64,000 bases of DNA from Methylocystis sp. KS32 (lineage in GTDB: Bacteria > Pseudomonadota > Alphaproteobacteria > Rhizobiales > Beijerinckiaceae): NCBI GenBank assembly GCA_002862095.1, contig PHSQ01000002.1, forward strand, positions 744,001 to 808,000, written 5' to 3'. Below are positions 1 to 64,000 of this stretch, piece after piece. Position 1 is the first letter of the stretch. Every line of letters begins with the position of its first letter. The notes under the pieces are model-generated. The model ran no database searches. It was not told where the DNA came from and saw nothing but the letters and a program-made list of their open reading frames with translations. The position numbers and the translations under genes are program-made.

Positions 1-408
1 CGTTCGCCGCTGCGGCGACGATCGGACCAAAGTTCCTCGTATGAGGGCGACCGAGCGTATTCGCTGACCGCCTCGGCCGATATTGAACCTTTGTCGCAAG
101 CCCTGTGGAGGATACGGTCGTTCGAATCGGCGCGCATGGCGTTAAGCTGGTTTCACTGGACAAGGAGGTCATTAAGACCGATCACGGTTAACGAAGCGTG
201 ACCGCCAGCGCTTTCGGGTTCTATCAGCGCGCCGTCGCAACTGGAAAATTTGTTAATTAAATCTATATTTTAGCTTTCTTTTCCAAGGCTGATTAAAAAC
301 CATTGGCGCCAGCGATTCCCTAAGAGATCGACAATGGTTAATCTCGCCGCCGTACGCGTCGGGTGATTCCCCCCTCGCTGCGACAAACCGGCAGGGTGGC
401 GGTTTTCG

Positions 409-1089
409 ATGCTGGAGAGTAGCCAATTGCTGAGCTTCGAGAATGTGGGCCTACGTTATGGGGTGGGCCCTGAGACGCTTCGCGACCTAACCTTTTCCAT
501 CGCCCCCAATTCCTTCCAATTCCTCACGGGCCCCTCCGGGGCGGGAAAAACCTCGCTGCTCAAATTGTTCCTGCTTTCGCTTAGGGCGTCGCGGGGCAAA
601 ATTACGCTGTTTGGCCGGGACTCGGCCACGCTCGACAAGGACGACATCACGCAAATCCGAAGACGCATCGGAGTGGTTTTTCAAGACTTCCGATTGCTCG
701 ATCACTTGACCCTTTATGAGAACGTCGCTCTTCCGCTTCGCGTTCTGGAACGGGAAGAATCGAGCTACCGCGCCGAAGTGTTCGAGCTTTTGCGCTGGGT
801 GGGCTTGTTCGAGCGCAAATACAGCCTGCCGAGCGTTCTCTCGGGAGGCGAAAAGCAGCGCACGGCGATCGCCCGCGCCTTGATCGCAAGACCCGAGGTG
901 CTTCTCGCCGACGAGCCCACCGGCAACGTCGATCCCACGCTTGCCCGCCGTCTGTTGCGGCTCTTTGTCGAATTGCATAAATCCGGCACTTCCGTGGTGA
1001 TCGCCACGCATGATCTCAATCTCATGGATCAATTCGAAAGCGCGCGCCGCCTCGTGCTCGCGGACGGGCGCCTTCATGTTTTCGAGTGA
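409..1089 (+). CDS. ftsE: Cell division ATP-binding protein FtsE
   Basis: ABC ATPase with Walker A GPSGAGKTS, signature LSGGEKQR and Walker B VLLADEPTGN; directly followed by ftsX. Confidence 0.93.
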   Translation: MLESSQLLSFENVGLRYGVGPETLRDLTFSIAPNSFQFLTGPSGAGKTSLLKLFLLSLRASRGKITLFGRDSATLDKDDITQIRRRIGVVFQDFRLLDHLTLYENVALPLRVLEREESSYRAEVFELLRWVGLFERKYSLPSVLSGGEKQRTAIARALIARPEVLLADEPTGNVDPTLARRLLRLFVELHKSGTSVVIATHDLNLMDQFESARRLVLADGRLHVFE

Positions 1090-1096
1090 GTCTCTC

Positions 1097-2071
1097 ATGT
1101 CGCGACTTCAGCTGCGCAAGGCCTTCAGCTGGACCAATCTCGAACCGCTGGAGACGACCGACGAGGACACGCCGCCACGCGAGCAGCCGCTGGCGCCAAC
1201 GGATTCGGTCGCCGGCCGCTCCGTGGTCATCGTCATCGCCATCATGACTTTTCTCGCCGCTCTCGCCGCCGGGGCGGCGCTGCTCGTGGCGGACGCTAGC
1301 GTCGACTGGCGCAAGGACGTGTCGCGCGAGGCGAGCGTTCAGGTGCGCTCGCTGCCCGGACGCGATATCGACGCGGATGTGCGCGCTGCGGCGAAAATCG
1401 TCGAAGCGACGCCGGGCGTGCGCGAGGCGCGCATTTACACCAAAGCGGAGTCCGAGGCGCTGCTCGCGCCCTGGCTTGGCCAGGGTCTCGATCTGACGGA
1501 ACTGCCGACGCCGCGAATGATTGTGGTCAAACTCAACGCCAACAAACCAGCCGACCTAGCAAAACTGAAGGAAGACCTGGCTGCCGCCGCGCCCTTCGCG
1601 ACCCTGGACGATCACCGGCTCTGGGTTGAGCGGCTCGACGCCATGGCCCAAACCGTCGTGGGCATAGCGGCGCTCATTTTCGCCCTGATCGTCGCCGCAA
1701 TGGCGGTTGCCGTCGCCTCGGCCACGCGGGCCGCGGTCGCCACCAACCGCGAAATTGTCGAGGTTCTTCACATTGTCGGCGCGACCGACGAATTCATCGC
1801 GCGAGAATTCCAACGGCGCTTCCTCGCGCTCGGATTGCGCGGCGCTCTGATTGGCGGAGGGGCGGCGCTAGGCTTTTTCGCCCTCGCCGGATTTTTCGCG
1901 CGCCGATGGACCGCCACCCCCGGCGGCGATCAGATCGAAGCGATGTTCGGCGCGGTTTCGCTCGACGCTCGCGGCGTCGGCGTCATTCTCGCCCTTTCTC
2001 TCTCCGTTGCGTTTCTCACTGGCCTCATGTCCCGCGTGATCGTTATGCGGCGCCTGAGGGAACTGCAATAA
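1097..2071 (+). CDS. ftsX: Cell division protein FtsX (ABC permease)
   Basis: In-frame ATG at 1097 just after the ftsE stop; TM segment, extracellular domain, then three TM segments; ftsE neighbour. Confidence 0.88.
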   Translation: MSRLQLRKAFSWTNLEPLETTDEDTPPREQPLAPTDSVAGRSVVIVIAIMTFLAALAAGAALLVADASVDWRKDVSREASVQVRSLPGRDIDADVRAAAKIVEATPGVREARIYTKAESEALLAPWLGQGLDLTELPTPRMIVVKLNANKPADLAKLKEDLAAAAPFATLDDHRLWVERLDAMAQTVVGIAALIFALIVAAMAVAVASATRAAVATNREIVEVLHIVGATDEFIAREFQRRFLALGLRGALIGGGAALGFFALAGFFARRWTATPGGDQIEAMFGAVSLDARGVGVILALSLSVAFLTGLMSRVIVMRRLRELQ

Positions 2072-2150
2072 TCGAGACGGTGGGGTCGAAACGCCGCCCA
2101 TGATCGAATTAACTGGCCTTTTCCCTACTATCGATCAGATTTAAATGATC

Positions 2151-2265
2151 TAGAGCAAAATCCGAAAAAGTTGATAGACTTTTTCGATTAGATTTAGCTC
2201 CAGCTTTTTGAATTTGGGCCGATTTCTTAATCTACGAGACGATTCCGTCCGGTCGGAAAGCGCTA
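2151..2265 (+). repeat. Interspersed ~116 bp two-hairpin repeat, copy 1
   Basis: tagagcaaaatccgaaaaagttgatagactttttcgatt...ggtcggaaagcgcta; near-identical copies at 16194, 22193, 28111, 37044(-) and 55559(-). Confidence 0.9.
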
Positions 2266-2340
2266 GGATTCGGTCGTGCGTTTCGACGGCATGGCCCACC
2301 TTCTCGGCGAAGACGGAAAAGACGCGACGGGAGCAGCAGA

Positions 2341-3036
2341 TTGACCTCCGAGGAAAAGATTCCTCAGACACGAAATCCCGGCGCCGCGCACGTCCTGACG
2401 CTCGCGGGCCTGTGCTTTTGCGCCTTCGCGGCCTCGGCCTTTATCGCCGGCTTCATCGGCTTTGCGTCTTCCCTCGAACGCGCCGAGACGACGCTCATCG
2501 TTCAGGCGGAAGGCGTCGTCGCCTTTACCGGCGGCTCCGACCGGGTGCTTGAAGCGGCCGAGCTCCTGGCCCGTGGTCAGGCCCGCCGTCTGCTGATTAC
2601 GGGGGTGAATCGCGCCACCCACGGCGCCGATCTCGCGAGACTTCTGCCGGTCTCCAAGGATCTCTTCGATTGTTGCGTCGATCTCGGCTACCGGGCGATG
2701 GACACTGCGGGAAACGCCGTGGAAACTCGCGAATGGGCCAAGTCGCACGGCATCGTGGGGCCATTGATCATCGTCACCTCGAACTACCATATGCCGCGCG
2801 CCCTGGTGGAGCTTTCCGCCGCCCTCCCACGGTTCACGCTTTATCCATTCCCGGTCGTCAGCGAACATGTGAATGTCGGGGAGTGGTCGAGCGACACGCG
2901 CGTTCTGCACCTCGTGGCGCGCGAATATCTCAAATATCTGAGGGCCATCGCCCGCACGAAATGGGAACGGCTCACGGGCCAGAGCGCCGCTCTCCCATTT
3001 CCTGTCGCGACCGAGAAGCGGCATTTTCTGTTCTGA
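2341..3036 (+). CDS. YdcF/SanA-like (DUF218) envelope protein
   Basis: N-terminal TM then DUF218 motifs (VAFTGGSDRVLEAAELL, ITGVNRATHG, IIVTSNYHMPRA). Confidence 0.8.
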   Translation: MTSEEKIPQTRNPGAAHVLTLAGLCFCAFAASAFIAGFIGFASSLERAETTLIVQAEGVVAFTGGSDRVLEAAELLARGQARRLLITGVNRATHGADLARLLPVSKDLFDCCVDLGYRAMDTAGNAVETREWAKSHGIVGPLIIVTSNYHMPRALVELSAALPRFTLYPFPVVSEHVNVGEWSSDTRVLHLVAREYLKYLRAIARTKWERLTGQSAALPFPVATEKRHFLF

Positions 3037-3121
3037 CCTCCCTTTTATGACATCACTCCTTGTTGTTCTCTAGCGCCTTCCTGCCGTAAAAGGCTCCGCC
3101 ATCCGCCAACGGGTCGAGACC

Positions 3122-3922
3122 ATGCTTTTCCTGCGCTCACTGCTGTTTCAAATCGTCTACTATCTCAATCTCGCCTTTTGGATGACCCTATGGCTGCCCA
3201 GCCTGCCGCTGCACCGGGGCGTGACGCTGGAGCTGGGACGTCAGTGGGGCCGCACATCCCTGTGGTGGCTGGACAAGATTTGTGGGGTGAAGCATGAATT
3301 CCGGGGCCTGGAGAACATCCGGGAGGGCGCTGTCATCGTCGCCTGCAAGCACCAGTCGGTTTGGGAAACCTTCGCTTTGCCGCTGCTGTTCCCGGATTTC
3401 TCTTACATTTTGAAACGGGAACTGATTTTCATCCCGTTCTTCGGCTGGTATCTTCTTTCAGCGGAGCAGATCGCCATTGATCGCTCCAAAGGGGGCAAGC
3501 TGCTGCCCCAACTCGTGCGGAAAACCAAGGAAATCTTCGCCGACGGACGACAGCTTTTCATCTTCCCCGAAGGGACGAGACGCCCGGCCGGCGCCCCGCC
3601 CGCATATAAATTCGGCGTCGCGCAAATTTACAAAGAGACCGGCAAGCCCGTCATTCCGGCCGCGCTAAACTCCGGCCTGTTTTGGGCTCGCCGCGCGTTT
3701 TTCATTCGTCCGGGAACGGTCGTGCTCGAGTTCCTGCCCGCAATCGAACCTGGGCTCGGCACGCGCGAATTTTTCGACGAATTGCAAAACCGCATCGAGA
3801 CGGCGACCGATGCTCTCATCGAGGCCGCGGTGGCGAAAGACCCTTCGCTCGCCCCCATTGTCGCGGCCAACCGCAATCTGCCGCGGAACGCGCCAAACAA
3901 AGCCGCGTCGCTAAAAAGCTGA
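3122..3922 (+). CDS. 1-acyl-sn-glycerol-3-phosphate acyltransferase (PlsC family)
   Basis: KHQSVWET (HX4D-like) and FPEGTRRPAG motifs. Confidence 0.88.
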   Translation: MLFLRSLLFQIVYYLNLAFWMTLWLPSLPLHRGVTLELGRQWGRTSLWWLDKICGVKHEFRGLENIREGAVIVACKHQSVWETFALPLLFPDFSYILKRELIFIPFFGWYLLSAEQIAIDRSKGGKLLPQLVRKTKEIFADGRQLFIFPEGTRRPAGAPPAYKFGVAQIYKETGKPVIPAALNSGLFWARRAFFIRPGTVVLEFLPAIEPGLGTREFFDELQNRIETATDALIEAAVAKDPSLAPIVAANRNLPRNAPNKAASLKS

Positions 3923-4480
3923 GCCCGCGCTCGCGGCGAGTTTCAGCGTCTCGAGCGGATATTCCGCTTCAATCACGTAAGGGCCGCCGCCGACGGAATC
4001 TCGCGACGAATAAAGGACGAAGCGCGCGGCCTCGAACCGCAGCGGCGGAAAATATCCCCGCGCGCCCAGATAGGAAGCGACCGCCCAGGGCGCCGCGCCA
4101 CGCAGCCGCGCCAGAGTGACATGCGGAACATATTTGCGGGTTTCGGCGGGCGCGCCCAGCCGCCGCAACAATCGTTCCTGCTCGGCCTGCAACTCCAGCA
4201 GCGCCGGCTCCGGCCGCGCCTTCACGACAATGGCTCGGGGCTTGTCGCCGCCAAACGAGTCTAGCTGGTCGAGCGCGATCGTCAAAGGCGGGCGGCGAAT
4301 GGCGTCGAGCGCATGGGCGACGTCATGGGCGAATCGGTCGTCGACGTCGCCAATGAAACGCAAGGTGATGTGGTAGTTTTCCGCATCGATCCAGCGGGCG
4401 CCGCCAAGACCGCCTCGCAAACTGGCGAGACTGTCCGCGACGGAAAAAGGAATTTCGAGGGCCGTAAAAAGTCTGGGCAT
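3911..4480 (-). CDS. thpR: RNA 2',3'-cyclic phosphodiesterase (ThpR / 2H phosphoesterase)
   Basis: Two HxTL motifs (YHITLRFIGD, PHVTLARL); start chosen at MPRLFTALEIP. Confidence 0.85.
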   Translation of the reverse strand: MPRLFTALEIPFSVADSLASLRGGLGGARWIDAENYHITLRFIGDVDDRFAHDVAHALDAIRRPPLTIALDQLDSFGGDKPRAIVVKARPEPALLELQAEQERLLRRLGAPAETRKYVPHVTLARLRGAAPWAVASYLGARGYFPPLRFEAARFVLYSSRDSVGGGPYVIEAEYPLETLKLAASAGSAF

Positions 4481-4514
4481 TTGGTCCTCCCTCTCTTGGC
4501 GCGCCGGATCTGGC

Positions 4515-5195
4515 TCACTGCGCCGTGCGCGCCGCCCTCCCGCGAGGAATACGCGCGAGACTCTCCTCGACCAGCGGCGTGATTCCCTCAACGAGGCGCG
4601 TCACCCCTTTTGCGTTGGGATGCAATCCGTCGGGAAGCGTCAGATCCTTTTCTCCGGCGACCCCCGCCAGAAAAAAGGGATACAGCGGCAAACCGCGACT
4701 CATTGCGAGATTGGGAAAAATCTCGTCGTAACGCGCTTTGTATTCCGGCCCGAAATTTCCGCTCGCTTTCATTCCCGCCAACAGGACGCGGGCGCCCGTC
4801 GCCTCGATCCGGGCGATGATTTTCTCCAGATTGGCTTGGGTAATCTTAGGCTCGACGCCGCGCAGCATGTCGTTCGCGCCAAGCTCCAAAATCACGAGGT
4901 CGGCCCCTTCGCCGATAGCGAATCCCGCCCGCGCCAGACCGCCGGAAGTCGTGTCCCCGGAAACGCCGGCGTTGATGACGCTCGCCTCGAACCCATCCGC
5001 GCGCAGGCGGCGCTCAAGCTGGGCTGGAAAGGCGGCGTCGGCCGGAAGCAGGTAACCGGCGGAGAGACTGTCGCCCAGGGCGACGACTCGCAGGGGCTCC
5101 GCCCCGGCGGCGGTCGCGGCGAAGACAAGGCCGAGGACGAAAGGAACGGCTTGGAACCGACGCAGCAAAGCGCGATAAGAGCGCAAAATCAGCAT
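4515..5195 (-). CDS. tesA: Arylesterase / TesA-like SGNH hydrolase
   Basis: GDSLSAGY block I, LGANDMLRG block III, DGLHPN block V; signal-like N-terminus; divergent from ybbA as in many proteobacteria. Confidence 0.85.
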   Translation of the reverse strand: MLILRSYRALLRRFQAVPFVLGLVFAATAAGAEPLRVVALGDSLSAGYLLPADAAFPAQLERRLRADGFEASVINAGVSGDTTSGGLARAGFAIGEGADLVILELGANDMLRGVEPKITQANLEKIIARIEATGARVLLAGMKASGNFGPEYKARYDEIFPNLAMSRGLPLYPFFLAGVAGEKDLTLPDGLHPNAKGVTRLVEGITPLVEESLARIPRGRAARTAQ

Positions 5196-5229
5196 CGCCC
5201 GTGAGGGCTCCTCAGCCAAGGCTTCTTTC

Positions 5230-5907
5230 GTGCCAGACAGTCTAATCGAGCTTAACGACATCGACCTCACTCTCGGCGCCGGCGCGGCGCGGGTTCATGT
5301 TCTCAAGAATATCAGCCTTAAGATAGCGCGAGGCGAAACGATTGGTCTTGTTGGTCCCTCCGGCTCCGGAAAATCCACACTTTTGATGACACTCGCGGGC
5401 CTTGAACGGCCGGACGGGGGCTCCGTCGTTTTCAATGGACGCGACCTCGCCACGCTCGACGAAGATGCACTGGCGCGCTTCCGTGGCGGAAACATAGGCA
5501 TCGTGTTCCAGTCCTTCCAGCTCATCCCCACGATGACGGCCATCGAGAATGTGGCGGTCCCCCTCGAACTCGCGGGGCGCGGCGATGCTTTCAAGCGCGC
5601 GGAGGAAGAACTGGCGGCCGTCGGTCTTGGGGAACGTCTTTCGCATTATCCGCGCCAACTTTCCGGCGGGGAACAGCAGCGCGTCGCTTTGGCTCGCGCG
5701 CTTGCCCCCGATCCTCTGGTTTTGGCTGCCGACGAACCGACGGGCAATCTGGATTCTGACACCGGCGCCTCCGTCATCGACCTGATTTTCGAGCAACGGA
5801 CCCGCCGCAACGCCACGCTTGTCCTTGTGACGCACGACGCCGCTCTCGCGGCGCGCTGCGATCGCGTGGTGCGGCTGCGCTCCGGCCGAATCGTCGAACA
5901 AGGCTAA
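5230..5907 (+). CDS. ybbA: ABC transporter ATP-binding protein (YbbA/LolD-like)
   Basis: Walker [34 protein letters not shown]. Confidence 0.85.
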
Positions 5908-5916
5908 GAGCCCCCC

Positions 5917-8493
5917 ATGACTGCCACACGACATGGACTTCTCCACATGCTCCCGATTTCGATACGCTTCGCGCTCCGCGATCTCATCGGCGACCGCAAT
6001 GGATTCGGAGTTTTCATCGCCTGCATCGTCATCGGCGTCGCGGCGATCTCGGGCGTCAACGGCCTTTCGCGCGCTTTATCGCAAGGACTAGCGCGCGAGG
6101 GCCGCGTCATTTTGGGCGGCGACCTCTCCTTCAACCTCGCCCAGAGGGAACTCGAACCGAGCGAAAGAGATTGGCTCGGTCAGCGCGGGCGTCTCGACGA
6201 AATCGCCCTGATGCGCGCGATGACGAGTCTCGAAACGCGCAGACATGAGGAATCCGAACCGGCGCTGGTGGAGCTGAAAGCGGTCGACCCCAAGGTTTAC
6301 CCGACTTTCGGATCGCTGGAGACCGAACCGCCCAAAAGCGCCGCCGACGCTCTCGCCGAAATCGACGGGGTTTTTGGCATTATCGCAGATCCAATGCTGC
6401 TCGCGCGTCTCGATGCGAAGATCGGCGATCGACTCGTCGTCGGCGCCGCGCGCTTCGAAATCCGCGCCGTTCTGCGCGGGGAGCCGGACAAGCTCGCGGG
6501 CGGCCTCGGCTTTGGCTCCCGCGCGCTCATTTCTCTTGCGGCGCTCAAGGCCACCGGCCTGGTGCAGCCGGGAACCATCGTCCGTTACATCGCGCGGCTT
6601 GCGCTGCCCAACGGACCGACCGAGGACGACGTCGCGCGCGCCGCCGACGCGGCCAACGCCGCCTTTCCACAGGCGGGATGGGAGATTCGCAAGCGGGATT
6701 CGGTTTCGCCTCAGTTCACGCGCAATCTCGAGCGCTTTTCGCAGCTTCTCACGCTGGTCGCCCTCACCGCGCTGGTCGCGGGCGGAGCCGGCGTCGCCAA
6801 TGCCGTAACGGGGCTGATCGAACGTAAGCGCACGGCCTTCGCGATTCTCAAGGCGCTCGGGGCTCCGGCTTCGCAGGTATTCTCGATTGCGCTGACGGAA
6901 GTGCTGTTGATGGCGACGCTCGCGATATGCGGCGGCCTGCTGATCGGCGCCGGGATTCCCTATATCGGCGCCGACGCCCTGCGCCGCGCCATAGAATTGC
7001 CGGTCATCGCCGAAACGGATTTGGGCGCGCTCGCCGTCGGCGCACTTTACGGCGTTCTCGTCACCCTCGTGTTTTCGCTCGGGCCGCTCGGCCGTGCGCA
7101 TGGAATTCCCGTCGCGGCGCTTCTGCGCGGCGAAGCCGAGAGTCTGCACGAAAGCCCGCGACGTTACCGGCTCGCCGCCGCGGGCGCGATGATCGCGCTT
7201 GTCGCGACCGTTTTCGTATCGGCAGCCGACAAAAAACTCGCGGGCGCCTTTATCGGCTGCGTGCTTGCCGCTTTTCTCTTGCTGCGCGGGGTCGCCGCCC
7301 TGACGATGCGCGCCGCGCGGCGCCTGCCCCGCGCGCGCGACGCGCGCTTGCGCTTCGCGCAAGGCAACATCGGCCGGCCGGGCAGCCTCGCGCCTACGCT
7401 TATTCTCTCGATCGGCGTGACGGTCACGCTGCTTGTGGCGCTGGCTTTGGTCGAGGGCGCAATACACAATGAACTGGAGCGCACGGGAGCCAGCGAAATT
7501 CCGCGATTCTATTTCATCGACGTGCCGCAGGAGGAGGTGGCGAATTTCGAAAGCTTCCTGAAGGAGCAGGTCCCCGGCGGACGGATCGAACACGTGCCGA
7601 TGATGCGCGGGCGCATCGTGGCGGTGAAAGGCGCCCGCGCCGAAACGCTGCACGTTGGCGAAGACGCCGCCTGGGCGCTCGATGGGGATCGTGGCGTCAC
7701 TTTCTCCGCCGAGCCGCCGCAGGGCTCGACGATCGTGGAGGGCGCCTGGTGGGACGCGAATGCAAAAGGCGCCCTTGTTTCAATGGAAGCGAAGGTAGCG
7801 AAAGGATTGGGTCTCGGCCTCGGGGACGAGATCGCCGTCAATGTCCTGGGCCGAGAAATTACCGCGCGCATCGCGAACCTGCGACGGGTCGACTGGCGCA
7901 GTTACGGCATCAATTTCGTCATGGTGTTCTCGCCCGACGCCTTCGCCGGCGCGCCCTACTCCGAGTTGTTCACGATAGCCTATGACGCCGCCGATGCGGA
8001 GCGCATCGACGCAGGCCTTGCGCGCGCGACGGCAAAGCGCTTTCCGATGGCGGCGGCGATCCGGGTGAAGGACGCCCTGGAGGCAGTGGATAAAATAGCT
8101 GGCGAACTGGCGCTTGCCGCGCGCGCGGCGGCGGGCGTCGCCATCGTCACCGCGCTGCTCGCGCTCGGCAGCGCCATCGCCGCGGGACAGAGCGCGCGCC
8201 AGCACGACGCCGTGGTGATGAAAACGCTGGGCGCGACGCGCCCCTGGCTGATCGCCGCCTATGTGATGGAATTCACCTTGCTCGCTGCGGCGGCCTGTGT
8301 CTTCGCGCTCGTCGCCGGCGCCGGCGCCGCATTCGGCCTGGTGGAAGGCCTGATGAAGATGAGCTTCGTGTTCCTGCCGGGAACCATGCTCGCGACCGCG
8401 CTCGCCGCCCTTATCGCGACGGTGCTGCTCGGCGTCGCGGGAACCTGGCGCGTGCTGGCGAAAAAGCCGGGGGCCGAGCTGCGGAATTTGTGA
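5917..8493 (+). CDS. ybbP: ABC transporter permease, FtsX-like (YbbP-like)
   Basis: 858 aa; repeated FtsX-type TM blocks and periplasmic domains; follows ybbA. Confidence 0.85.
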   Translation: MTATRHGLLHMLPISIRFALRDLIGDRNGFGVFIACIVIGVAAISGVNGLSRALSQGLAREGRVILGGDLSFNLAQRELEPSERDWLGQRGRLDEIALMRAMTSLETRRHEESEPALVELKAVDPKVYPTFGSLETEPPKSAADALAEIDGVFGIIADPMLLARLDAKIGDRLVVGAARFEIRAVLRGEPDKLAGGLGFGSRALISLAALKATGLVQPGTIVRYIARLALPNGPTEDDVARAADAANAAFPQAGWEIRKRDSVSPQFTRNLERFSQLLTLVALTALVAGGAGVANAVTGLIERKRTAFAILKALGAPASQVFSIALTEVLLMATLAICGGLLIGAGIPYIGADALRRAIELPVIAETDLGALAVGALYGVLVTLVFSLGPLGRAHGIPVAALLRGEAESLHESPRRYRLAAAGAMIALVATVFVSAADKKLAGAFIGCVLAAFLLLRGVAALTMRAARRLPRARDARLRFAQGNIGRPGSLAPTLILSIGVTVTLLVALALVEGAIHNELERTGASEIPRFYFIDVPQEEVANFESFLKEQVPGGRIEHVPMMRGRIVAVKGARAETLHVGEDAAWALDGDRGVTFSAEPPQGSTIVEGAWWDANAKGALVSMEAKVAKGLGLGLGDEIAVNVLGREITARIANLRRVDWRSYGINFVMVFSPDAFAGAPYSELFTIAYDAADAERIDAGLARATAKRFPMAAAIRVKDALEAVDKIAGELALAARAAAGVAIVTALLALGSAIAAGQSARQHDAVVMKTLGATRPWLIAAYVMEFTLLAAAACVFALVAGAGAAFGLVEGLMKMSFVFLPGTMLATALAALIATVLLGVAGTWRVLAKKPGAELRNL

Positions 8494-8515
8494 CGACAAA
8501 AAGGTCGTTACAAAC

Positions 8516-9496
8516 TTATGGCTCGGCGTCCGTAATCACCTTTGGAGGAGCCGTCTTGCGCACCTTGAGTTTGCTGACCCTTCTCGGATCGGCTTCGATA
8601 ATCTCGAACTCATAGCGCTCGACCGGCGCCGGTACGATTTCCCCGCGTATCGGCACGCGGCCGGCGAGAAAGGCGACAAGCCCGCCAAAGGTGGTGACTT
8701 CCTGCGGCGTGTCTCCCTCGCGGAAATCGACGCCGATTTCCTGCGTCGCCTCGTCGAGATCGGCCTTGGCGTCGACCAGAAAATCGCCATTGGGGAGGCG
8801 CTCGACGGAGGGGCCTTCGCTGACGTCGTGTTCGTCCTCGATGTCGCCGACGATCATCTCCACGATGTCCTCGATCGAGACGAGCCCGTCGGCGCCGCCA
8901 TATTCGTCGATGACCAGAGCCATATGGGTGCGCGTCGCCTGCATCCGCACCAGAAGATCGAGCGCGGGCATCGAGCGCGGAACATAAAGCACGGGCCGAA
9001 GAATATCCGCCGTTTCCAGATTCGCGCCAAAATCGATCGAGGCGACGGAGAGGCTGTGCTTTTCGCCCGTCTCGTCGATGCGGGACATATTGGCGCATTC
9101 GGCGAGGTAGTTCACGAAATCGCGGATATGGACCATGCCGCGCGGATCGTCGAGCGTTTCGCCAAACACCGGCAGGCGCGAATGACCGGCGCTACGAAAA
9201 ACCGCCAACACTTCGCGCAGGCTCGCGCTCAATGGCACGGCGATGATGTCGGCGCGCGGGATCATCGCGTCGGCGACGCGCAATTCATGCAGCCCGAGCA
9301 CGTTTTTGAGAAGCGCGCGCTCCTGCGGCGTCACGTCGCCAGACGCTTCTTCGAGGGCGTCCTCGAGGTCCTCGCGCAGGGATACGGGACCAAGACCGAG
9401 AAGATAACGCAGCCGATCGAGAAGAGAATGTCGCTGCGTTTCCGCGCCGCGCGCGCCACCGATTTCGGCCGCGCCGTTCTCAGTTTTCGTGGTCAT
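8516..9496 (-). CDS. Hemolysin-like CBS/CorC domain protein (TlyC/CorC family)
   Basis: Paired CBS domains ([43 protein letters not shown]) and C-terminal CorC_HlyC domain; downstream of ybeY. Confidence 0.9.
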
Positions 9497-10010
9497 GGCT
9501 CCCGCTTGATCCCGCAGCTCTGCTCGCGCTCTCGACAAGCTCCGCGCCCGCGAAAGGGTCTTTCATTCCGAGCGCTTTCGCCGTGCGTCGTTCCAAGGCC
9601 TCCATGACCTCGGCCTCGTCCGAGGTCTCGTGATCATAGCCGATAAGATGCAAAAATCCATGAATGATCATATGCGCGGCATGATCGGCCACGCTCTTGT
9701 CCTGTTCGCTCGCCTCGCGCGCGACTGTTTCGTAGGCGATCACGATGTCCCCAAGGAGCGGCTTCTCCGCCAAAACCCCAGGCGTCGGAAAAGAAAGAAC
9801 ATTGGTTGGCCTGTCCTGTCCGCGCCATTGCGCGTTCAGCGCCCGGATTTCTTCGTCGTCGCAGAAACTGACGCAAAGCTCGCACTCGTCCGCCAGCCTT
9901 GCTCGACTTTGCGCTTCAGTCTCGCGCACGACTCGGCTCGCAATTTCCGCAAGATCGGGCACAGCCTCCCAAGCGGGCGCATTCACGATAATGTCGACAT
10001 CGACGCTCAT
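9480..10010 (-). CDS. ybeY: Endoribonuclease YbeY (rRNA maturation factor)
   Basis: HMIIHGFLHLIGYDHE (H3XH5XH metal-binding motif), TNVLSFP. Confidence 0.95.
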   Translation of the reverse strand: MSVDVDIIVNAPAWEAVPDLAEIASRVVRETEAQSRARLADECELCVSFCDDEEIRALNAQWRGQDRPTNVLSFPTPGVLAEKPLLGDIVIAYETVAREASEQDKSVADHAAHMIIHGFLHLIGYDHETSDEAEVMEALERRTAKALGMKDPFAGAELVESASRAAGSSGSHDHEN

Positions 10011-11053
10011 TTCAAATCGCCGCGCGCGTTTTTCTCGCGCGTGGCCTTCTCATAGGCGCCGACGATCTGCCTTACGAGGTCATGACGGACGACGTCGCTT
10101 TCCTCGAATTTCACATGCCCGATATTGTCGAGGCCGGAGAGGAGGCCAATGGCTTCGGCGAGGCCCGATTTCTGGCCGGGCGGCAGATCGGTCTGGGACG
10201 GATCGCCCGTGACGATCATGCGCGACCCTTCGCCAAGACGGGTCAGAAACATCTTCATTTGCATCGAGGTGGCGTTCTGGGCCTCATCGAGCAAGACGCA
10301 TGATTTGGTGAGCGTGCGGCCGCGCATGAAAGCGAGCGGCGCCACCTCGATCATGCCGGTCTGCATACCGCGCTCGACCATACGAGCGTCCATGAAATCG
10401 TGCAAACCGTCGTAGATTGGACGCAGATAGGGGTCCACCTTTTCGCGCATGTCGCCCGGCAGGAAACCGAGCCGCTCGCCGGCCTCGACTGCGGGACGCG
10501 AAAGAATGAGGCGTTCCACCACGCCCTGCTCCAGCAAGGACACGGCATGACCGACCGCGAGCCATGTTTTGCCAGTGCCCGCGGGCCCTTCCGCGAACAC
10601 CAGTTCGTAACGCTTCAGCGCGCGCAGATAAAGATCCTGGGCGTAGTTTCGGGCGCGAACAGGACCGCGCTTGCGGGTGCCGATCTGATCGAACGCCTTG
10701 CGTCCCGCCTCGGCCTCGGGAAAGAGGCTTCTTTGCCGTGCGCTCTCCTCGACCGCGCCGTCCACATCGCCGAGCCCAACCTCCTGGCCAATTTGCACGC
10801 GGCCATAAAGTATCTCCAGAGCGCGACGCGCATGTTCGCACGCCTCAGGGTTGCCTTTCAGCGTCACATGATTCCCGCTCGCCACGCAGCCGACGCGCAA
10901 ACGTCGCTCAAGCTTGACGAGATTCTGGTCAAATTGCCCGAAGACCTGCGAGGCGTGGCGGTTGTCGTCGAAAGCGAGCGTTATTTCCGCATCCTGCTCC
11001 GAGTCGCCGGAGCGTCGTTCCCGACTAAGTCTCGCCTCTTCGGTCATCCTCAC
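10007..11053 (-). CDS. PhoH family ATPase
   Basis: [14 protein letters not shown] Walker [45 protein letters not shown]. Confidence 0.94.
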
Positions 11054-12480
11054 CCCTCGCCCTCCGCGATCTCACCCGCAAGCGAGTTGGAGCCCGCCTC
11101 AACGATCCTCACCGGCGCCACGCGACCGATCATTTCCGGTGGGCCGTTGACATGAACCGCCTGCATGTAAGGAGTCTTGCCCGCGATTTGACCGTTATGC
11201 CGCCCGGCTTTTTCAAATAGCACATCGACGGTTCGCCCCACCGTCGCCGCGTTGAAAGCCTGTCGTTGAGACTCAACCAGCGCCTGCAATGCAGCGAGGC
11301 GCTCGCGCATCACGCCATCGTCGATCTGGTCTTCGCGCTCGGCCCCCGGCGTGCCGGGGCGCGCGGAATATTTGAATGAAAAGGTGGAGGCGAATCCAAC
11401 CTCCCGGATGAGCGCGAGCGTTTCCTCGAAATCCGCGTCGGTCTCGCCGGGAAAGCCCACGATGAAATCCGAAGACAGCGCAATGTCCGGCCGCGCGGCG
11501 CGCAAACGCCGAACGATATCGAGATAATCCTCGGCCTTGTGACGCCGATTCATCGCCTTGAGGACGCGGTTGGAGCCCGATTGCACCGGCAAATGCATGA
11601 AAGGCATGAGCTTGGGCAACGAGCCGTGAGCGTCGATGAGCCCCTGCGTCGTATCGACAGGGTGACTCGTCATGTAGCGCAGCCGATCCAGACCCTCGAC
11701 TTCCGACAGAACCTCGAACAGCCGTTCGAGCGGCCAGACCTTCCCGCCTTTATCCTCTCCGCGATAGGCGTTGACGTTCTGGCCAATCAAAGCAATCTCT
11801 CTCACGCCCGCGTCGACGAGACGCCTCGCCTCGGCGAGAACCTCTTCGACGCCGCGGGAAGTTTCGGCTCCCCGCGTATAGGGAACGACGCAGAAGGAGC
11901 AGAACTTGTCGCAGCCTTCTTGCACGGTGACGAAAGCCGATACGCCGCGCGCCCGTATCCGCGCCCGCGAGGGCTGCGGCAATTCCCTGAACTTTTCCTC
12001 GACCTCGAACTCTGTGTCGCTCAGGCGCTCGCCCCGCCCGACGCGCGAGAGCAGTTCCGGCAGATGATGGTAGCTTTGGGGACCAACCACCAGATCGACG
12101 GCTTTCTGGCGGCGCAAAACCTCGCCGCCCTCGGCCTGAGCCACGCATCCCGCCACGACGATTTTCAGGTCGCGTCCCTCATCGCCGCGTGCGCGCTTCA
12201 ACACGGCGAGCTTGCCCAATTCGGAATAGATTTTGTCGGCCGCCTTCTCGCGAATGTGGCACGTGTTCAAAATGACGAGATCGGCGTCTTCCTCCCGAGC
12301 GGTCTCGTCATAGCCTTGCCCGGCAAGCAGGTCGGTCATGCGCGTCGCGTCATAGACGTTCATCTGACAGCCATATGACTTGACCAGCGCCTTTCCGACG
12401 CGCCGGGAGGGGGGCCGACCCTCCTCCGCAGGTTTCTCCGCGGCGCCGCCAGGGATCAGGCTGGATGCAATATCGGTAAT
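11050..12480 (-). CDS. miaB: tRNA-2-methylthio-N6-dimethylallyladenosine synthase MiaB; start codon non-canonical (candidate ATT at 12480)
   Basis: Radical [21 protein letters not shown]0004 N-terminus [18 protein letters not shown] domain. The conserved SYGCQ segment lies upstream of the first in-frame ATG (12363). Confidence 0.93.
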
Positions 12481-12516
12481 CTCGCTAGCTCCTTGTGGCC
12501 TTCGAACTTTGGCTAA

Positions 12517-13314
12517 TCATAATAGCCCCCCGCCTCCAGCGGAAGACCGCGCCAACAGTCCTTCGACTCTATTTTGCGCGGCGGCCGCGAGTTCCTTGCG
12601 ATCGTGGAACGCGGCGGGGTCGAGCCCGTCGCCGAAGAAAACATGGCAACGCGCGCCGCCTCGCTTCATCAGGCTCCATAAATGCGGGACAAAACTCATA
12701 TCGCCATACCAGCCCACGTCTAAAGCTTCCGCATTTTCACCATTTTCGAGCCCGCGCGGCGAATAAGCGAAAGCTGCGGGAACGACCGTGGCCCGCAGAG
12801 CGGAAGGCCCCCGCGCGAGATCGCTCAGCATGGCGAAATGAGAGGCGTTGAACTTCAGCACGCCGGCTCCGCTGCTGGAGGTTCCCTCCGCGAAAACAAC
12901 GATGTCCCGCCCCGCGCGCAATTGTTCGGCAAGCGCGAAATTAACGCTTGGGATTTTCTGTCGATGGGTCCGTTCGACGAAAATCGTTCCTTGCAATCTC
13001 GCGAGAAAACCAAGAACCGGCCAAGTCGCCACCTCGGATTTCGCCAGGAACAGAAGCGGCGTAAGACTGGCGATCGCCAGAATGTCGGTCCAGGAGACGT
13101 GATTCGCGACCACAAACCGAGGAGGCGCGCCGCTTAGCGCGCCTCGCGGGATAACATCGATCCCAATGATTCTACACATGGTTCGGCAGAAGAACTTCTG
13201 GATCTCGTATTGCAGCGGCCAGTCGCGGCGCCGCGCCAGCGCCTGGAGAGGCGCGACAAGAATGACGAAGAAGGCCATCGCCGAGACGAATGCAAAGGCG
13301 CGAAAATAGGGCAT
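12517..13314 (-). CDS. Lysophospholipid acyltransferase (PlsC family)
   Basis: NHVSWTDI (HX4D) and VFAEGTSSSG motifs. Confidence 0.87.
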   Translation of the reverse strand: MPYFRAFAFVSAMAFFVILVAPLQALARRRDWPLQYEIQKFFCRTMCRIIGIDVIPRGALSGAPPRFVVANHVSWTDILAIASLTPLLFLAKSEVATWPVLGFLARLQGTIFVERTHRQKIPSVNFALAEQLRAGRDIVVFAEGTSSSGAGVLKFNASHFAMLSDLARGPSALRATVVPAAFAYSPRGLENGENAEALDVGWYGDMSFVPHLWSLMKRGGARCHVFFGDGLDPAAFHDRKELAAAAQNRVEGLLARSSAGGGGLL

Positions 13315-13364
13315 GGCGCCGATTGGCCCTGCTCCCGCGACACTATTATGACGCCAGCCCCGAT

Positions 13365-13856
13365 CTAAAGCTCCAACCGCATTGTTAGCGCGGCCCCGCG
13401 CTGACCGTCCGCGCGCTGATAATAATTGTCACGCTTGCCTATGACTTTAAACCCGGCGCGTTGATAAAGCGCGAGCGCGGCGGCGTTGTCGTCCGCCACT
13501 TCCAGAAATATCAGCCGGGCGCCGCCACGTTCAAGATTGAGGAGATGTCGGTCGAGCAACGCGCCCCCGAGCCCCAGGCCCCGACGCGCCGGATCAACGG
13601 CGAAGGTCAGCACTTCCGCGTCGGGGGGAGTGAGACGCGACATAATGAAACCGCCAAGCGGCCCCTTGGGCGCGAGGTCGTTTACGGCGCCGTCGGCGAT
13701 AATCGCTCCATCCGCGAGGTAGCTCTCGAAATCGGAGCTGGACCATGGAAATGCGAAGGACGCGCCGTGCAGACGCTCGCACTCCTCCGCCCGTTCGGAG
13801 CCTATCGCCCGCACGGAATAAGTTGGCTTGGCGAAAAACCCTTTGATCAAGGACAT
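13365..13856 (-). CDS. rimI: Ribosomal-protein-alanine N-acetyltransferase RimI
   Basis: GNAT fold motif VDPARRGLGLGGALLDRHL, NAAALALYQRAGFKVIGKRDNYY; adjacent to tsaB. Confidence 0.88.
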   Translation of the reverse strand: MSLIKGFFAKPTYSVRAIGSERAEECERLHGASFAFPWSSSDFESYLADGAIIADGAVNDLAPKGPLGGFIMSRLTPPDAEVLTFAVDPARRGLGLGGALLDRHLLNLERGGARLIFLEVADDNAAALALYQRAGFKVIGKRDNYYQRADGQRGAALTMRLEL

Positions 13857-13863
13857 GAGCCGC

Positions 13864-14556
13864 TCACGCGAGAACGGGGGCGGCCACGCCCTGGCGATCA
13901 AGCGGCTTAGCGTCCGGAGCCTTGAGATAGAGGGGCCGCGCAGGGGCGTCAGCCGGGCTCGCGACGAATCCGAGACGCGCCACAAAGGCGATGTCCGGCG
14001 CGGCGTCCGAATTGACGACATGCGCCGTGACGCCGGTTCCTCGCGCCTCAGCCTCCAAAATCGGCGCCCCGGAACCCACAAGCTGAAGCGGACCATCCCC
14101 GAGGGCGCGCAGGGCCTCATGGGCTCCGACCCGGCGCGGCGGGAGAATCGTCCGGCCGTCCGGACCGTAAGCGGTGACGTAAACCTGACCGTGACGCGCG
14201 TCGACCGCAGCGGCCACAACGCCATCGAAAGGCTCCAGAATAATCGGAGCCGCCAGAGCCGCCAGAGTGGAAACGCCCACGACATCAATCTTGCGGGCGA
14301 GCGCGATAGCCTGCGCGCAGGCGAGGCCGATCCGAATGCCCGTAAAGGAGCCGGGACCCACCGTCACCGCTATCCGTTCGATAGAGGCGAAGCCGCCCTC
14401 GACCGAGTCGACGACCCGTTGCACCAAAGGAAGGAGCGCCTCCGCGTGACCGCGCTCCATAGCGATCGTCTCGCGGGCCAATGGTTCGGCGCCGCTGGAG
14501 TCCAGCACGCAGGCCGATACCGCGGGCAAGGCTGTGTCGAGAGCGAGGATTCTCAT
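13864..14556 (-). CDS. tsaB: tRNA threonylcarbamoyladenosine biosynthesis protein TsaB
   Basis: MRILALDTALPAVSACVLD, TVGPGSFTGIRIGLACAQAIA. Confidence 0.93.
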   Translation of the reverse strand: MRILALDTALPAVSACVLDSSGAEPLARETIAMERGHAEALLPLVQRVVDSVEGGFASIERIAVTVGPGSFTGIRIGLACAQAIALARKIDVVGVSTLAALAAPIILEPFDGVVAAAVDARHGQVYVTAYGPDGRTILPPRRVGAHEALRALGDGPLQLVGSGAPILEAEARGTGVTAHVVNSDAAPDIAFVARLGFVASPADAPARPLYLKAPDAKPLDRQGVAAPVLA

Positions 14557-14612
14557 ACGCCGATTATGACGGTTTTCCCGCCAGGAGCAAACAAGCTGGC
14601 CGACTGTCGCCG

Positions 14613-15170
14613 TCAGATTTGCTCCACGCTCCGAATTTGCGGCAGAAAATGGCGCAAAAGATTCTCGATGCCGTTCTTCAAGGTCGCGGTGGAAGACGGA
14701 CAGCCGGAACAGGCGCCCTTCATTTTGAGGTAGACGACGCCGTCTCTGAAGCCGCGGAAGACGATGTCCCCGCCGTCGCCAGCGACCGCCGGACGCACGC
14801 GGCTCTCGATCAATTCCTTGATCGTGGCGACGGTTTCCGCGTCGGCGGGGTCGAAAAACTCTCCTTCGGCGCTCGGCTGGCGGGCCTCGCCCGTAAGCAG
14901 CGGAGCCCTCGAGGAAAAATGCTCCATGATCACGCCAAGCACCGCCGGCTTGATGTGGGGCCACTCCACCCCGTTCTTCGTGACCGAGACGAAATCAGGG
15001 CCAAACATAACCGAAGCTACGCCAGAAATCGACAGTAGCGCCTGCGCCAGCGGCGCGTCCGTCGCATTTTCCAGCGAATGAAATTCGAGCGCACCCTCTC
15101 CCAGGACGGTTTGCCCAGGAAGAAATTTCAGCGTTGCCGGATTCGGCGTCGCTTCGGTTTGGATGAACAT
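14613..15170 (-). CDS. NifU-family Fe-S scaffold protein (Nfu, with Nfu_N domain)
   Basis: MFIQTEATPNPATLKFLPG N-domain; GACSGCPSSTATLKNGIE CxxC motif. Confidence 0.93.
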   Translation of the reverse strand: MFIQTEATPNPATLKFLPGQTVLGEGALEFHSLENATDAPLAQALLSISGVASVMFGPDFVSVTKNGVEWPHIKPAVLGVIMEHFSSRAPLLTGEARQPSAEGEFFDPADAETVATIKELIESRVRPAVAGDGGDIVFRGFRDGVVYLKMKGACSGCPSSTATLKNGIENLLRHFLPQIRSVEQI

Positions 15171-15301
15171 TTCAGTCTTTCTCCGCCAAGGCCGGTTCAA
15201 GGCCGGCTCGCTGAATTATAACTATCATAAAGTTGTCCGCCGAGGCCACGAAAGTTCAAAACGCATTGATCGAGGATTGAAAAAAGCGCAGATTTCGCTG
15301 C

Positions 15302-15700
15302 GTGAACGACGACAACGACGAAATTCTGGCCGCCAACCGCGCCTATTACGATGCTTTTTGCTCCCGAGGCAATGAAGCAATGGCGTCGATCTGGGCCGCG
15401 GAGGACGTCACCTGCGTTCATCCAGGCTGGCCGCCTTTGATCGGCCGCCGCGCCGTGCTGGCCTCATACGCCGACATCTTCAGCAATCCTCTCCAGGAAC
15501 CGGTCCGACATCGCGACGAGATCGTGGTGGCCAATGGCGACCACGCCCGAGTCATTTGCGTCGAAAGCGTCGGCGGCGCGTCGCTTGTGGCGACAAACTG
15601 GTTCAAACGAATCGAGGGCCGCTGGTCGCTCGTTCATCACCAGGCCAGCCCTCTCGCGACGACGACCCCGGAATCGCCATCTCGCAAGACGATGCATTAG
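15302..15700 (+). CDS. SnoaL-like / nuclear transport factor 2 family protein
   Basis: NTF2-like pattern: AANRAYYDAFCSRGNEAMASIWAAEDVTCVHPGWPPLIGR...WSLVHHQAS. Confidence 0.78.
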   Translation: MNDDNDEILAANRAYYDAFCSRGNEAMASIWAAEDVTCVHPGWPPLIGRRAVLASYADIFSNPLQEPVRHRDEIVVANGDHARVICVESVGGASLVATNWFKRIEGRWSLVHHQASPLATTTPESPSRKTMH

Positions 15701-15769
15701 CCTGCGTCCGGCGCCGAATTCATGAACCCGACAGAGAGTGTTACAATGCTCCAACCTAAGGGAGGAGCC

Positions 15770-16138
15770 ATGAAAAAGGCGATAATTTTTATAGCCGCGA
15801 CGATGTTCACCGGATTGGCCGCGCAGGCGCATGCAGAGGATATTTTTCTTTCGTGCGTGCTTTCCTCGCAAGAGCTTCCCGAGCAGAATCTGGTCATTCA
15901 GGTGAAGAACGGCCGCATCCTTTACGGCGCCAACGCCTCCAGCCTCGTCAGCGCCGACACCATCGACAAAGGGTCTCTCGTGCTCACGAAAAGCCGCATC
16001 GCTTTCAAGCAGAGCTGGAGAGATACGAAAGTGCAGTGGGACTGGAACATCGACCGAGACACCGGCGATATAAGCATTCGCTATATTAATCTCCAAAACA
16101 ACAAGCAGTTTCTGCAGAAAAAAGGCAGCTGCTCATAA
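15770..16138 (+). CDS. Hypothetical secreted protein
   Basis: Strong SD (aagggaggag) before ATG 15770; signal peptide MKKAIIFIAATMFTGLAAQAHA. Confidence 0.7.
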   Translation: MKKAIIFIAATMFTGLAAQAHAEDIFLSCVLSSQELPEQNLVIQVKNGRILYGANASSLVSADTIDKGSLVLTKSRIAFKQSWRDTKVQWDWNIDRDTGDISIRYINLQNNKQFLQKKGSCS

Positions 16139-16193
16139 AGCGGATTCACAAAAAAATCCTAGGGCTTGCGAGACAGGACAAACCTTCGGCGAT

Positions 16194-16310
16194 TAGAGCA
16201 AAATCCGAAAAACTTGATAGACTTTTTCGATTAGATTTTGCTCCATCTTTTTGAATCTGGGCCGATTTCTTATCGACCGGACGAACCCGTCTGGTCGATA
16301 AGCGCCCTAG
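16194..16310 (+). repeat. Interspersed ~116 bp two-hairpin repeat, copy 2
   Basis: Same family as 2151..2265. Confidence 0.9.
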
Positions 16311-16349
16311 CGACGCGCGGCCCGCCCCACGGCGAGCCGCGCGGAAAGC

Positions 16350-17852
<1,503 letters not shown>

Positions 17853-18020
17853 TCAAGGCGGACCGTCGCCCAAGCGGGAAGCGACGGCATGCGCGGCGAA
17901 CACGGCGACGGAGTCGATTGGACTTCCTGACGCTTTGGATTGGCGGGTGCTCATAGCACCATCACGGGCCGGGGAAAACAAAAATTGCGGACGCGCCAGC
18001 AAGGTTCCCAAGCGCGGGCT

Positions 18021-19820
18021 TCACTCTCCAAATTGGAGCCGGGCGAGTTTAGAGTAGAGCCCACCCTGCTCGATGAGCTCCACGTGGGTCCCTTGCTCCA
18101 CGATGCGGCCGGCGTCGAGGACAATGATTCGATCCGCCTCCAGCACAGTGGCGAGACGATGAGCGATGACGAGACTCGTGCGGCCCGCCATGACATCCTC
18201 GAGCGCCGCCTGGACCAGGGCCTCGTTTTGCGCGTCCAGGGCGGAGGTCGCTTCGTCCAGCAGCAGCACAGGCGCGTCGGCCAATATCGCCCGCGCGATT
18301 GCGAGCCTCTGGCGTTGACCGCCGGAGAGAGTCACGCCTCGCTCGCCCAATTCGGCCTCATATCCGTTCGGCAGGGCCATGATGAACTCATGAGCCTGCG
18401 CGCGCCTCGCCGCCGCTTCGATCTCGCGTCTCGGCGTATTTTCCCGACCATAAGCGATGTTCCGCGCGACCGTGGCTCCAAACACCACGGGGTCTTGCGG
18501 AGCCAAAGCGATGGCCCGCCGCAAGACGGCGGGGTCAAGGTCGCGCACATCCACGCCGTCGATTGAAATCGACCCCGAGTCCACGTCGTAAAAACGTAGC
18601 AAAAGCTGAAACAGCGTCGATTTCCCCGCCCCCGAGGGACCAACGAGGGCGACTCTTTCTCCCGGCTCGATCACGAGGTCGAGCCCGTCAATGGCCGCCG
18701 GTCCGCCGCTTCCCGCATAGCTGAACCGCACATCGTGGAAGACTAGACGCCCGTGGATCGGTTCTTTTAAAATCTTAGGTTTAGCGGGAGTGGAGATTTT
18801 GGGGCGCACGGCGAGTATCTCGCCGATCCGCCCGGCCGCGCCAGCCGCCGCCGACGCCTCGGTCCAGACCTGGGATAATTCTCCGAGCGAACTCGCCGCC
18901 AATACGGCATAAAGGACGAATTGCGAGAGCAGGCCCGATGTCATGCTGTTGGCGAGCACGTCCCGAGCCCCCAGCCAGAGAACGGCGACGACGCTCGAGA
19001 AGACCAGAAAAATGGCCCCGGCGGTCAAAAAAGCCCGCAACCGCGTCGCTTCCCTCGCGGCGTCGTAGACGCCCTCCGCGGCGGCCTTGAATCGCGCCAC
19101 GACGGACGCCTGAGCGCCACATGCCTGCATGGTCCTGATCGCCGCGAGATTCTCTCCCGCAAAGGCCGACGCCTGCGCCAGCGCGTCCTGCGCGCGCCGC
19201 GAACGCCCGCGGACGGCGCGCCCCGAGAGAATCAGGGGCGCGACGATCAGCGGAATGGCTCCGAGCGCGACGCCCGAAAGCTTCGGACTCGAAACGATCA
19301 TCATCGCGATCGCGCCGACGAACATGAACAAATTTCGCAAAGCCACCGAGGCTGAGGAACCGAAGGTCGATTTGAGCTGCGTAGTGTCGGCCGTGAGACG
19401 CGATATCAATTCCCCCGTCTTCGCGGAATCATAGAAGCTTGCGTCGAGGTTGGTGAGGTGGCGGAACAAATCCGCGCGCAGGTCCGAGACCACCCGCTCT
19501 CCCAGCGTGGTGACAAGGTAATACCGCGCCCCCGAGGCGAGCGCGAGCACGGCCACGACGGCGATCAGCACGCCGAACCCGGCGTTCACGCCTCCGGCGC
19601 TGTCCTTGGAGAAACCGTGGTCGATCATTCCCCGCACCGCCACCGGCAAGGTGAGGGTCGCTCCGGCGGCCAGCGACAAAGCGATCAGCGCCAGGATGAT
19701 CGTCCTGAAATGGCGCAGGACATAGGGGAGTAGCGGACGCAAGGGAGCCAGAGTGGCTCCGAAACGTCTACGCGATTCGGGAGCGGCGGGTTCAGTCATA
19801 AAGGTCGCTATATCGCCCAA
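18021..19820 (-). CDS. ABC transporter, fused permease/ATPase (MsbA-like exporter)
   Basis: Six-TM domain then GPSGAGKSTLFQLLLRFYD, LSGGQRQRLAIARAIL, LLDEATSALD. Confidence 0.9.
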   Translation of the reverse strand: MGDIATFMTEPAAPESRRRFGATLAPLRPLLPYVLRHFRTIILALIALSLAAGATLTLPVAVRGMIDHGFSKDSAGGVNAGFGVLIAVVAVLALASGARYYLVTTLGERVVSDLRADLFRHLTNLDASFYDSAKTGELISRLTADTTQLKSTFGSSASVALRNLFMFVGAIAMMIVSSPKLSGVALGAIPLIVAPLILSGRAVRGRSRRAQDALAQASAFAGENLAAIRTMQACGAQASVVARFKAAAEGVYDAAREATRLRAFLTAGAIFLVFSSVVAVLWLGARDVLANSMTSGLLSQFVLYAVLAASSLGELSQVWTEASAAAGAAGRIGEILAVRPKISTPAKPKILKEPIHGRLVFHDVRFSYAGSGGPAAIDGLDLVIEPGERVALVGPSGAGKSTLFQLLLRFYDVDSGSISIDGVDVRDLDPAVLRRAIALAPQDPVVFGATVARNIAYGRENTPRREIEAAARRAQAHEFIMALPNGYEAELGERGVTLSGGQRQRLAIARAILADAPVLLLDEATSALDAQNEALVQAALEDVMAGRTSLVIAHRLATVLEADRIIVLDAGRIVEQGTHVELIEQGGLYSKLARLQFGE

Positions 19821-20154
19821 ACCGCAGCGTTACGAGAGCCGCCTCGAACGATCGAGGACTATTTTTATCCTCATCTCACTACTAGACGTCAAAAAAACAA
19901 AAAAAAATTTTGGGCATGAATGCTTCAGCATGTCGCGGATCGTCGCTTTGCCTCTGAAATTACTAGTGTTTCGTCTCATGCAACGACTTGCGTGAGACGA
20001 ACGCTCTTAGGGGTGCGACATCTAGACACACCATGTCGTTGTGCTAACCTCCCGCTTGTCGCAAGACAGCCCTTTGGAGGGCTAGAGTTAAACGCGCCAC
20101 ACCGGAACGATAAGGCGCAACGCTCTGGAAACAAAAACGAAGATGGAGAGAAAA

Positions 20155-20322
20155 ATGGCTTCCAAAGAATTCGAAATCACCACGAACACCTACATCTTCG
20201 CCGGCGTCGGCGCTCTTGTCCTTGGTGGAATCGGCGCGTTTGCTCTCGGCGGCACGGCCAATACCATTTCGGCTGGCGTTGTCGGCGCGCTCGCCGGCGG
20301 CTGCCTTGGCCTCTTTTTCTAA
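20155..20322 (+). CDS. 55-aa glycine-rich membrane microprotein (not in supplied ORF track)
   Basis: Manual translation: MASKEFEITTNTYIFAGVGALVLGGIGAFALGGTANTISAGVVGALAGGCLGLFF*; purine-rich SD (atggagag) upstream; followed by an 11-bp hairpin at 20379..20406. Confidence 0.65.
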   Translation: MASKEFEITTNTYIFAGVGALVLGGIGAFALGGTANTISAGVVGALAGGCLGLFF

Positions 20323-20378
20323 TTCTTCCGCCGTCGCACCGCGAATTTTCGGCAATTAAAGACGACTGAATGACAATC

Positions 20379-20406
20379 GCCAGCGGTTGTTGCAGCAACT
20401 GCTGGC
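20379..20406. terminator. Hairpin downstream of the microprotein ORF (possible terminator)
   Basis: gccagcggttg-ttgcag-caactgctggc, 11-bp stem with one G-U pair; no clear poly-T tract. Confidence 0.4.
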
Positions 20407-20499
20407 GTCTCCATTTCGCCCGGACCGCCAAACCGCTTGATCGATAAGCGATTTGATTAGCGTAGGGTTCGTCGAAAAATTTCCGACCAACCCTAGTCG

Positions 20500-22128
20500 T
20501 CAGAGCTGACGCGCCAACTCTCTCAGAACGAATTTCTTAATCTTGCCGGTCGACGTCCTAGGCAGCTCCCCAAAAACCACACGGCGGGGGCATTTAAAAT
20601 GCGCCAAATTGTCGCGGCACCAGGAAACGAGTTCGTCCGAAGTGGCGTCGGCGCCCTCTTTCAATTCCACGAAAGCGCATGGCGTTTCGCCCCATTTATC
20701 GTCGGGCGCCGCCACCACGGCCGCGGCGCGCACCTTGGGGTGTTTGAAGAGCGCGTCCTCGACCTCGATCGACGAAATGTTTTCTCCCCCGGAAATGATG
20801 ATGTCCTTGGACCGGTCCTTGAGTTGAATATAGCCGTCCGGATGCATGACCCCAAGGTCGCCGGAATGAAACCAGCCGCCCTGAAAGGCCGCGTCGGACG
20901 CCTTTTTGCTCTTTAGATAGCCCTTCATCACCAGATTGCCGCGGAACATGACCTCGCCCATCGTCTCGCCATCGCGAGGCACGGGTTTCATGGTTTCGGC
21001 GTCCATCACTTCCAGCCCGTCCAGCACGATGTAGCGCACCCCTTGCCGGGCTTTTTTCTGCGCTTGGGCCACGGGTTCGAGTTCGTCCCATTCGTGCTTC
21101 CATTCGTCAACAGCTGCGGGACCATAGGTTTCGGTGAGCCCATAAAGATGGGTCACCTCGAAGCCGGCCTCTTTCATGGCCGCCAGAACAGCCTGCGGCG
21201 GCGGCGCGGCGGCGGTGAAAAAGCGCGCCTTGACCCGCAACGGACGCTTTTCGCTTTCCGAGGCCGACAGCAGCGTGGACATGACAATAGGCGCCCCGCA
21301 CAAATGAGTGACGCCGTGTTCGGCCATTAGTTCGTAAATTTGCCCGGCCCGAACCTGGCGCAGACATACATGCGTTCCCGCCACGACCGAAAGCGCCCAG
21401 GGGAAGCACCATCCGTTGCAATGGAACATCGGCAAGGTCCACAGATAGACAGGGTGGCGCCCCATGTCGCCCGTCAGCACATTGCCCAGCGCAAGCAGAT
21501 GCGCGCCGCGATGATGGTAAACAACCCCTTTCGGATCGCCCGTCGTTCCGGATGTGTAATTCAACGAAATCGCGTCCCACTCGTCCAGCGGAGCCGAATA
21601 GTTGTAATCGGGGTCGCCGGAGGCCACCAAATCTTCATAATCGACTTTGCCGAGAGCTTCGCCCGGGCCGCGATATTCGGGATCGTCGTAATCAATCATG
21701 AGCGGCTTGGTTTGAGCGAGAGCCAACGCCGCCTTCATCAGAGCCGAATACTCTCGGTCCACGATCAGAACCTTGGTTTCGGCGTGATCGAGCATGAAGG
21801 CCAGAGCCGCCGCGTCAAGCCGCGTATTGAGGGTGTTCAACACCGCCCCCGTCATCGGCGCGCCATAGTGGCATTCGAGCATCGCCGGCGTATTCGCGAG
21901 CATGACGGAAACCGTATCCCCGCGCTTTACGCCCATGCTGGCGAGCGCGCTGGCGAGGCGGCGGGCGCGGGCGTGGAATTCGGCGTAAGTGCGGCGCAAT
22001 CCGCCGTGGACGATCGCAACACGGTCGGGAAAGACGTCGGCGGCGCGCGCCAGAAACACGAGCGGCGTCAACGGTTGGAAATTCGCCGGATTACGGTCGA
22101 GATCGCAGTCGTAAGGCGAGAGACTCAA
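20500..22128 (-). CDS. Acyl-CoA synthetase (AMP-dependent, medium/long-chain fatty acid--CoA ligase)
   Basis: YTSGTTGDPKGVVYHHRG, GLTETYGPA, WFHSGDLGVMHPDGYIQLKDRSKDIIISGGENISS. Confidence 0.92.
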   Translation of the reverse strand: MSLSPYDCDLDRNPANFQPLTPLVFLARAADVFPDRVAIVHGGLRRTYAEFHARARRLASALASMGVKRGDTVSVMLANTPAMLECHYGAPMTGAVLNTLNTRLDAAALAFMLDHAETKVLIVDREYSALMKAALALAQTKPLMIDYDDPEYRGPGEALGKVDYEDLVASGDPDYNYSAPLDEWDAISLNYTSGTTGDPKGVVYHHRGAHLLALGNVLTGDMGRHPVYLWTLPMFHCNGWCFPWALSVVAGTHVCLRQVRAGQIYELMAEHGVTHLCGAPIVMSTLLSASESEKRPLRVKARFFTAAAPPPQAVLAAMKEAGFEVTHLYGLTETYGPAAVDEWKHEWDELEPVAQAQKKARQGVRYIVLDGLEVMDAETMKPVPRDGETMGEVMFRGNLVMKGYLKSKKASDAAFQGGWFHSGDLGVMHPDGYIQLKDRSKDIIISGGENISSIEVEDALFKHPKVRAAAVVAAPDDKWGETPCAFVELKEGADATSDELVSWCRDNLAHFKCPRRVVFGELPRTSTGKIKKFVLRELARQL

Positions 22129-22192
22129 GGCATGTCTCCTCGGGAAATGGGGCGGGCGGGCGCCCCGCGCGACGCTCCCATCTGTTTCGTCC

Positions 22193-22308
22193 TAGAGCAA
22201 AATCCGAAAAAGTTGATAGACTTTTTCGATTGGATTTTGCTTCAGCTTTTTCAATCTTGAGCGATTTCTTAATCTACCAGACGATTCCGTCCGGTCGGAA
22301 AGCGCTAG
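22193..22308 (+). repeat. Interspersed ~116 bp two-hairpin repeat, copy 3
   Basis: Same family as 2151..2265. Confidence 0.9.
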
Positions 22309-22381
22309 CAAGAATCGCAGCAAATGGTGCGCTTATTTTCCGGGTTCCGCTAATTTCCCGGCCAGAATGCCCATAAACGGC

Positions 22382-23098
22382 TTACTCCTCGACATCGAGA
22401 TCCTTGAGGCGCCCGAATACCCGGTCGGCGTCGAAATGGTCCTCTTCCACAGGCGCCACGGGAGTCCGTTTTCCAAACACATCCTCTTCGGTCGCCGCCG
22501 GCGTATAGTCCGGTTGCGTGGTGATCTCGGCCGGCGCCAGGGTCTGGCCGTGATCCTCGACTTGGAGCGGCCGATCCTTGGCGGCGCGAGCCACCTCGAA
22601 ATCGAGATCGATTTGCGAACACAAGCCCAGAGTGACCGGGTCCATTGGCGTCAAAGCCGCCGAATTCCAATGGGTGCGTTCGCGAATAGCCTTCAGCGTC
22701 GCCTTGGTGGTGCCGACGAGACGCATGATCTGCGCGTCCTTCAGCTCGGGGTGATTGCGCAGGAGCCAGAGAATCGCGTTAGGACGATCCTGCCTTCTGG
22801 AAAGCGGCGTGTAACGCGGGCCGCGCATGCGCTTAATCTCCGGCAATTTCACTTTTGAAACATAAAGCTGCAAACGATACCCCGGATTGGCTTCGCCTTT
22901 GGCGATTTCCTCGCGCGAAAGCTGTCCAGAGGTGATGGGGTCATGGCCGCGAATGCCGGCGGCGACCTCGCCATCGGCGATGCCTTTCACTTCGAGCGGG
23001 TGCAATTTGCAAAATTCCGCAATCTGGTCGAAGGTCAGCGACGTATTCTCAACGAGCCAGACGGCGGTCGCCTTGGGCATCAGCGGGGCGTTGCTCAT
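22382..23098 (-). CDS. DUF1013 family protein (TrcR-like cell-cycle transcriptional regulator)
   Basis: MPKATAVWLVENTSLTFDQIAEFCKLHPLEVKGIADGEVA..., conserved alphaproteobacterial DUF1013 pattern. Confidence 0.88.
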   Translation of the reverse strand: MSNAPLMPKATAVWLVENTSLTFDQIAEFCKLHPLEVKGIADGEVAAGIRGHDPITSGQLSREEIAKGEANPGYRLQLYVSKVKLPEIKRMRGPRYTPLSRRQDRPNAILWLLRNHPELKDAQIMRLVGTTKATLKAIRERTHWNSAALTPMDPVTLGLCSQIDLDFEVARAAKDRPLQVEDHGQTLAPAEITTQPDYTPAATEEDVFGKRTPVAPVEEDHFDADRVFGRLKDLDVEE

Positions 23099-23273
23099 CG
23101 AAATACTCCTCAAAAGTCGTTGCAAGCATGGAAAATAGGGCGCGCGCGATCCGGCGCCGGCGTAACTGAGAGTCCATCCATGCTGGGGATAATGAAGATA
23201 TAGCGCGCCCTCCAGCGGAGCGCAATCTGCCGCGGCCCACTAACCAGACAGCTATTGTGTCGCCGCAGGTCGA

Positions 23274-24353
23274 TCAGGAGCCAAGACGTGCGTGCGCGGG
23301 TCGGATGTCCTGCAGGAATGGCGGCAAAAGCCGCGTCAGAACTCTCGAAATCCGATCCCCGTAGCGGTGGAAGAACAGCCCTGCGGCGATGATCGAAACG
23401 CCAATCGCCGAAAGGGCGAAGGGAAAGATTATCGAGTTCCTGAAAACCTCGTCGGCGAGATAACCGAGATAAATCGTCAGCCCGATCCCGCCGAACACCG
23501 CGTAAGCCCGCCGCATGAAATAGAGCGAGAGGAAGATGAGGCCGACGTTGACCGCGCAATAGACCGCCTTGCCGAAGGCGTCGCCGCTATGTTGTTCCGT
23601 CAATCCGCCCCAAAAAGTCATGAGCCCGAAAAGATGCAGCCAGTAGGCGTGATCGCCGCCACGCCATCGCCGCAGGTCCACCACCCATGCTGCGGCGAGC
23701 ATCAGGGCGCCGAAAACCATGCTCACCTTGGCGCGGTCGTCCCAGGTGAAATTTTCGCCCCCCGCGATCCACGGCGTCAAATCCATCGACATGAACCAAA
23801 GCGCGAAAGCGATCGGCATGACCAGAAAGGGAAACGGAAAAAAGACCAGCGCCAGAAGGGAGGCGACGATCACGCCCGCCTCCATGGGAAGCCAGCTCGA
23901 CCTGATCCATATGTAGAAATCGCGATAGGGTAGCGGATGCGCCGGGTCCAATCCCAAGAGAGCCTGAGCAGCGTAGACGAACAGCGGAACCATACCCACC
24001 GCGCAAACGATGAGTAGCCCACCGGGTGTGCGCAGTCCCCTGCCCTTCCATAAATACGAACCCGCGAGAAGAAAGACCGCCCCATAGACCGCCGAGGTGG
24101 CGAGAAGCGATTTGGCGCCCCAGAGGCTAAAGGCGGTGGTCGAAAACAGCCCCATCGCGCCGATGACGATCAAAGCCCCAAGATACCAAAGCAGATTGAC
24201 GAAATCGAAGCGGGAATTTTTGCTTTGGTCGTCGACGGCGAGATCGCCCGCTGCCGCGAAAAATGCGACCAGCCGCTCATAGGCGGCCTGGTCGATGACG
24301 CCCGCCTCTAGTGCGGGCCTCAGTTCGTCCTCGTCAACGAGCGGGCGGCGCAT
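23274..24353 (-). CDS. Multi-TM membrane protein (DUF2157-like)
   Basis: Soluble N-terminus then ~10 hydrophobic segments. Confidence 0.65.
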   Translation of the reverse strand: MRRPLVDEDELRPALEAGVIDQAAYERLVAFFAAAGDLAVDDQSKNSRFDFVNLLWYLGALIVIGAMGLFSTTAFSLWGAKSLLATSAVYGAVFLLAGSYLWKGRGLRTPGGLLIVCAVGMVPLFVYAAQALLGLDPAHPLPYRDFYIWIRSSWLPMEAGVIVASLLALVFFPFPFLVMPIAFALWFMSMDLTPWIAGGENFTWDDRAKVSMVFGALMLAAAWVVDLRRWRGGDHAYWLHLFGLMTFWGGLTEQHSGDAFGKAVYCAVNVGLIFLSLYFMRRAYAVFGGIGLTIYLGYLADEVFRNSIIFPFALSAIGVSIIAAGLFFHRYGDRISRVLTRLLPPFLQDIRPAHARLGS

Positions 24354-24407
24354 GGATTTCCTTTTGGTGCGGGGATTGCGCCTTGGCGCAGCCGAATGGC
24401 GGGCCTT

Positions 24408-24692
24408 TCAATAGGAAAGCCCGATCGGAATTTTAGCAAATCGGATCGGCGACGCCAGACGGGCCGATGCGACGCCAAATGCCGCCAGCGAACCCAAACG
24501 CCGACCGGAGCCTTTCAGGGAGCGCATGGCGCCAGCCAATCCAAGCAGCATGATGACGAGAGAGACCAGAAGATCGACGGAGAAAAGTCCCCCGATGGCG
24601 TTATCCGAAATGAAACCAAGCGCCGGACTCCTTGTTTTCCTTGAAGCGGATCTACCTGCCAGGAAACCTAATCCCACCGCGGCGCAAGCCAT
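24408..24692 (-). CDS. Small hypothetical membrane protein
   Basis: 94 aa with central hydrophobic segment (LFSVDLLVSLVIMLLGLAGAM); no other support. Confidence 0.35.
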   Translation of the reverse strand: MACAAVGLGFLAGRSASRKTRSPALGFISDNAIGGLFSVDLLVSLVIMLLGLAGAMRSLKGSGRRLGSLAAFGVASARLASPIRFAKIPIGLSY

Positions 24693-24920
24693 GGGCCAAC
24701 CGGAAAATCGCCATTACGAAGAATGAAGCGACGAAGCAATCCAGCCTTCGCGCCGTCGCCGCGACATATCCTCATTCCGCCTTAATTTCAGCTCATTTTC
24801 CTACCCGTCCCTTGGCGAAAAACGCATATGTCGCCCTTGACGCGCGTCCCTTGGCGCTACATCGCGAGGCAGGAGCTTTCCGGCCGACGGACAAGCCAAA
24901 AAAAGCCTAGAGGAAACGCC

Positions 24921-26438
<1,518 letters not shown>

Positions 26439-26472
26439 CGGGAAGGCGCAAGAGCGCGGGCGAGCCGCGCTC

Positions 26473-26760
26473 CTATTCGTCGTTCTGGGCGTTGAGTTCT
26501 TCGAGTGGGATGACGGCCGCCTTGCCAAAAGACTTCGTCTTCCGCAGTCGAACTCCAGAACCCTGCGCGTCTTCGTCGACAAAGATGACGCCCGCCGCTT
26601 CGAGGGCGCGTTTGAGAGCGAGGATCGTCGCCGTCCGCGGCGTCGAAACCCCCTCCTCGAAATCGCCGACGCTGTCCGTGTCGACATGCGCCGTCTCGGC
26701 GAGGGCGCTCCTCGACCAGTCGAGAAGTCCGCGCGCGGCGCGGCATTGAGCGGGCGTCAT
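26473..26760 (-). CDS. XRE-family helix-turn-helix transcriptional regulator
   Basis: HTH_3-like: MTPAQCRAARGLLDWSRSALAETAHVDTDSVGDFEEG...LKRALEAAGVIFV. Confidence 0.82.
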   Translation of the reverse strand: MTPAQCRAARGLLDWSRSALAETAHVDTDSVGDFEEGVSTPRTATILALKRALEAAGVIFVDEDAQGSGVRLRKTKSFGKAAVIPLEELNAQNDE

Positions 26761-26907
26761 TTTAAATCTCCTTCGCGCGCTCCAGACTCCGCAGGGGCCG
26801 CTGCGCGCGGCGCTTTTTGCATTACATGATCTATATGGTTAAATGGCGCGGCCCAAGCGCGCCGCAAGCGTTGTTCGCAAGGACAACACGCTCTTTCGGA
26901 GGACCCC

Positions 26908-27204
26908 ATGATCCATCGCCGCCTGATACTCGCCTGCATCGCGCTCGCCTCATGCGGCCTGGCGTCGGCTCCCTGCCGCGCCGCCGGCTCGCAGCCCTAT
27001 GCCTTTGTTTCCATCCTCGGCGGGCAGGACGTTCCCGGTTGCGGAACGCAAATAGCGCCGTGCCGAACGGCGCAATACGCGCATGATTTCGTCATTCGTC
27101 CCGGCGGAGAAACCTATGTCCAGGACCTCGGCCATTTCGGCGAGCCCAGCATCGTGACCGCCATCGGGATCGCGGGCGCCAAAATAAGCGATTACTCCTG
27201 GTGA
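26908..27204 (+). CDS. Small secreted protein; resembles the N-terminal segment of larger beta-helix-type secreted proteins
   Basis: Signal peptide; YAFVSILGGQDVPGCGTQIAPCRTAQYAHDFVIRPGGETYVQDLG; SD-like ggagga upstream. Confidence 0.55.
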   Translation: MIHRRLILACIALASCGLASAPCRAAGSQPYAFVSILGGQDVPGCGTQIAPCRTAQYAHDFVIRPGGETYVQDLGHFGEPSIVTAIGIAGAKISDYSW

Positions 27205-27289
27205 AAACGGGATCTCCCGCGGAAATTTGTTTACCTCGCCGGCGATTGAAATCGGCGCCGTAGCGAATCATTTACTTTTTAGAGTTGCT

Positions 27290-27453
27290 CTAGTTCTACT
27301 GCGTCATGAACGAATTTGTCGGCGGTTTCGTCATTGAGAGCCGAAGGCGTGGCAATCCAGGGGGCTGGTGCGGCTTAAGGATTGCTTCGGCTCCGCGCTC
27401 GCAATGACGGCGCTGGCCCGGCCCCAGGCCGCTTCGTGACGCAGTAGAACTAG
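27290..27453. mobile_element. MITE-like / REP-like element with 17-bp perfect terminal inverted repeats
   Basis: Left ctagttctactgcgtca (27290-27306), right tgacgcagtagaactag (27437-27453); internal ggcaatccag...ggattgcttcggctccgcgctcgcaatgacg arms. Confidence 0.75.
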
Positions 27454-27479
27454 GATCGTTCTAATTAAAGGAGGCGATC

Positions 27480-27680
27480 ATGCTTGAGCTGCTTTATATC
27501 GCCCGTCTCGATTATCTCGCCAGAGATCCTGGCAAGCTCGAGCGAGATACCCTACGTTCATCGGAGCAAATGGGGGACGAAAACCTACTTTTGGAGTTCG
27601 AGCGCGCGTCGGCCGCTCGGCGCGTAGCCCGCAAGGGCAACGCGAGGGAAAAAGGCATTTCGCAGCATTCAAGACCCTGA
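27480..27680 (+). CDS. Small hypothetical protein (66 aa)
   Basis: Near-perfect Shine-Dalgarno aaaggagg 5 nt upstream of ATG; DUF1127-like length/basic Arg pattern is only suggestive. Confidence 0.45.
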   Translation: MLELLYIARLDYLARDPGKLERDTLRSSEQMGDENLLLEFERASAARRVARKGNAREKGISQHSRP

Positions 27681-27696
27681 CAGCGGCGGCGCGGCC

Positions 27697-28104
27697 TTAT
27701 CTTTCGTCGCGCCTGATTCGCCAAATCGCCGCGATGAACAGGCCTTTCGCCACGGGCAGCACGACCAGAACACAGGCGATGGTGACGAGCGCCAGGATCA
27801 GGAATTCCGTCCCATAGGACAGAGAACCGTCTCGCTCGAAGACCCAGAGGAGCGGAATAATTATGTGCGCGACGATCGCGATGGTGAGCCAGGCGGGGCC
27901 GTCGTCGGCGTCGAGACTGACAAAACTTTGGCCACAGTTATCGCAGGCGTCTTTTCTCTTCAGATAGGCTGAAAAAAGCTTTCCCTCGCCGCAACGCGGG
28001 CAGCGGAGCCTCATGCCGTTTAAAAGCGTATGGGCGAGACCGGAGGGGGGAGCGGCGGTTCCTGGCTGTGACAAGTTTGGTGTCTCCCGCGAAGGGTTTC
28101 GCAC
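27697..28104 (-). CDS. DUF983 family protein
   Basis: LRCPRCGEGKLFSAYLKRKDACDNCGQSF zinc-ribbon plus two TM; GTG start at 28104 is proposed because the longer ORF runs through repeat copy 4. Confidence 0.8.
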   Translation of the reverse strand: MRNPSRETPNLSQPGTAAPPSGLAHTLLNGMRLRCPRCGEGKLFSAYLKRKDACDNCGQSFVSLDADDGPAWLTIAIVAHIIIPLLWVFERDGSLSYGTEFLILALVTIACVLVVLPVAKGLFIAAIWRIRRDER

Positions 28105-28110
28105 GGCGCC

Positions 28111-28227
28111 TAGAGCAAAATCCGAAAAAGTTGATAGACTTTTTCGATTGGATTCTGCTCTAGCTTTTTGAATCTGGAGCGATTTCTTATCGACCAGACG
28201 ATTCCGTCCGGTCGGAAAGCGCTCTAG
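28111..28227 (+). repeat. Interspersed ~116 bp two-hairpin repeat, copy 4
   Basis: Same family as 2151..2265. Confidence 0.9.
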
Positions 28228-28449
28228 CCATCCCGACGGATTGCCGGAGCTTTTCGCGAAGCCCAGTAGATTTCCTAACACGAAATAGGCGGGGACGAAT
28301 AGAATAAAACGGCCTACCGCCACCGGAAAAAGCGCTCAGGCCCGAGGCGTCCAGATTCGGGCCCAACCGGCCCATTTGACACTCGCGGGGGCTTTCGCTC
28401 ATTAACCCTCAATCATTTGAGCCCCCTCATCGCACGCGGAACGCGAAAT

Positions 28450-29514
28450 ATGCAGAACAAAGCCGAAGGCCTCACTTACGCGCAGGCGGGCGTCGACATC
28501 GACGCGGGCAACCGGCTGGTCGATCTGATCCGACCTGCCGTGCGCATGACGCGGCGACCCGGCGCCGATGGCGAGATCGGCGGTTTTGGCGGCCTTTTCG
28601 ATCTCAAGGCGGCTGGCTTCGACGATCCGCTCCTTGTCGCGGCCAATGACGGCGTGGGAACCAAGGTCAAAATCGCTATAGAATCCGGGCTGCACGACAC
28701 TATTGGCGTCGATCTTGTCGCCATGTGCGTCAATGATTTGATCGTTCAGGGCGCGGAGCCTCTCTTTTTTCTCGATTATTACGCGACCGGAAAACTGGAG
28801 CCCGAGGCGGCTGCGGCCGTCGTAAAGGGTATCGCGGACGGCTGCCTCGCCGCCGGCTGCGCCTTGCTTGGCGGCGAAACCGCGGAAATGCCGGGTCTTT
28901 ATTCGAAGGGGGACTACGACCTGGCCGGTTTCGCGGTGGGAGCGGTAGATCGTTCCGAGCTTTTGCCCCGCCGGGTTTCGGTTGGCGACGTGATTTTCGG
29001 CCTTCCTTCTTCTGGAGCGCACTCCAACGGCTTCTCGCTTGTGCGCGAAATCGTGCGAACGACCGGGCTCGCCTGGAACTCTCCGGCGCCATTCGAACCC
29101 TCGCGAACATTGGCGCAGGCGCTGCTCGAACCAACCCGCATCTATGTCAAACCCCTGCTCGCGGCGCTCAAGGCCACGGCTGAAATCGCGGCGCTGGCCC
29201 ATATCACCGGGGGCGGATATCCGGACAATCTGCCTCGCGTTCTGCCGAAGGGCCTTGGCGCTCGCATCGATCTTTCCGCCTTTCCCGTGCCGCCCGTGTT
29301 CAAATGGATAGCGCGAAGGGGAGGCGTGGCGCAGGAGGAAATGCTGCGCACCTTCAACTGCGGGATCGGCATGATTGTCGTGGCGTCGAGCGATGGCGCG
29401 GACGAGGTGGAAAAAGCGCTCCTCGCGGCGAGCGAGCTCCCCATCCGCATCGGGGAAATCATTGCCGCCCCAAAGGACGAACGAGTCGTCATGCAAGGAA
29501 CTCTCGGACTGTGA
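28450..29514 (+). CDS. purM: Phosphoribosylformylglycinamidine cyclo-ligase
   Basis: [51 protein letters not shown]. Confidence 0.96.
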
Positions 29515-30161
29515 GGCGCCTGCGCACTGCGATATTGATCTCCGGCCGCGGCACCAATATGGACGCGCTCGTCACTGCGGCGCGGGACAAGGAATTTCCC
29601 GCCGAGATCGCGCTGGTCATGTCCAACCGGCCAGACGCTCCGGGCCTCGCGCGCGCTAAGGCGATGGGACTCGCGACAGCGGCGGTCGACCACAAAATCC
29701 ACGCCGGCCGCGAGGAATTCGAGCGCTCCATGCAGATTCTACTGGAGACCTATCGCATCGACTTCATATGCCTCGCGGGCTTCATGCGATTGCTGACGCC
29801 CTGGTTCATCGGCGCCTGGAGCGGCAGAATGCTCAATATCCACCCTGCCCTGCTGCCCTCCTACCGGGGCCTTCACACCCACGAGCGCGCCCTGGCCGAG
29901 GGGGTGAAAATCCACGGCTGCACGGTGCATTTCGTCGTGCCCCAAATGGACGAAGGCCCGATCGTCGCGCAGGCGGCCGTGCCGGTGCTCGACGACGACA
30001 CCCCGGAAAGTCTCGGCGCGCGCGTGTTGAAGCAGGAACACAGGATTTATCCGCTGGCGCTGGGGCTGGTGGCTTCCGGCGCGGTGCGGGTCGAGGGCAA
30101 TAGGGTTTTGGGGGCGGTCGCGGCGAATGATCGTGCGCTTACCGCGCCCACGGTTATCTGA
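29511..30161 (+). CDS. purN: Phosphoribosylglycinamide formyltransferase
   Basis: [40 protein letters not shown] overlap with the purM stop. Confidence 0.95.
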
Positions 30162-30164
30162 GTT

Positions 30165-32195
30165 TCAAGGGATCGCGTCCAGATCCGCGAGCCATGCGGT
30201 CGCCGAGCTATCACTGGGCGCTCGCCAGTCGCCACGCGGCGAGAGCGAGCCGCCGGAACTCACCTTGGGGCCATTGGGCATGGCGGTGCGCTTGAACTGG
30301 CTGGTCTCGAAAAAGCGCCGCAGGAACACCCTTAGCCAGTGCTTGATCGTGCGGAGATCGTAGGCGACACGCCGATCGGGCGGCACAACGGAAGGCCACG
30401 CGCCCGCATCCGAATCGCCCCAGGCATGCATGGCGAGAAAGGCTATTTTGGACGGCGCGAAGCCATAACGCGTCGTGTAATAAAGATTGAAATCCTGCAA
30501 GGCGTAAGGACCGACAAAGTCCTCGGTGCATTGCGGCTGCGCGCCGGGCACAAGTTCGGGCGAAATTTCCGTCGCAAGGATGTCGAGCAACACCTCGACC
30601 GTATCGAGTCCAAAGCGCGCATCGCGAGCGCACCAGCGGATGAGATGCTGGATCAGCGTTTTCGGCACGGAGGCGTTGACATTATAATGCGACATCTGAT
30701 CGCCGACGCCATAGGTGCACCAGCCAAGCGCGAGCTCCGAGAGGTCGCCGGTCCCGAGCACCAGCGCGTTGTTGCGATTAGCGAGACGGAAAAGAAGCGA
30801 CGTCCGCGCCCCCGCCTGCACATTCTCGTATGTCGCATCGTAAAGGGGCTCGCCAAGAGCCGCCGGATGGCCGATGTCCGCCAGCATTTGCTCGCAGGCG
30901 GGGGAAATATTCAGCTCCTGCGCCGTTACGCGGAGCGCCGTCATCAGCGCCCAGGCGTTGGACTTGGTGCGCTCCGTCGTCGCAAAGGCGGGCAGCGTAT
31001 AAGCGAGGATATTGCGCCGAGGCAGGCCCATGGCTTCCATCGCGGTGACCGCGACGAGCAGCGCGTGAGTCGAATCCAGCCCCCCCGAAACGCCGATGAC
31101 GATTTTGTCGATCTTCGAAGCGCGCAGGCGCTGCTGAAGTCCGTGGGCCTGAATATTGACCGCCTCGAAGCAAAGCTCCGCCAGCCGCTCCTCGTCGTCC
31201 GGCACGAAGGGAAAGCGCGGGATGGCGCGCAAAAAGCCGAGGTCCGCGCGCGAGGGCCGCAGCTCGAAGGGAATTTCTCGGAATTGCGCGCCTTTCAACT
31301 CGACGTCGGCGCAATCGCCGAAAGTCCCTTGACGCAGGCGTTCGGCCGTCAGTCGCCCGAGGTCGATGTCGGTGACGACCAATTGCGGCTCGTCGGAAAA
31401 ACGCGGCGCCTTGGCCAGAGCCGTTCCCATTTCATAGACCATCGCTTCGCCGTCCCAGGCAAGGTCGGTGGTCGATTCGCCCTGCCCTGAAGCCGAATAG
31501 AGATAGGCCGCGAGGCAGCGCGCCGAATGCGAGGCGCAGAGCATTTGGCGCCGATCCGATTTTCCGACGATGGCGTTGCTGGCCGAAAGATTGAGCAGCA
31601 CCGTCGCCCCCGCGAGCGCCGCGCGAGTCGAGGGTGGAACGGGAACCCAAAGATCCTCGCAGATTTCGGCATGAAGAACGAAGCCCGGCATGTCCCGCGC
31701 GCGAAGCAGAATGTCCGAGCCGAAAGGCGCGCTTTGACCGGCGACCTCGATTTGAGCTTGCGCGACGAAGCAGCCGGAGGCGAAATGGCGTCGTTCGTAA
31801 AATTCCCGATAATTGGGAAGATAGCTCTTGGGCGTGACGGCCAGGATTTTGCCACGCAGCATCAACACCGCGCAGTTATAGAGCCGCCCGCGCCAACGCA
31901 ACGGCGCGCCAAGCGCGAGCAAGAGGTTCATGTCGCGGGAGGCCTCGGCGATGTCCGCGAGCGCAGCTTCGACAGCCGCCAGCAGCGATTGCTGGTGCAA
32001 AAGATCGTCGATCGCATAGGAACTCAACCCCAGTTCGGGGAAAAGCGCCAGGGAAACGCCTTGCGCCTCGACCCGCCGAGCCATTTCCAACGTTCGCGCG
32101 GCGTTCGCGGCCGGATCGGCCACCGCGACATGAGGCGCCGCGACCGCGACGCGCAGAAATCCATGGGTGTGGAGATCAAAAAAGGGGTGGGTCAT
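30165..32195 (-). CDS. nadE: Glutamine-dependent NAD+ synthetase
   Basis: N-terminal nitrilase domain plus C-terminal [17 protein letters not shown] and [28 protein letters not shown]. Confidence 0.95.
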
Positions 32196-32299
32196 CGAAC
32201 CGATTATATTTGCGCATTCGCAAAAAGCCGACACCGATCGGCGCACAAAAAAGGGCGGGGTCTCCCCCGCCCTTCGCTTTTCTTCCGGCGCTCGCCAGC

Positions 32300-34477
32300 T
32301 TAATGGGCCAAAACGGCCAGCAGCAGCAGAGCGACGATGTTGGTGATCTTGATCGCCGGGTTCACGGCGGGACCGGCGGTGTCCTTATAGGGGTCGCCAA
32401 CCGTATCGCCGGTGACGGCGGCCTTGTGGGCGTCGCCGCCCTTCACGTGCCTCACTCCATCCTTGTCGACGAAGCCGTCCTCGAAGCTCTTCTTGGCGTT
32501 GTCCCAGGCGCCGCCGCCGGAGGTCATCGAGATGGCGACGAAGAGGCCATTGACGATGACGCCGAGGAGCAGGGCGCCAAGCGCGGCGAAGGCGTTGGCC
32601 TTGCCGCCCAGCATCCAGGCGACGAGGAAGGCCGCCAGCGGAGCCAGCACGGGCAGGAGCGAAGGAACGATCATCTCCTTGATCGCCGCCTGTGTCAGCA
32701 TATCGACCGCCCGGCCGTAATCGGGGCGAACCGTGCCGGCCATGATGCCGGGATCCTTGAACTGACGGCGAACTTCCTCCACCACCGAACTCGCGGCGCG
32801 GCCTACGGCTGTCATCGCGATGCCGCCGAAGAGGTAGGGGATCAGGCCGCCGAAGATCAGGCCCGCGACCACATAGGGGTTCGAGAGATCGAAATCGACC
32901 TTGTCGATCCCCTTGAAAAAGGGCACGCCGGTCTCGATGAAGTGCTTGAGGTCGTTGGTGTAGGCGGCGAACAGAACCAATGCGCCGAGACCCGCCGAGC
33001 CGATCGCGTAGCCCTTCGTCACCGCCTTGGTGGTGTTGCCGACCGCGTCGAGCGCGTCGGTCGACTGGCGCACTTCCTTCGGCAGGCCCGCCATTTCGGC
33101 GATGCCGCCGGCGTTGTCGGTGACAGGCCCGAAAGCGTCGAGAGCGACGATAATGCCGGCGAGACCGAGCATCGTCGTCACCGCGATCGCGGTCCCGTAA
33201 AGACCGCCGAGATTATAGGTGAAAAGGATGCCGAGCACGATCACCAGCGCCGGACCGGCGGTCGATTCCAGCGAGACCGCAAGGCCCTGGATCACATTGG
33301 TGCCGTGGCCCGTGACCGACGCCTGGGCGATTGAAACGACCGGGCGCTTGCCCGTGCCGGTGTAATATTCGGTGATGTAGACGATGGCGCCCGTGACGAT
33401 CAGGCCGATGACGCCGGCGAGGAACAGGCCATAACCGTGAATGACCTCGCCGTTCGCCTTGCCGATTTCTCCCCAGCCCACGGTAAAGGTGGTGGCGAGG
33501 AAGAGCCCCCCGAGCGAGAACACGCCGGCGGCGATAAGGCCCTTGTAGAGCGCGCCCATGATGGTGTCGCCTGCTCCGAGCCGCGCGAACAGCGGCTCGA
33601 AGTGCTTGGCGAGCGGCAGATCGTTGGTCCCGAGCTTGACGAAGTAAGTGCCGGCGATGGAGGCCACGATCGACAGGCCGCCGATGGCGAGCGGATAGAC
33701 CACCGCGCTCGCCAACCCCGCCTGTCCGGCGAAGAAGATTGAGGCGAGCACCATGGTGGCGACGACGGTCACGGCGTAGGTTTCGAACAGGTCGGCGGCC
33801 ATGCCGGCGCAATCGCCGACGTTATCGCCCACGTTGTCGGCGATGGTCGCCGGATTGCGCGGATCGTCTTCCGGAATGCCCGCTTCGATCTTGCCAACGA
33901 GGTCGGCGCCCACGTCGGCCCCCTTGGTGAAGATGCCGCCGCCGAGACGCGCGAAAATGGAGATGAGCGATGCGCCGAAGCCGAGCCCGACCAGCGCGTC
34001 GACCACAACACGGTCGGCGGCGGTATAACCGGCGAACCAGGTGAGGATCGCGTAATAGACCGCGACGCCGAGCAACGCGAGACCGGCGACCAGCAGTCCG
34101 GTGATCGCGCCCGCCTTGAAGGAGATGTCCAGGCCCGCGGCCAAAGACTTCGTCGCCGCCTGCGCCGTGCGGAAATTGGCGCGCACCGAGACGTTCATGC
34201 CGATGAAGCCCGCGGCGCCGGAGAGCATCGCGCCGAGAAGGAAACCGAAGGCGACCCACCAACCCAGAAGAATCACGAGAATGACGAAAATGCCCGCGCC
34301 CACATAAGCGATCGCGGTGTATTGACGCTTCAGATAGGCTTGCGCGCCTTCCGCGATCGCGCCGGCGATTTCCTGCATTTTTTGAGAGCCCGCATCCGCC
34401 GCGAGCAACTCCTGCGAGGTTTTCACCCCGTAGACGACGGACAGAAGTCCGAAGACGATGGTTAGAAATAAGACCAT
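32300..34477 (-). CDS. hppA: Membrane-bound H+-translocating pyrophosphatase (K+-independent type by GNTTKA motif)
   Basis: 725 aa; [43 protein letters not shown]. Confidence 0.97.
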
Positions 34478-34526
34478 GGTGGGTTCGCCCTTTCATTCAG
34501 GACCGCGCAGAGCGGCCACACAGAGC

Positions 34527-34600
34527 ATGTTTGCGAAAGATCGTGGATTCTTGCTCGAACCTGCTCTAACCTTTTGAGTTGAAGCGCTCTCCGCGATTCG
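34527..34600. repeat. Possible diverged member of a Rhizobiales-type intergenic hairpin repeat
   Basis: agagcatgtttgcgaaagatcgtggattcttgctcgaacctgctctaaccttttgagttgaagcgctct: agagca/tgctct ends then ttttgagttgaagcgct spacer, same layout as the 116-bp family. Confidence 0.4.
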
Positions 34601-34773
34601 CAGGGCTCCTGCGAGCAGAAAATGCTGCAAACGTTCGGGACCCACGCGAGCGGTAAAGGCGCAGGCGCGGCAAAACGAGGCATACCGCGACTCGAATCGC
34701 GGCTGCTGCGAATTTAGGCGTGTTTCTTTGCCAGAAACGGCGCGCTGCGGCAATGCCGACGGTCAATTCCCCG

Positions 34774-35754
34774 TCAGAAATGACTGAACGACAATTTATT
34801 GAAATTTAAGACATTTTCTCTTCGGTCGAAAAACGTCGTCTCACCGCATCCTGCGATAATTTCGCCAATGCGGGCGCAGGGCGTCGCCTGCGCGCGCGCA
34901 AGCTTTTCTAATTGCGAACAGTTCCGCCTAACGCAAAACAGCAGTTCGTAATCGTCCCCTCCGGTCAGCGCGATTTCCAAAAGTCCGGGATCGATTTCAA
35001 TCGCCTCCCGGGCCGCATCCGATAGCGGAATATCCTCCACCGTCAACCGCGCGCCGACCCCCGAGGCTTTTGCGAGTTTGGCGAGATCGCCGGCCAGCCC
35101 GTCGGAAACATCCATCGCCGCGCTGGCATGAGCGCGTAAAAAGGGCGCAAGCTCGAGGCGAGGGCGCGGAAGCAGGTAGCGGTCCAGCAGATAGTCCCGA
35201 GACCGCGGAGTAAGCCTCTCGCGCAACGCCGCGTCGCGCCGCAGCCGCAGCCCCAGCGCCGCATCGCCCATGGTCCCGCTCACATAGATGGCGTCGCCCG
35301 ACCGCGCCCCGCCGCGCGGGACGAAAGCTCCTTGCGGGGCTTCGCCCAGCGCCGTGATCGACAAAGTCAGCGGCCCCGGCGTCGCCACGGTGTCGCCGCC
35401 GAGGAGCGGACAGCAATAGCCTTGCGAGTCCTCTCCGAGACCCGCGGCGAGAGCCGCCAGCCAGTCGTTGGTCCAGTCGGGCGGCAAAGCGAGAGCCAAC
35501 AGGAAACCGATCGGCTCCGCCCCCTTGGCGGCGAGGTCCGAGAGGTTCGCCCGCAGCGCCTTTTTGCCTATCGACGCCGGAGAATCGTCGGGGAAAAAAT
35601 GGACCCCCGCCACGAGCGCGTCGACGGTCGCGACGATTGGGTTCGAGCGCGCCGGCAGCAGAGCCGCGTCGTCGAGAAGGTCGAGCCCGGCCGGACCGGC
35701 GAGAGGCGCGAAGAGATTGGCTATCAATTCGTCTTCGCTGAAGCGCTGCGCCAT
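34774..35754 (-). CDS. thiL: Thiamine-monophosphate kinase
   Basis: FSEDELIANLFAPLAG...LLDDAALLP, DVSDGLAGDLAKLAKASGVGARL, TGGDDYELLFCV. Confidence 0.94.
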   Translation of the reverse strand: MAQRFSEDELIANLFAPLAGPAGLDLLDDAALLPARSNPIVATVDALVAGVHFFPDDSPASIGKKALRANLSDLAAKGAEPIGFLLALALPPDWTNDWLAALAAGLGEDSQGYCCPLLGGDTVATPGPLTLSITALGEAPQGAFVPRGGARSGDAIYVSGTMGDAALGLRLRRDAALRERLTPRSRDYLLDRYLLPRPRLELAPFLRAHASAAMDVSDGLAGDLAKLAKASGVGARLTVEDIPLSDAAREAIEIDPGLLEIALTGGDDYELLFCVRRNCSQLEKLARAQATPCARIGEIIAGCGETTFFDRRENVLNFNKLSFSHF

Positions 35755-35783
35755 GCGCCGATCCCGCATTGTTCGAAAGAAGA

Positions 35784-36245
35784 CTAACTTTGTTTCGCGA
35801 CCTCCATGGGTCGCGTTTGGCGCGCGAGCCGATCGAGAACCGCGTTGATCATTCCAGCCTCGACCGGACCGAAAAACGCTCCGGCCACGTCGACATATTC
35901 CTTGATGACCACGCGCATTGGCACGTCCTTGCGCAGATGCAGTTCATAGGCGCCGGCGCGCAAAATCGCTCGCATGACCGTTTCGATGCGCGCGAGCGGC
36001 CAGCCCCCCTGAAGCGCGGCGTTTATTTCCTGGTCGATCAGCTTCTGATTGCCGAGAACGCCTTGGAGAATATCGCGAAAGAAATCAAGCTCAGCGGGCT
36101 TGTACTGATCGCCCTCGATCTCGCGGCCGATCCAGTGCGTTTCAAACTCGGCGAGGACGTCGTTCAGTCCTTTGCCGGCGACTTCCATCTGATAGAGGGC
36201 CTGGACCACCGCAAGCCGGGCGTTGGAACGCTGCTCGATGCTCAT
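35784..36245 (-). CDS. nusB: Transcription antitermination protein NusB
   Basis: NARLAVVQALYQMEVAG...; AYELHLRKDVPMRVVIKEYVDVAGAFFG. Confidence 0.93.
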   Translation of the reverse strand: MSIEQRSNARLAVVQALYQMEVAGKGLNDVLAEFETHWIGREIEGDQYKPAELDFFRDILQGVLGNQKLIDQEINAALQGGWPLARIETVMRAILRAGAYELHLRKDVPMRVVIKEYVDVAGAFFGPVEAGMINAVLDRLARQTRPMEVAKQS

Positions 36246-36733
36246 GGCTTCGCTCCCGCCTCCCTTGCGAGACGGATCAGCGACACAGCCGCGAGCGCGG
36301 CGTCGGCGCCCTTGTTTCCCTGTTTAGGGTCGGCTCGCGTTATCGCCTGCTGCTCGCTTTCCACCGTGAGAATTCCATTGCCGAGGGGTAAACGCATTGA
36401 CACCGAGAGATCGGACAGGGCGCGGGCGCTCTCATTCGCAACAATCTCGAAGTGATAGGTCTCCCCCCGGATCACGCAGCCAAGCGCGATCACGCCGTCA
36501 TAGGCCACGCCCGACTTCTTGGCCGCCTCAAGCGCTATCGCCGCGGCGCAGGCGATCTCCAAAGCGCCCGGAACCTCGATCACGGTCGCCTGCGCGCCCA
36601 AGCTGGAGACGGCGGACAACGCCCCCTCGATCAGCATGGATGTGATCCCGGCGTTGAACCGCGCCGCCACTATCAGAATTCTAGCGCCGGGAACGGGCGC
36701 GGCGTCATCCCCGCCACGGGAAAAACCAACCAT
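36242..36733 (-). CDS. ribH: 6,7-dimethyl-8-ribityllumazine synthase
   Basis: RILIVAARFNAGITSMLIEGA, VPGALEIACA, GVIALGCVIRGETYHFEIV. Confidence 0.95.
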   Translation of the reverse strand: MVGFSRGGDDAAPVPGARILIVAARFNAGITSMLIEGALSAVSSLGAQATVIEVPGALEIACAAAIALEAAKKSGVAYDGVIALGCVIRGETYHFEIVANESARALSDLSVSMRLPLGNGILTVESEQQAITRADPKQGNKGADAALAAVSLIRLAREAGAKP

Positions 36734-36941
36734 AATTCGCTCCACGCGCTCGACATCGCGCCCTCGTCGGCCGCGTCAAGTCGAGCCTGTTGTTTTATCT
36801 GGTCCGCGACGACGCCCCATTGGCTCAATCTGTTGGACGCGGACTCGAGGCCCGCGAACCGGAAGAAGGAGGCGTTATGAGCGGTGAATTGGCTAGGCTA
36901 TAGACCATCCGCGCGGCCAAGGCGAACATTTTGACCCGATT

Positions 36942-37043
36942 TTGGAGCGCTTATCGTTCGAACGATAAGAAAGCTCTCAAAATCATAATGTTGGAGTGAA
37001 TTCCGATCGCAAAGGCCTACTGACTTTTGAGAAAATTCGTTCT
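36942..37043 (-). repeat. Strongly diverged tandem copy of the 116-bp repeat
   Basis: ggagcgct...gataagaaagctctcaaaatc...gttggagtgaattccgatcgcaaaggc...actttt aligns in layout with copy 5, immediately adjacent; contains perfect 20-bp palindrome cttatcgttcgaacgataag (36950-36969). Confidence 0.55.
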
Positions 37044-37159
37044 GGAGCGCCTTCCGACCGGACGGAATCGTCTGGTCGATAAGAAATCGCTCCAGATTCA
37101 AAAAGCTGGAGTAAAATCTAATCGAAAACGTCTATCAAATTTTTCGGATTTTCCTCTAG
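37044..37159 (-). repeat. Interspersed ~116 bp two-hairpin repeat, copy 5 (inverted)
   Basis: ggagcgccttccgaccggacggaatcgtctggtcgataagaaatcgctccagattcaaaaagctgg... Confidence 0.9.
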
Positions 37160-37163
37160 CGCG

Positions 37164-37931
37164 TTACGGCCTAAAACCTTCGAAAACAATCTGGTCCATC
37201 CACTTCTGGGCGGCGATGGACTGCTCCGGGCTGCGAACCGTCCAAACGGTCACCGGGAGTTTCAATCCCTCCCGCAACAGCATTGGCGCCACATGGGGCA
37301 GATCGTCGACATTGAACGACAGGAACTCTGGCCTACTGCGCGGATAATGGAGCCAGTGCGTGAGCTCCGAGCGCCGGGACTCGGATAGTTCGGGCCATTC
37401 CAACGGGCCATAGGAAGCCTGCGCGACCATTCCGAGCGGAAATTGTTCGATCCCGAGCGCCATCCTGTTTTGTCGAAGAAAGGCGATCGGGTCGGGGTCG
37501 AAGCTTTCGATCGCCGCCGGCCCGCGATAGCCGGCAAGCAGTTCGGCGACCCGCCGCGCCAGCGCGAGATTGCCGTCGAAGTTGCTTTTCAGCTCCACGA
37601 CAAGGGGCGCACGCCCCTGAATCGCTTGGAGAAGCTCCCATAAAAGCGGCACGCTTTCGTTCGACCCTTTGAGCCTGATGGCCGATAGCTCGCGGGCGGT
37701 CTTCTCATTGACGCGCCCTGCGACGCCAGTCAGGCGCTCTAGAAAATCGTCGTGGAACACCACCGCTTCGTGGTCCGCGCTCAACTGGACGTCGCATTCG
37801 ATGGCGTATCCGCCGGCGACCGCCGCCCGCGCCGCGCTCAGCGAATTTTCGACGACGCCCGCGCTTTCGTCATGCAGACCACGATGGGCGATCGGACGCG
37901 CGACGAGCCAGCGCAAGCCGCCGGCGCTCAC
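37164..37931 (-). CDS. Glycerophosphodiester phosphodiesterase family protein
   Basis: IAHRGLHDESAGVVENSLSAARAAVAGGYAIECDVQLSADHEAVVFHDDFLERLTG. Confidence 0.92.
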   Translation of the reverse strand: MSAGGLRWLVARPIAHRGLHDESAGVVENSLSAARAAVAGGYAIECDVQLSADHEAVVFHDDFLERLTGVAGRVNEKTARELSAIRLKGSNESVPLLWELLQAIQGRAPLVVELKSNFDGNLALARRVAELLAGYRGPAAIESFDPDPIAFLRQNRMALGIEQFPLGMVAQASYGPLEWPELSESRRSELTHWLHYPRSRPEFLSFNVDDLPHVAPMLLREGLKLPVTVWTVRSPEQSIAAQKWMDQIVFEGFRP

Positions 37932-38410
37932 TCCAGAATCTCGAAGAGGCCTTCGACCTCGACGGCCGCGTTTAGCGGCAGTTGCGCCACGCCGACTGCG
38001 AAACGGGCATGTTTTCCGTTATCGCCGAGGATATTGGCGACGAGATCGGAAGCGCCGTTCACGACCTGAGGCAACGAGTCGAAATCCGGGGCGCTGTTGA
38101 CATAACCGCCGAGGCGTATGGCGCGAAGCTTGGAGAGGTCGCCCGCGGCGGCGTTGGCCTGCGCCAGCACATTCAGGGCCGCGAACCGCGCGGCCTCCCG
38201 TCCCGCCTCGAGGGAAACCCCCGCGCCCAGTTTTCCCTGATGTTCCGGCGCAACGGCTCCGTTCACGACGGGCAACTGCCCGGAAATGAAAAGAAGATTG
38301 CCCGCTCGTGAAAACGGGGTGTAATTGGCCACCGGCGCGGCGGCAGGCGGCAGGGTTAAGCCAAGCGCCTGGAGCCGCGCCAGCGGCGAATCGAGCTTAG
38401 CGGCGGTCAT
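37928..38410 (-). CDS. RidA/YjgF family protein
   Basis: Family length and pattern (YTPFSRAGNLLFISGQLPV...AARFAALNVLAQANAAAGDL). Confidence 0.88.
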   Translation of the reverse strand: MTAAKLDSPLARLQALGLTLPPAAAPVANYTPFSRAGNLLFISGQLPVVNGAVAPEHQGKLGAGVSLEAGREAARFAALNVLAQANAAAGDLSKLRAIRLGGYVNSAPDFDSLPQVVNGASDLVANILGDNGKHARFAVGVAQLPLNAAVEVEGLFEILE

Positions 38411-38531
38411 GGATGATCTGGCCTCCCAACTTGCATTTCCTGTGTAGATGGATAGACCGTAATTTTATAGGCCCCGCAATGCAATCGGGCGCCAGCGCGG
38501 CCTGCGGCCGCGTTTCGAGGGCTGGAGACCG

Positions 38532-39353
38532 ATGGCTTTTCCGCGACTGACGACTTATCCGGCGCTCGCCTTAATCGCTTTTTGCGGAGCGGCGCGCGCG
38601 GAGCCCACTCCCCCGCTTGCGCCGCATCGGGCCGTCTATGAACTGCGCCTGCTGAAGGGTTCCGGCGCTAAAGCGCCGACCCAGGTCCGCGGACGCATAG
38701 CTTTCGACTTCGGCGGTTCCGCCTGCGAAGGCTACGTGCAAAACTTCCGGCAAATAACCGAATTGCAACCGGAGGAAGGGGCCGCGCGCGTCTCGGATTT
38801 GAAGTCGGCCACATTCGAAGCGGGAGATGGACAAACCTATCGCTTCAAGATCACGACCACGGTGGACGACGACGGCGGCGAGGATGTGGACGGCTCCGCC
38901 CAGAAAACCAAGTCGAAGATCGACGTCGAACTGACGCGGCCAAGAAAAGAGAAACGGGACTTCGCGGGCCCGATCCTGTTTCCGACCGAACATATGCTTA
39001 ACATTCTGTCCACCGCTCGCGCCCAACAGAATATGCTGGAAGCGCGCGTGTATGACGGCTCTGGCGACGGCTCCAAGGCTTTCGACACACTCACGGTCAT
39101 CGGAAAGCCGATGGCCGGACCGGCCGCCGAAAAGTCCTCCCAGATCGAAACGCTAAAAAATATGCGCCGCTGGCCGGTCTCGATTTCCTATTTCGAAACC
39201 GGCAAGAAAGACCAGGAACCGGCTTATATCCTTTCGTTCGATCTTTACGAAAACGGTATTTCGCGTGCTCTAAGGCTCGATTACGGCGACTTCGTTCTGG
39301 GGGGGGAAATGACCGAACTTACCCTGCTTCCTGTCCCGAAATGCGACAAGTAA
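38532..39353 (+). CDS. Cell-envelope integrity protein, EipB/DUF1849 family
   Basis: Signal peptide; APHRAVYELRL...GRIAFDFGGSACEGYVQNFRQITEL...ILFPTEHM. Confidence 0.87.
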   Translation: MAFPRLTTYPALALIAFCGAARAEPTPPLAPHRAVYELRLLKGSGAKAPTQVRGRIAFDFGGSACEGYVQNFRQITELQPEEGAARVSDLKSATFEAGDGQTYRFKITTTVDDDGGEDVDGSAQKTKSKIDVELTRPRKEKRDFAGPILFPTEHMLNILSTARAQQNMLEARVYDGSGDGSKAFDTLTVIGKPMAGPAAEKSSQIETLKNMRRWPVSISYFETGKKDQEPAYILSFDLYENGISRALRLDYGDFVLGGEMTELTLLPVPKCDK

Positions 39354-39437
39354 GCTGTTGACCACACGACAAGGCGGGGCGTGGACCGGCGCTCAAGGGA
39401 CTTTAGAGCTTGCCAAAAATGTTTTAGAATAACTCCA

Positions 39438-40607
39438 ATGAGCCTTGTAACCACCACCGATCAACTCGCCGAAATATGCGACCGCCTCGCAAAACATGCT
39501 TTTGTGACGGTGGACACGGAGTTTTTGCGCGAGACGACGTTCTGGCCCAAGGTCTGCGTCATTCAACTGGCGTCGCCCGAGGAAGCGGTCGCGATCGACA
39601 CTCTGTCGGAGGGGATCGATCTCTCGCCTTTCTTCGATCTCATGTCGAATGAGTCGGTCGTCAAGGTCTTCCACGCCGCGCGACAGGACGTTGAAATCGT
39701 CTGGCGTCTCGCCCGCATGATACCCAAGCCTTTGTTCGACACCCAGGTGGCCGCCATGGTCTGCGGCTTTGGCGAGCAAGTGTCCTATGTGGAACTGGTC
39801 AAAAGCGTCACCAGGGTCAATCTGGACAAATCCTCCCGCTTCACCGATTGGTCGCGGCGCCCGCTTTCCGAAGCCCAGGTCGAGTACGCCATCGCGGACG
39901 TCACCCATCTGCGCGATATATATAAACATCTTCTCACGAGGCTCGAGCGTTCCAAGCGGATCGATTGGCTCGTCGACGAAATGGAAACCCTGACGTCGCC
40001 GGCGACTTATGAACAGCATCCGGACGACGCATGGGAAAGGTTGCGGCATCGGGCCAGAAAGCCGAGGGACTTGGCCGTTCTGATGGAGCTTGCGGCTTGG
40101 CGGGAGATAGAGGCCCAAGGCCGGGACGTCCCGCGCTCGCGGGTTCTGAAGGACGACATCTTGCTCGAAATTGCGCAGGCGGCGCCGCGCAGCCTCGAAG
40201 CCTTGTCGAATCTACGGGCTTTTCCTCGAGGGATGGAGCGTTCCCGCTCGGGGGCCGACATAATAGCCGCGATCGAACGCGGCCTCGCGCGCGATCCCGC
40301 GACTTTGCCGCGAATCGAACGGGAACGGCGCAACAACAACGGCGCCACCGTCGAGCTTCTGAAGGTCCTGCTGCGGCAAGTCGCCGAAGAAACCGGGGTG
40401 GCCGCCAAAATGATCGCGACCGTCGACGATCTCGAAGCGATCGCCAATGACGACAACGCCGACGTCAGCGCGCTCAGGGGCTGGCGACGGATTATTTTCG
40501 GCGAAAAGGCCTTGGAGTTGAAGCGTGGCCGCCTCGCCTTGGCGGTGGAAAACGGTAAGGTCATCACCTTCGATTGGCAGGACACGCAAGCTCCGGCGGC
40601 TGGTTGA
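39438..40607 (+). CDS. rnd: Ribonuclease D
   Basis: [24 protein letters not shown] (DEDD exonuclease), HRDC-like C-terminus. Confidence 0.94.
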
Positions 40608-40650
40608 CCATTCAAACGAGGGATATTCGAAACCAGCCGGTTTGAGACCA

Positions 40651-40974
40651 TCAAGCCGGATCGCCGCCGCCGAGGGCGCGGCGGCCATGGTCTACGGAAT
40701 CCGGCGCGATATTCAATTTCCGCGCGAACTCCAGAAGCAATGGCTCATCGCTCGCGAGATGATCCAGAACGGCGAGCAAGAAAGAAGCCTCTGGCGCGAC
40801 GCGCGGTAAATCGGACGCGTCTACACCGGTCAGGAGCAGGAAGCGCCGAATTCGCTCGCTGTCCTCGGCTAAAAATGCAAGAGCTCTCAAAGCAAGGGCT
40901 TCCGCTTCTTCCCGGCTGTGGATGACCGGTCTTTTGTCTACACGGCCCGAAAAGCGCTGCTTTCCTATTCTCAT
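40651..40974 (-). CDS. DUF3572 family protein
   Basis: EEAEALALRALAFLAEDSERIRRFLLLTGVDASDLP pattern; next to divK-pleD as often seen in alphaproteobacteria. Confidence 0.82.
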   Translation of the reverse strand: MRIGKQRFSGRVDKRPVIHSREEAEALALRALAFLAEDSERIRRFLLLTGVDASDLPRVAPEASFLLAVLDHLASDEPLLLEFARKLNIAPDSVDHGRRALGGGDPA

Positions 40975-41083
40975 TTCATCAATCTTCCTGCTTTATCAAA
41001 CGAGGTTAAGGAAGCGAGGCGAGGCGGTCACCCGCCACGCCGAGCGAAGCCTATATCAATAGTTGAGAAAAGAGTCGCAGGTG

Positions 41084-41455
41084 ATGGCGAAAACCATCCT
41101 CATCGTAGAGGATAACGAGCTGAATATGAAGCTCTTCAACGACCTTTTGGAGAGGAACGGCCATGCGACCCTACGCACGAAGAGCGGCGTCGAGGCGATA
41201 GCGCTTGCGCGAGAACACCACCCCGACCTCATTTTGATGGATATTCAGTTGCCGGAGGTTTCGGGACTGGAAGTGACGCGATGGATCAAGGACGACGAGG
41301 AGCTACGATCGATCCCGGTGATCGCCATCACGGCCTTCGCAATGAAAGGCGACGAGGAAAAAATTCGGCGGGGCGGCTGCGAGGCCTATCTCTCGAAGCC
41401 GATCTCCGTAGCGAAATTTCTCGAAACCGTTAACGCCTTTCTCGCTGACAGGTAA
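41084..41455 (+). CDS. divK: Single-domain response regulator DivK
   Basis: [25 protein letters not shown]...[23 protein letters not shown]; followed by pleD. Confidence 0.93.
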
Positions 41456-41469
41456 GAGGATCGAATCCC

Positions 41470-42840
41470 ATGACCGCGCGTGTCCTCATCGTCGACGATC
41501 TGCTCCCCAACATCAAACTGTTGGAAGCGCGGCTGACGGCCGAGTATTTTGACGTGATTTCCGCGACCAGCGGATTCGAGGCCCTGGAGCTTTGCCGCGA
41601 AGGGCGCTGCGACATCGTGCTTCTCGACGTCATGATGCCAGGTATGGACGGTTTCGAAGTGTGCCGGCGTTTGAAAGCGGACCCGGCGACGCTCCATCTG
41701 CCGGTGGTTATGGTGACCGCGCTCGATCAGCCCGCCGATCGCGTGCGCGGGCTCAATGTCGGCGCCGACGACTTCCTGACCAAGCCGGTCGACGAAATCG
41801 CGTTGATCGCGCGCGTCCGTTCGTTGTCGCGCCTCAAGATGATGCTCGACGAGTTGCGCGCACGCGTCGTCACCTCCGCCAATCTTGGCCTGAAGGACGC
41901 CGCCGATCTCATTCGCTCCAATGCAGGCGACAACGGCAAAATCCTGCTGGTCGAAGATCGGGCCAGTTCCGCCGATCACATCGTCGCCGCCCTGCGCGAT
42001 CTTCACCAGGTCGCGGTGGAGAGCGTGCCCCAGGACGCGCTTTTCCGCGCCGCCGAAGGCGATTTCGATATGGTCGTCGTCGGATTGAATCTGGCCAATT
42101 TCGACGCGCTTCGCCTCTGCAGCCAGTTGCGTTCCCTTGAACGCACCAGGGCGCTTCCGATTCTGCTCATCGCCGACCCGGAGGAACGGCCCCGGATTTT
42201 GCGCGGGCTGGACCTTGGCGTGAACGATTACATTCTTCGTCCGATCGACCGCAACGAACTCGTCGCCCGCGTCCGCACCCAATTGCGGCGTAAGCGTTAC
42301 GCCGACACGCTGCGCGATAATGTCCAGGCGGCGTTCGAGCTCGCCATTGTCGACGCGCTGACGGGATTGCACAACCGGCGCTATCTCGAAACCCACCTCT
42401 CCAGCGCGCTGGATCAGGCGGCGCATATGGGACGCCCCCTCTCGCTGATGATTCTCGACGTCGACCATTTCAAATCGGTCAACGACACATTTGGTCACGA
42501 CGCGGGAGACGAGGTGCTGAAGGGCCTCGCCCAGCGCATCAGGCGCGTGATGCGGGGAGCCGATCTGGTTTGCCGTCTTGGCGGCGAGGAGTTCGTCATC
42601 GTCATGCCGGACACGTCGTTGGCGATTGCGGGCAAGGTGGCGGAAAGGGTGCGCGCGGCGGTGCAAGTGGAGCAATTCACCATCGACGCCAACGGCCGTA
42701 GCATCCCGGTGACGATCTCGATCGGCCTCGCCGAACGCGGTTCCGACGCCAACCCGGACGCGCTGCTGCGGCGCGCCGACAAGGCGCTTTATAATTCCAA
42801 GACGGCAGGTCGCAACCGGGTGACGGCGGCGGCCGCGTGA
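41470..42840 (+). CDS. pleD: PleD-type diguanylate cyclase (REC-REC-GGDEF)
   Basis: Two REC domains and GGEEF active site (RLGGEEFVIVMPDT). Confidence 0.93.
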   Translation: MTARVLIVDDLLPNIKLLEARLTAEYFDVISATSGFEALELCREGRCDIVLLDVMMPGMDGFEVCRRLKADPATLHLPVVMVTALDQPADRVRGLNVGADDFLTKPVDEIALIARVRSLSRLKMMLDELRARVVTSANLGLKDAADLIRSNAGDNGKILLVEDRASSADHIVAALRDLHQVAVESVPQDALFRAAEGDFDMVVVGLNLANFDALRLCSQLRSLERTRALPILLIADPEERPRILRGLDLGVNDYILRPIDRNELVARVRTQLRRKRYADTLRDNVQAAFELAIVDALTGLHNRRYLETHLSSALDQAAHMGRPLSLMILDVDHFKSVNDTFGHDAGDEVLKGLAQRIRRVMRGADLVCRLGGEEFVIVMPDTSLAIAGKVAERVRAAVQVEQFTIDANGRSIPVTISIGLAERGSDANPDALLRRADKALYNSKTAGRNRVTAAAA

Positions 42841-42856
42841 CAGCGGTCGATCGTTC

Positions 42857-44341
42857 TCACAAATCGGCCTCCAATCTCTCGACAATAGTCCTCAGAACCT
42901 TGAGACGGGCGAATTTCTTGTCGTTGGCTTCGATGATCGTCCAAGGCGCGCGCCGTGCGCTCGTGCGGTCGATCATCTCATTGGCGGCTTCTTCGTAAAG
43001 CGCCCATTTTTCGCGGTTGCGCCAGTCTTCCGGAGTGATCTTGTATCTCTTGGTGGGTTGCGCCTCGCGGTCGTTGAACCGTTTGAGCTGCTCCTCTTGC
43101 GTAATGGCGAGCCAGAATTTCACGACGCTCAAGCGCGCCCGCTCCAGTTGGTGCTCGAAGTCGTTGATTTCCTGATAGGCCCGCATCCAATCCTGCTGCG
43201 AACACAGGCCTTCGACGCGCTCCACCAGAACGCGGCCATACCAGCTACGGTCGAAAATCGCGACATTGCCAATCCGGGGTATGTTGCGCCAAAAACGCCA
43301 TAAATAGGGTCGCGCGCGCTCCTCGTCGGTTGGAGCGGCGACGCCGTGGACGCGAAAGCGGCGGGGATCGAGCGCGGCGCGCACGCGGCGGATCGCCCCG
43401 CCCTTGCCGGCGGCGTCGTTGCCCTCGAAGACGACCACCAGGCCGCGTTTCTCAAATTTCTTCCCCGTCGTAAGTTCGCTGATGCGCTGCTGAAGCCGGG
43501 CCAGTTCCTCGGAATAGCTCTCAGGGTCGACGCTCTGGGTCATGTCGAGCGCGGAAATGAGGCTCGACCGGGGCAAAGCGATTGCGGAGACTCTCGAGGG
43601 CGCGGCCGCCGCGGGACCACTCTCGGCGTTGGCGCCATCGAGAGTCTTGAGCAGCAATTCGGCTACGGCGGCGTCGCGATAGCGCGCGTCCTCGGCGGCG
43701 ATGACCACCCAGGGCGCGTAACCGGTCGAGGTTTTCTCCACCATGTCCAGCGCGGCCTGAGCCAGGCGCTCGCGCTCCTTGCCGTTGAGCGCATCTTCCC
43801 ATTCGATCACAGTGGCGCGGCGCAAGCCGCCATCCGCTTCGCGTATTTTCGCAAGGCGCCGGCTGGCTTTTTCTTCCGGCATGAACAGCCAGACCTTGAT
43901 GACGATCACGCCTTCCTGAAAAAGCATCTCCTCCGCGCGGTTGATCTCGTCCAGCGCGGCGTGGAAGGCGTCGCGGCCGGCAATCCCCTTGGCCCGCTCC
44001 AACAACGGGCGGTGATGCCAAGACCCCAGCATCAACCCTATGCGGCCGTAGAGGGGCATGTCCCGCCAATAGCGCCACTCAAGCGGGCGCTCCCGCTCTT
44101 CGTCGGTCTGCGCGCCATAGGATAGCGTTTCGAGATAATGGTCGTCCAGCCACTCGTACAGACGATTGAGCACCTCGCCCTTACCCGCGCCGTCCGAGCC
44201 GTTGATGAGCAGCAGTATGGTTTTCTTCTTGCGCTGCGCGAGTTCGAACTGCGCGTCGAGCAGTTTCTCCCGCAACCGCTCCTTGATCTCCTCGAACTGC
44301 TCCTTATCGAGGCGATGAGGCAAGCGAACCGAATCGAACAT
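42857..44341 (-). CDS. pap: Polyphosphate:AMP phosphotransferase (tandem PPK2 domains)
   Basis: Two PPK2 domains with Walker A (NGSDGAGKGE; EGNDAAGKGG) and FDRSWYGRVLVERVEG; start at MFDSVRLPH. Confidence 0.9.
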   Translation of the reverse strand: MFDSVRLPHRLDKEQFEEIKERLREKLLDAQFELAQRKKKTILLLINGSDGAGKGEVLNRLYEWLDDHYLETLSYGAQTDEERERPLEWRYWRDMPLYGRIGLMLGSWHHRPLLERAKGIAGRDAFHAALDEINRAEEMLFQEGVIVIKVWLFMPEEKASRRLAKIREADGGLRRATVIEWEDALNGKERERLAQAALDMVEKTSTGYAPWVVIAAEDARYRDAAVAELLLKTLDGANAESGPAAAAPSRVSAIALPRSSLISALDMTQSVDPESYSEELARLQQRISELTTGKKFEKRGLVVVFEGNDAAGKGGAIRRVRAALDPRRFRVHGVAAPTDEERARPYLWRFWRNIPRIGNVAIFDRSWYGRVLVERVEGLCSQQDWMRAYQEINDFEHQLERARLSVVKFWLAITQEEQLKRFNDREAQPTKRYKITPEDWRNREKWALYEEAANEMIDRTSARRAPWTIIEANDKKFARLKVLRTIVERLEADL

Positions 44342-44424
44342 TGGGATTCTCCAGAGCGGCGTAACGAAAAGATTCGAACGGAAAACCTTGCAAAAATGCG
44401 TTCCTCGGCTAGACATGAGAAGCC

Positions 44425-44501
44425 GGTCCCGTAGCTCAGCAGGATAGAGCAGCGGTTTCCTAAACCGAAGGTCACAGGTTCGAATCCTGTCGGGACCGCC
44501 A
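44425..44501 (+). tRNA. tRNA-Arg (anticodon CCT)
   Basis: GGTCCCG...CGGGACC acceptor pairing, anticodon loop TTCCTAA, T-arm CAGGTTCGAATCCTG, encoded CCA. Confidence 0.93.
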
Positions 44502-45187
44502 ACAAAACCAAGAGCATGCAATTCTCGCGGTTTCCCCGCCGGACCTATTGCAACTCTCCTGGAAAGATCGCCGCCCCCGCGCCCTATCCTATTCCTCTTG
44601 TGCTCAGGCCGCCACGCGTCTCTTCGATTCCTCGCGCCAATGCTCCGATACCGCTTTCAGAATGACGCGAGGACAATCGAAGCAGTTTTTGCGCGTGGTC
44701 TGCTCGGCTTCTTAAAAGGGTGGGTGCGCCGCGATGATCAACCAAGGCGCGGACGCGCTATCACCCAATCCGGACCTATCGAGTCGTCAACCGACGAGCT
44801 TCGTTCGCGCAATTTTTTCAACTACATCCGCATTGTCATCTTGAACTTTTGGCGGCTATTTTACTTAATTATTGTTGTATAATATTTATATTCTATTGTT
44901 TTTATACAGTTCTTAACGAATTTATTTATATTTACTTATGAAAATTGTGAAACGAACTCTGTCGGCTTGCTCTTGGCGGTGGCGGCGCCGAGAATTCGCC
45001 GCGAATCGTTATAATACCGCGCTAAAGAGTTGGCGCCATCCAAGCGCCTCCACGTCAGTATTTCGTCGTTTTGTTGACTGGGCGCGCTCAAGCCCGCCGC
45101 TCCAACGCCGCCTTCGCCTGGTTCCGAACCGGAATGCGCGTCCGGCTTCAGAACGCAAGAAAGCCGAAAAACTACAGGGGATCGCTT

Positions 45188-47359
45188 ATGAAGAATGTCG
45201 TTCGCAGTTTCAATATGGCTTTAGCTCTGTCCTTCATTTCTCTCGCCGGCTTTACGTCACTGGCCGCGGCTCAAACCGCCGCCGCCGTAACAGTGAACGC
45301 TGCAACCAGCCTGGCCGCCATCCCCGGAGCCGCCTGGGGGGTGAACTCGGCGGTGTGGGACAGCAATCTACACGACGCCGCCGTGCCCGGCCTGTTGTCG
45401 AAAACCGGCGTGACGGCGTTGCGCTATCCCGGCGGATCGACCTCTGACGTCTACAACTGGCAATCCAACTCCATCGTCCCTGGTCAGGGCAGCTACGCCA
45501 ATCCGAACAACAATTTCGACGCTTTCATCGGGCTGGTCAAAAGCATCGGCGCCACGCCTGTCATCACCGTGAATTACGGCTCCAACGCCAGCGGCAATGG
45601 CGGCGGCGACCCTAATTTCGCGGCGGCCTGGGTGCAATACGCCAACGTCACCAAAGGATATGGCGTCAAATATTGGGAAATCGGCAACGAGGTATACGGC
45701 AACGGCGAATATGGCGCGGCCTGGGAAACCGATCTGCACGCGACACATGATCCAGCGACCTATGGCAAGAACGTCGCGCAATTCGCCGCCGCGATGAAGG
45801 CCGTCGATCCGTCGATCAGGATCGGCGCCGTGCTGACCGCGCCGGGCAATTGGCCCGACGGCCAGGCGCCGGACTGGAACGCCAATGTGCTGGCGCAATG
45901 CGGCTCGGTGATCGATTTCGTCATCGTCCACTGGTATGCGCAGAACCCGGGCCAGGAATCCGACGCCGGACTTCTCTCGGCTCCCGAGAACGCGGCTAGC
46001 GGAATCGCCGCGATGACGACAAAGCTGAAGTCGCTCATCGGCCAATACGGCGGCTCCAAAGCGGCGAATATTCAGATCATGGTCACCGAGACGAACTCGG
46101 TGTCGTTCAATCCCGGCAAGCAGACGCTCAGCATCGTCAATGCGATGTTCATCGCCGACGACATGCTCACTTGGGTGGAGAATGGCGCGAGCAACGTCGA
46201 CATATGGGATCTGCATAATGGAGCCGTTTGGGGGAACTCATCCCCCAGCCTCTACGGCTCCTCGACCTATGGCGACTATGGCGTTCTATCCAATGGCCAG
46301 TCGGGCGAACCCGCCGCCGACACGCCTTTCCCGACTTATTATGGACTGGAGATGGTCTCGCTGCTGGGCAAGCCAGGCGATATGCTCGTCGCCTCCTCGT
46401 CCAGCAATAGTCTTTTGACGACGCACGCCGTCCAGCAGGCGGATGGGAGCCTAGCGCTGCTCCTCGTCAACAAGGATCCAAGCAATACGATCAACGCCAA
46501 TGTGTCGCTCTCGGGCTTTGCGCCGTCGGGAACGGGCGTGATTTACTCCTATTCCCCCGCCAGCAACAGCATCACATCCACCAATGTCAGCGGCAAGAGC
46601 GCGACTTTCTCGATCGCGGCGGCGCCCTATTCGTTGACCATGATCGTGCTTTCGGGAACGACGACGACCCCGCCGCCGCCACCCTCCCCCAGCTTCACCC
46701 TTGCCGCCAACCCTAGCAGCCTGTCGGTCACCCAGGGCGGATCCGCCACCGCGACGATTTCCGTTTTCCCGTCGGGAGGATTCAGCGGCGCCGTCGCCTT
46801 CTCCACGACCGGCGCCCCCAACGGGGTCGCGGCGACGTTCAATCCGTCCTCATCAACGGCGTCGACGGCTTTGACGCTGGCCGCCAGCGCTTCGGCGCCG
46901 ATCGGAACCAATGTGTTCACCATCACGGGAACGAGCGGCGCCTTGAGCGCGACAACCGCGCTCGCCCTGACAATCAACGCCGCCCCCTCGGGGAGCGGGG
47001 CTGCAACCATTGCCGGCAAGGCGGCGGGCAGCCCGCCCTGGTATTACGAGGACGACCTCGATCTTTCGACGCCGGCGCAGATCACGGCGTTGACGGTGAC
47101 GATCTCGGTTCCGGCTACTAACGTGACCTACAACGGCGCCTACAACACTTTCGGCGGGCAGATCGTCCAGAGCTATATTTCCGGATCGAATTTCGTCTTT
47201 TCGTTCAAGCTGAGCGCCGGCCAGACCATCAATCCGGGCTCGGGCATATTCGCGGCGCAGATGAATGGAGATGGCGTGGCTCACGACAGCACGACCGACT
47301 CCTGGACCGCGACCTATACCGCAGGTGGCGCAACCTACACGCAGTCGGGAAAGTTCTAA
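45188..47359 (+). CDS. Secreted glycoside hydrolase-like protein (clan GH-A/arabinofuranosidase-like TIM barrel, Ig-like domain, C-terminal putative CBM)
   Basis: Signal peptide; YWEIGNEVYG and IMVTETNS catalytic-type motifs; Pro linker TTTTPPPPPSPS; Ser/Ala-rich Ig-like repeat; C-terminal YYEDDLDLSTPAQITALTVTISV. Confidence 0.75.
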   Translation: MKNVVRSFNMALALSFISLAGFTSLAAAQTAAAVTVNAATSLAAIPGAAWGVNSAVWDSNLHDAAVPGLLSKTGVTALRYPGGSTSDVYNWQSNSIVPGQGSYANPNNNFDAFIGLVKSIGATPVITVNYGSNASGNGGGDPNFAAAWVQYANVTKGYGVKYWEIGNEVYGNGEYGAAWETDLHATHDPATYGKNVAQFAAAMKAVDPSIRIGAVLTAPGNWPDGQAPDWNANVLAQCGSVIDFVIVHWYAQNPGQESDAGLLSAPENAASGIAAMTTKLKSLIGQYGGSKAANIQIMVTETNSVSFNPGKQTLSIVNAMFIADDMLTWVENGASNVDIWDLHNGAVWGNSSPSLYGSSTYGDYGVLSNGQSGEPAADTPFPTYYGLEMVSLLGKPGDMLVASSSSNSLLTTHAVQQADGSLALLLVNKDPSNTINANVSLSGFAPSGTGVIYSYSPASNSITSTNVSGKSATFSIAAAPYSLTMIVLSGTTTTPPPPPSPSFTLAANPSSLSVTQGGSATATISVFPSGGFSGAVAFSTTGAPNGVAATFNPSSSTASTALTLAASASAPIGTNVFTITGTSGALSATTALALTINAAPSGSGAATIAGKAAGSPPWYYEDDLDLSTPAQITALTVTISVPATNVTYNGAYNTFGGQIVQSYISGSNFVFSFKLSAGQTINPGSGIFAAQMNGDGVAHDSTTDSWTATYTAGGATYTQSGKF

Positions 47360-47551
47360 ATTGAGTCCGTTTTGGTCATGTCTATTTTGGCGGAATGTCG
47401 GACGTTACCGCATTGCGCCGAAGCCCAATCGTCGTTGGCTCCAACATCGGTTCACTGGCGGAGCCATCTTGACCGATGGCGCCAAAACCGACCTCGCCTA
47501 TCAAATCCGGCGCATCACCCCGCCGCTCGGCAAGACCGCAGAGAGTCGAAC

Positions 47552-49015
47552 TCAATATGCGGTCTTGTCGTTAAACACGAGCGCAACGGTTTTGAAAATA
47601 ATTTTCGCGTCAAACCATAGACTCCATCGATCGATGTATTCGATATCGTAATCCACGCGTTTTTGTAGCTTCTCAACGCTGTCCAACTCGCCGCGCAGCC
47701 CGTGAACCTGAGCCCAGCCGGTCATTCCTGGCTTCACGCGATGCCGAACGGCGTAATAATCGACCAACTCCTCGAGATTTCTGCCTTCGGCCTTCGTGGC
47801 GAGCGCGTGTGGCCTTGGACCAATGAGCGACATGACGCCTTGAAGAACATTGATAAGCTGCGGCAGCTCATCAATACTCAAACGCCGGATGACGCGACCA
47901 ACACGCGTCACTCGCGGATCGTTTCGACTCGTTTGAGTTTCGGCATGATGATCCGTCATGTGAGTATACATCGAACGAAATTTCCATAGCTCAAAAGGCC
48001 GACCGTTGAACCCCGTACGAATTTGCCTGAAGAATACGGGCCCCGGACTCTCGATAAGAATCAAGGCGGCGACGATGAGGAACAATGGCGAAAGCAACAA
48101 CAACCCCGCGCCCGCCAAAACGACATCCTCGGCGCGCTTCAACCAAAGATTCCAACCATGGATAGATTCCTCGATCGCGCAAAACGACGGCCGCCCTGCG
48201 AATTCCGTAACCTTGCGAATCATTGCGCCAAGCGAACGCGTGCTGGGGAGAACATAGACTCGCGTCGACAAGTGACTGAGAAGGTCCAACTTAGCCAATA
48301 TTAGCGGGATATCGACCCAGGGCGCGGCGAGATAGATCTGGTCTATTTCCGATTGAGCGACCACATCGGCCAGCGATGCGACATCGCCGATATTGGCAAA
48401 CTTCATGCTGTCAATCACGCGAACATGCCGCTCCGAATGACGCTCTATCTCTCTTGGCGAGATCGGATCGCAAAAAACGCCAACGGAAAGCGCGCGGTTC
48501 ACGAATGCGCCTTGCTCGAGCGCGCGCTCAGTTGCGGCGAAGACCATCCGACGTATTAAAAGAATCAGCGGGAAGCTCAGGACGACCCATGAAAAAAACC
48601 ACAACCTCGAATAGGTTTCCGCAGTTTTTGTAGCGACGGCGACGACCACCATGAAGGCGAATGTGAAGAATATTGCAAGCGGAAGTCGTCGGAACGCCCG
48701 CCTGCTATCGAGAATGCTGCTTGTGCGGTACACGCCCAGCAACCGAGCCCATAGGAGGTGCGAGAATACAGCAAAGCCGACGGCTTGAGCCTGCCAGTCT
48801 TCGATATAGGCGTCGGACGATCGAAACTCTCGTTGCAACAGGACAGCTAACACCCCTGAGCATGCATAAAGCAGCAAATCAAGGGCCACCAGCCCAACGA
48901 CGCAATTTTGCAAGCAAATGCGCCCCCTGGCGTTATCGGGAATGCGGCCTACGCCGCTTTCACCTGACGCGACCGAGCCCGATTGGAATTCTTGGATCGG
49001 CGATTGAAACATCAA
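47552..49015 (-). CDS. Undecaprenyl-phosphate glycosyl-1-phosphate transferase (WcaJ/ExoY-like)
   Basis: N-terminal TM/CoA-binding-like domain; SPGPVFFRQIRTGFNGRPFELWKFRSMYTH, RVGRVIRRLSIDELPQLINVLQGVMSLIGPRPHA, YAVRHRVKPGMTGWAQVHGLRG. Confidence 0.95.
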   Translation of the reverse strand: MMFQSPIQEFQSGSVASGESGVGRIPDNARGRICLQNCVVGLVALDLLLYACSGVLAVLLQREFRSSDAYIEDWQAQAVGFAVFSHLLWARLLGVYRTSSILDSRRAFRRLPLAIFFTFAFMVVVAVATKTAETYSRLWFFSWVVLSFPLILLIRRMVFAATERALEQGAFVNRALSVGVFCDPISPREIERHSERHVRVIDSMKFANIGDVASLADVVAQSEIDQIYLAAPWVDIPLILAKLDLLSHLSTRVYVLPSTRSLGAMIRKVTEFAGRPSFCAIEESIHGWNLWLKRAEDVVLAGAGLLLLSPLFLIVAALILIESPGPVFFRQIRTGFNGRPFELWKFRSMYTHMTDHHAETQTSRNDPRVTRVGRVIRRLSIDELPQLINVLQGVMSLIGPRPHALATKAEGRNLEELVDYYAVRHRVKPGMTGWAQVHGLRGELDSVEKLQKRVDYDIEYIDRWSLWFDAKIIFKTVALVFNDKTAY

Positions 49016-49642
49016 GCGAAACGCTCAATAAGCTGGCGGATCAAATTACTTTTTCAGTTTATGCAAGCTCACCTTTGAATGTCAATAAACGTTGTGGCGA
49101 ACATGCCCCGATTTGCTGACAATGGAGCCGCCGAACGGAGCCTTCGGTCCGGCCCGACGCGGCTTCTTGCATTGTTTTTAGATATAAAACAAAAGAATGG
49201 GCTGGACGCGGCCAAAACGTCCGCAGACCTTTTAATTATTACACTGCCAGACAATGCGACGAGCGGCATAGGCCAGAGGCGGCGTTTATCGAAGACCCTA
49301 ATCGCGCAAGTCACCCGATGATTTTATGGAGCGGCCGCTCGTGAATCAGCTATTCGCTCTTGTGGCCGATTATGTCGACCGAATCCCCGATTCCGTTGAG
49401 GTAATCTATTGATGTTTTGACGGGACGCCTTCGCGTTACTGGCGCCGTGTCGCGCAGCGATCGTGACAGAGGTCCGTTCGATTTTCGTGACGACGGAGCT
49501 GTGTTGGAACAACGGCGGCGACGAAAGACACCGGCCGCATAACAATAAAAACCGCGAGACGCGCCACACGCCTCACGATACAAAATCATGCGAGAGTCTC
49601 GACATTTCGGGATCGACGCACGTCGACCCCGTTAGCTCCCGA

Positions 49643-49936
49643 TCAGTTAGGGCTTACGTGTGGCGGCTTTTTGACAGGCCACGGCAAAGGACCATGCCCT
49701 TCTTTATGCCTAGCCGGCCCCCACGGCCACCAACGAATTTCTGGCCCGCCGTCCGCGACGCGGCGAGGCTCGCCCTTCTCCACCCTTGTTTCAACCGGCG
49801 ATTCGGTCCCAACATCGGATCTAGCGCCGCGATCCAACCGCGCCTTGGAATCCTGCGCTGAACTCTTTTCGAGAGCTGACGCCCCCACGCTCCCGAGCAG
49901 CAATATGCCCGCTATTGCGACAATCCGTCTCAGCAT
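49643..49936 (-). CDS. Small secreted hypothetical protein
   Basis: Signal-like MLRRIVAIAGILLLGSVGASA; no other support. Confidence 0.35.
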   Translation of the reverse strand: MLRRIVAIAGILLLGSVGASALEKSSAQDSKARLDRGARSDVGTESPVETRVEKGEPRRVADGGPEIRWWPWGPARHKEGHGPLPWPVKKPPHVSPN

Positions 49937-50790
49937 CTCTATTCCTTTCGACATCAGTATTACGGTTTGCGCCTGGGCGGCGCCAATGCCGCACCACCCC
50001 CGCCGCCAGACTCACCCTGCACCAACGCAATATTACTCATCAGCACCATATTACGACCGATCCAATAATTCAATGTCCCGTTCAGCACATTTCAGACGGT
50101 TGATACCGCCGATAGGCCAATGCCTTGAGATCCTCTGCGGGAAATTCGCCAAGAAACGCGTCACGGAGCCATGGCGATTGAACCTGCGAGCGAACTCATC
50201 GACGAAGGCCCAAGGTTTCTTGATTTTGCATGGCGGGTTTCAGGAATGCGGCGCTCCCAGCGCCACGAGGAACAAGGTGCGCTGGACGCAAGCCTCGAGG
50301 TCCGGGCGCGTGCGCGGCGAGACGACAGGCTCGAGTCCTCGCGCCCGACGCTCCGCTAGAAGGCGGGTTTGACCGCGCGTCCTCCGCCGACCTCAGCGCC
50401 ACGGACTTGGAGCAGGCCCTCGGCGAGGAAAATGCCGAACTGGGCTTTGGCCACTCGTTGCGCTGACCTCTCGAGTCGCATGGCCGACGGACTTGCGCCG
50501 CGTGGACCGCCGCGACGCGCTAGCATTGGCTTTAACCGCTTGATCTGTCGCGCGCCCGCACGGCAATCGAAAAAAGGGCGAGACTCTCGATCGACGTCGA
50601 CGCCATGGCCCAAGAAATTATGATTCGCCGGTCAAATGCGCCGAGCGCGTCGCACCCGCGCCTTGCGGCAAAATGAACCATATGCCAAAAGCCGCAACGC
50701 TCAACCGACGAGGGCGCGCGAACTCCTCATCAGCGCGGCGCTCACGGATCCCGGTCTTTTCATCCCGCGAATCGCAAGCTCGAGCAAGCA

Positions 50791-52296
50791 ATGCCCCAAT
50801 TCGAACCTTCCGGAGTCGTCGGCGCGCCAAAGGGGAAAGACGCCCCATCATCTTCGGCGAGCGCGGGCGGCGGCGCGCAACAGCGACCCGGCGGTTTAGC
50901 GGCGAAATATGCCGCAGCCATCGATGGGGGCGTATTTTTCGCCTTCATCGCTCTGTTGGCCTGGGCTCCGCTATGGTTCGGCTCCAATCGGCCTCTGGCT
51001 TGGGGCGTCAACGCGATCGGCTTCGGCGGCCTCGCTGTTTGCTATGAACTCGCCTTGCTCGCGACGCGGCGCCGCCATCCCGTAGCGCTTCGGCGACTCT
51101 GGTTTCCTGTCCTGGCTTTCGCCTTTGTCTTCGTCTGGTCGCTGTTTCAAATCAGCCCGATGATCCCCAAAGGCTATCAACATCTGATCTGGCAAATGGC
51201 CGGAGAGGCTCTCGCGCGCGAGCTACCGGGCTCCATAAGCGTCGATCACGACGACACCATCGTTTCTCTTTTGCGCTTTGCGACCTGTGGGTTCGCCTTC
51301 TATCTAGCCTTGCAATTGGGCCGCTCGTCGAGAAGAGCGCGACGATTGACGCAGGCTGTGGCGGTGATCGGCGCTTTCTACGCCACCTATGGGATCATAG
51401 CCTTTTTTGTGTTCCCCCGCAGCATTCTCTGGTTCGATAAGCTCTATTATCTCGATTCGGTGACTTCGACTTTCATCAACCGCAATTCCTACGCCACTTA
51501 CGCGGGAATAGGCCTCGTCTGCTCATTGACGATTGTTTTGCATCTCTATCTCGGCGGCGCGGCGCTCGCCGGCGGCGCGGTTGGGCGCAAAATCGCCTCG
51601 CTCGTCTCGATCACCGTCGGCCAGGGCGGCGCGTGGATCGCTTGCGCTTTCATCATCGGCGTCGCCCTCGTTCTTACCGGATCGCGCGGCGGCGTCCTAG
51701 CGAGCGTGAGCGGCCTGTTCGCACTCCTGATTCTATCCGGCGTACGCGGGCGCAGGCATGCCGTCGCGACCGGCTTTGGCTCGCTCGCGATTGGCCTGGC
51801 GATCGGCGGCGCCTTTTTCAATTACGGGGATTTTCTCGCCGACCGTCTCGCCACCCAAGGGCTTGCCTCCGACGACCGCCTCGCCGTCTACGGTCTGACC
51901 TGGAACTCGATCGGCGACGCGCCGCTGCTTGGGTTTGGCGACGGAACATTTGAAAAGGTCTTCCCGCTCTATCGCGACAAGACCATCGATATGGCCGGCC
52001 TATGGGATAAGGCGCATAACTCTTATCTCGAGGCGTTGCAGGGCCTCGGCGTTCCTGTCGCCTCGATCCTCCTTATCGCGATCGCGGTCTTGTTCGGGCG
52101 TTGCGTCCATGCAGCTTTGACGCGACGCAACTCCACGCTTGCGCCGCTCGCGGCGAGCGCGGCCACGGTGATTGTCTCTTTGCACGCGCTGGTTGATTTT
52201 AGTTTGCAAATCGAGGCGGTGGCCCTGACCTGGGCGGCGCTGCTAGGCGCGGGAACGGCGCAATCCTGGCGTAGCAAAGTGGCGACCGATCGCTAG
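50791..52296 (+). CDS. O-antigen ligase/polymerase-like membrane protein (Wzy/WaaL family)
   Basis: About 11 TM; STFINRNSYATYAGIGLVCSL, LTGSRGGVLASVSGL, KAHNSYLEALQGLGV. Confidence 0.87.
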   Translation: MPQFEPSGVVGAPKGKDAPSSSASAGGGAQQRPGGLAAKYAAAIDGGVFFAFIALLAWAPLWFGSNRPLAWGVNAIGFGGLAVCYELALLATRRRHPVALRRLWFPVLAFAFVFVWSLFQISPMIPKGYQHLIWQMAGEALARELPGSISVDHDDTIVSLLRFATCGFAFYLALQLGRSSRRARRLTQAVAVIGAFYATYGIIAFFVFPRSILWFDKLYYLDSVTSTFINRNSYATYAGIGLVCSLTIVLHLYLGGAALAGGAVGRKIASLVSITVGQGGAWIACAFIIGVALVLTGSRGGVLASVSGLFALLILSGVRGRRHAVATGFGSLAIGLAIGGAFFNYGDFLADRLATQGLASDDRLAVYGLTWNSIGDAPLLGFGDGTFEKVFPLYRDKTIDMAGLWDKAHNSYLEALQGLGVPVASILLIAIAVLFGRCVHAALTRRNSTLAPLAASAATVIVSLHALVDFSLQIEAVALTWAALLGAGTAQSWRSKVATDR

Positions 52297-52539
52297 TTCA
52301 CGGTATGATCGACTCGATAAAGCGAGAGCGCGTAATGCGCAAAAATGCAAAAGCCCACGGCGACTTGCCTCATCAATAATCGTTAGAGCAAAGAAACATC
52401 GGCATATGAAGCCAATGCCGCTCTGCGGACGTCGTCACGTCGGAAGCGCCTGTCGCATTTGCGCCATGATACCTTGCCAAAAGCGAGTGACTTCCTTTAC
52501 CTATCCGCCTTGGCGTCGCCATTTAGAGAGCCTTTGACC

Positions 52540-54774
52540 ATGCATGGCAATATTCCTTTTAAAATGACGCAAGCGGCTGAAGGACAGGATAATTCGGACG
52601 CCATTGACTTGCGTCGGCTGCAAGATTTCTTTCACCGGCGCTGGAAGCTGATTCTCGCGACCGCCGTCGCAGTGATGGTCTTGGCCTTTCTCGTCATCCT
52701 GACCATCGCCCCGCGTTACACCGCCACGGCTCAAGTTCTGCTCGAACCGCGCAAAGAGAAGATTTTCGGCGCCGACAGCATTCTCCCCGAACTCAATCTC
52801 GAAACCGGCAACGTCGACAGCCAGCTAACGGTCATTCAGTCGATCAATCTATTGCGTCGCGTCGTCGAAAAAGAAAAGCTCACCCAGGACACGGAATTCG
52901 GCCAATCCTCGCAGGCCGGTCTGTTTAGTTTTATCGCCGGCTTATTTAAATCCGAGGACGCGGCCGACACCAAGGCTGCCGCCAAAGCCGACAGCGCTAT
53001 TCCCGGCGATGTGTTGCGCTCGATCAACAAATTACGGGCAGCTCTCGAAGTCACCCGCGTCAACCGCACTTACGTCCTCTCCATCGGCGTCACCTCCGAG
53101 GATCCCGCAAAAGCGGCGCGCCTCGCCAATGCGGTGGCCGACGCCTATGTCGTCGACCAATTGGACGCGCGCTACGACGCCGCCAAGCGCGCCTCGGTCT
53201 GGCTGGCGGAACGCATGGAAGGCCTGAGGGAACAACTGCGCCAGTCGGACGAAGCGGTGGCGCAATTCCGCAAGGAGCATAATCTCCAAAACACCGGCCT
53301 CGGCGTTGGCGACAACAAGGTCACCATTTCCGAGCAGCAGCTCTCCGAATTGAACGGCAAGTTGATTACCGCTCGCGCCGACACCGCGGAAAAGCGCGCC
53401 AAATATGAGCAGGCGGTACAAGTAACCTCGCACGGCGGCAATCTGCAGGCTATTCCCGACGTGGTCCATTCGACTGTGATTTCCGAGTTGCGCAAGCAAC
53501 AGGCGGAAGTGGCGCGCAAGGAGGCCGATCTCATCGCCCATTATGGCGATCAGCATCCGCTGCTGATCAACGCCCGCGCTGAGCGCCGCGACATCGACCG
53601 CTCCATCGCGGAGGAAGTGAAACGCATTCTGGTCAATCTCAAGAACGATTACGACGTCGCCAAGTCGCGCGAGACGTCGCTGCAGACCAGCCTCGAACAG
53701 ATCACCGGCCAGACCGGCCAGGACAATGGCGTCGCCGTGCGCCTGCGCGCACTCGAACGTATCAACGCCGCCAACAAGACTCTGTTCGACAATTTCATGT
53801 CGCGCACCAAGATCACTCAGGAACAATCGACTTTCGAGGAGCGCGAAGCGCGGGTGATCTCGCCGGCGGTGAAGCCTAACGCCCCCTCTTTCCCCAAGAA
53901 GGGTCTCGTCGAAGCCTTGGCGGGCGTGGTTGGTCTCATGCTTGGCGTCGGCGGCGCGGCGGCGCTCGACATGCTCAACTCCGGCTTCCAGACCGCACGC
54001 GAGCTTGAAGACAAGCTCGGCCTGCCGGTGTTAGGCTCGGTTCCGCTGCTTAGCGACAAAGACAGCAAGGTCGACGGCAAGACTCTCGACCCTGCTCAAT
54101 ATCTTTTCGCAAAACCGCTGTCGCGCTACGCCGAGGTGGTGCGGGCGATCCGCGTCGGCATCCAGATGGCCGACGTCGACAACCCCGCCAAAGTGATTCT
54201 CGTCACCTCTTCCATACCGAGCGAAGGCAAGTCCACCTTAGCGCAAAGCCTCGCCTTCTCAGCCAGCAAGGCCGGCCAGCGGGTGCTCATCATCGACGGC
54301 GACCTTCGCCATCCTTCCACGAGCAAATATTTTGGGCTGGAGAACAACGCTGGGTTGGTCGATTTCTTGACCGCCGCGGTCGCTCTCGACGCCGCGGCGT
54401 CGAACCAGTTCGGCGTCACCGTTCTCCCCGCCGGAATGAAGTCGCAGAATCCGCCCGATCTCTTGGGCTCCGAGCGCATGAAGCATTTGATCGAAAAGCT
54501 TCGCGATTTATTCGACTACATCATCATCGACTCTCCGCCATTGGAACCGGTGATCGACGCCAAGGTCTTGGCTGCGCTCGCCGACACGGTCGTATTCGCC
54601 GTGCGCTGGCAGACCACCAAACGTGAAACCGCCGCACAAAACGCCGATTATTTCGCCCGCACTCAAAAGCTGGCCGGCATCGCGATGACCATGGTCGATG
54701 AAAGCAAGACGCCGCGTTACGGCGCATATGGCAATTACAACGGCTATTATTATCACAAATATTATTCCAATTAG
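52540..54774 (+). CDS. Polysaccharide co-polymerase / tyrosine autokinase (Wzc/BY-kinase)
   Basis: Wzz domain with coiled coil; Walker A SSIPSEGKST, Walker A' LIIDGDLRHPS, IIIDSPP; Tyr-rich tail RYGAYGNYNGYYYHKYYSN. Confidence 0.93.
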   Translation: MHGNIPFKMTQAAEGQDNSDAIDLRRLQDFFHRRWKLILATAVAVMVLAFLVILTIAPRYTATAQVLLEPRKEKIFGADSILPELNLETGNVDSQLTVIQSINLLRRVVEKEKLTQDTEFGQSSQAGLFSFIAGLFKSEDAADTKAAAKADSAIPGDVLRSINKLRAALEVTRVNRTYVLSIGVTSEDPAKAARLANAVADAYVVDQLDARYDAAKRASVWLAERMEGLREQLRQSDEAVAQFRKEHNLQNTGLGVGDNKVTISEQQLSELNGKLITARADTAEKRAKYEQAVQVTSHGGNLQAIPDVVHSTVISELRKQQAEVARKEADLIAHYGDQHPLLINARAERRDIDRSIAEEVKRILVNLKNDYDVAKSRETSLQTSLEQITGQTGQDNGVAVRLRALERINAANKTLFDNFMSRTKITQEQSTFEEREARVISPAVKPNAPSFPKKGLVEALAGVVGLMLGVGGAAALDMLNSGFQTARELEDKLGLPVLGSVPLLSDKDSKVDGKTLDPAQYLFAKPLSRYAEVVRAIRVGIQMADVDNPAKVILVTSSIPSEGKSTLAQSLAFSASKAGQRVLIIDGDLRHPSTSKYFGLENNAGLVDFLTAAVALDAAASNQFGVTVLPAGMKSQNPPDLLGSERMKHLIEKLRDLFDYIIIDSPPLEPVIDAKVLAALADTVVFAVRWQTTKRETAAQNADYFARTQKLAGIAMTMVDESKTPRYGAYGNYNGYYYHKYYSN

Positions 54775-54786
54775 CAGGCTTCAAAA

Positions 54787-55467
54787 ATGGCGACCCCGCA
54801 GGCCCTGCTGACATCGATCTGTGTGATCGCCATCGCCGCCTTCGGAATTTCCAAGGGCGTCGATTTGGTTCGCTTTGAGGCGGTGGAAGGCGACATCGAG
54901 GCTTTTCTACAACAGCCGACTCCCGATTCTGCCGCGTTGAAAAAACACCGCGCCGCCACGCTGCACGAGTTTTCGCTGCTCGATCCCTGGACCTCCAAGC
55001 TCGGATTGAGTTCGAGAGCGCTGCAAATGAAAGCTTTCCTCGCCGGAGTAGCGGAGTCCGACGCGGCCGAGGAAGCGGCGGTCGTCGATCTTCTGGCGGT
55101 CGAGCCGACCGCGGGCGCTGTCTGGCTCGATTTGGCGTTGCTGCGTAGGCGCCGCGACGCGCCGACGCCACAAATTGTCAGCGCTTTGGAAATGTCCGAA
55201 CTCACCCATCCCCGCGAGCTTGAGACCGTGATCCCTCGCACTCTTTATGAAATGCAATTATGGGAATCGCTGTCCAGCGACCAACACAGACGCGCGCTCA
55301 ATCGATTGCTCGAACTCAAAGGAAAATTGAACACACAACAATTGGAAGAATTCAAGTCGATGATCGAAGCGAAGCCTTCGTCGTTCAAGGATGTCGTTGC
55401 GCGCGAACTGATCGCGCGCGGCGCCGTCGATCGGAATTGGCTTCGCGCCTTGGGTTTGCAACCATAA
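54787..55467 (+). CDS. Hypothetical protein of the EPS locus, single N-terminal TM
   Basis: 225 aa ORF 12 nt after wzc; hydrophobic N-terminus LLTSICVIAIAAFGI, helical TPR-like remainder. Confidence 0.65.
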   Translation: MATPQALLTSICVIAIAAFGISKGVDLVRFEAVEGDIEAFLQQPTPDSAALKKHRAATLHEFSLLDPWTSKLGLSSRALQMKAFLAGVAESDAAEEAAVVDLLAVEPTAGAVWLDLALLRRRRDAPTPQIVSALEMSELTHPRELETVIPRTLYEMQLWESLSSDQHRRALNRLLELKGKLNTQQLEEFKSMIEAKPSSFKDVVARELIARGAVDRNWLRALGLQP

Positions 55468-55558
55468 GCTGGCGTTGTTGCAAGCAAGTCGCGCTTGACC
55501 ACGGTCGCGTTGGCGAGATAGTTGTGTCGACATTGAATTCGGCGCTGACGCTCAACGC

Positions 55559-55675
55559 TAGAGCGCTTTCCGACCAGACGGAATCGTCTGGTCGATAAGA
55601 AATCGCTCCAGATTCAAAAAGCTGGAGCAAAATCTAATCGAAAAAGTCTATCAACTTTTTCGGATTTTGCTCTAG
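55559..55675 (-). repeat. Interspersed ~116 bp two-hairpin repeat, copy 6 (inverted)
   Basis: tagagcgctttccgaccagacggaatcgtctggtcgataagaaatcgctcc...cggattttgctctag. Confidence 0.92.
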
Positions 55676-55704
55676 TGCATCGACGCTGTTAAGGGCGAGT
55701 GATA

Positions 55705-56265
55705 ATGGCGAGCATGACCGCTGATCTGGGAGCAATGGACGGCGCTGAAAGGCGCCTTCTCGCGCCCGGCCAACGTTGGTACTTGGCTCATACCCTGCCG
55801 CACAAAGAGACCACCGCCGAGATGCGGCTCGCGGACCAAGGCTTTCATGTCTTTCTTCCGCGTCGCCTCAAGACCGTGCGCCACGCTCGCCGGATGCGCA
55901 CGGTCAATGCGCCGCTGTTTCCACGTTACCTGTTTGTCGCTTTCGACATCGATCGCGCGCAATGGCGCAGCATCAATGGCACCATTGGCGTAGCGACCCT
56001 GTTCATGGCGCGAGAGCGGCCCCTCGCGGTCCCGGACGGCGTGGTCGAGACGCTGATCCAGTCGTCCGATCGGGGCGGGTGTCTGCGTTTCGACTCCGAG
56101 CTGACGCCCGGACAACAGGTACGTCTGATCGCCGGGCCTTTCACCGAGACGCTCGGCGTGCTCGATCATCTCGACGCGCGCGGGCGCGTCGAGGTTCTGC
56201 TCAACATCATGGGCAGCGTTACTCGCGTAAGGCTGCACAGGGAGTTGCTCGAACCGGCGGCGTGA
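55705..56265 (+). CDS. NusG-family transcription antiterminator (RfaH/UpxY-like)
   Basis: RWYLAHTLPHKETTAEMRLADQGFHVFLPRRLKT...PLFPRYLFVAFD; KOW-like GQQVRLIAGPFTETLGVLDHLD. Confidence 0.88.
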   Translation: MASMTADLGAMDGAERRLLAPGQRWYLAHTLPHKETTAEMRLADQGFHVFLPRRLKTVRHARRMRTVNAPLFPRYLFVAFDIDRAQWRSINGTIGVATLFMARERPLAVPDGVVETLIQSSDRGGCLRFDSELTPGQQVRLIAGPFTETLGVLDHLDARGRVEVLLNIMGSVTRVRLHRELLEPAA

Positions 56266-56568
56266 CGCCGCTTGGCGCGCGAATCGCATGAGATCATCAA
56301 CCGGATGAAGCTCGATGGAGAGTCACCCGAATGGCGGCAGCATGGCTGACCCCGCCATTGTTGTTACGCTCAATTTATGGGACGCCTCTGGTCTGATCGA
56401 GCGCCTTGAGTTTGTTCGAATACGCGTTTGCTCGCTCCGATCCCGCCGGCGCGGCGATCATCGCCGTCCGGCTCAGAGAGCTTGTCGGCCGGGTTTCGAC
56501 TTTAGTTAGCCTTAATGCGTTGTTAGGCTTACCGTGTTCCCCCGCCTTAAAAATTCGCGCCTCGTCTT

Positions 56569-57966
56569 ATGGAGTTGTTCCTGATGACTTCACAGCAGTT
56601 TGAGAAAGATCAAATTACCGCGTTCCGCCACCCCCCGACCGAGACAGGATTCGCAATCAATCGTTGGTTTCAACGCGCACCCAGTAAATCCGGTTCCAAT
56701 CCGTCACAAAAAATTTTGATTCAGGCGATAAATTATGCTCCTGAACTGATCGGCTGCGCCAAATACACCACCGAGCTGGCGCAATATCTAAGCCAAAACG
56801 GCCATCTCGTCGAAGTGGTCGCGGCCCCACCGCATTATCCGGGCTGGTATGTGCGCAAGCCCTATCGCGGCTTCGCCTATAGCAGCGAACTTCTCGATGG
56901 CGTCAGAGTCACGCGCTGTCCGATGGCGATGAAAGCCGACGGCGGCGGGCTATGGCGGATGCTGGCGCCGCTAAGCTTCGCCTTCGCCGCCGCGCCGGCG
57001 CTGTTATGGCGCGCATTGCGCTTCCGTCCCGACGTCGTGATGTGCGTCGAGCCGACCTTATTCGCGGCGCCGATCGCTCTACTCGCCGCCAAAATTCTTG
57101 GCGCGCGCGCGCTGTTGCATGTGCAGGATCTCGAGATCGACGCTGCTTTCGGCGTGGGCCATCTCAAGGGCGCGGCATTGAAACGCGCGGCTTTTTTATG
57201 CGAACGCCTGTTGCTCTCGCGGTTCGACGATATCGTCACGATCTCGAACAAAATGCGCGCGGCTTTGGTCGCCAAGAGCCTTGATCCCTCTAAAATCAGG
57301 CTGCTGCGCAATTGGGTCGATACCGAGCAAATCGCGCCCACGCCAAGAACCGGCAACGGTTTTCGCGCCGAGCTCGGCATAAGCGACGACGCCTTTGTTG
57401 TGCTCTATGCCGGCCATATTGGCGTCAAGCAAGCGCTCGACGTCGTGATAGCCTCCGCAAGGCGGCTTAAGCATCGCAGCGACATTGTTTTCGTGATCGC
57501 CGGCGCCGGCCCCAGCAGAAGCGGCTTGGTCGCAGCATCCGCCGATTTGCCCAATGTCCGGCATTTGCCGTTGCAGCCGGCCGAGCGGCTCAATGAACTG
57601 CTGGCGCTGGCCGATCTCCATGTCTTGCCGCAACACCGCGGCGCGGCCGATCTGGTGTTGCCATCGAAGTTGAGCGGCATGTTGGCGAGCGGGCGCCCAA
57701 TAGTCGCCACCGCCGATCCCGGCAGCGAACTCTACGACATATTGACCGAGGTGGCGCTGTTGACGCCTGCGGGCGACGCCGCGGCGCTGGCCGAGGCCAT
57801 TGTCGCCGCGACCTCGCTCGACTGGTCGCGGCGCATCGAGGCCGGCCTGCGTTTGGCCGCTAGCATGGGGTCGGATCGCCTGCTGCCGCATTTCGCCGCT
57901 CTCCTGCTCGCTCCCCACGATTGGGCCGAGTCGGCGGCGGTCGCCGAGGCCCCGGAGGCGGGTTGA
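56569..57966 (+). CDS. Glycosyltransferase family 4 (WcaI-like)
   Basis: INYAPELIGCAKYTTELAQYLSQNGHLVEVVAAPPHYPGW; C-terminal GT4 domain. Confidence 0.92.
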   Translation: MELFLMTSQQFEKDQITAFRHPPTETGFAINRWFQRAPSKSGSNPSQKILIQAINYAPELIGCAKYTTELAQYLSQNGHLVEVVAAPPHYPGWYVRKPYRGFAYSSELLDGVRVTRCPMAMKADGGGLWRMLAPLSFAFAAAPALLWRALRFRPDVVMCVEPTLFAAPIALLAAKILGARALLHVQDLEIDAAFGVGHLKGAALKRAAFLCERLLLSRFDDIVTISNKMRAALVAKSLDPSKIRLLRNWVDTEQIAPTPRTGNGFRAELGISDDAFVVLYAGHIGVKQALDVVIASARRLKHRSDIVFVIAGAGPSRSGLVAASADLPNVRHLPLQPAERLNELLALADLHVLPQHRGAADLVLPSKLSGMLASGRPIVATADPGSELYDILTEVALLTPAGDAAALAEAIVAATSLDWSRRIEAGLRLAASMGSDRLLPHFAALLLAPHDWAESAAVAEAPEAG

Positions 57967-58129
57967 GCGCGCCGCTTCGCCTTGCTCAGGCCGCTGGCGG
58001 AGCCGCCCAAATCGCGCCCAATAGGGCGTCATGCACGCCCTCCCCTATGCGCGCCACGACGCCTCTCCCACTCTGTCGAGCGAATTGTGATAAGAGTAAT
58101 TATCGCATTGCGGACGAGCGATTGGCGCT

Positions 58130-58346
58130 TTTGCCTCACAAGCTTGGGCCAGCGGGAAAAACGTCATTGCGAGCGCGAGCCGAAGCAATCCAGGGGACAA
58201 CGTCGGTCCCTTCTGCCTTTTCATGCTCCCAAGACAGCTCCAAACGATCCTTCCTCCGCGCTATGCCCGCCTGGATTGCTTCGTCACTTCGTTCCTCGCA
58301 ATGACGGACCCGCCGCCGAACTCGTTTGTGACGCAGCAGAATTAGG
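58130..58346. mobile_element. Second copy of MITE/REP-like element (inverted relative to 27290..27453)
   Basis: cgtcattgcgagcgcgagccgaagcaatccag...tggattgcttcgtcacttcgttcctcgcaatgacgg...gtgacgcagcagaattag. Confidence 0.65.
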
Positions 58347-58385
58347 GGTTGTCGCGCGCTGGAACTTCTTAAGCAAAGAGCAACT

Positions 58386-59855
58386 TTGATGTACCGTTCC
58401 ATTTTAGGTTTTTATCAAAACTTTGGCGCATCCGCCGGAGCAAGCATGCCGCCTGTCGGAGTCCTGCTTCAAAAATTTAAAAGTAATCAACTGACGAGAA
58501 ACGCACTGTTCTCGCTTGGACAAAGCGTCTTCGTGAGCGTATGTCTGTTTCTCATCTACAGGAAGCTTATAACGGAAGTCGGCGCGGAGCGTTTCGGAGT
58601 CTGGTCTCTTTTGATGGCGGCCTCGACCGTGGCTCGAGTGGGCGATTTTAGCGGTGGAAATTCGCTGTCGCGCTTCGTTGCCCTTGCCGAACGCGAGGAG
58701 CGCGGCGACCCGCCCCGCGATCTCGTCCACACCGTCACCCTGACGAGCCTGGCTCTCAATATCTTAATCGGGGCCTTGCTTTGGGGCGCGACTCTGTTCC
58801 TGTTGCCGTCGTTCATCGACACAAGCCATCTTGCGGAAGCGCGGTCGCTCCTGCCGTGGATGTTCCTGCAGATCGTGATTGGTTCTCTCGCCGGCGCGGT
58901 GACGTCGGCCATTGACGGCGCGCAGCGCGCGGATCAGCGGTCCAAGGTCGTTATGGCGGCCGCGGTCTGCTCTCTCGCTGCCACTTGGCTATTGGCGCCT
59001 TTCTATGGCGTTCGCGGCTTCGCTGCCGCGCAGGTCATGCAGCAACTAGCGATAGTGATGCTTGGATGGCTGGTGCTGCGCCAGCATATCCCTGGGCTTG
59101 GGTGGGTTCCCCACCGGTGGAGCCGCATTGTTTTTGTCGAGACTACCGGATATTCATTGCGGCTAAATGCGAATGGACTGGCGATCATGCTGTTCGAACC
59201 GGTCGTCAAGTTCGCGATCAATCACGCTGGCGGATTGAGCGACGTCGCACTTTATGAATTATCGTCCCGCTTGATATCGCAAATTCGAGCGCTCGTCGTT
59301 TCGGCCGCTACACCCCTCGTGCCCGCGCTGGCTGCTCAATTATACGATGGCGATGGCGCATTTGGCCGTCTGGTCGAAAAAGCCACGCGCATAGCGAGCC
59401 TCGGAGCAATAGGCGTCGCTGTTGGTTCGCTGATCGCGGCGGCGCCCGTCAGCTTTATCGTGCTTGGGAAAGTCTCGCCCTCTTTTTTGCAAATGAGCGC
59501 GCTTCTGTCCCTTGGTTGGAGCTTGCAAACTCCTTCCCTCGGATTCTACTTCGCGGGCCAAGCCGCAGGGGTTATCCGCTGGAATTTTTTCAGCCATGTT
59601 TTTCTGGCTGCCACCGTTCTCACAGGCGCTCTGTTCATTGCGCCGCTTTACGGAAGCATTAGCCTGATCTTCTGCATTTGTTTTGGCCTTGTTGGAGCAA
59701 CCATCGTGATCGTCGCGGGAAATAGTAGCGCGTTGCGTCTCGGCGGAACCGCGCGGAGATTGCGCTCCTGGTTCGTTCTTGCTTCGGGATCGGTCGTGTT
59801 TATCTGTTTCGTCTTCATCCTAATTGTTGACCGGTTATCTTGGGCTCTTGCATAA
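58386..59855 (+). CDS. Oligosaccharide flippase (Wzx-like)
   Basis: 12+ TM segments, polysaccharide-biosynthesis membrane protein pattern, locus context. Confidence 0.83.
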   Translation: MMYRSILGFYQNFGASAGASMPPVGVLLQKFKSNQLTRNALFSLGQSVFVSVCLFLIYRKLITEVGAERFGVWSLLMAASTVARVGDFSGGNSLSRFVALAEREERGDPPRDLVHTVTLTSLALNILIGALLWGATLFLLPSFIDTSHLAEARSLLPWMFLQIVIGSLAGAVTSAIDGAQRADQRSKVVMAAAVCSLAATWLLAPFYGVRGFAAAQVMQQLAIVMLGWLVLRQHIPGLGWVPHRWSRIVFVETTGYSLRLNANGLAIMLFEPVVKFAINHAGGLSDVALYELSSRLISQIRALVVSAATPLVPALAAQLYDGDGAFGRLVEKATRIASLGAIGVAVGSLIAAAPVSFIVLGKVSPSFLQMSALLSLGWSLQTPSLGFYFAGQAAGVIRWNFFSHVFLAATVLTGALFIAPLYGSISLIFCICFGLVGATIVIVAGNSSALRLGGTARRLRSWFVLASGSVVFICFVFILIVDRLSWALA

Positions 59856-59857
59856 TA

Positions 59858-60290
59858 ATGTCCGTCAATTCCCTCCTTTCTTTGACGGATGGTTTCCCAC
59901 GCGGCAGGTGGAAGCTCATCTCTTTTGCCCTCAGAGCATGGCGCTGCGGCTTTCCTCGGCGGGGAAATTCGAGCCGCTGCGTGCGGCGGCGCTGGCCGGT
60001 CTTGGGGACATATCCCGCCATCGGGCGATTTTTCGGCCCTCTCGGCACGGCCGGCCCGCTCCTTGTCATGGCGGGAGCAAATTTGATGATGAACGCGCGG
60101 AGCATGTTCGGCATCGCGGCGGTGGCGGCTCTCTACAGCCTGTTGAAATCGGCGCTCGATCTCCGCCCGGCGACAAAGCGGCGCCTGAGTTCCGGCGCGC
60201 TGGGGGTGGAGACCAAGGAAAAATACGAGTGGCAGGCCTCCGGCGACTGGGGCCTATGGCTTTGACTCATTGGTTGGGCTATATAAAATC
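59858..60290 (+). pseudogene. Eroded duplicate of the O-antigen ligase/polymerase-like gene at 61091..62344
   Basis: Nearly identical DNA (cttggggacatatcccgccatcgggcgatttttcggccctctcgg...) interrupted by at least three internal deletions relative to 61091..62344; reading frame shifted upstream and truncated downstream. Confidence 0.85.
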
Positions 60291-60319
60291 AGGCGCTTAA
60301 TGCAAATGGAGTAGTCATA

Positions 60320-61078
60320 ATGACGCGATTTGAGATAGTTGATATGTTTAAGCTGAGCATAAAATCAATTATACGTAAGATCGGCCTGGAAATTACAAGG
60401 TCGAAGCATGGAGAGAGCGCGCATTCTCTTACATTGCGCTTGGCTGAACTCACAAAGTCAACGATGTTTCTCGATGTCGGAGCCAATGAGGGTCAATTCG
60501 CATCGAGCGTGTCCGCCGATATCGGCGGCGCGAGAATCGTTTCCTTCGAACCCAGCGAGAGCGCCTACGCGCTTCTCAAGACACACGCGTCGCGGCGTCG
60601 CAATTGGGTCGTCGCGAAACGCGTGGCGCTCAGCGATCAACCGGGCGAGGCGATTCTTCATGTTTCAGGCAATTCCGTTTCCTCGTCTTTGCTGGAGATG
60701 GAGGCGGCGCATTCCGATGCGGCCCCTCAATCAAGATATATCGCGACCGAAACGGTGCCTTGTGCGACGCTCGACAGCATAGTCTACGAGGACATGGCCT
60801 TGCATGGCGAGAAGTTTTATTTAAAAATTGATACACAAGGTTCAGAACTAAAAGTGCTATTGGGAGCGAGCAAAACACTGAATGACGTTGTCGCAATTCA
60901 GTGTGAAGTTTCGTTTGTAGAGCTCTACAAGGGACAGCCGCTCGCAAATGAAGTAATCAGATATTTGAAAGAAAGAGGTTTTTTACTTTTCGGATATGCG
61001 AATGTATTTCGTGATCCTAAGCGCCACGAACTGCTTCAGGCTGATGTTTTTTTCTTGCGCGACGGCGCGGCGTCTTAA
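60320..61078 (+). CDS. FkbM family methyltransferase (copy 1)
   Basis: MFLDVGANEGQFA SAM-binding motif, IVSFEPSESAYALLK, YLKIDTQGSELKVLLGA. Confidence 0.88.
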   Translation: MTRFEIVDMFKLSIKSIIRKIGLEITRSKHGESAHSLTLRLAELTKSTMFLDVGANEGQFASSVSADIGGARIVSFEPSESAYALLKTHASRRRNWVVAKRVALSDQPGEAILHVSGNSVSSSLLEMEAAHSDAAPQSRYIATETVPCATLDSIVYEDMALHGEKFYLKIDTQGSELKVLLGASKTLNDVVAIQCEVSFVELYKGQPLANEVIRYLKERGFLLFGYANVFRDPKRHELLQADVFFLRDGAAS

Positions 61079-61090
61079 ATTCGCCGACGC

Positions 61091-62344
61091 ATGTCAATCG
61101 ACTCCCTCCTGTCTTTCCTGCTCGGCGCGCTAACCGTCGCTCAAATCAAATTTGGCGGCGTGCTGCTTGGTTCCGACCTTTTCGCGCTTTGCGTCGTCCC
61201 GCTCTATTTGCTGAAGGCGAAGAGACGGCGCATGTTGGGCGAAGACCGTTATCTGCTCTACGGGATCGGTCTTTGGTTCCTCGGCGCGGTGGCGACAGAC
61301 ATCTACCGCGCGACGCCGGTTGAGGATTTCACGCGCGGCTGGGCCAAGCTGGTCTTTTTTACCCTCACGATCATGGCGCTGCGGCTTCTCTCGGCGGGAA
61401 AATTCGAGCCGCTGCGCGCGGCGGCGCTGGGCGGCGTGCTTGGGGGGCTGCTGCAGGACGCTTTTTTCCCCAACGAATATCAAGCCGGTGGGCTGCTCGA
61501 CCCGACTTCCTGGAAATTCGGTCTTGGTCCTCTGCTCACAATCTTCGCGGCGGCCTTGGGGACATATCCCGCCATCGGGCGATTTTTCGGCCCTCTCGGC
61601 ACGGCCGGCCCGCTCCTTGTCATGGCGGGAGCAAATTTGATGATGAACGCGCGGAGCATGTTCGGCATCGCGGCGGTGGCGGCTCTCTACAGCCTGTTGA
61701 AATCGGCGCTCGATCTCCACCCGGCGACAAAGCGGCGCCTGAGTCCAGGTGTTTTCGCGATGCTTGGGGTGTTGGGCCTGGCGGGCGCCCAGGGACTTAT
61801 GGCGCTCTATGGCTTCGCCGCGGGTTCCGGCGCGCTGGGGGTGGAGGCCAAGGAAAAATACGAGTGGCAGACCTCCGGCGATTTGAGCCTGCTGCAATCG
61901 GGGCGGGTAGAATCCCTGGTTTCGCTCCAGGCCATCGCCGATTCTCCCGTCCTTGGTCATGGTTCCTGGGCGCGCGACATGCACTATGTGATGCTGCTGG
62001 TCGATCGCTTGGACGCCGCCGGCATGAAGATGGAGGGTGATCCCTTCGCAAGCGATCTTATCCCCTCGCATTCCCATCTTTTCGGCGCCTGGGTCGAAGC
62101 GGGCCTCTTGGGCGGAGTGTTCTGGATCGGGGTCCTGATCGCAGGCGTCATGGCGCTCTATCGCGTGCTCAAGATCAACGATCCGCCGATTTCATTGGTC
62201 GCCCTTTTGCTGTTCGACCTGCTATGGACCATATTGTTTTCGCCCTTCGGGCTGGATCAGCGCTTTTGGACGAGCTTGAAAATATCTATCGTTCTGTGGG
62301 TTTTGCGCCCGCGAGAGCGCAAGGACGAAAAGGGACGGACATAA
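61091..62344 (+). CDS. O-antigen ligase/polymerase-like membrane protein
   Basis: About 10 TM; ANLMMNARSMFGIAAVAALYSLL, IPSHSHLFGAWVEAGLLGGVFWIGV. Confidence 0.8.
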   Translation: MSIDSLLSFLLGALTVAQIKFGGVLLGSDLFALCVVPLYLLKAKRRRMLGEDRYLLYGIGLWFLGAVATDIYRATPVEDFTRGWAKLVFFTLTIMALRLLSAGKFEPLRAAALGGVLGGLLQDAFFPNEYQAGGLLDPTSWKFGLGPLLTIFAAALGTYPAIGRFFGPLGTAGPLLVMAGANLMMNARSMFGIAAVAALYSLLKSALDLHPATKRRLSPGVFAMLGVLGLAGAQGLMALYGFAAGSGALGVEAKEKYEWQTSGDLSLLQSGRVESLVSLQAIADSPVLGHGSWARDMHYVMLLVDRLDAAGMKMEGDPFASDLIPSHSHLFGAWVEAGLLGGVFWIGVLIAGVMALYRVLKINDPPISLVALLLFDLLWTILFSPFGLDQRFWTSLKISIVLWVLRPRERKDEKGRT

Positions 62345-62345
62345 A

Positions 62346-63152
62346 ATGAAATTCTCGATCGTCACCATCTCCTTCAATCAGGCCGAATTTCTCGAGCGCA
62401 CGATCCGCTCGGTGCTCGATCAGCAGGGCGTCGAAATCGAATATATCGTCGTCGATCCCGGCTCGACCGACGGCAGTCGCGAAATCATCGAGCGCTATCG
62501 CGATCGCATCGCGCACATAATTTTTGAAAAGGACCAAGGGCCGGCCGACGGCTTGAACAGGGGCTTCGCCAAAGCAAGCGGAGAGATTTATGGTTATTTG
62601 AATTCCGACGACACATTCGAGCCAAACGCATTAAAGACGGTCGAAAATTATTTCATCGATCATCCCGATGTTGATGTCGTGTGCGGACATTGCTGGGTGA
62701 CCGACCGCCACGATAACCGCTTGCGCAAGGGCTGGTCGGAGCCGTTCACACGCCTCTCCGCCGCTTATGGCGCCAGCGTGCAAATGCAGCCCTCGACCTT
62801 CATTCGTCGACAAGCCTTTTTGAACTCGGGAGGATTTAACATTGAAAACCGCCGTTCTTGGGACGGGGAATTACTCCTGAGTTTGTTTCTATCGGGTGCG
62901 CGGATCGAGATCATGGACGCTATTCTCAGCACCTTTCGCTTGCACGAGGTGAGTATTACAAATAGCGGCGCCTTAGGCGATTTGCTTGAGATTTCATCGC
63001 GCGAAAGTTTCGAACGGCTCATGGGACGCAAACGGCGCTTTTTCGATAAGCCTATCGCCTTTGTGTTGCGCGTCTGGAAGCATCTTCGCAGGCCTCGCGC
63101 ATTGGCGGAGCGCCTTATTAAGGGCCCCATCTATTTGCGAGGCGTCCGATGA
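62346..63152 (+). CDS. Glycosyltransferase family 2
   Basis: KFSIVTISFNQAEFLERTIRSVLDQQ...YIVVDPGSTDGSREII, YGYLNSDDTFEPNAL. Confidence 0.93.
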   Translation: MKFSIVTISFNQAEFLERTIRSVLDQQGVEIEYIVVDPGSTDGSREIIERYRDRIAHIIFEKDQGPADGLNRGFAKASGEIYGYLNSDDTFEPNALKTVENYFIDHPDVDVVCGHCWVTDRHDNRLRKGWSEPFTRLSAAYGASVQMQPSTFIRRQAFLNSGGFNIENRRSWDGELLLSLFLSGARIEIMDAILSTFRLHEVSITNSGALGDLLEISSRESFERLMGRKRRFFDKPIAFVLRVWKHLRRPRALAERLIKGPIYLRGVR

Positions 63153-63165
63153 TGTCCAGAGTATT

Positions 63166-63366
63166 ATGATTCCGCTAGATTCAGCCAAATCCAAGCCCCT
63201 CGAGGGCGGACCCAGCTTCAGCCTGGGCAGCCGGGTCTATTGGACGGCCGACGACAGGGTAATGGATATTCCCCTGCGCATCACGCGCAGCCGCAGGCCC
63301 CGCGTAGCAACGGAAGCCCGCCACGGGACAATCGTCAGATTTTATTCATCAGGATGGGCTTCATGA
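63166..63366 (+). pseudogene. Possible 5' remnant of a WcaF-like acetyltransferase gene
   Basis: MIPLDSAKSKPLEGGPSFSLGSRVYW resembles WcaF-type N-termini; remainder (TADDRVMDIPLRITRSRR...) does not form the hexapeptide-repeat fold. Confidence 0.35.
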
Positions 63367-64000
63367 ATTTCTCGCGTCTAATTCTGCGCCTGCGCAAGCT
63401 CCTTGCCGCTACGACAACGCCGCTGTTCGCCCGTGCGCTGCGTCACGGCGTGGCGGCTAGCATGGAACATGGGGAGGCGTTGGCCCGGTTCGACTTCGAC
63501 TTTGTTGTGGACGTCGGGGCCAACAAGGGACAGTTTGCCCTCTTCATAAGAAACCGGTTTCCCCAGGCTCGCATTGTCAGTTTCGAACCTCTCGAACGCC
63601 CTGCCTCGATCCTCAAGTCCGTGTTTCGGGGGGATGCCGCGCTGCGCATCGTGCAGGCGGCAATAGGGCCTCTCAGAGAGCGGCGTTTTATGAATGTAAC
63701 GGAGAAGGATGATTCGTCTTCTTTTCTGGATATAAGCCAAATCCAAGCGGACGTATTCGGAACCCGCACGATTGAAAAGCATGAAGTCTCCTGCGGGCCT
63801 CTATCTGATTTTCTCAAAATCGAAGACCTTGGCGCTCGCAATCTTTTGAAAATCGACACCCAAGGCTATGAATTAGAGGTATTAAAGGGATCGGAAGAAA
63901 TTCTCGATTGCTTTGAAGCCGTTTATTGTGAACTTTCCTATGTCGAACTATACAAGAGCCAGCCCCTAGCGAGCGAGGTGATATGCTATTTGCTGGATAG
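63363..64000 (+). CDS. FkbM family methyltransferase (copy 2, truncated by window end)
   Basis: Manual translation: FDFVVDVGANKGQFALFIRNRFPQARIVSFEPLERPASILK...LLKIDTQGYELEVLKGSEEILDCFEAVYCELSYVELYKSQPLASEVICYLLD; no stop before 64000. Confidence 0.85.
   Translation, partial: MNFSRLILRLRKLLAATTTPLFARALRHGVAASMEHGEALARFDFDFVVDVGANKGQFALFIRNRFPQARIVSFEPLERPASILKSVFRGDAALRIVQAAIGPLRERRFMNVTEKDDSSSFLDISQIQADVFGTRTIEKHEVSCGPLSDFLKIEDLGARNLLKIDTQGYELEVLKGSEEILDCFEAVYCELSYVELYKSQPLASEVICYLLD

Follow-up and report, generated by a model that had tools for sequence, protein, structure and literature searches.

Why should a gene cluster for a surface polysaccharide carry one polymerase-like gene twice, first as a collapsed fragment and then intact, with a methyltransferase gene in between? 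The locus lies near the end of the window, by which we mean the whole 64,000-nt stretch analysed here (positions 744001-808000 of a 917,805-nt contig from a 3.36-Mb alphaproteobacterial genome). Matches to Pfam and TIGR profiles identify this end as a surface-polysaccharide cluster. It contains a WcaJ-family priming transferase (47552-49015, minus strand), an O-antigen-ligase-family protein matching Wzy_C (50791-52296), a Wzc-like co-polymerase (52540-54774), a NusG-like regulator (55699-56265), and a WcaI-family glycosyltransferase (56569-57966). There follow, all on the plus strand, a wzx-like flippase gene matching Polysacc_synt_3 (58386-59855; PF13440, E = 2.8e-8), whose stop codon stands 2 nt ahead of the ATG of the collapsed wzy copy, hereafter the relic (59858-60246); an FkbM-family methyltransferase gene, FkbM1 (60320-61078; PF05050, E = 4.4e-23, and TIGR01444), correctly recognized in a first-pass annotation as separating the two copies; the intact wzy-like gene of the polymerase/ligase superfamily (61091-62344); a family 2 glycosyltransferase gene, GT2 (62346-63152; PF00535 and tblastn); the 5′ stump of a WcaF-like hexapeptide acyltransferase gene (codons 1-30, 63166-63246; tblastn E = 4e-6); and a second FkbM gene, FkbM2 (63366-63998, continuing beyond the window to 64142; PF05050), 42% identical to FkbM1 by BLASTP. 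FkbM1 has a G+C content of 49.5%, against 60.8% for wzy. The 419-nt gap between the WcaI-family glycosyltransferase gene and wzx (57967-58385) holds inverted GAAGCAATCCAGG / CCTGGATTGCTTC motifs resembling a dispersed intergenic repeat. A ~120-nt interspersed repeat with palindromic sequence inside occurs six times in the window (2150-2264, 16194-16312, 22192-22306, 28110-28228, 37042-37162, and 55549-55680), in both orientations and at 92-97% identity to the 55549 copy. No structured RNA was found between 56 and 64 kb in the window.

The first-pass annotation had regarded the upstream copy as a collapsed version of the downstream one, its blocks retained in order and several internal stretches deleted. 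Pairwise alignment bears this out: the relic is a collapsed partial copy of 61091-61881, the start of the 417-codon wzy-like gene. The resemblance greatly exceeds what chance would give: its three main blocks match the intact gene with BLASTN E values of 9e-100, 6e-27, and 4e-24, and its first 76 nt alone reach a score of 47, while the best of 1000 shuffles reached 35. The retained blocks are 59858-59883 (matching 61091-61116 at 81% identity), 59888-59933 (61322-61367, 74%), 59934-59994 (61369-61429, 92%), 60001-60188 (61555-61742, 187 of 188 nt or 99.5%), and 60189-60246 (61824-61881, 56 of 58 nt). Missing from between them are 61117-61321 (a net loss of 201 nt), the single nucleotide 61368, 61430-61554 (net 119 nt), and 61743-61823 (81 nt); the 119-nt loss falls at a 7-bp repeat, CTTGGGG, and the 81-nt loss at a 2-bp repeat, GT. 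The boundaries first proposed for these gaps hold to within a few nucleotides, except that the end of the first, placed at 61332, measures about 61321, while the longest block, given as ~190 bp, is 188 nt long. What survives of wzy is thus codons 1-9, 78-113, 155-217, and 245-264; past ~61881, or about codon 264 of 417, the relic has no wzy sequence and hence no 3′ end.

The two copies differ, too, in what they retain of the family's conserved residues. In an alignment of eight homologues, all 35 invariant residues are present in the intact 417-aa frame, and only five of the 35 lie in the retained segments of the relic, which also lacks the His-Ser-His motif (327-329) and the 3′ third of the gene. 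The upstream copy is a remnant, truncated and stripped of essential conserved residues, and with so few invariant positions left it should be inactive. The downstream gene is probably the polymerase of the cluster, judging from its position, its invariant residues, and a weak full-length Wzy_C match. It shares the cluster with wzx, GT2, the priming transferase, and the co-polymerase. Its match to Wzy_C (PF04932; E = 0.0025) spans profile positions 3-149 of 149 at 18.1 bits, below the Pfam gathering score (31.7), so the score does not place it in the family. Profile comparison with the Wzy_C protein encoded at 50791-52296 was uninformative and lent no support, and a search of the PDB for relatives matched only unrelated small membrane subunits. 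Given the sub-threshold score and the unsupportive comparison, "polymerase-like" here denotes position plus a weak match; in that sense the original designation stands, aided by a homologue on an Azospirillum plasmid annotated as "O-antigen ligase family protein".

Identity is uneven across the retained blocks. Changepoint analysis was applied to the match/mismatch series of an indel-aware alignment, its ragged end trimmed, with 20,000 permutations. The best single split falls after 59964, with 17 mismatches at 100 sites upstream and 4 at 276 downstream; none of the 20,000 permutations was as extreme (p < 5e-5), and a second changepoint is unsupported in either half (p = 0.77 and 0.47). The relic therefore comprises a low-identity part (59858-59964, ~83% identical to intact wzy) and a high-identity part (59965-60246), and the earlier description of its blocks as almost identical applies to the latter alone. 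The block 59934-59994 taken by itself also differs from the 3′ part (5/61 against 3/246 mismatches, p = 0.009, or p = 0.03 with an adjacent double change scored once), a weaker contrast than the full one. The 188-nt block, with its one mismatch, is conspicuous to the eye, yet its difference from the adjoining block on the right (2/58) is not significant (p = 0.14), and there is no need to invoke a conversion tract confined to the 188 nt; gene conversion of that extent was dropped as the leading model, since a single breakpoint suffices. At the sole difference within the 188-nt block it is the intact gene that has changed, the homologues and the relic both having arginine. Among the differing sites, the homologues side with the intact copy at 12-14 and with the relic at 5-9, and the relic departs from them at constrained positions. 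Shared sequence begins exactly at the ATG, and no homology is found upstream of either start codon: wzx precedes the relic, FkbM1 precedes the intact copy, and neither flank is duplicated. At the other end the homology stops at about codon 264, and the AT-rich flank of FkbM1 follows from ~60246.

The relic is probably the scar of an exchange of DNA within this surface-sugar gene cluster. As to the kind of exchange, we give about an even chance to one-sided, homology-facilitated recombination that would have introduced FkbM1 and left the relic as the remainder of the resident wzy. The gene order at the outset would have been wzx-wzy-GT2. Incoming DNA with FkbM1 and, downstream of it, a diverged allele of wzy would have aligned with the resident wzy and undergone a homologous crossover near codon 103 (range ~93 to 155, allowing for the gap between blocks), and its other end would have been joined without homology near codon 264 of the resident gene, a sequence of steps known as homology-facilitated illegitimate recombination. 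The product would be a resident wzy lacking its 3′ end, followed by FkbM1, an intact hybrid wzy (donor 5′ part and resident 3′ part), and GT2. Released from selection, the truncated copy may then have shed pieces through small deletions, one of them across the CTTGGGG repeat, while the hybrid retained the function. Under this scheme the 5′ parts would be allelic and the 3′ parts copies of one sequence, which yields the diverged 5′ and near-identical 3′ regions observed. The one homologous anchor that such recombination leaves is present as the single changepoint (p < 5e-5).

Several further observations speak for one-sided recombination. The deviating composition of FkbM1 is congruent with incoming DNA, and the conserved residues are intact in the downstream copy and mostly gone from the relic. 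Independent points come from FkbM2, which sits in a broken wcaF, and from rearranged wzy-GT2 loci in relatives, both described below. On the other side of the ledger, the low-identity part is short (100 comparable sites) and microindels complicate its alignment, and a single breakpoint would equally result if the 3′ part had been converted later. Moreover, since the homologues mostly side with the intact gene, the 5′ divergence owes something to decay and is not wholly allelic, and intact wzy shows no clear change in composition at the putative crossover. Neither a donor nor a pre-event strain was found among genomes of the genus, family, order, and class, so direction and order were not observed; we infer them, together with the roles of donor and recipient and the one-sided character of the event, from the sequence, as distinct from the relic itself, which is plain in the alignment.

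The main rival is a tandem duplication of wzy after which FkbM1 inserted between the copies and the upstream one decayed, its 3′ part (about 59965-60246) being converted later by the intact neighbor. We consider this possible, at a clearly lower probability than one-sided recombination. The copies are indeed in tandem and in the same orientation, gene conversion between close repeats is common in bacteria, and a tract reaching the truncated end would likewise leave one breakpoint. However, three or four separate events are required, and homology that starts exactly at the ATG between unduplicated flanks is not predicted unless the ends of the duplication fell there by chance. More doubtful still is the history originally envisaged for the locus, in which wzy was duplicated in tandem once and recently, and the upstream copy then underwent nothing but internal deletions. 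The 188-nt block, at 99.5% identity, speaks for it, and the deletions are real, but changepoint analysis rejects uniform divergence, and a 5′ end at 83% identity is not recent. The two identity classes with one breakpoint, and homology starting at the ATG, leave a simple recent duplication unsupported; the same two features, shared sequence from the ATG only and one sharp changepoint, favor one-sided recombination over plain tandem duplication.

Could the relic nevertheless encode something? Its net indels total multiples of three, and consequently a 135-codon frame remains open from the original ATG to 60265 (59858-60265, plus strand). One might imagine a small membrane protein that arose from wzy and has a function of its own, such as a regulator or decoy of polymerization, and an open frame starting just past the wzx stop codon would suit it. 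The chance of such an open frame is about 1/27 if every frame outcome is random, which is too modest a figure for any argument to be built on it. Against a small protein, the frame is shifted over 59934-59994, 30 of the 35 invariant residues are gone, the frame has no Pfam match, and no conserved counterpart was found. A product of this kind is therefore very improbable; the frame probably lacks protein function, and the relic would be non-functional as a wzy gene. It cautions against annotating a gene at 59840-60265. Similarly far-fetched is an assembly chimera or collapsed repeat, for although no close relative was found for comparison, collapsing or joining identical repeats does not produce two diverged copies that differ by several distinct indels and point changes, and the locus lies deep inside the 0.92-Mb contig, which rules out a contig-end artefact.

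Comparison with relatives shows that the cluster is accessory, as wzx and wzy are absent from all 38 other genomes of the genus. No wzy homologue above 41% identity was found in 39 genus, 397 family, 398 order, and 385 class genomes, no FkbM1 homologue above 43% in the family genomes, and no close relative in scans of genome contigs with the wzy and FkbM1 proteins; at high identity, wzx and wzy occur in no other searched species. Structural variation of the putative polymer between strains is plausible. The sole family member with a syntenic cluster, G174, belongs to a different genus; its polymerase is 41% identical, and its GT2 is 70% identical by tblastn. GT2 comes after wzy in nearly all homologous loci, and the wzy-GT2 pair is usually intact in distant ones, that on the Azospirillum plasmid included. 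In the G174 cluster an intact wcaF follows GT2 (L035:12068-12637). In the present cluster, FkbM2 (63366-64142) lies inside the broken WcaF-like gene, of which residues 148-183 reappear in two frames at 64178-64284 (tblastn E = 5e-4), just beyond the window (L026:4178-4284). Around FkbM1 and FkbM2, a search for insertion-element ends and shared flanks returned only short, chance-level matches.

Two distant relatives carry further scars at the homologous locus, each seen in a single draft genome in which an assembly error is possible. In G977, a perfect 238-nt copy of the start of the neighboring wzy lies in frame within an FkbM gene (L041:11029-11266) that has lost its N-terminal part (only profile positions 100-172 match), and GT2 is missing. 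In G1159, wzy is cut after residue 359 (L056:4425-5501), the next cluster gene stands directly behind the cut, and GT2 is again missing; G1156 (L055), of the same genus, has both wzy and GT2 intact. Together with FkbM2 in the broken wcaF, these scars strengthen the first-pass suggestion of modular rearrangement. It is conceivable, if improbable, that short ectopic copying beside FkbM genes recurs at the wzy-GT2 junction of this polymerase family, the relic next to FkbM1, FkbM2 in wcaF, the 238-nt copy in G977, and the truncated wzy of G1159 being the cases behind such a reading. If true, FkbM cassettes may share a mobility mechanism that leaves templated scars of the neighboring gene.

Remnants of wzy have precedents. 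In the O-antigen clusters of Salmonella enterica groups B1 and D1, wzy remnants resulted from serial deletion once the role had passed to another wzy; group D3 has a partial duplication of wzy (PMC3715488). Common to groups B1 and D1 and the present cluster is a non-functional wzy remnant with another wzy supplying the function, in our case as predicted. In Salmonella, however, the function comes from a distinct wzy gene located far from the remnant, and insertion sequences lie nearby (PMC3715488), whereas here an intact wzy of the same family lies 0.8 kb downstream of the relic's end, an FkbM gene stands between, and a single breakpoint separates low from high identity. Homology-facilitated illegitimate recombination has been proposed for gene-displacement scars in the type VI secretion system (T6SS) immunity gene arrays of Vibrio cholerae, and one-sided recombination is known experimentally, though it is rare (PMC5361080). 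In both settings, a homologous anchor combined with a non-homologous join would strand a fragment of the old gene beside the acquired genes; the gene system differs, and the process here is deduced from genomic data alone. The capsule locus of Neisseria meningitidis has a truncated duplicated galE2 (PMC5349592), likewise a shortened polysaccharide-gene remnant alongside its intact counterpart, and that cluster was acquired horizontally. The two Neisseria copies belong to the repetitive regions, D and D′, that surround the island; here no repeat of greater length was found.

The relic is accordingly a further wzy remnant of a documented sort, distinguished by a nearby intact gene of the same family and a readable breakpoint. 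The decay is genuine, but little about it is unusual for a surface-polysaccharide locus, and since wzy remnants and partial wzy duplications are well documented, its wider importance is modest. Such scars record the swapping of parts among surface-polysaccharide clusters, and one clear breakpoint makes the event readable from a single genome.
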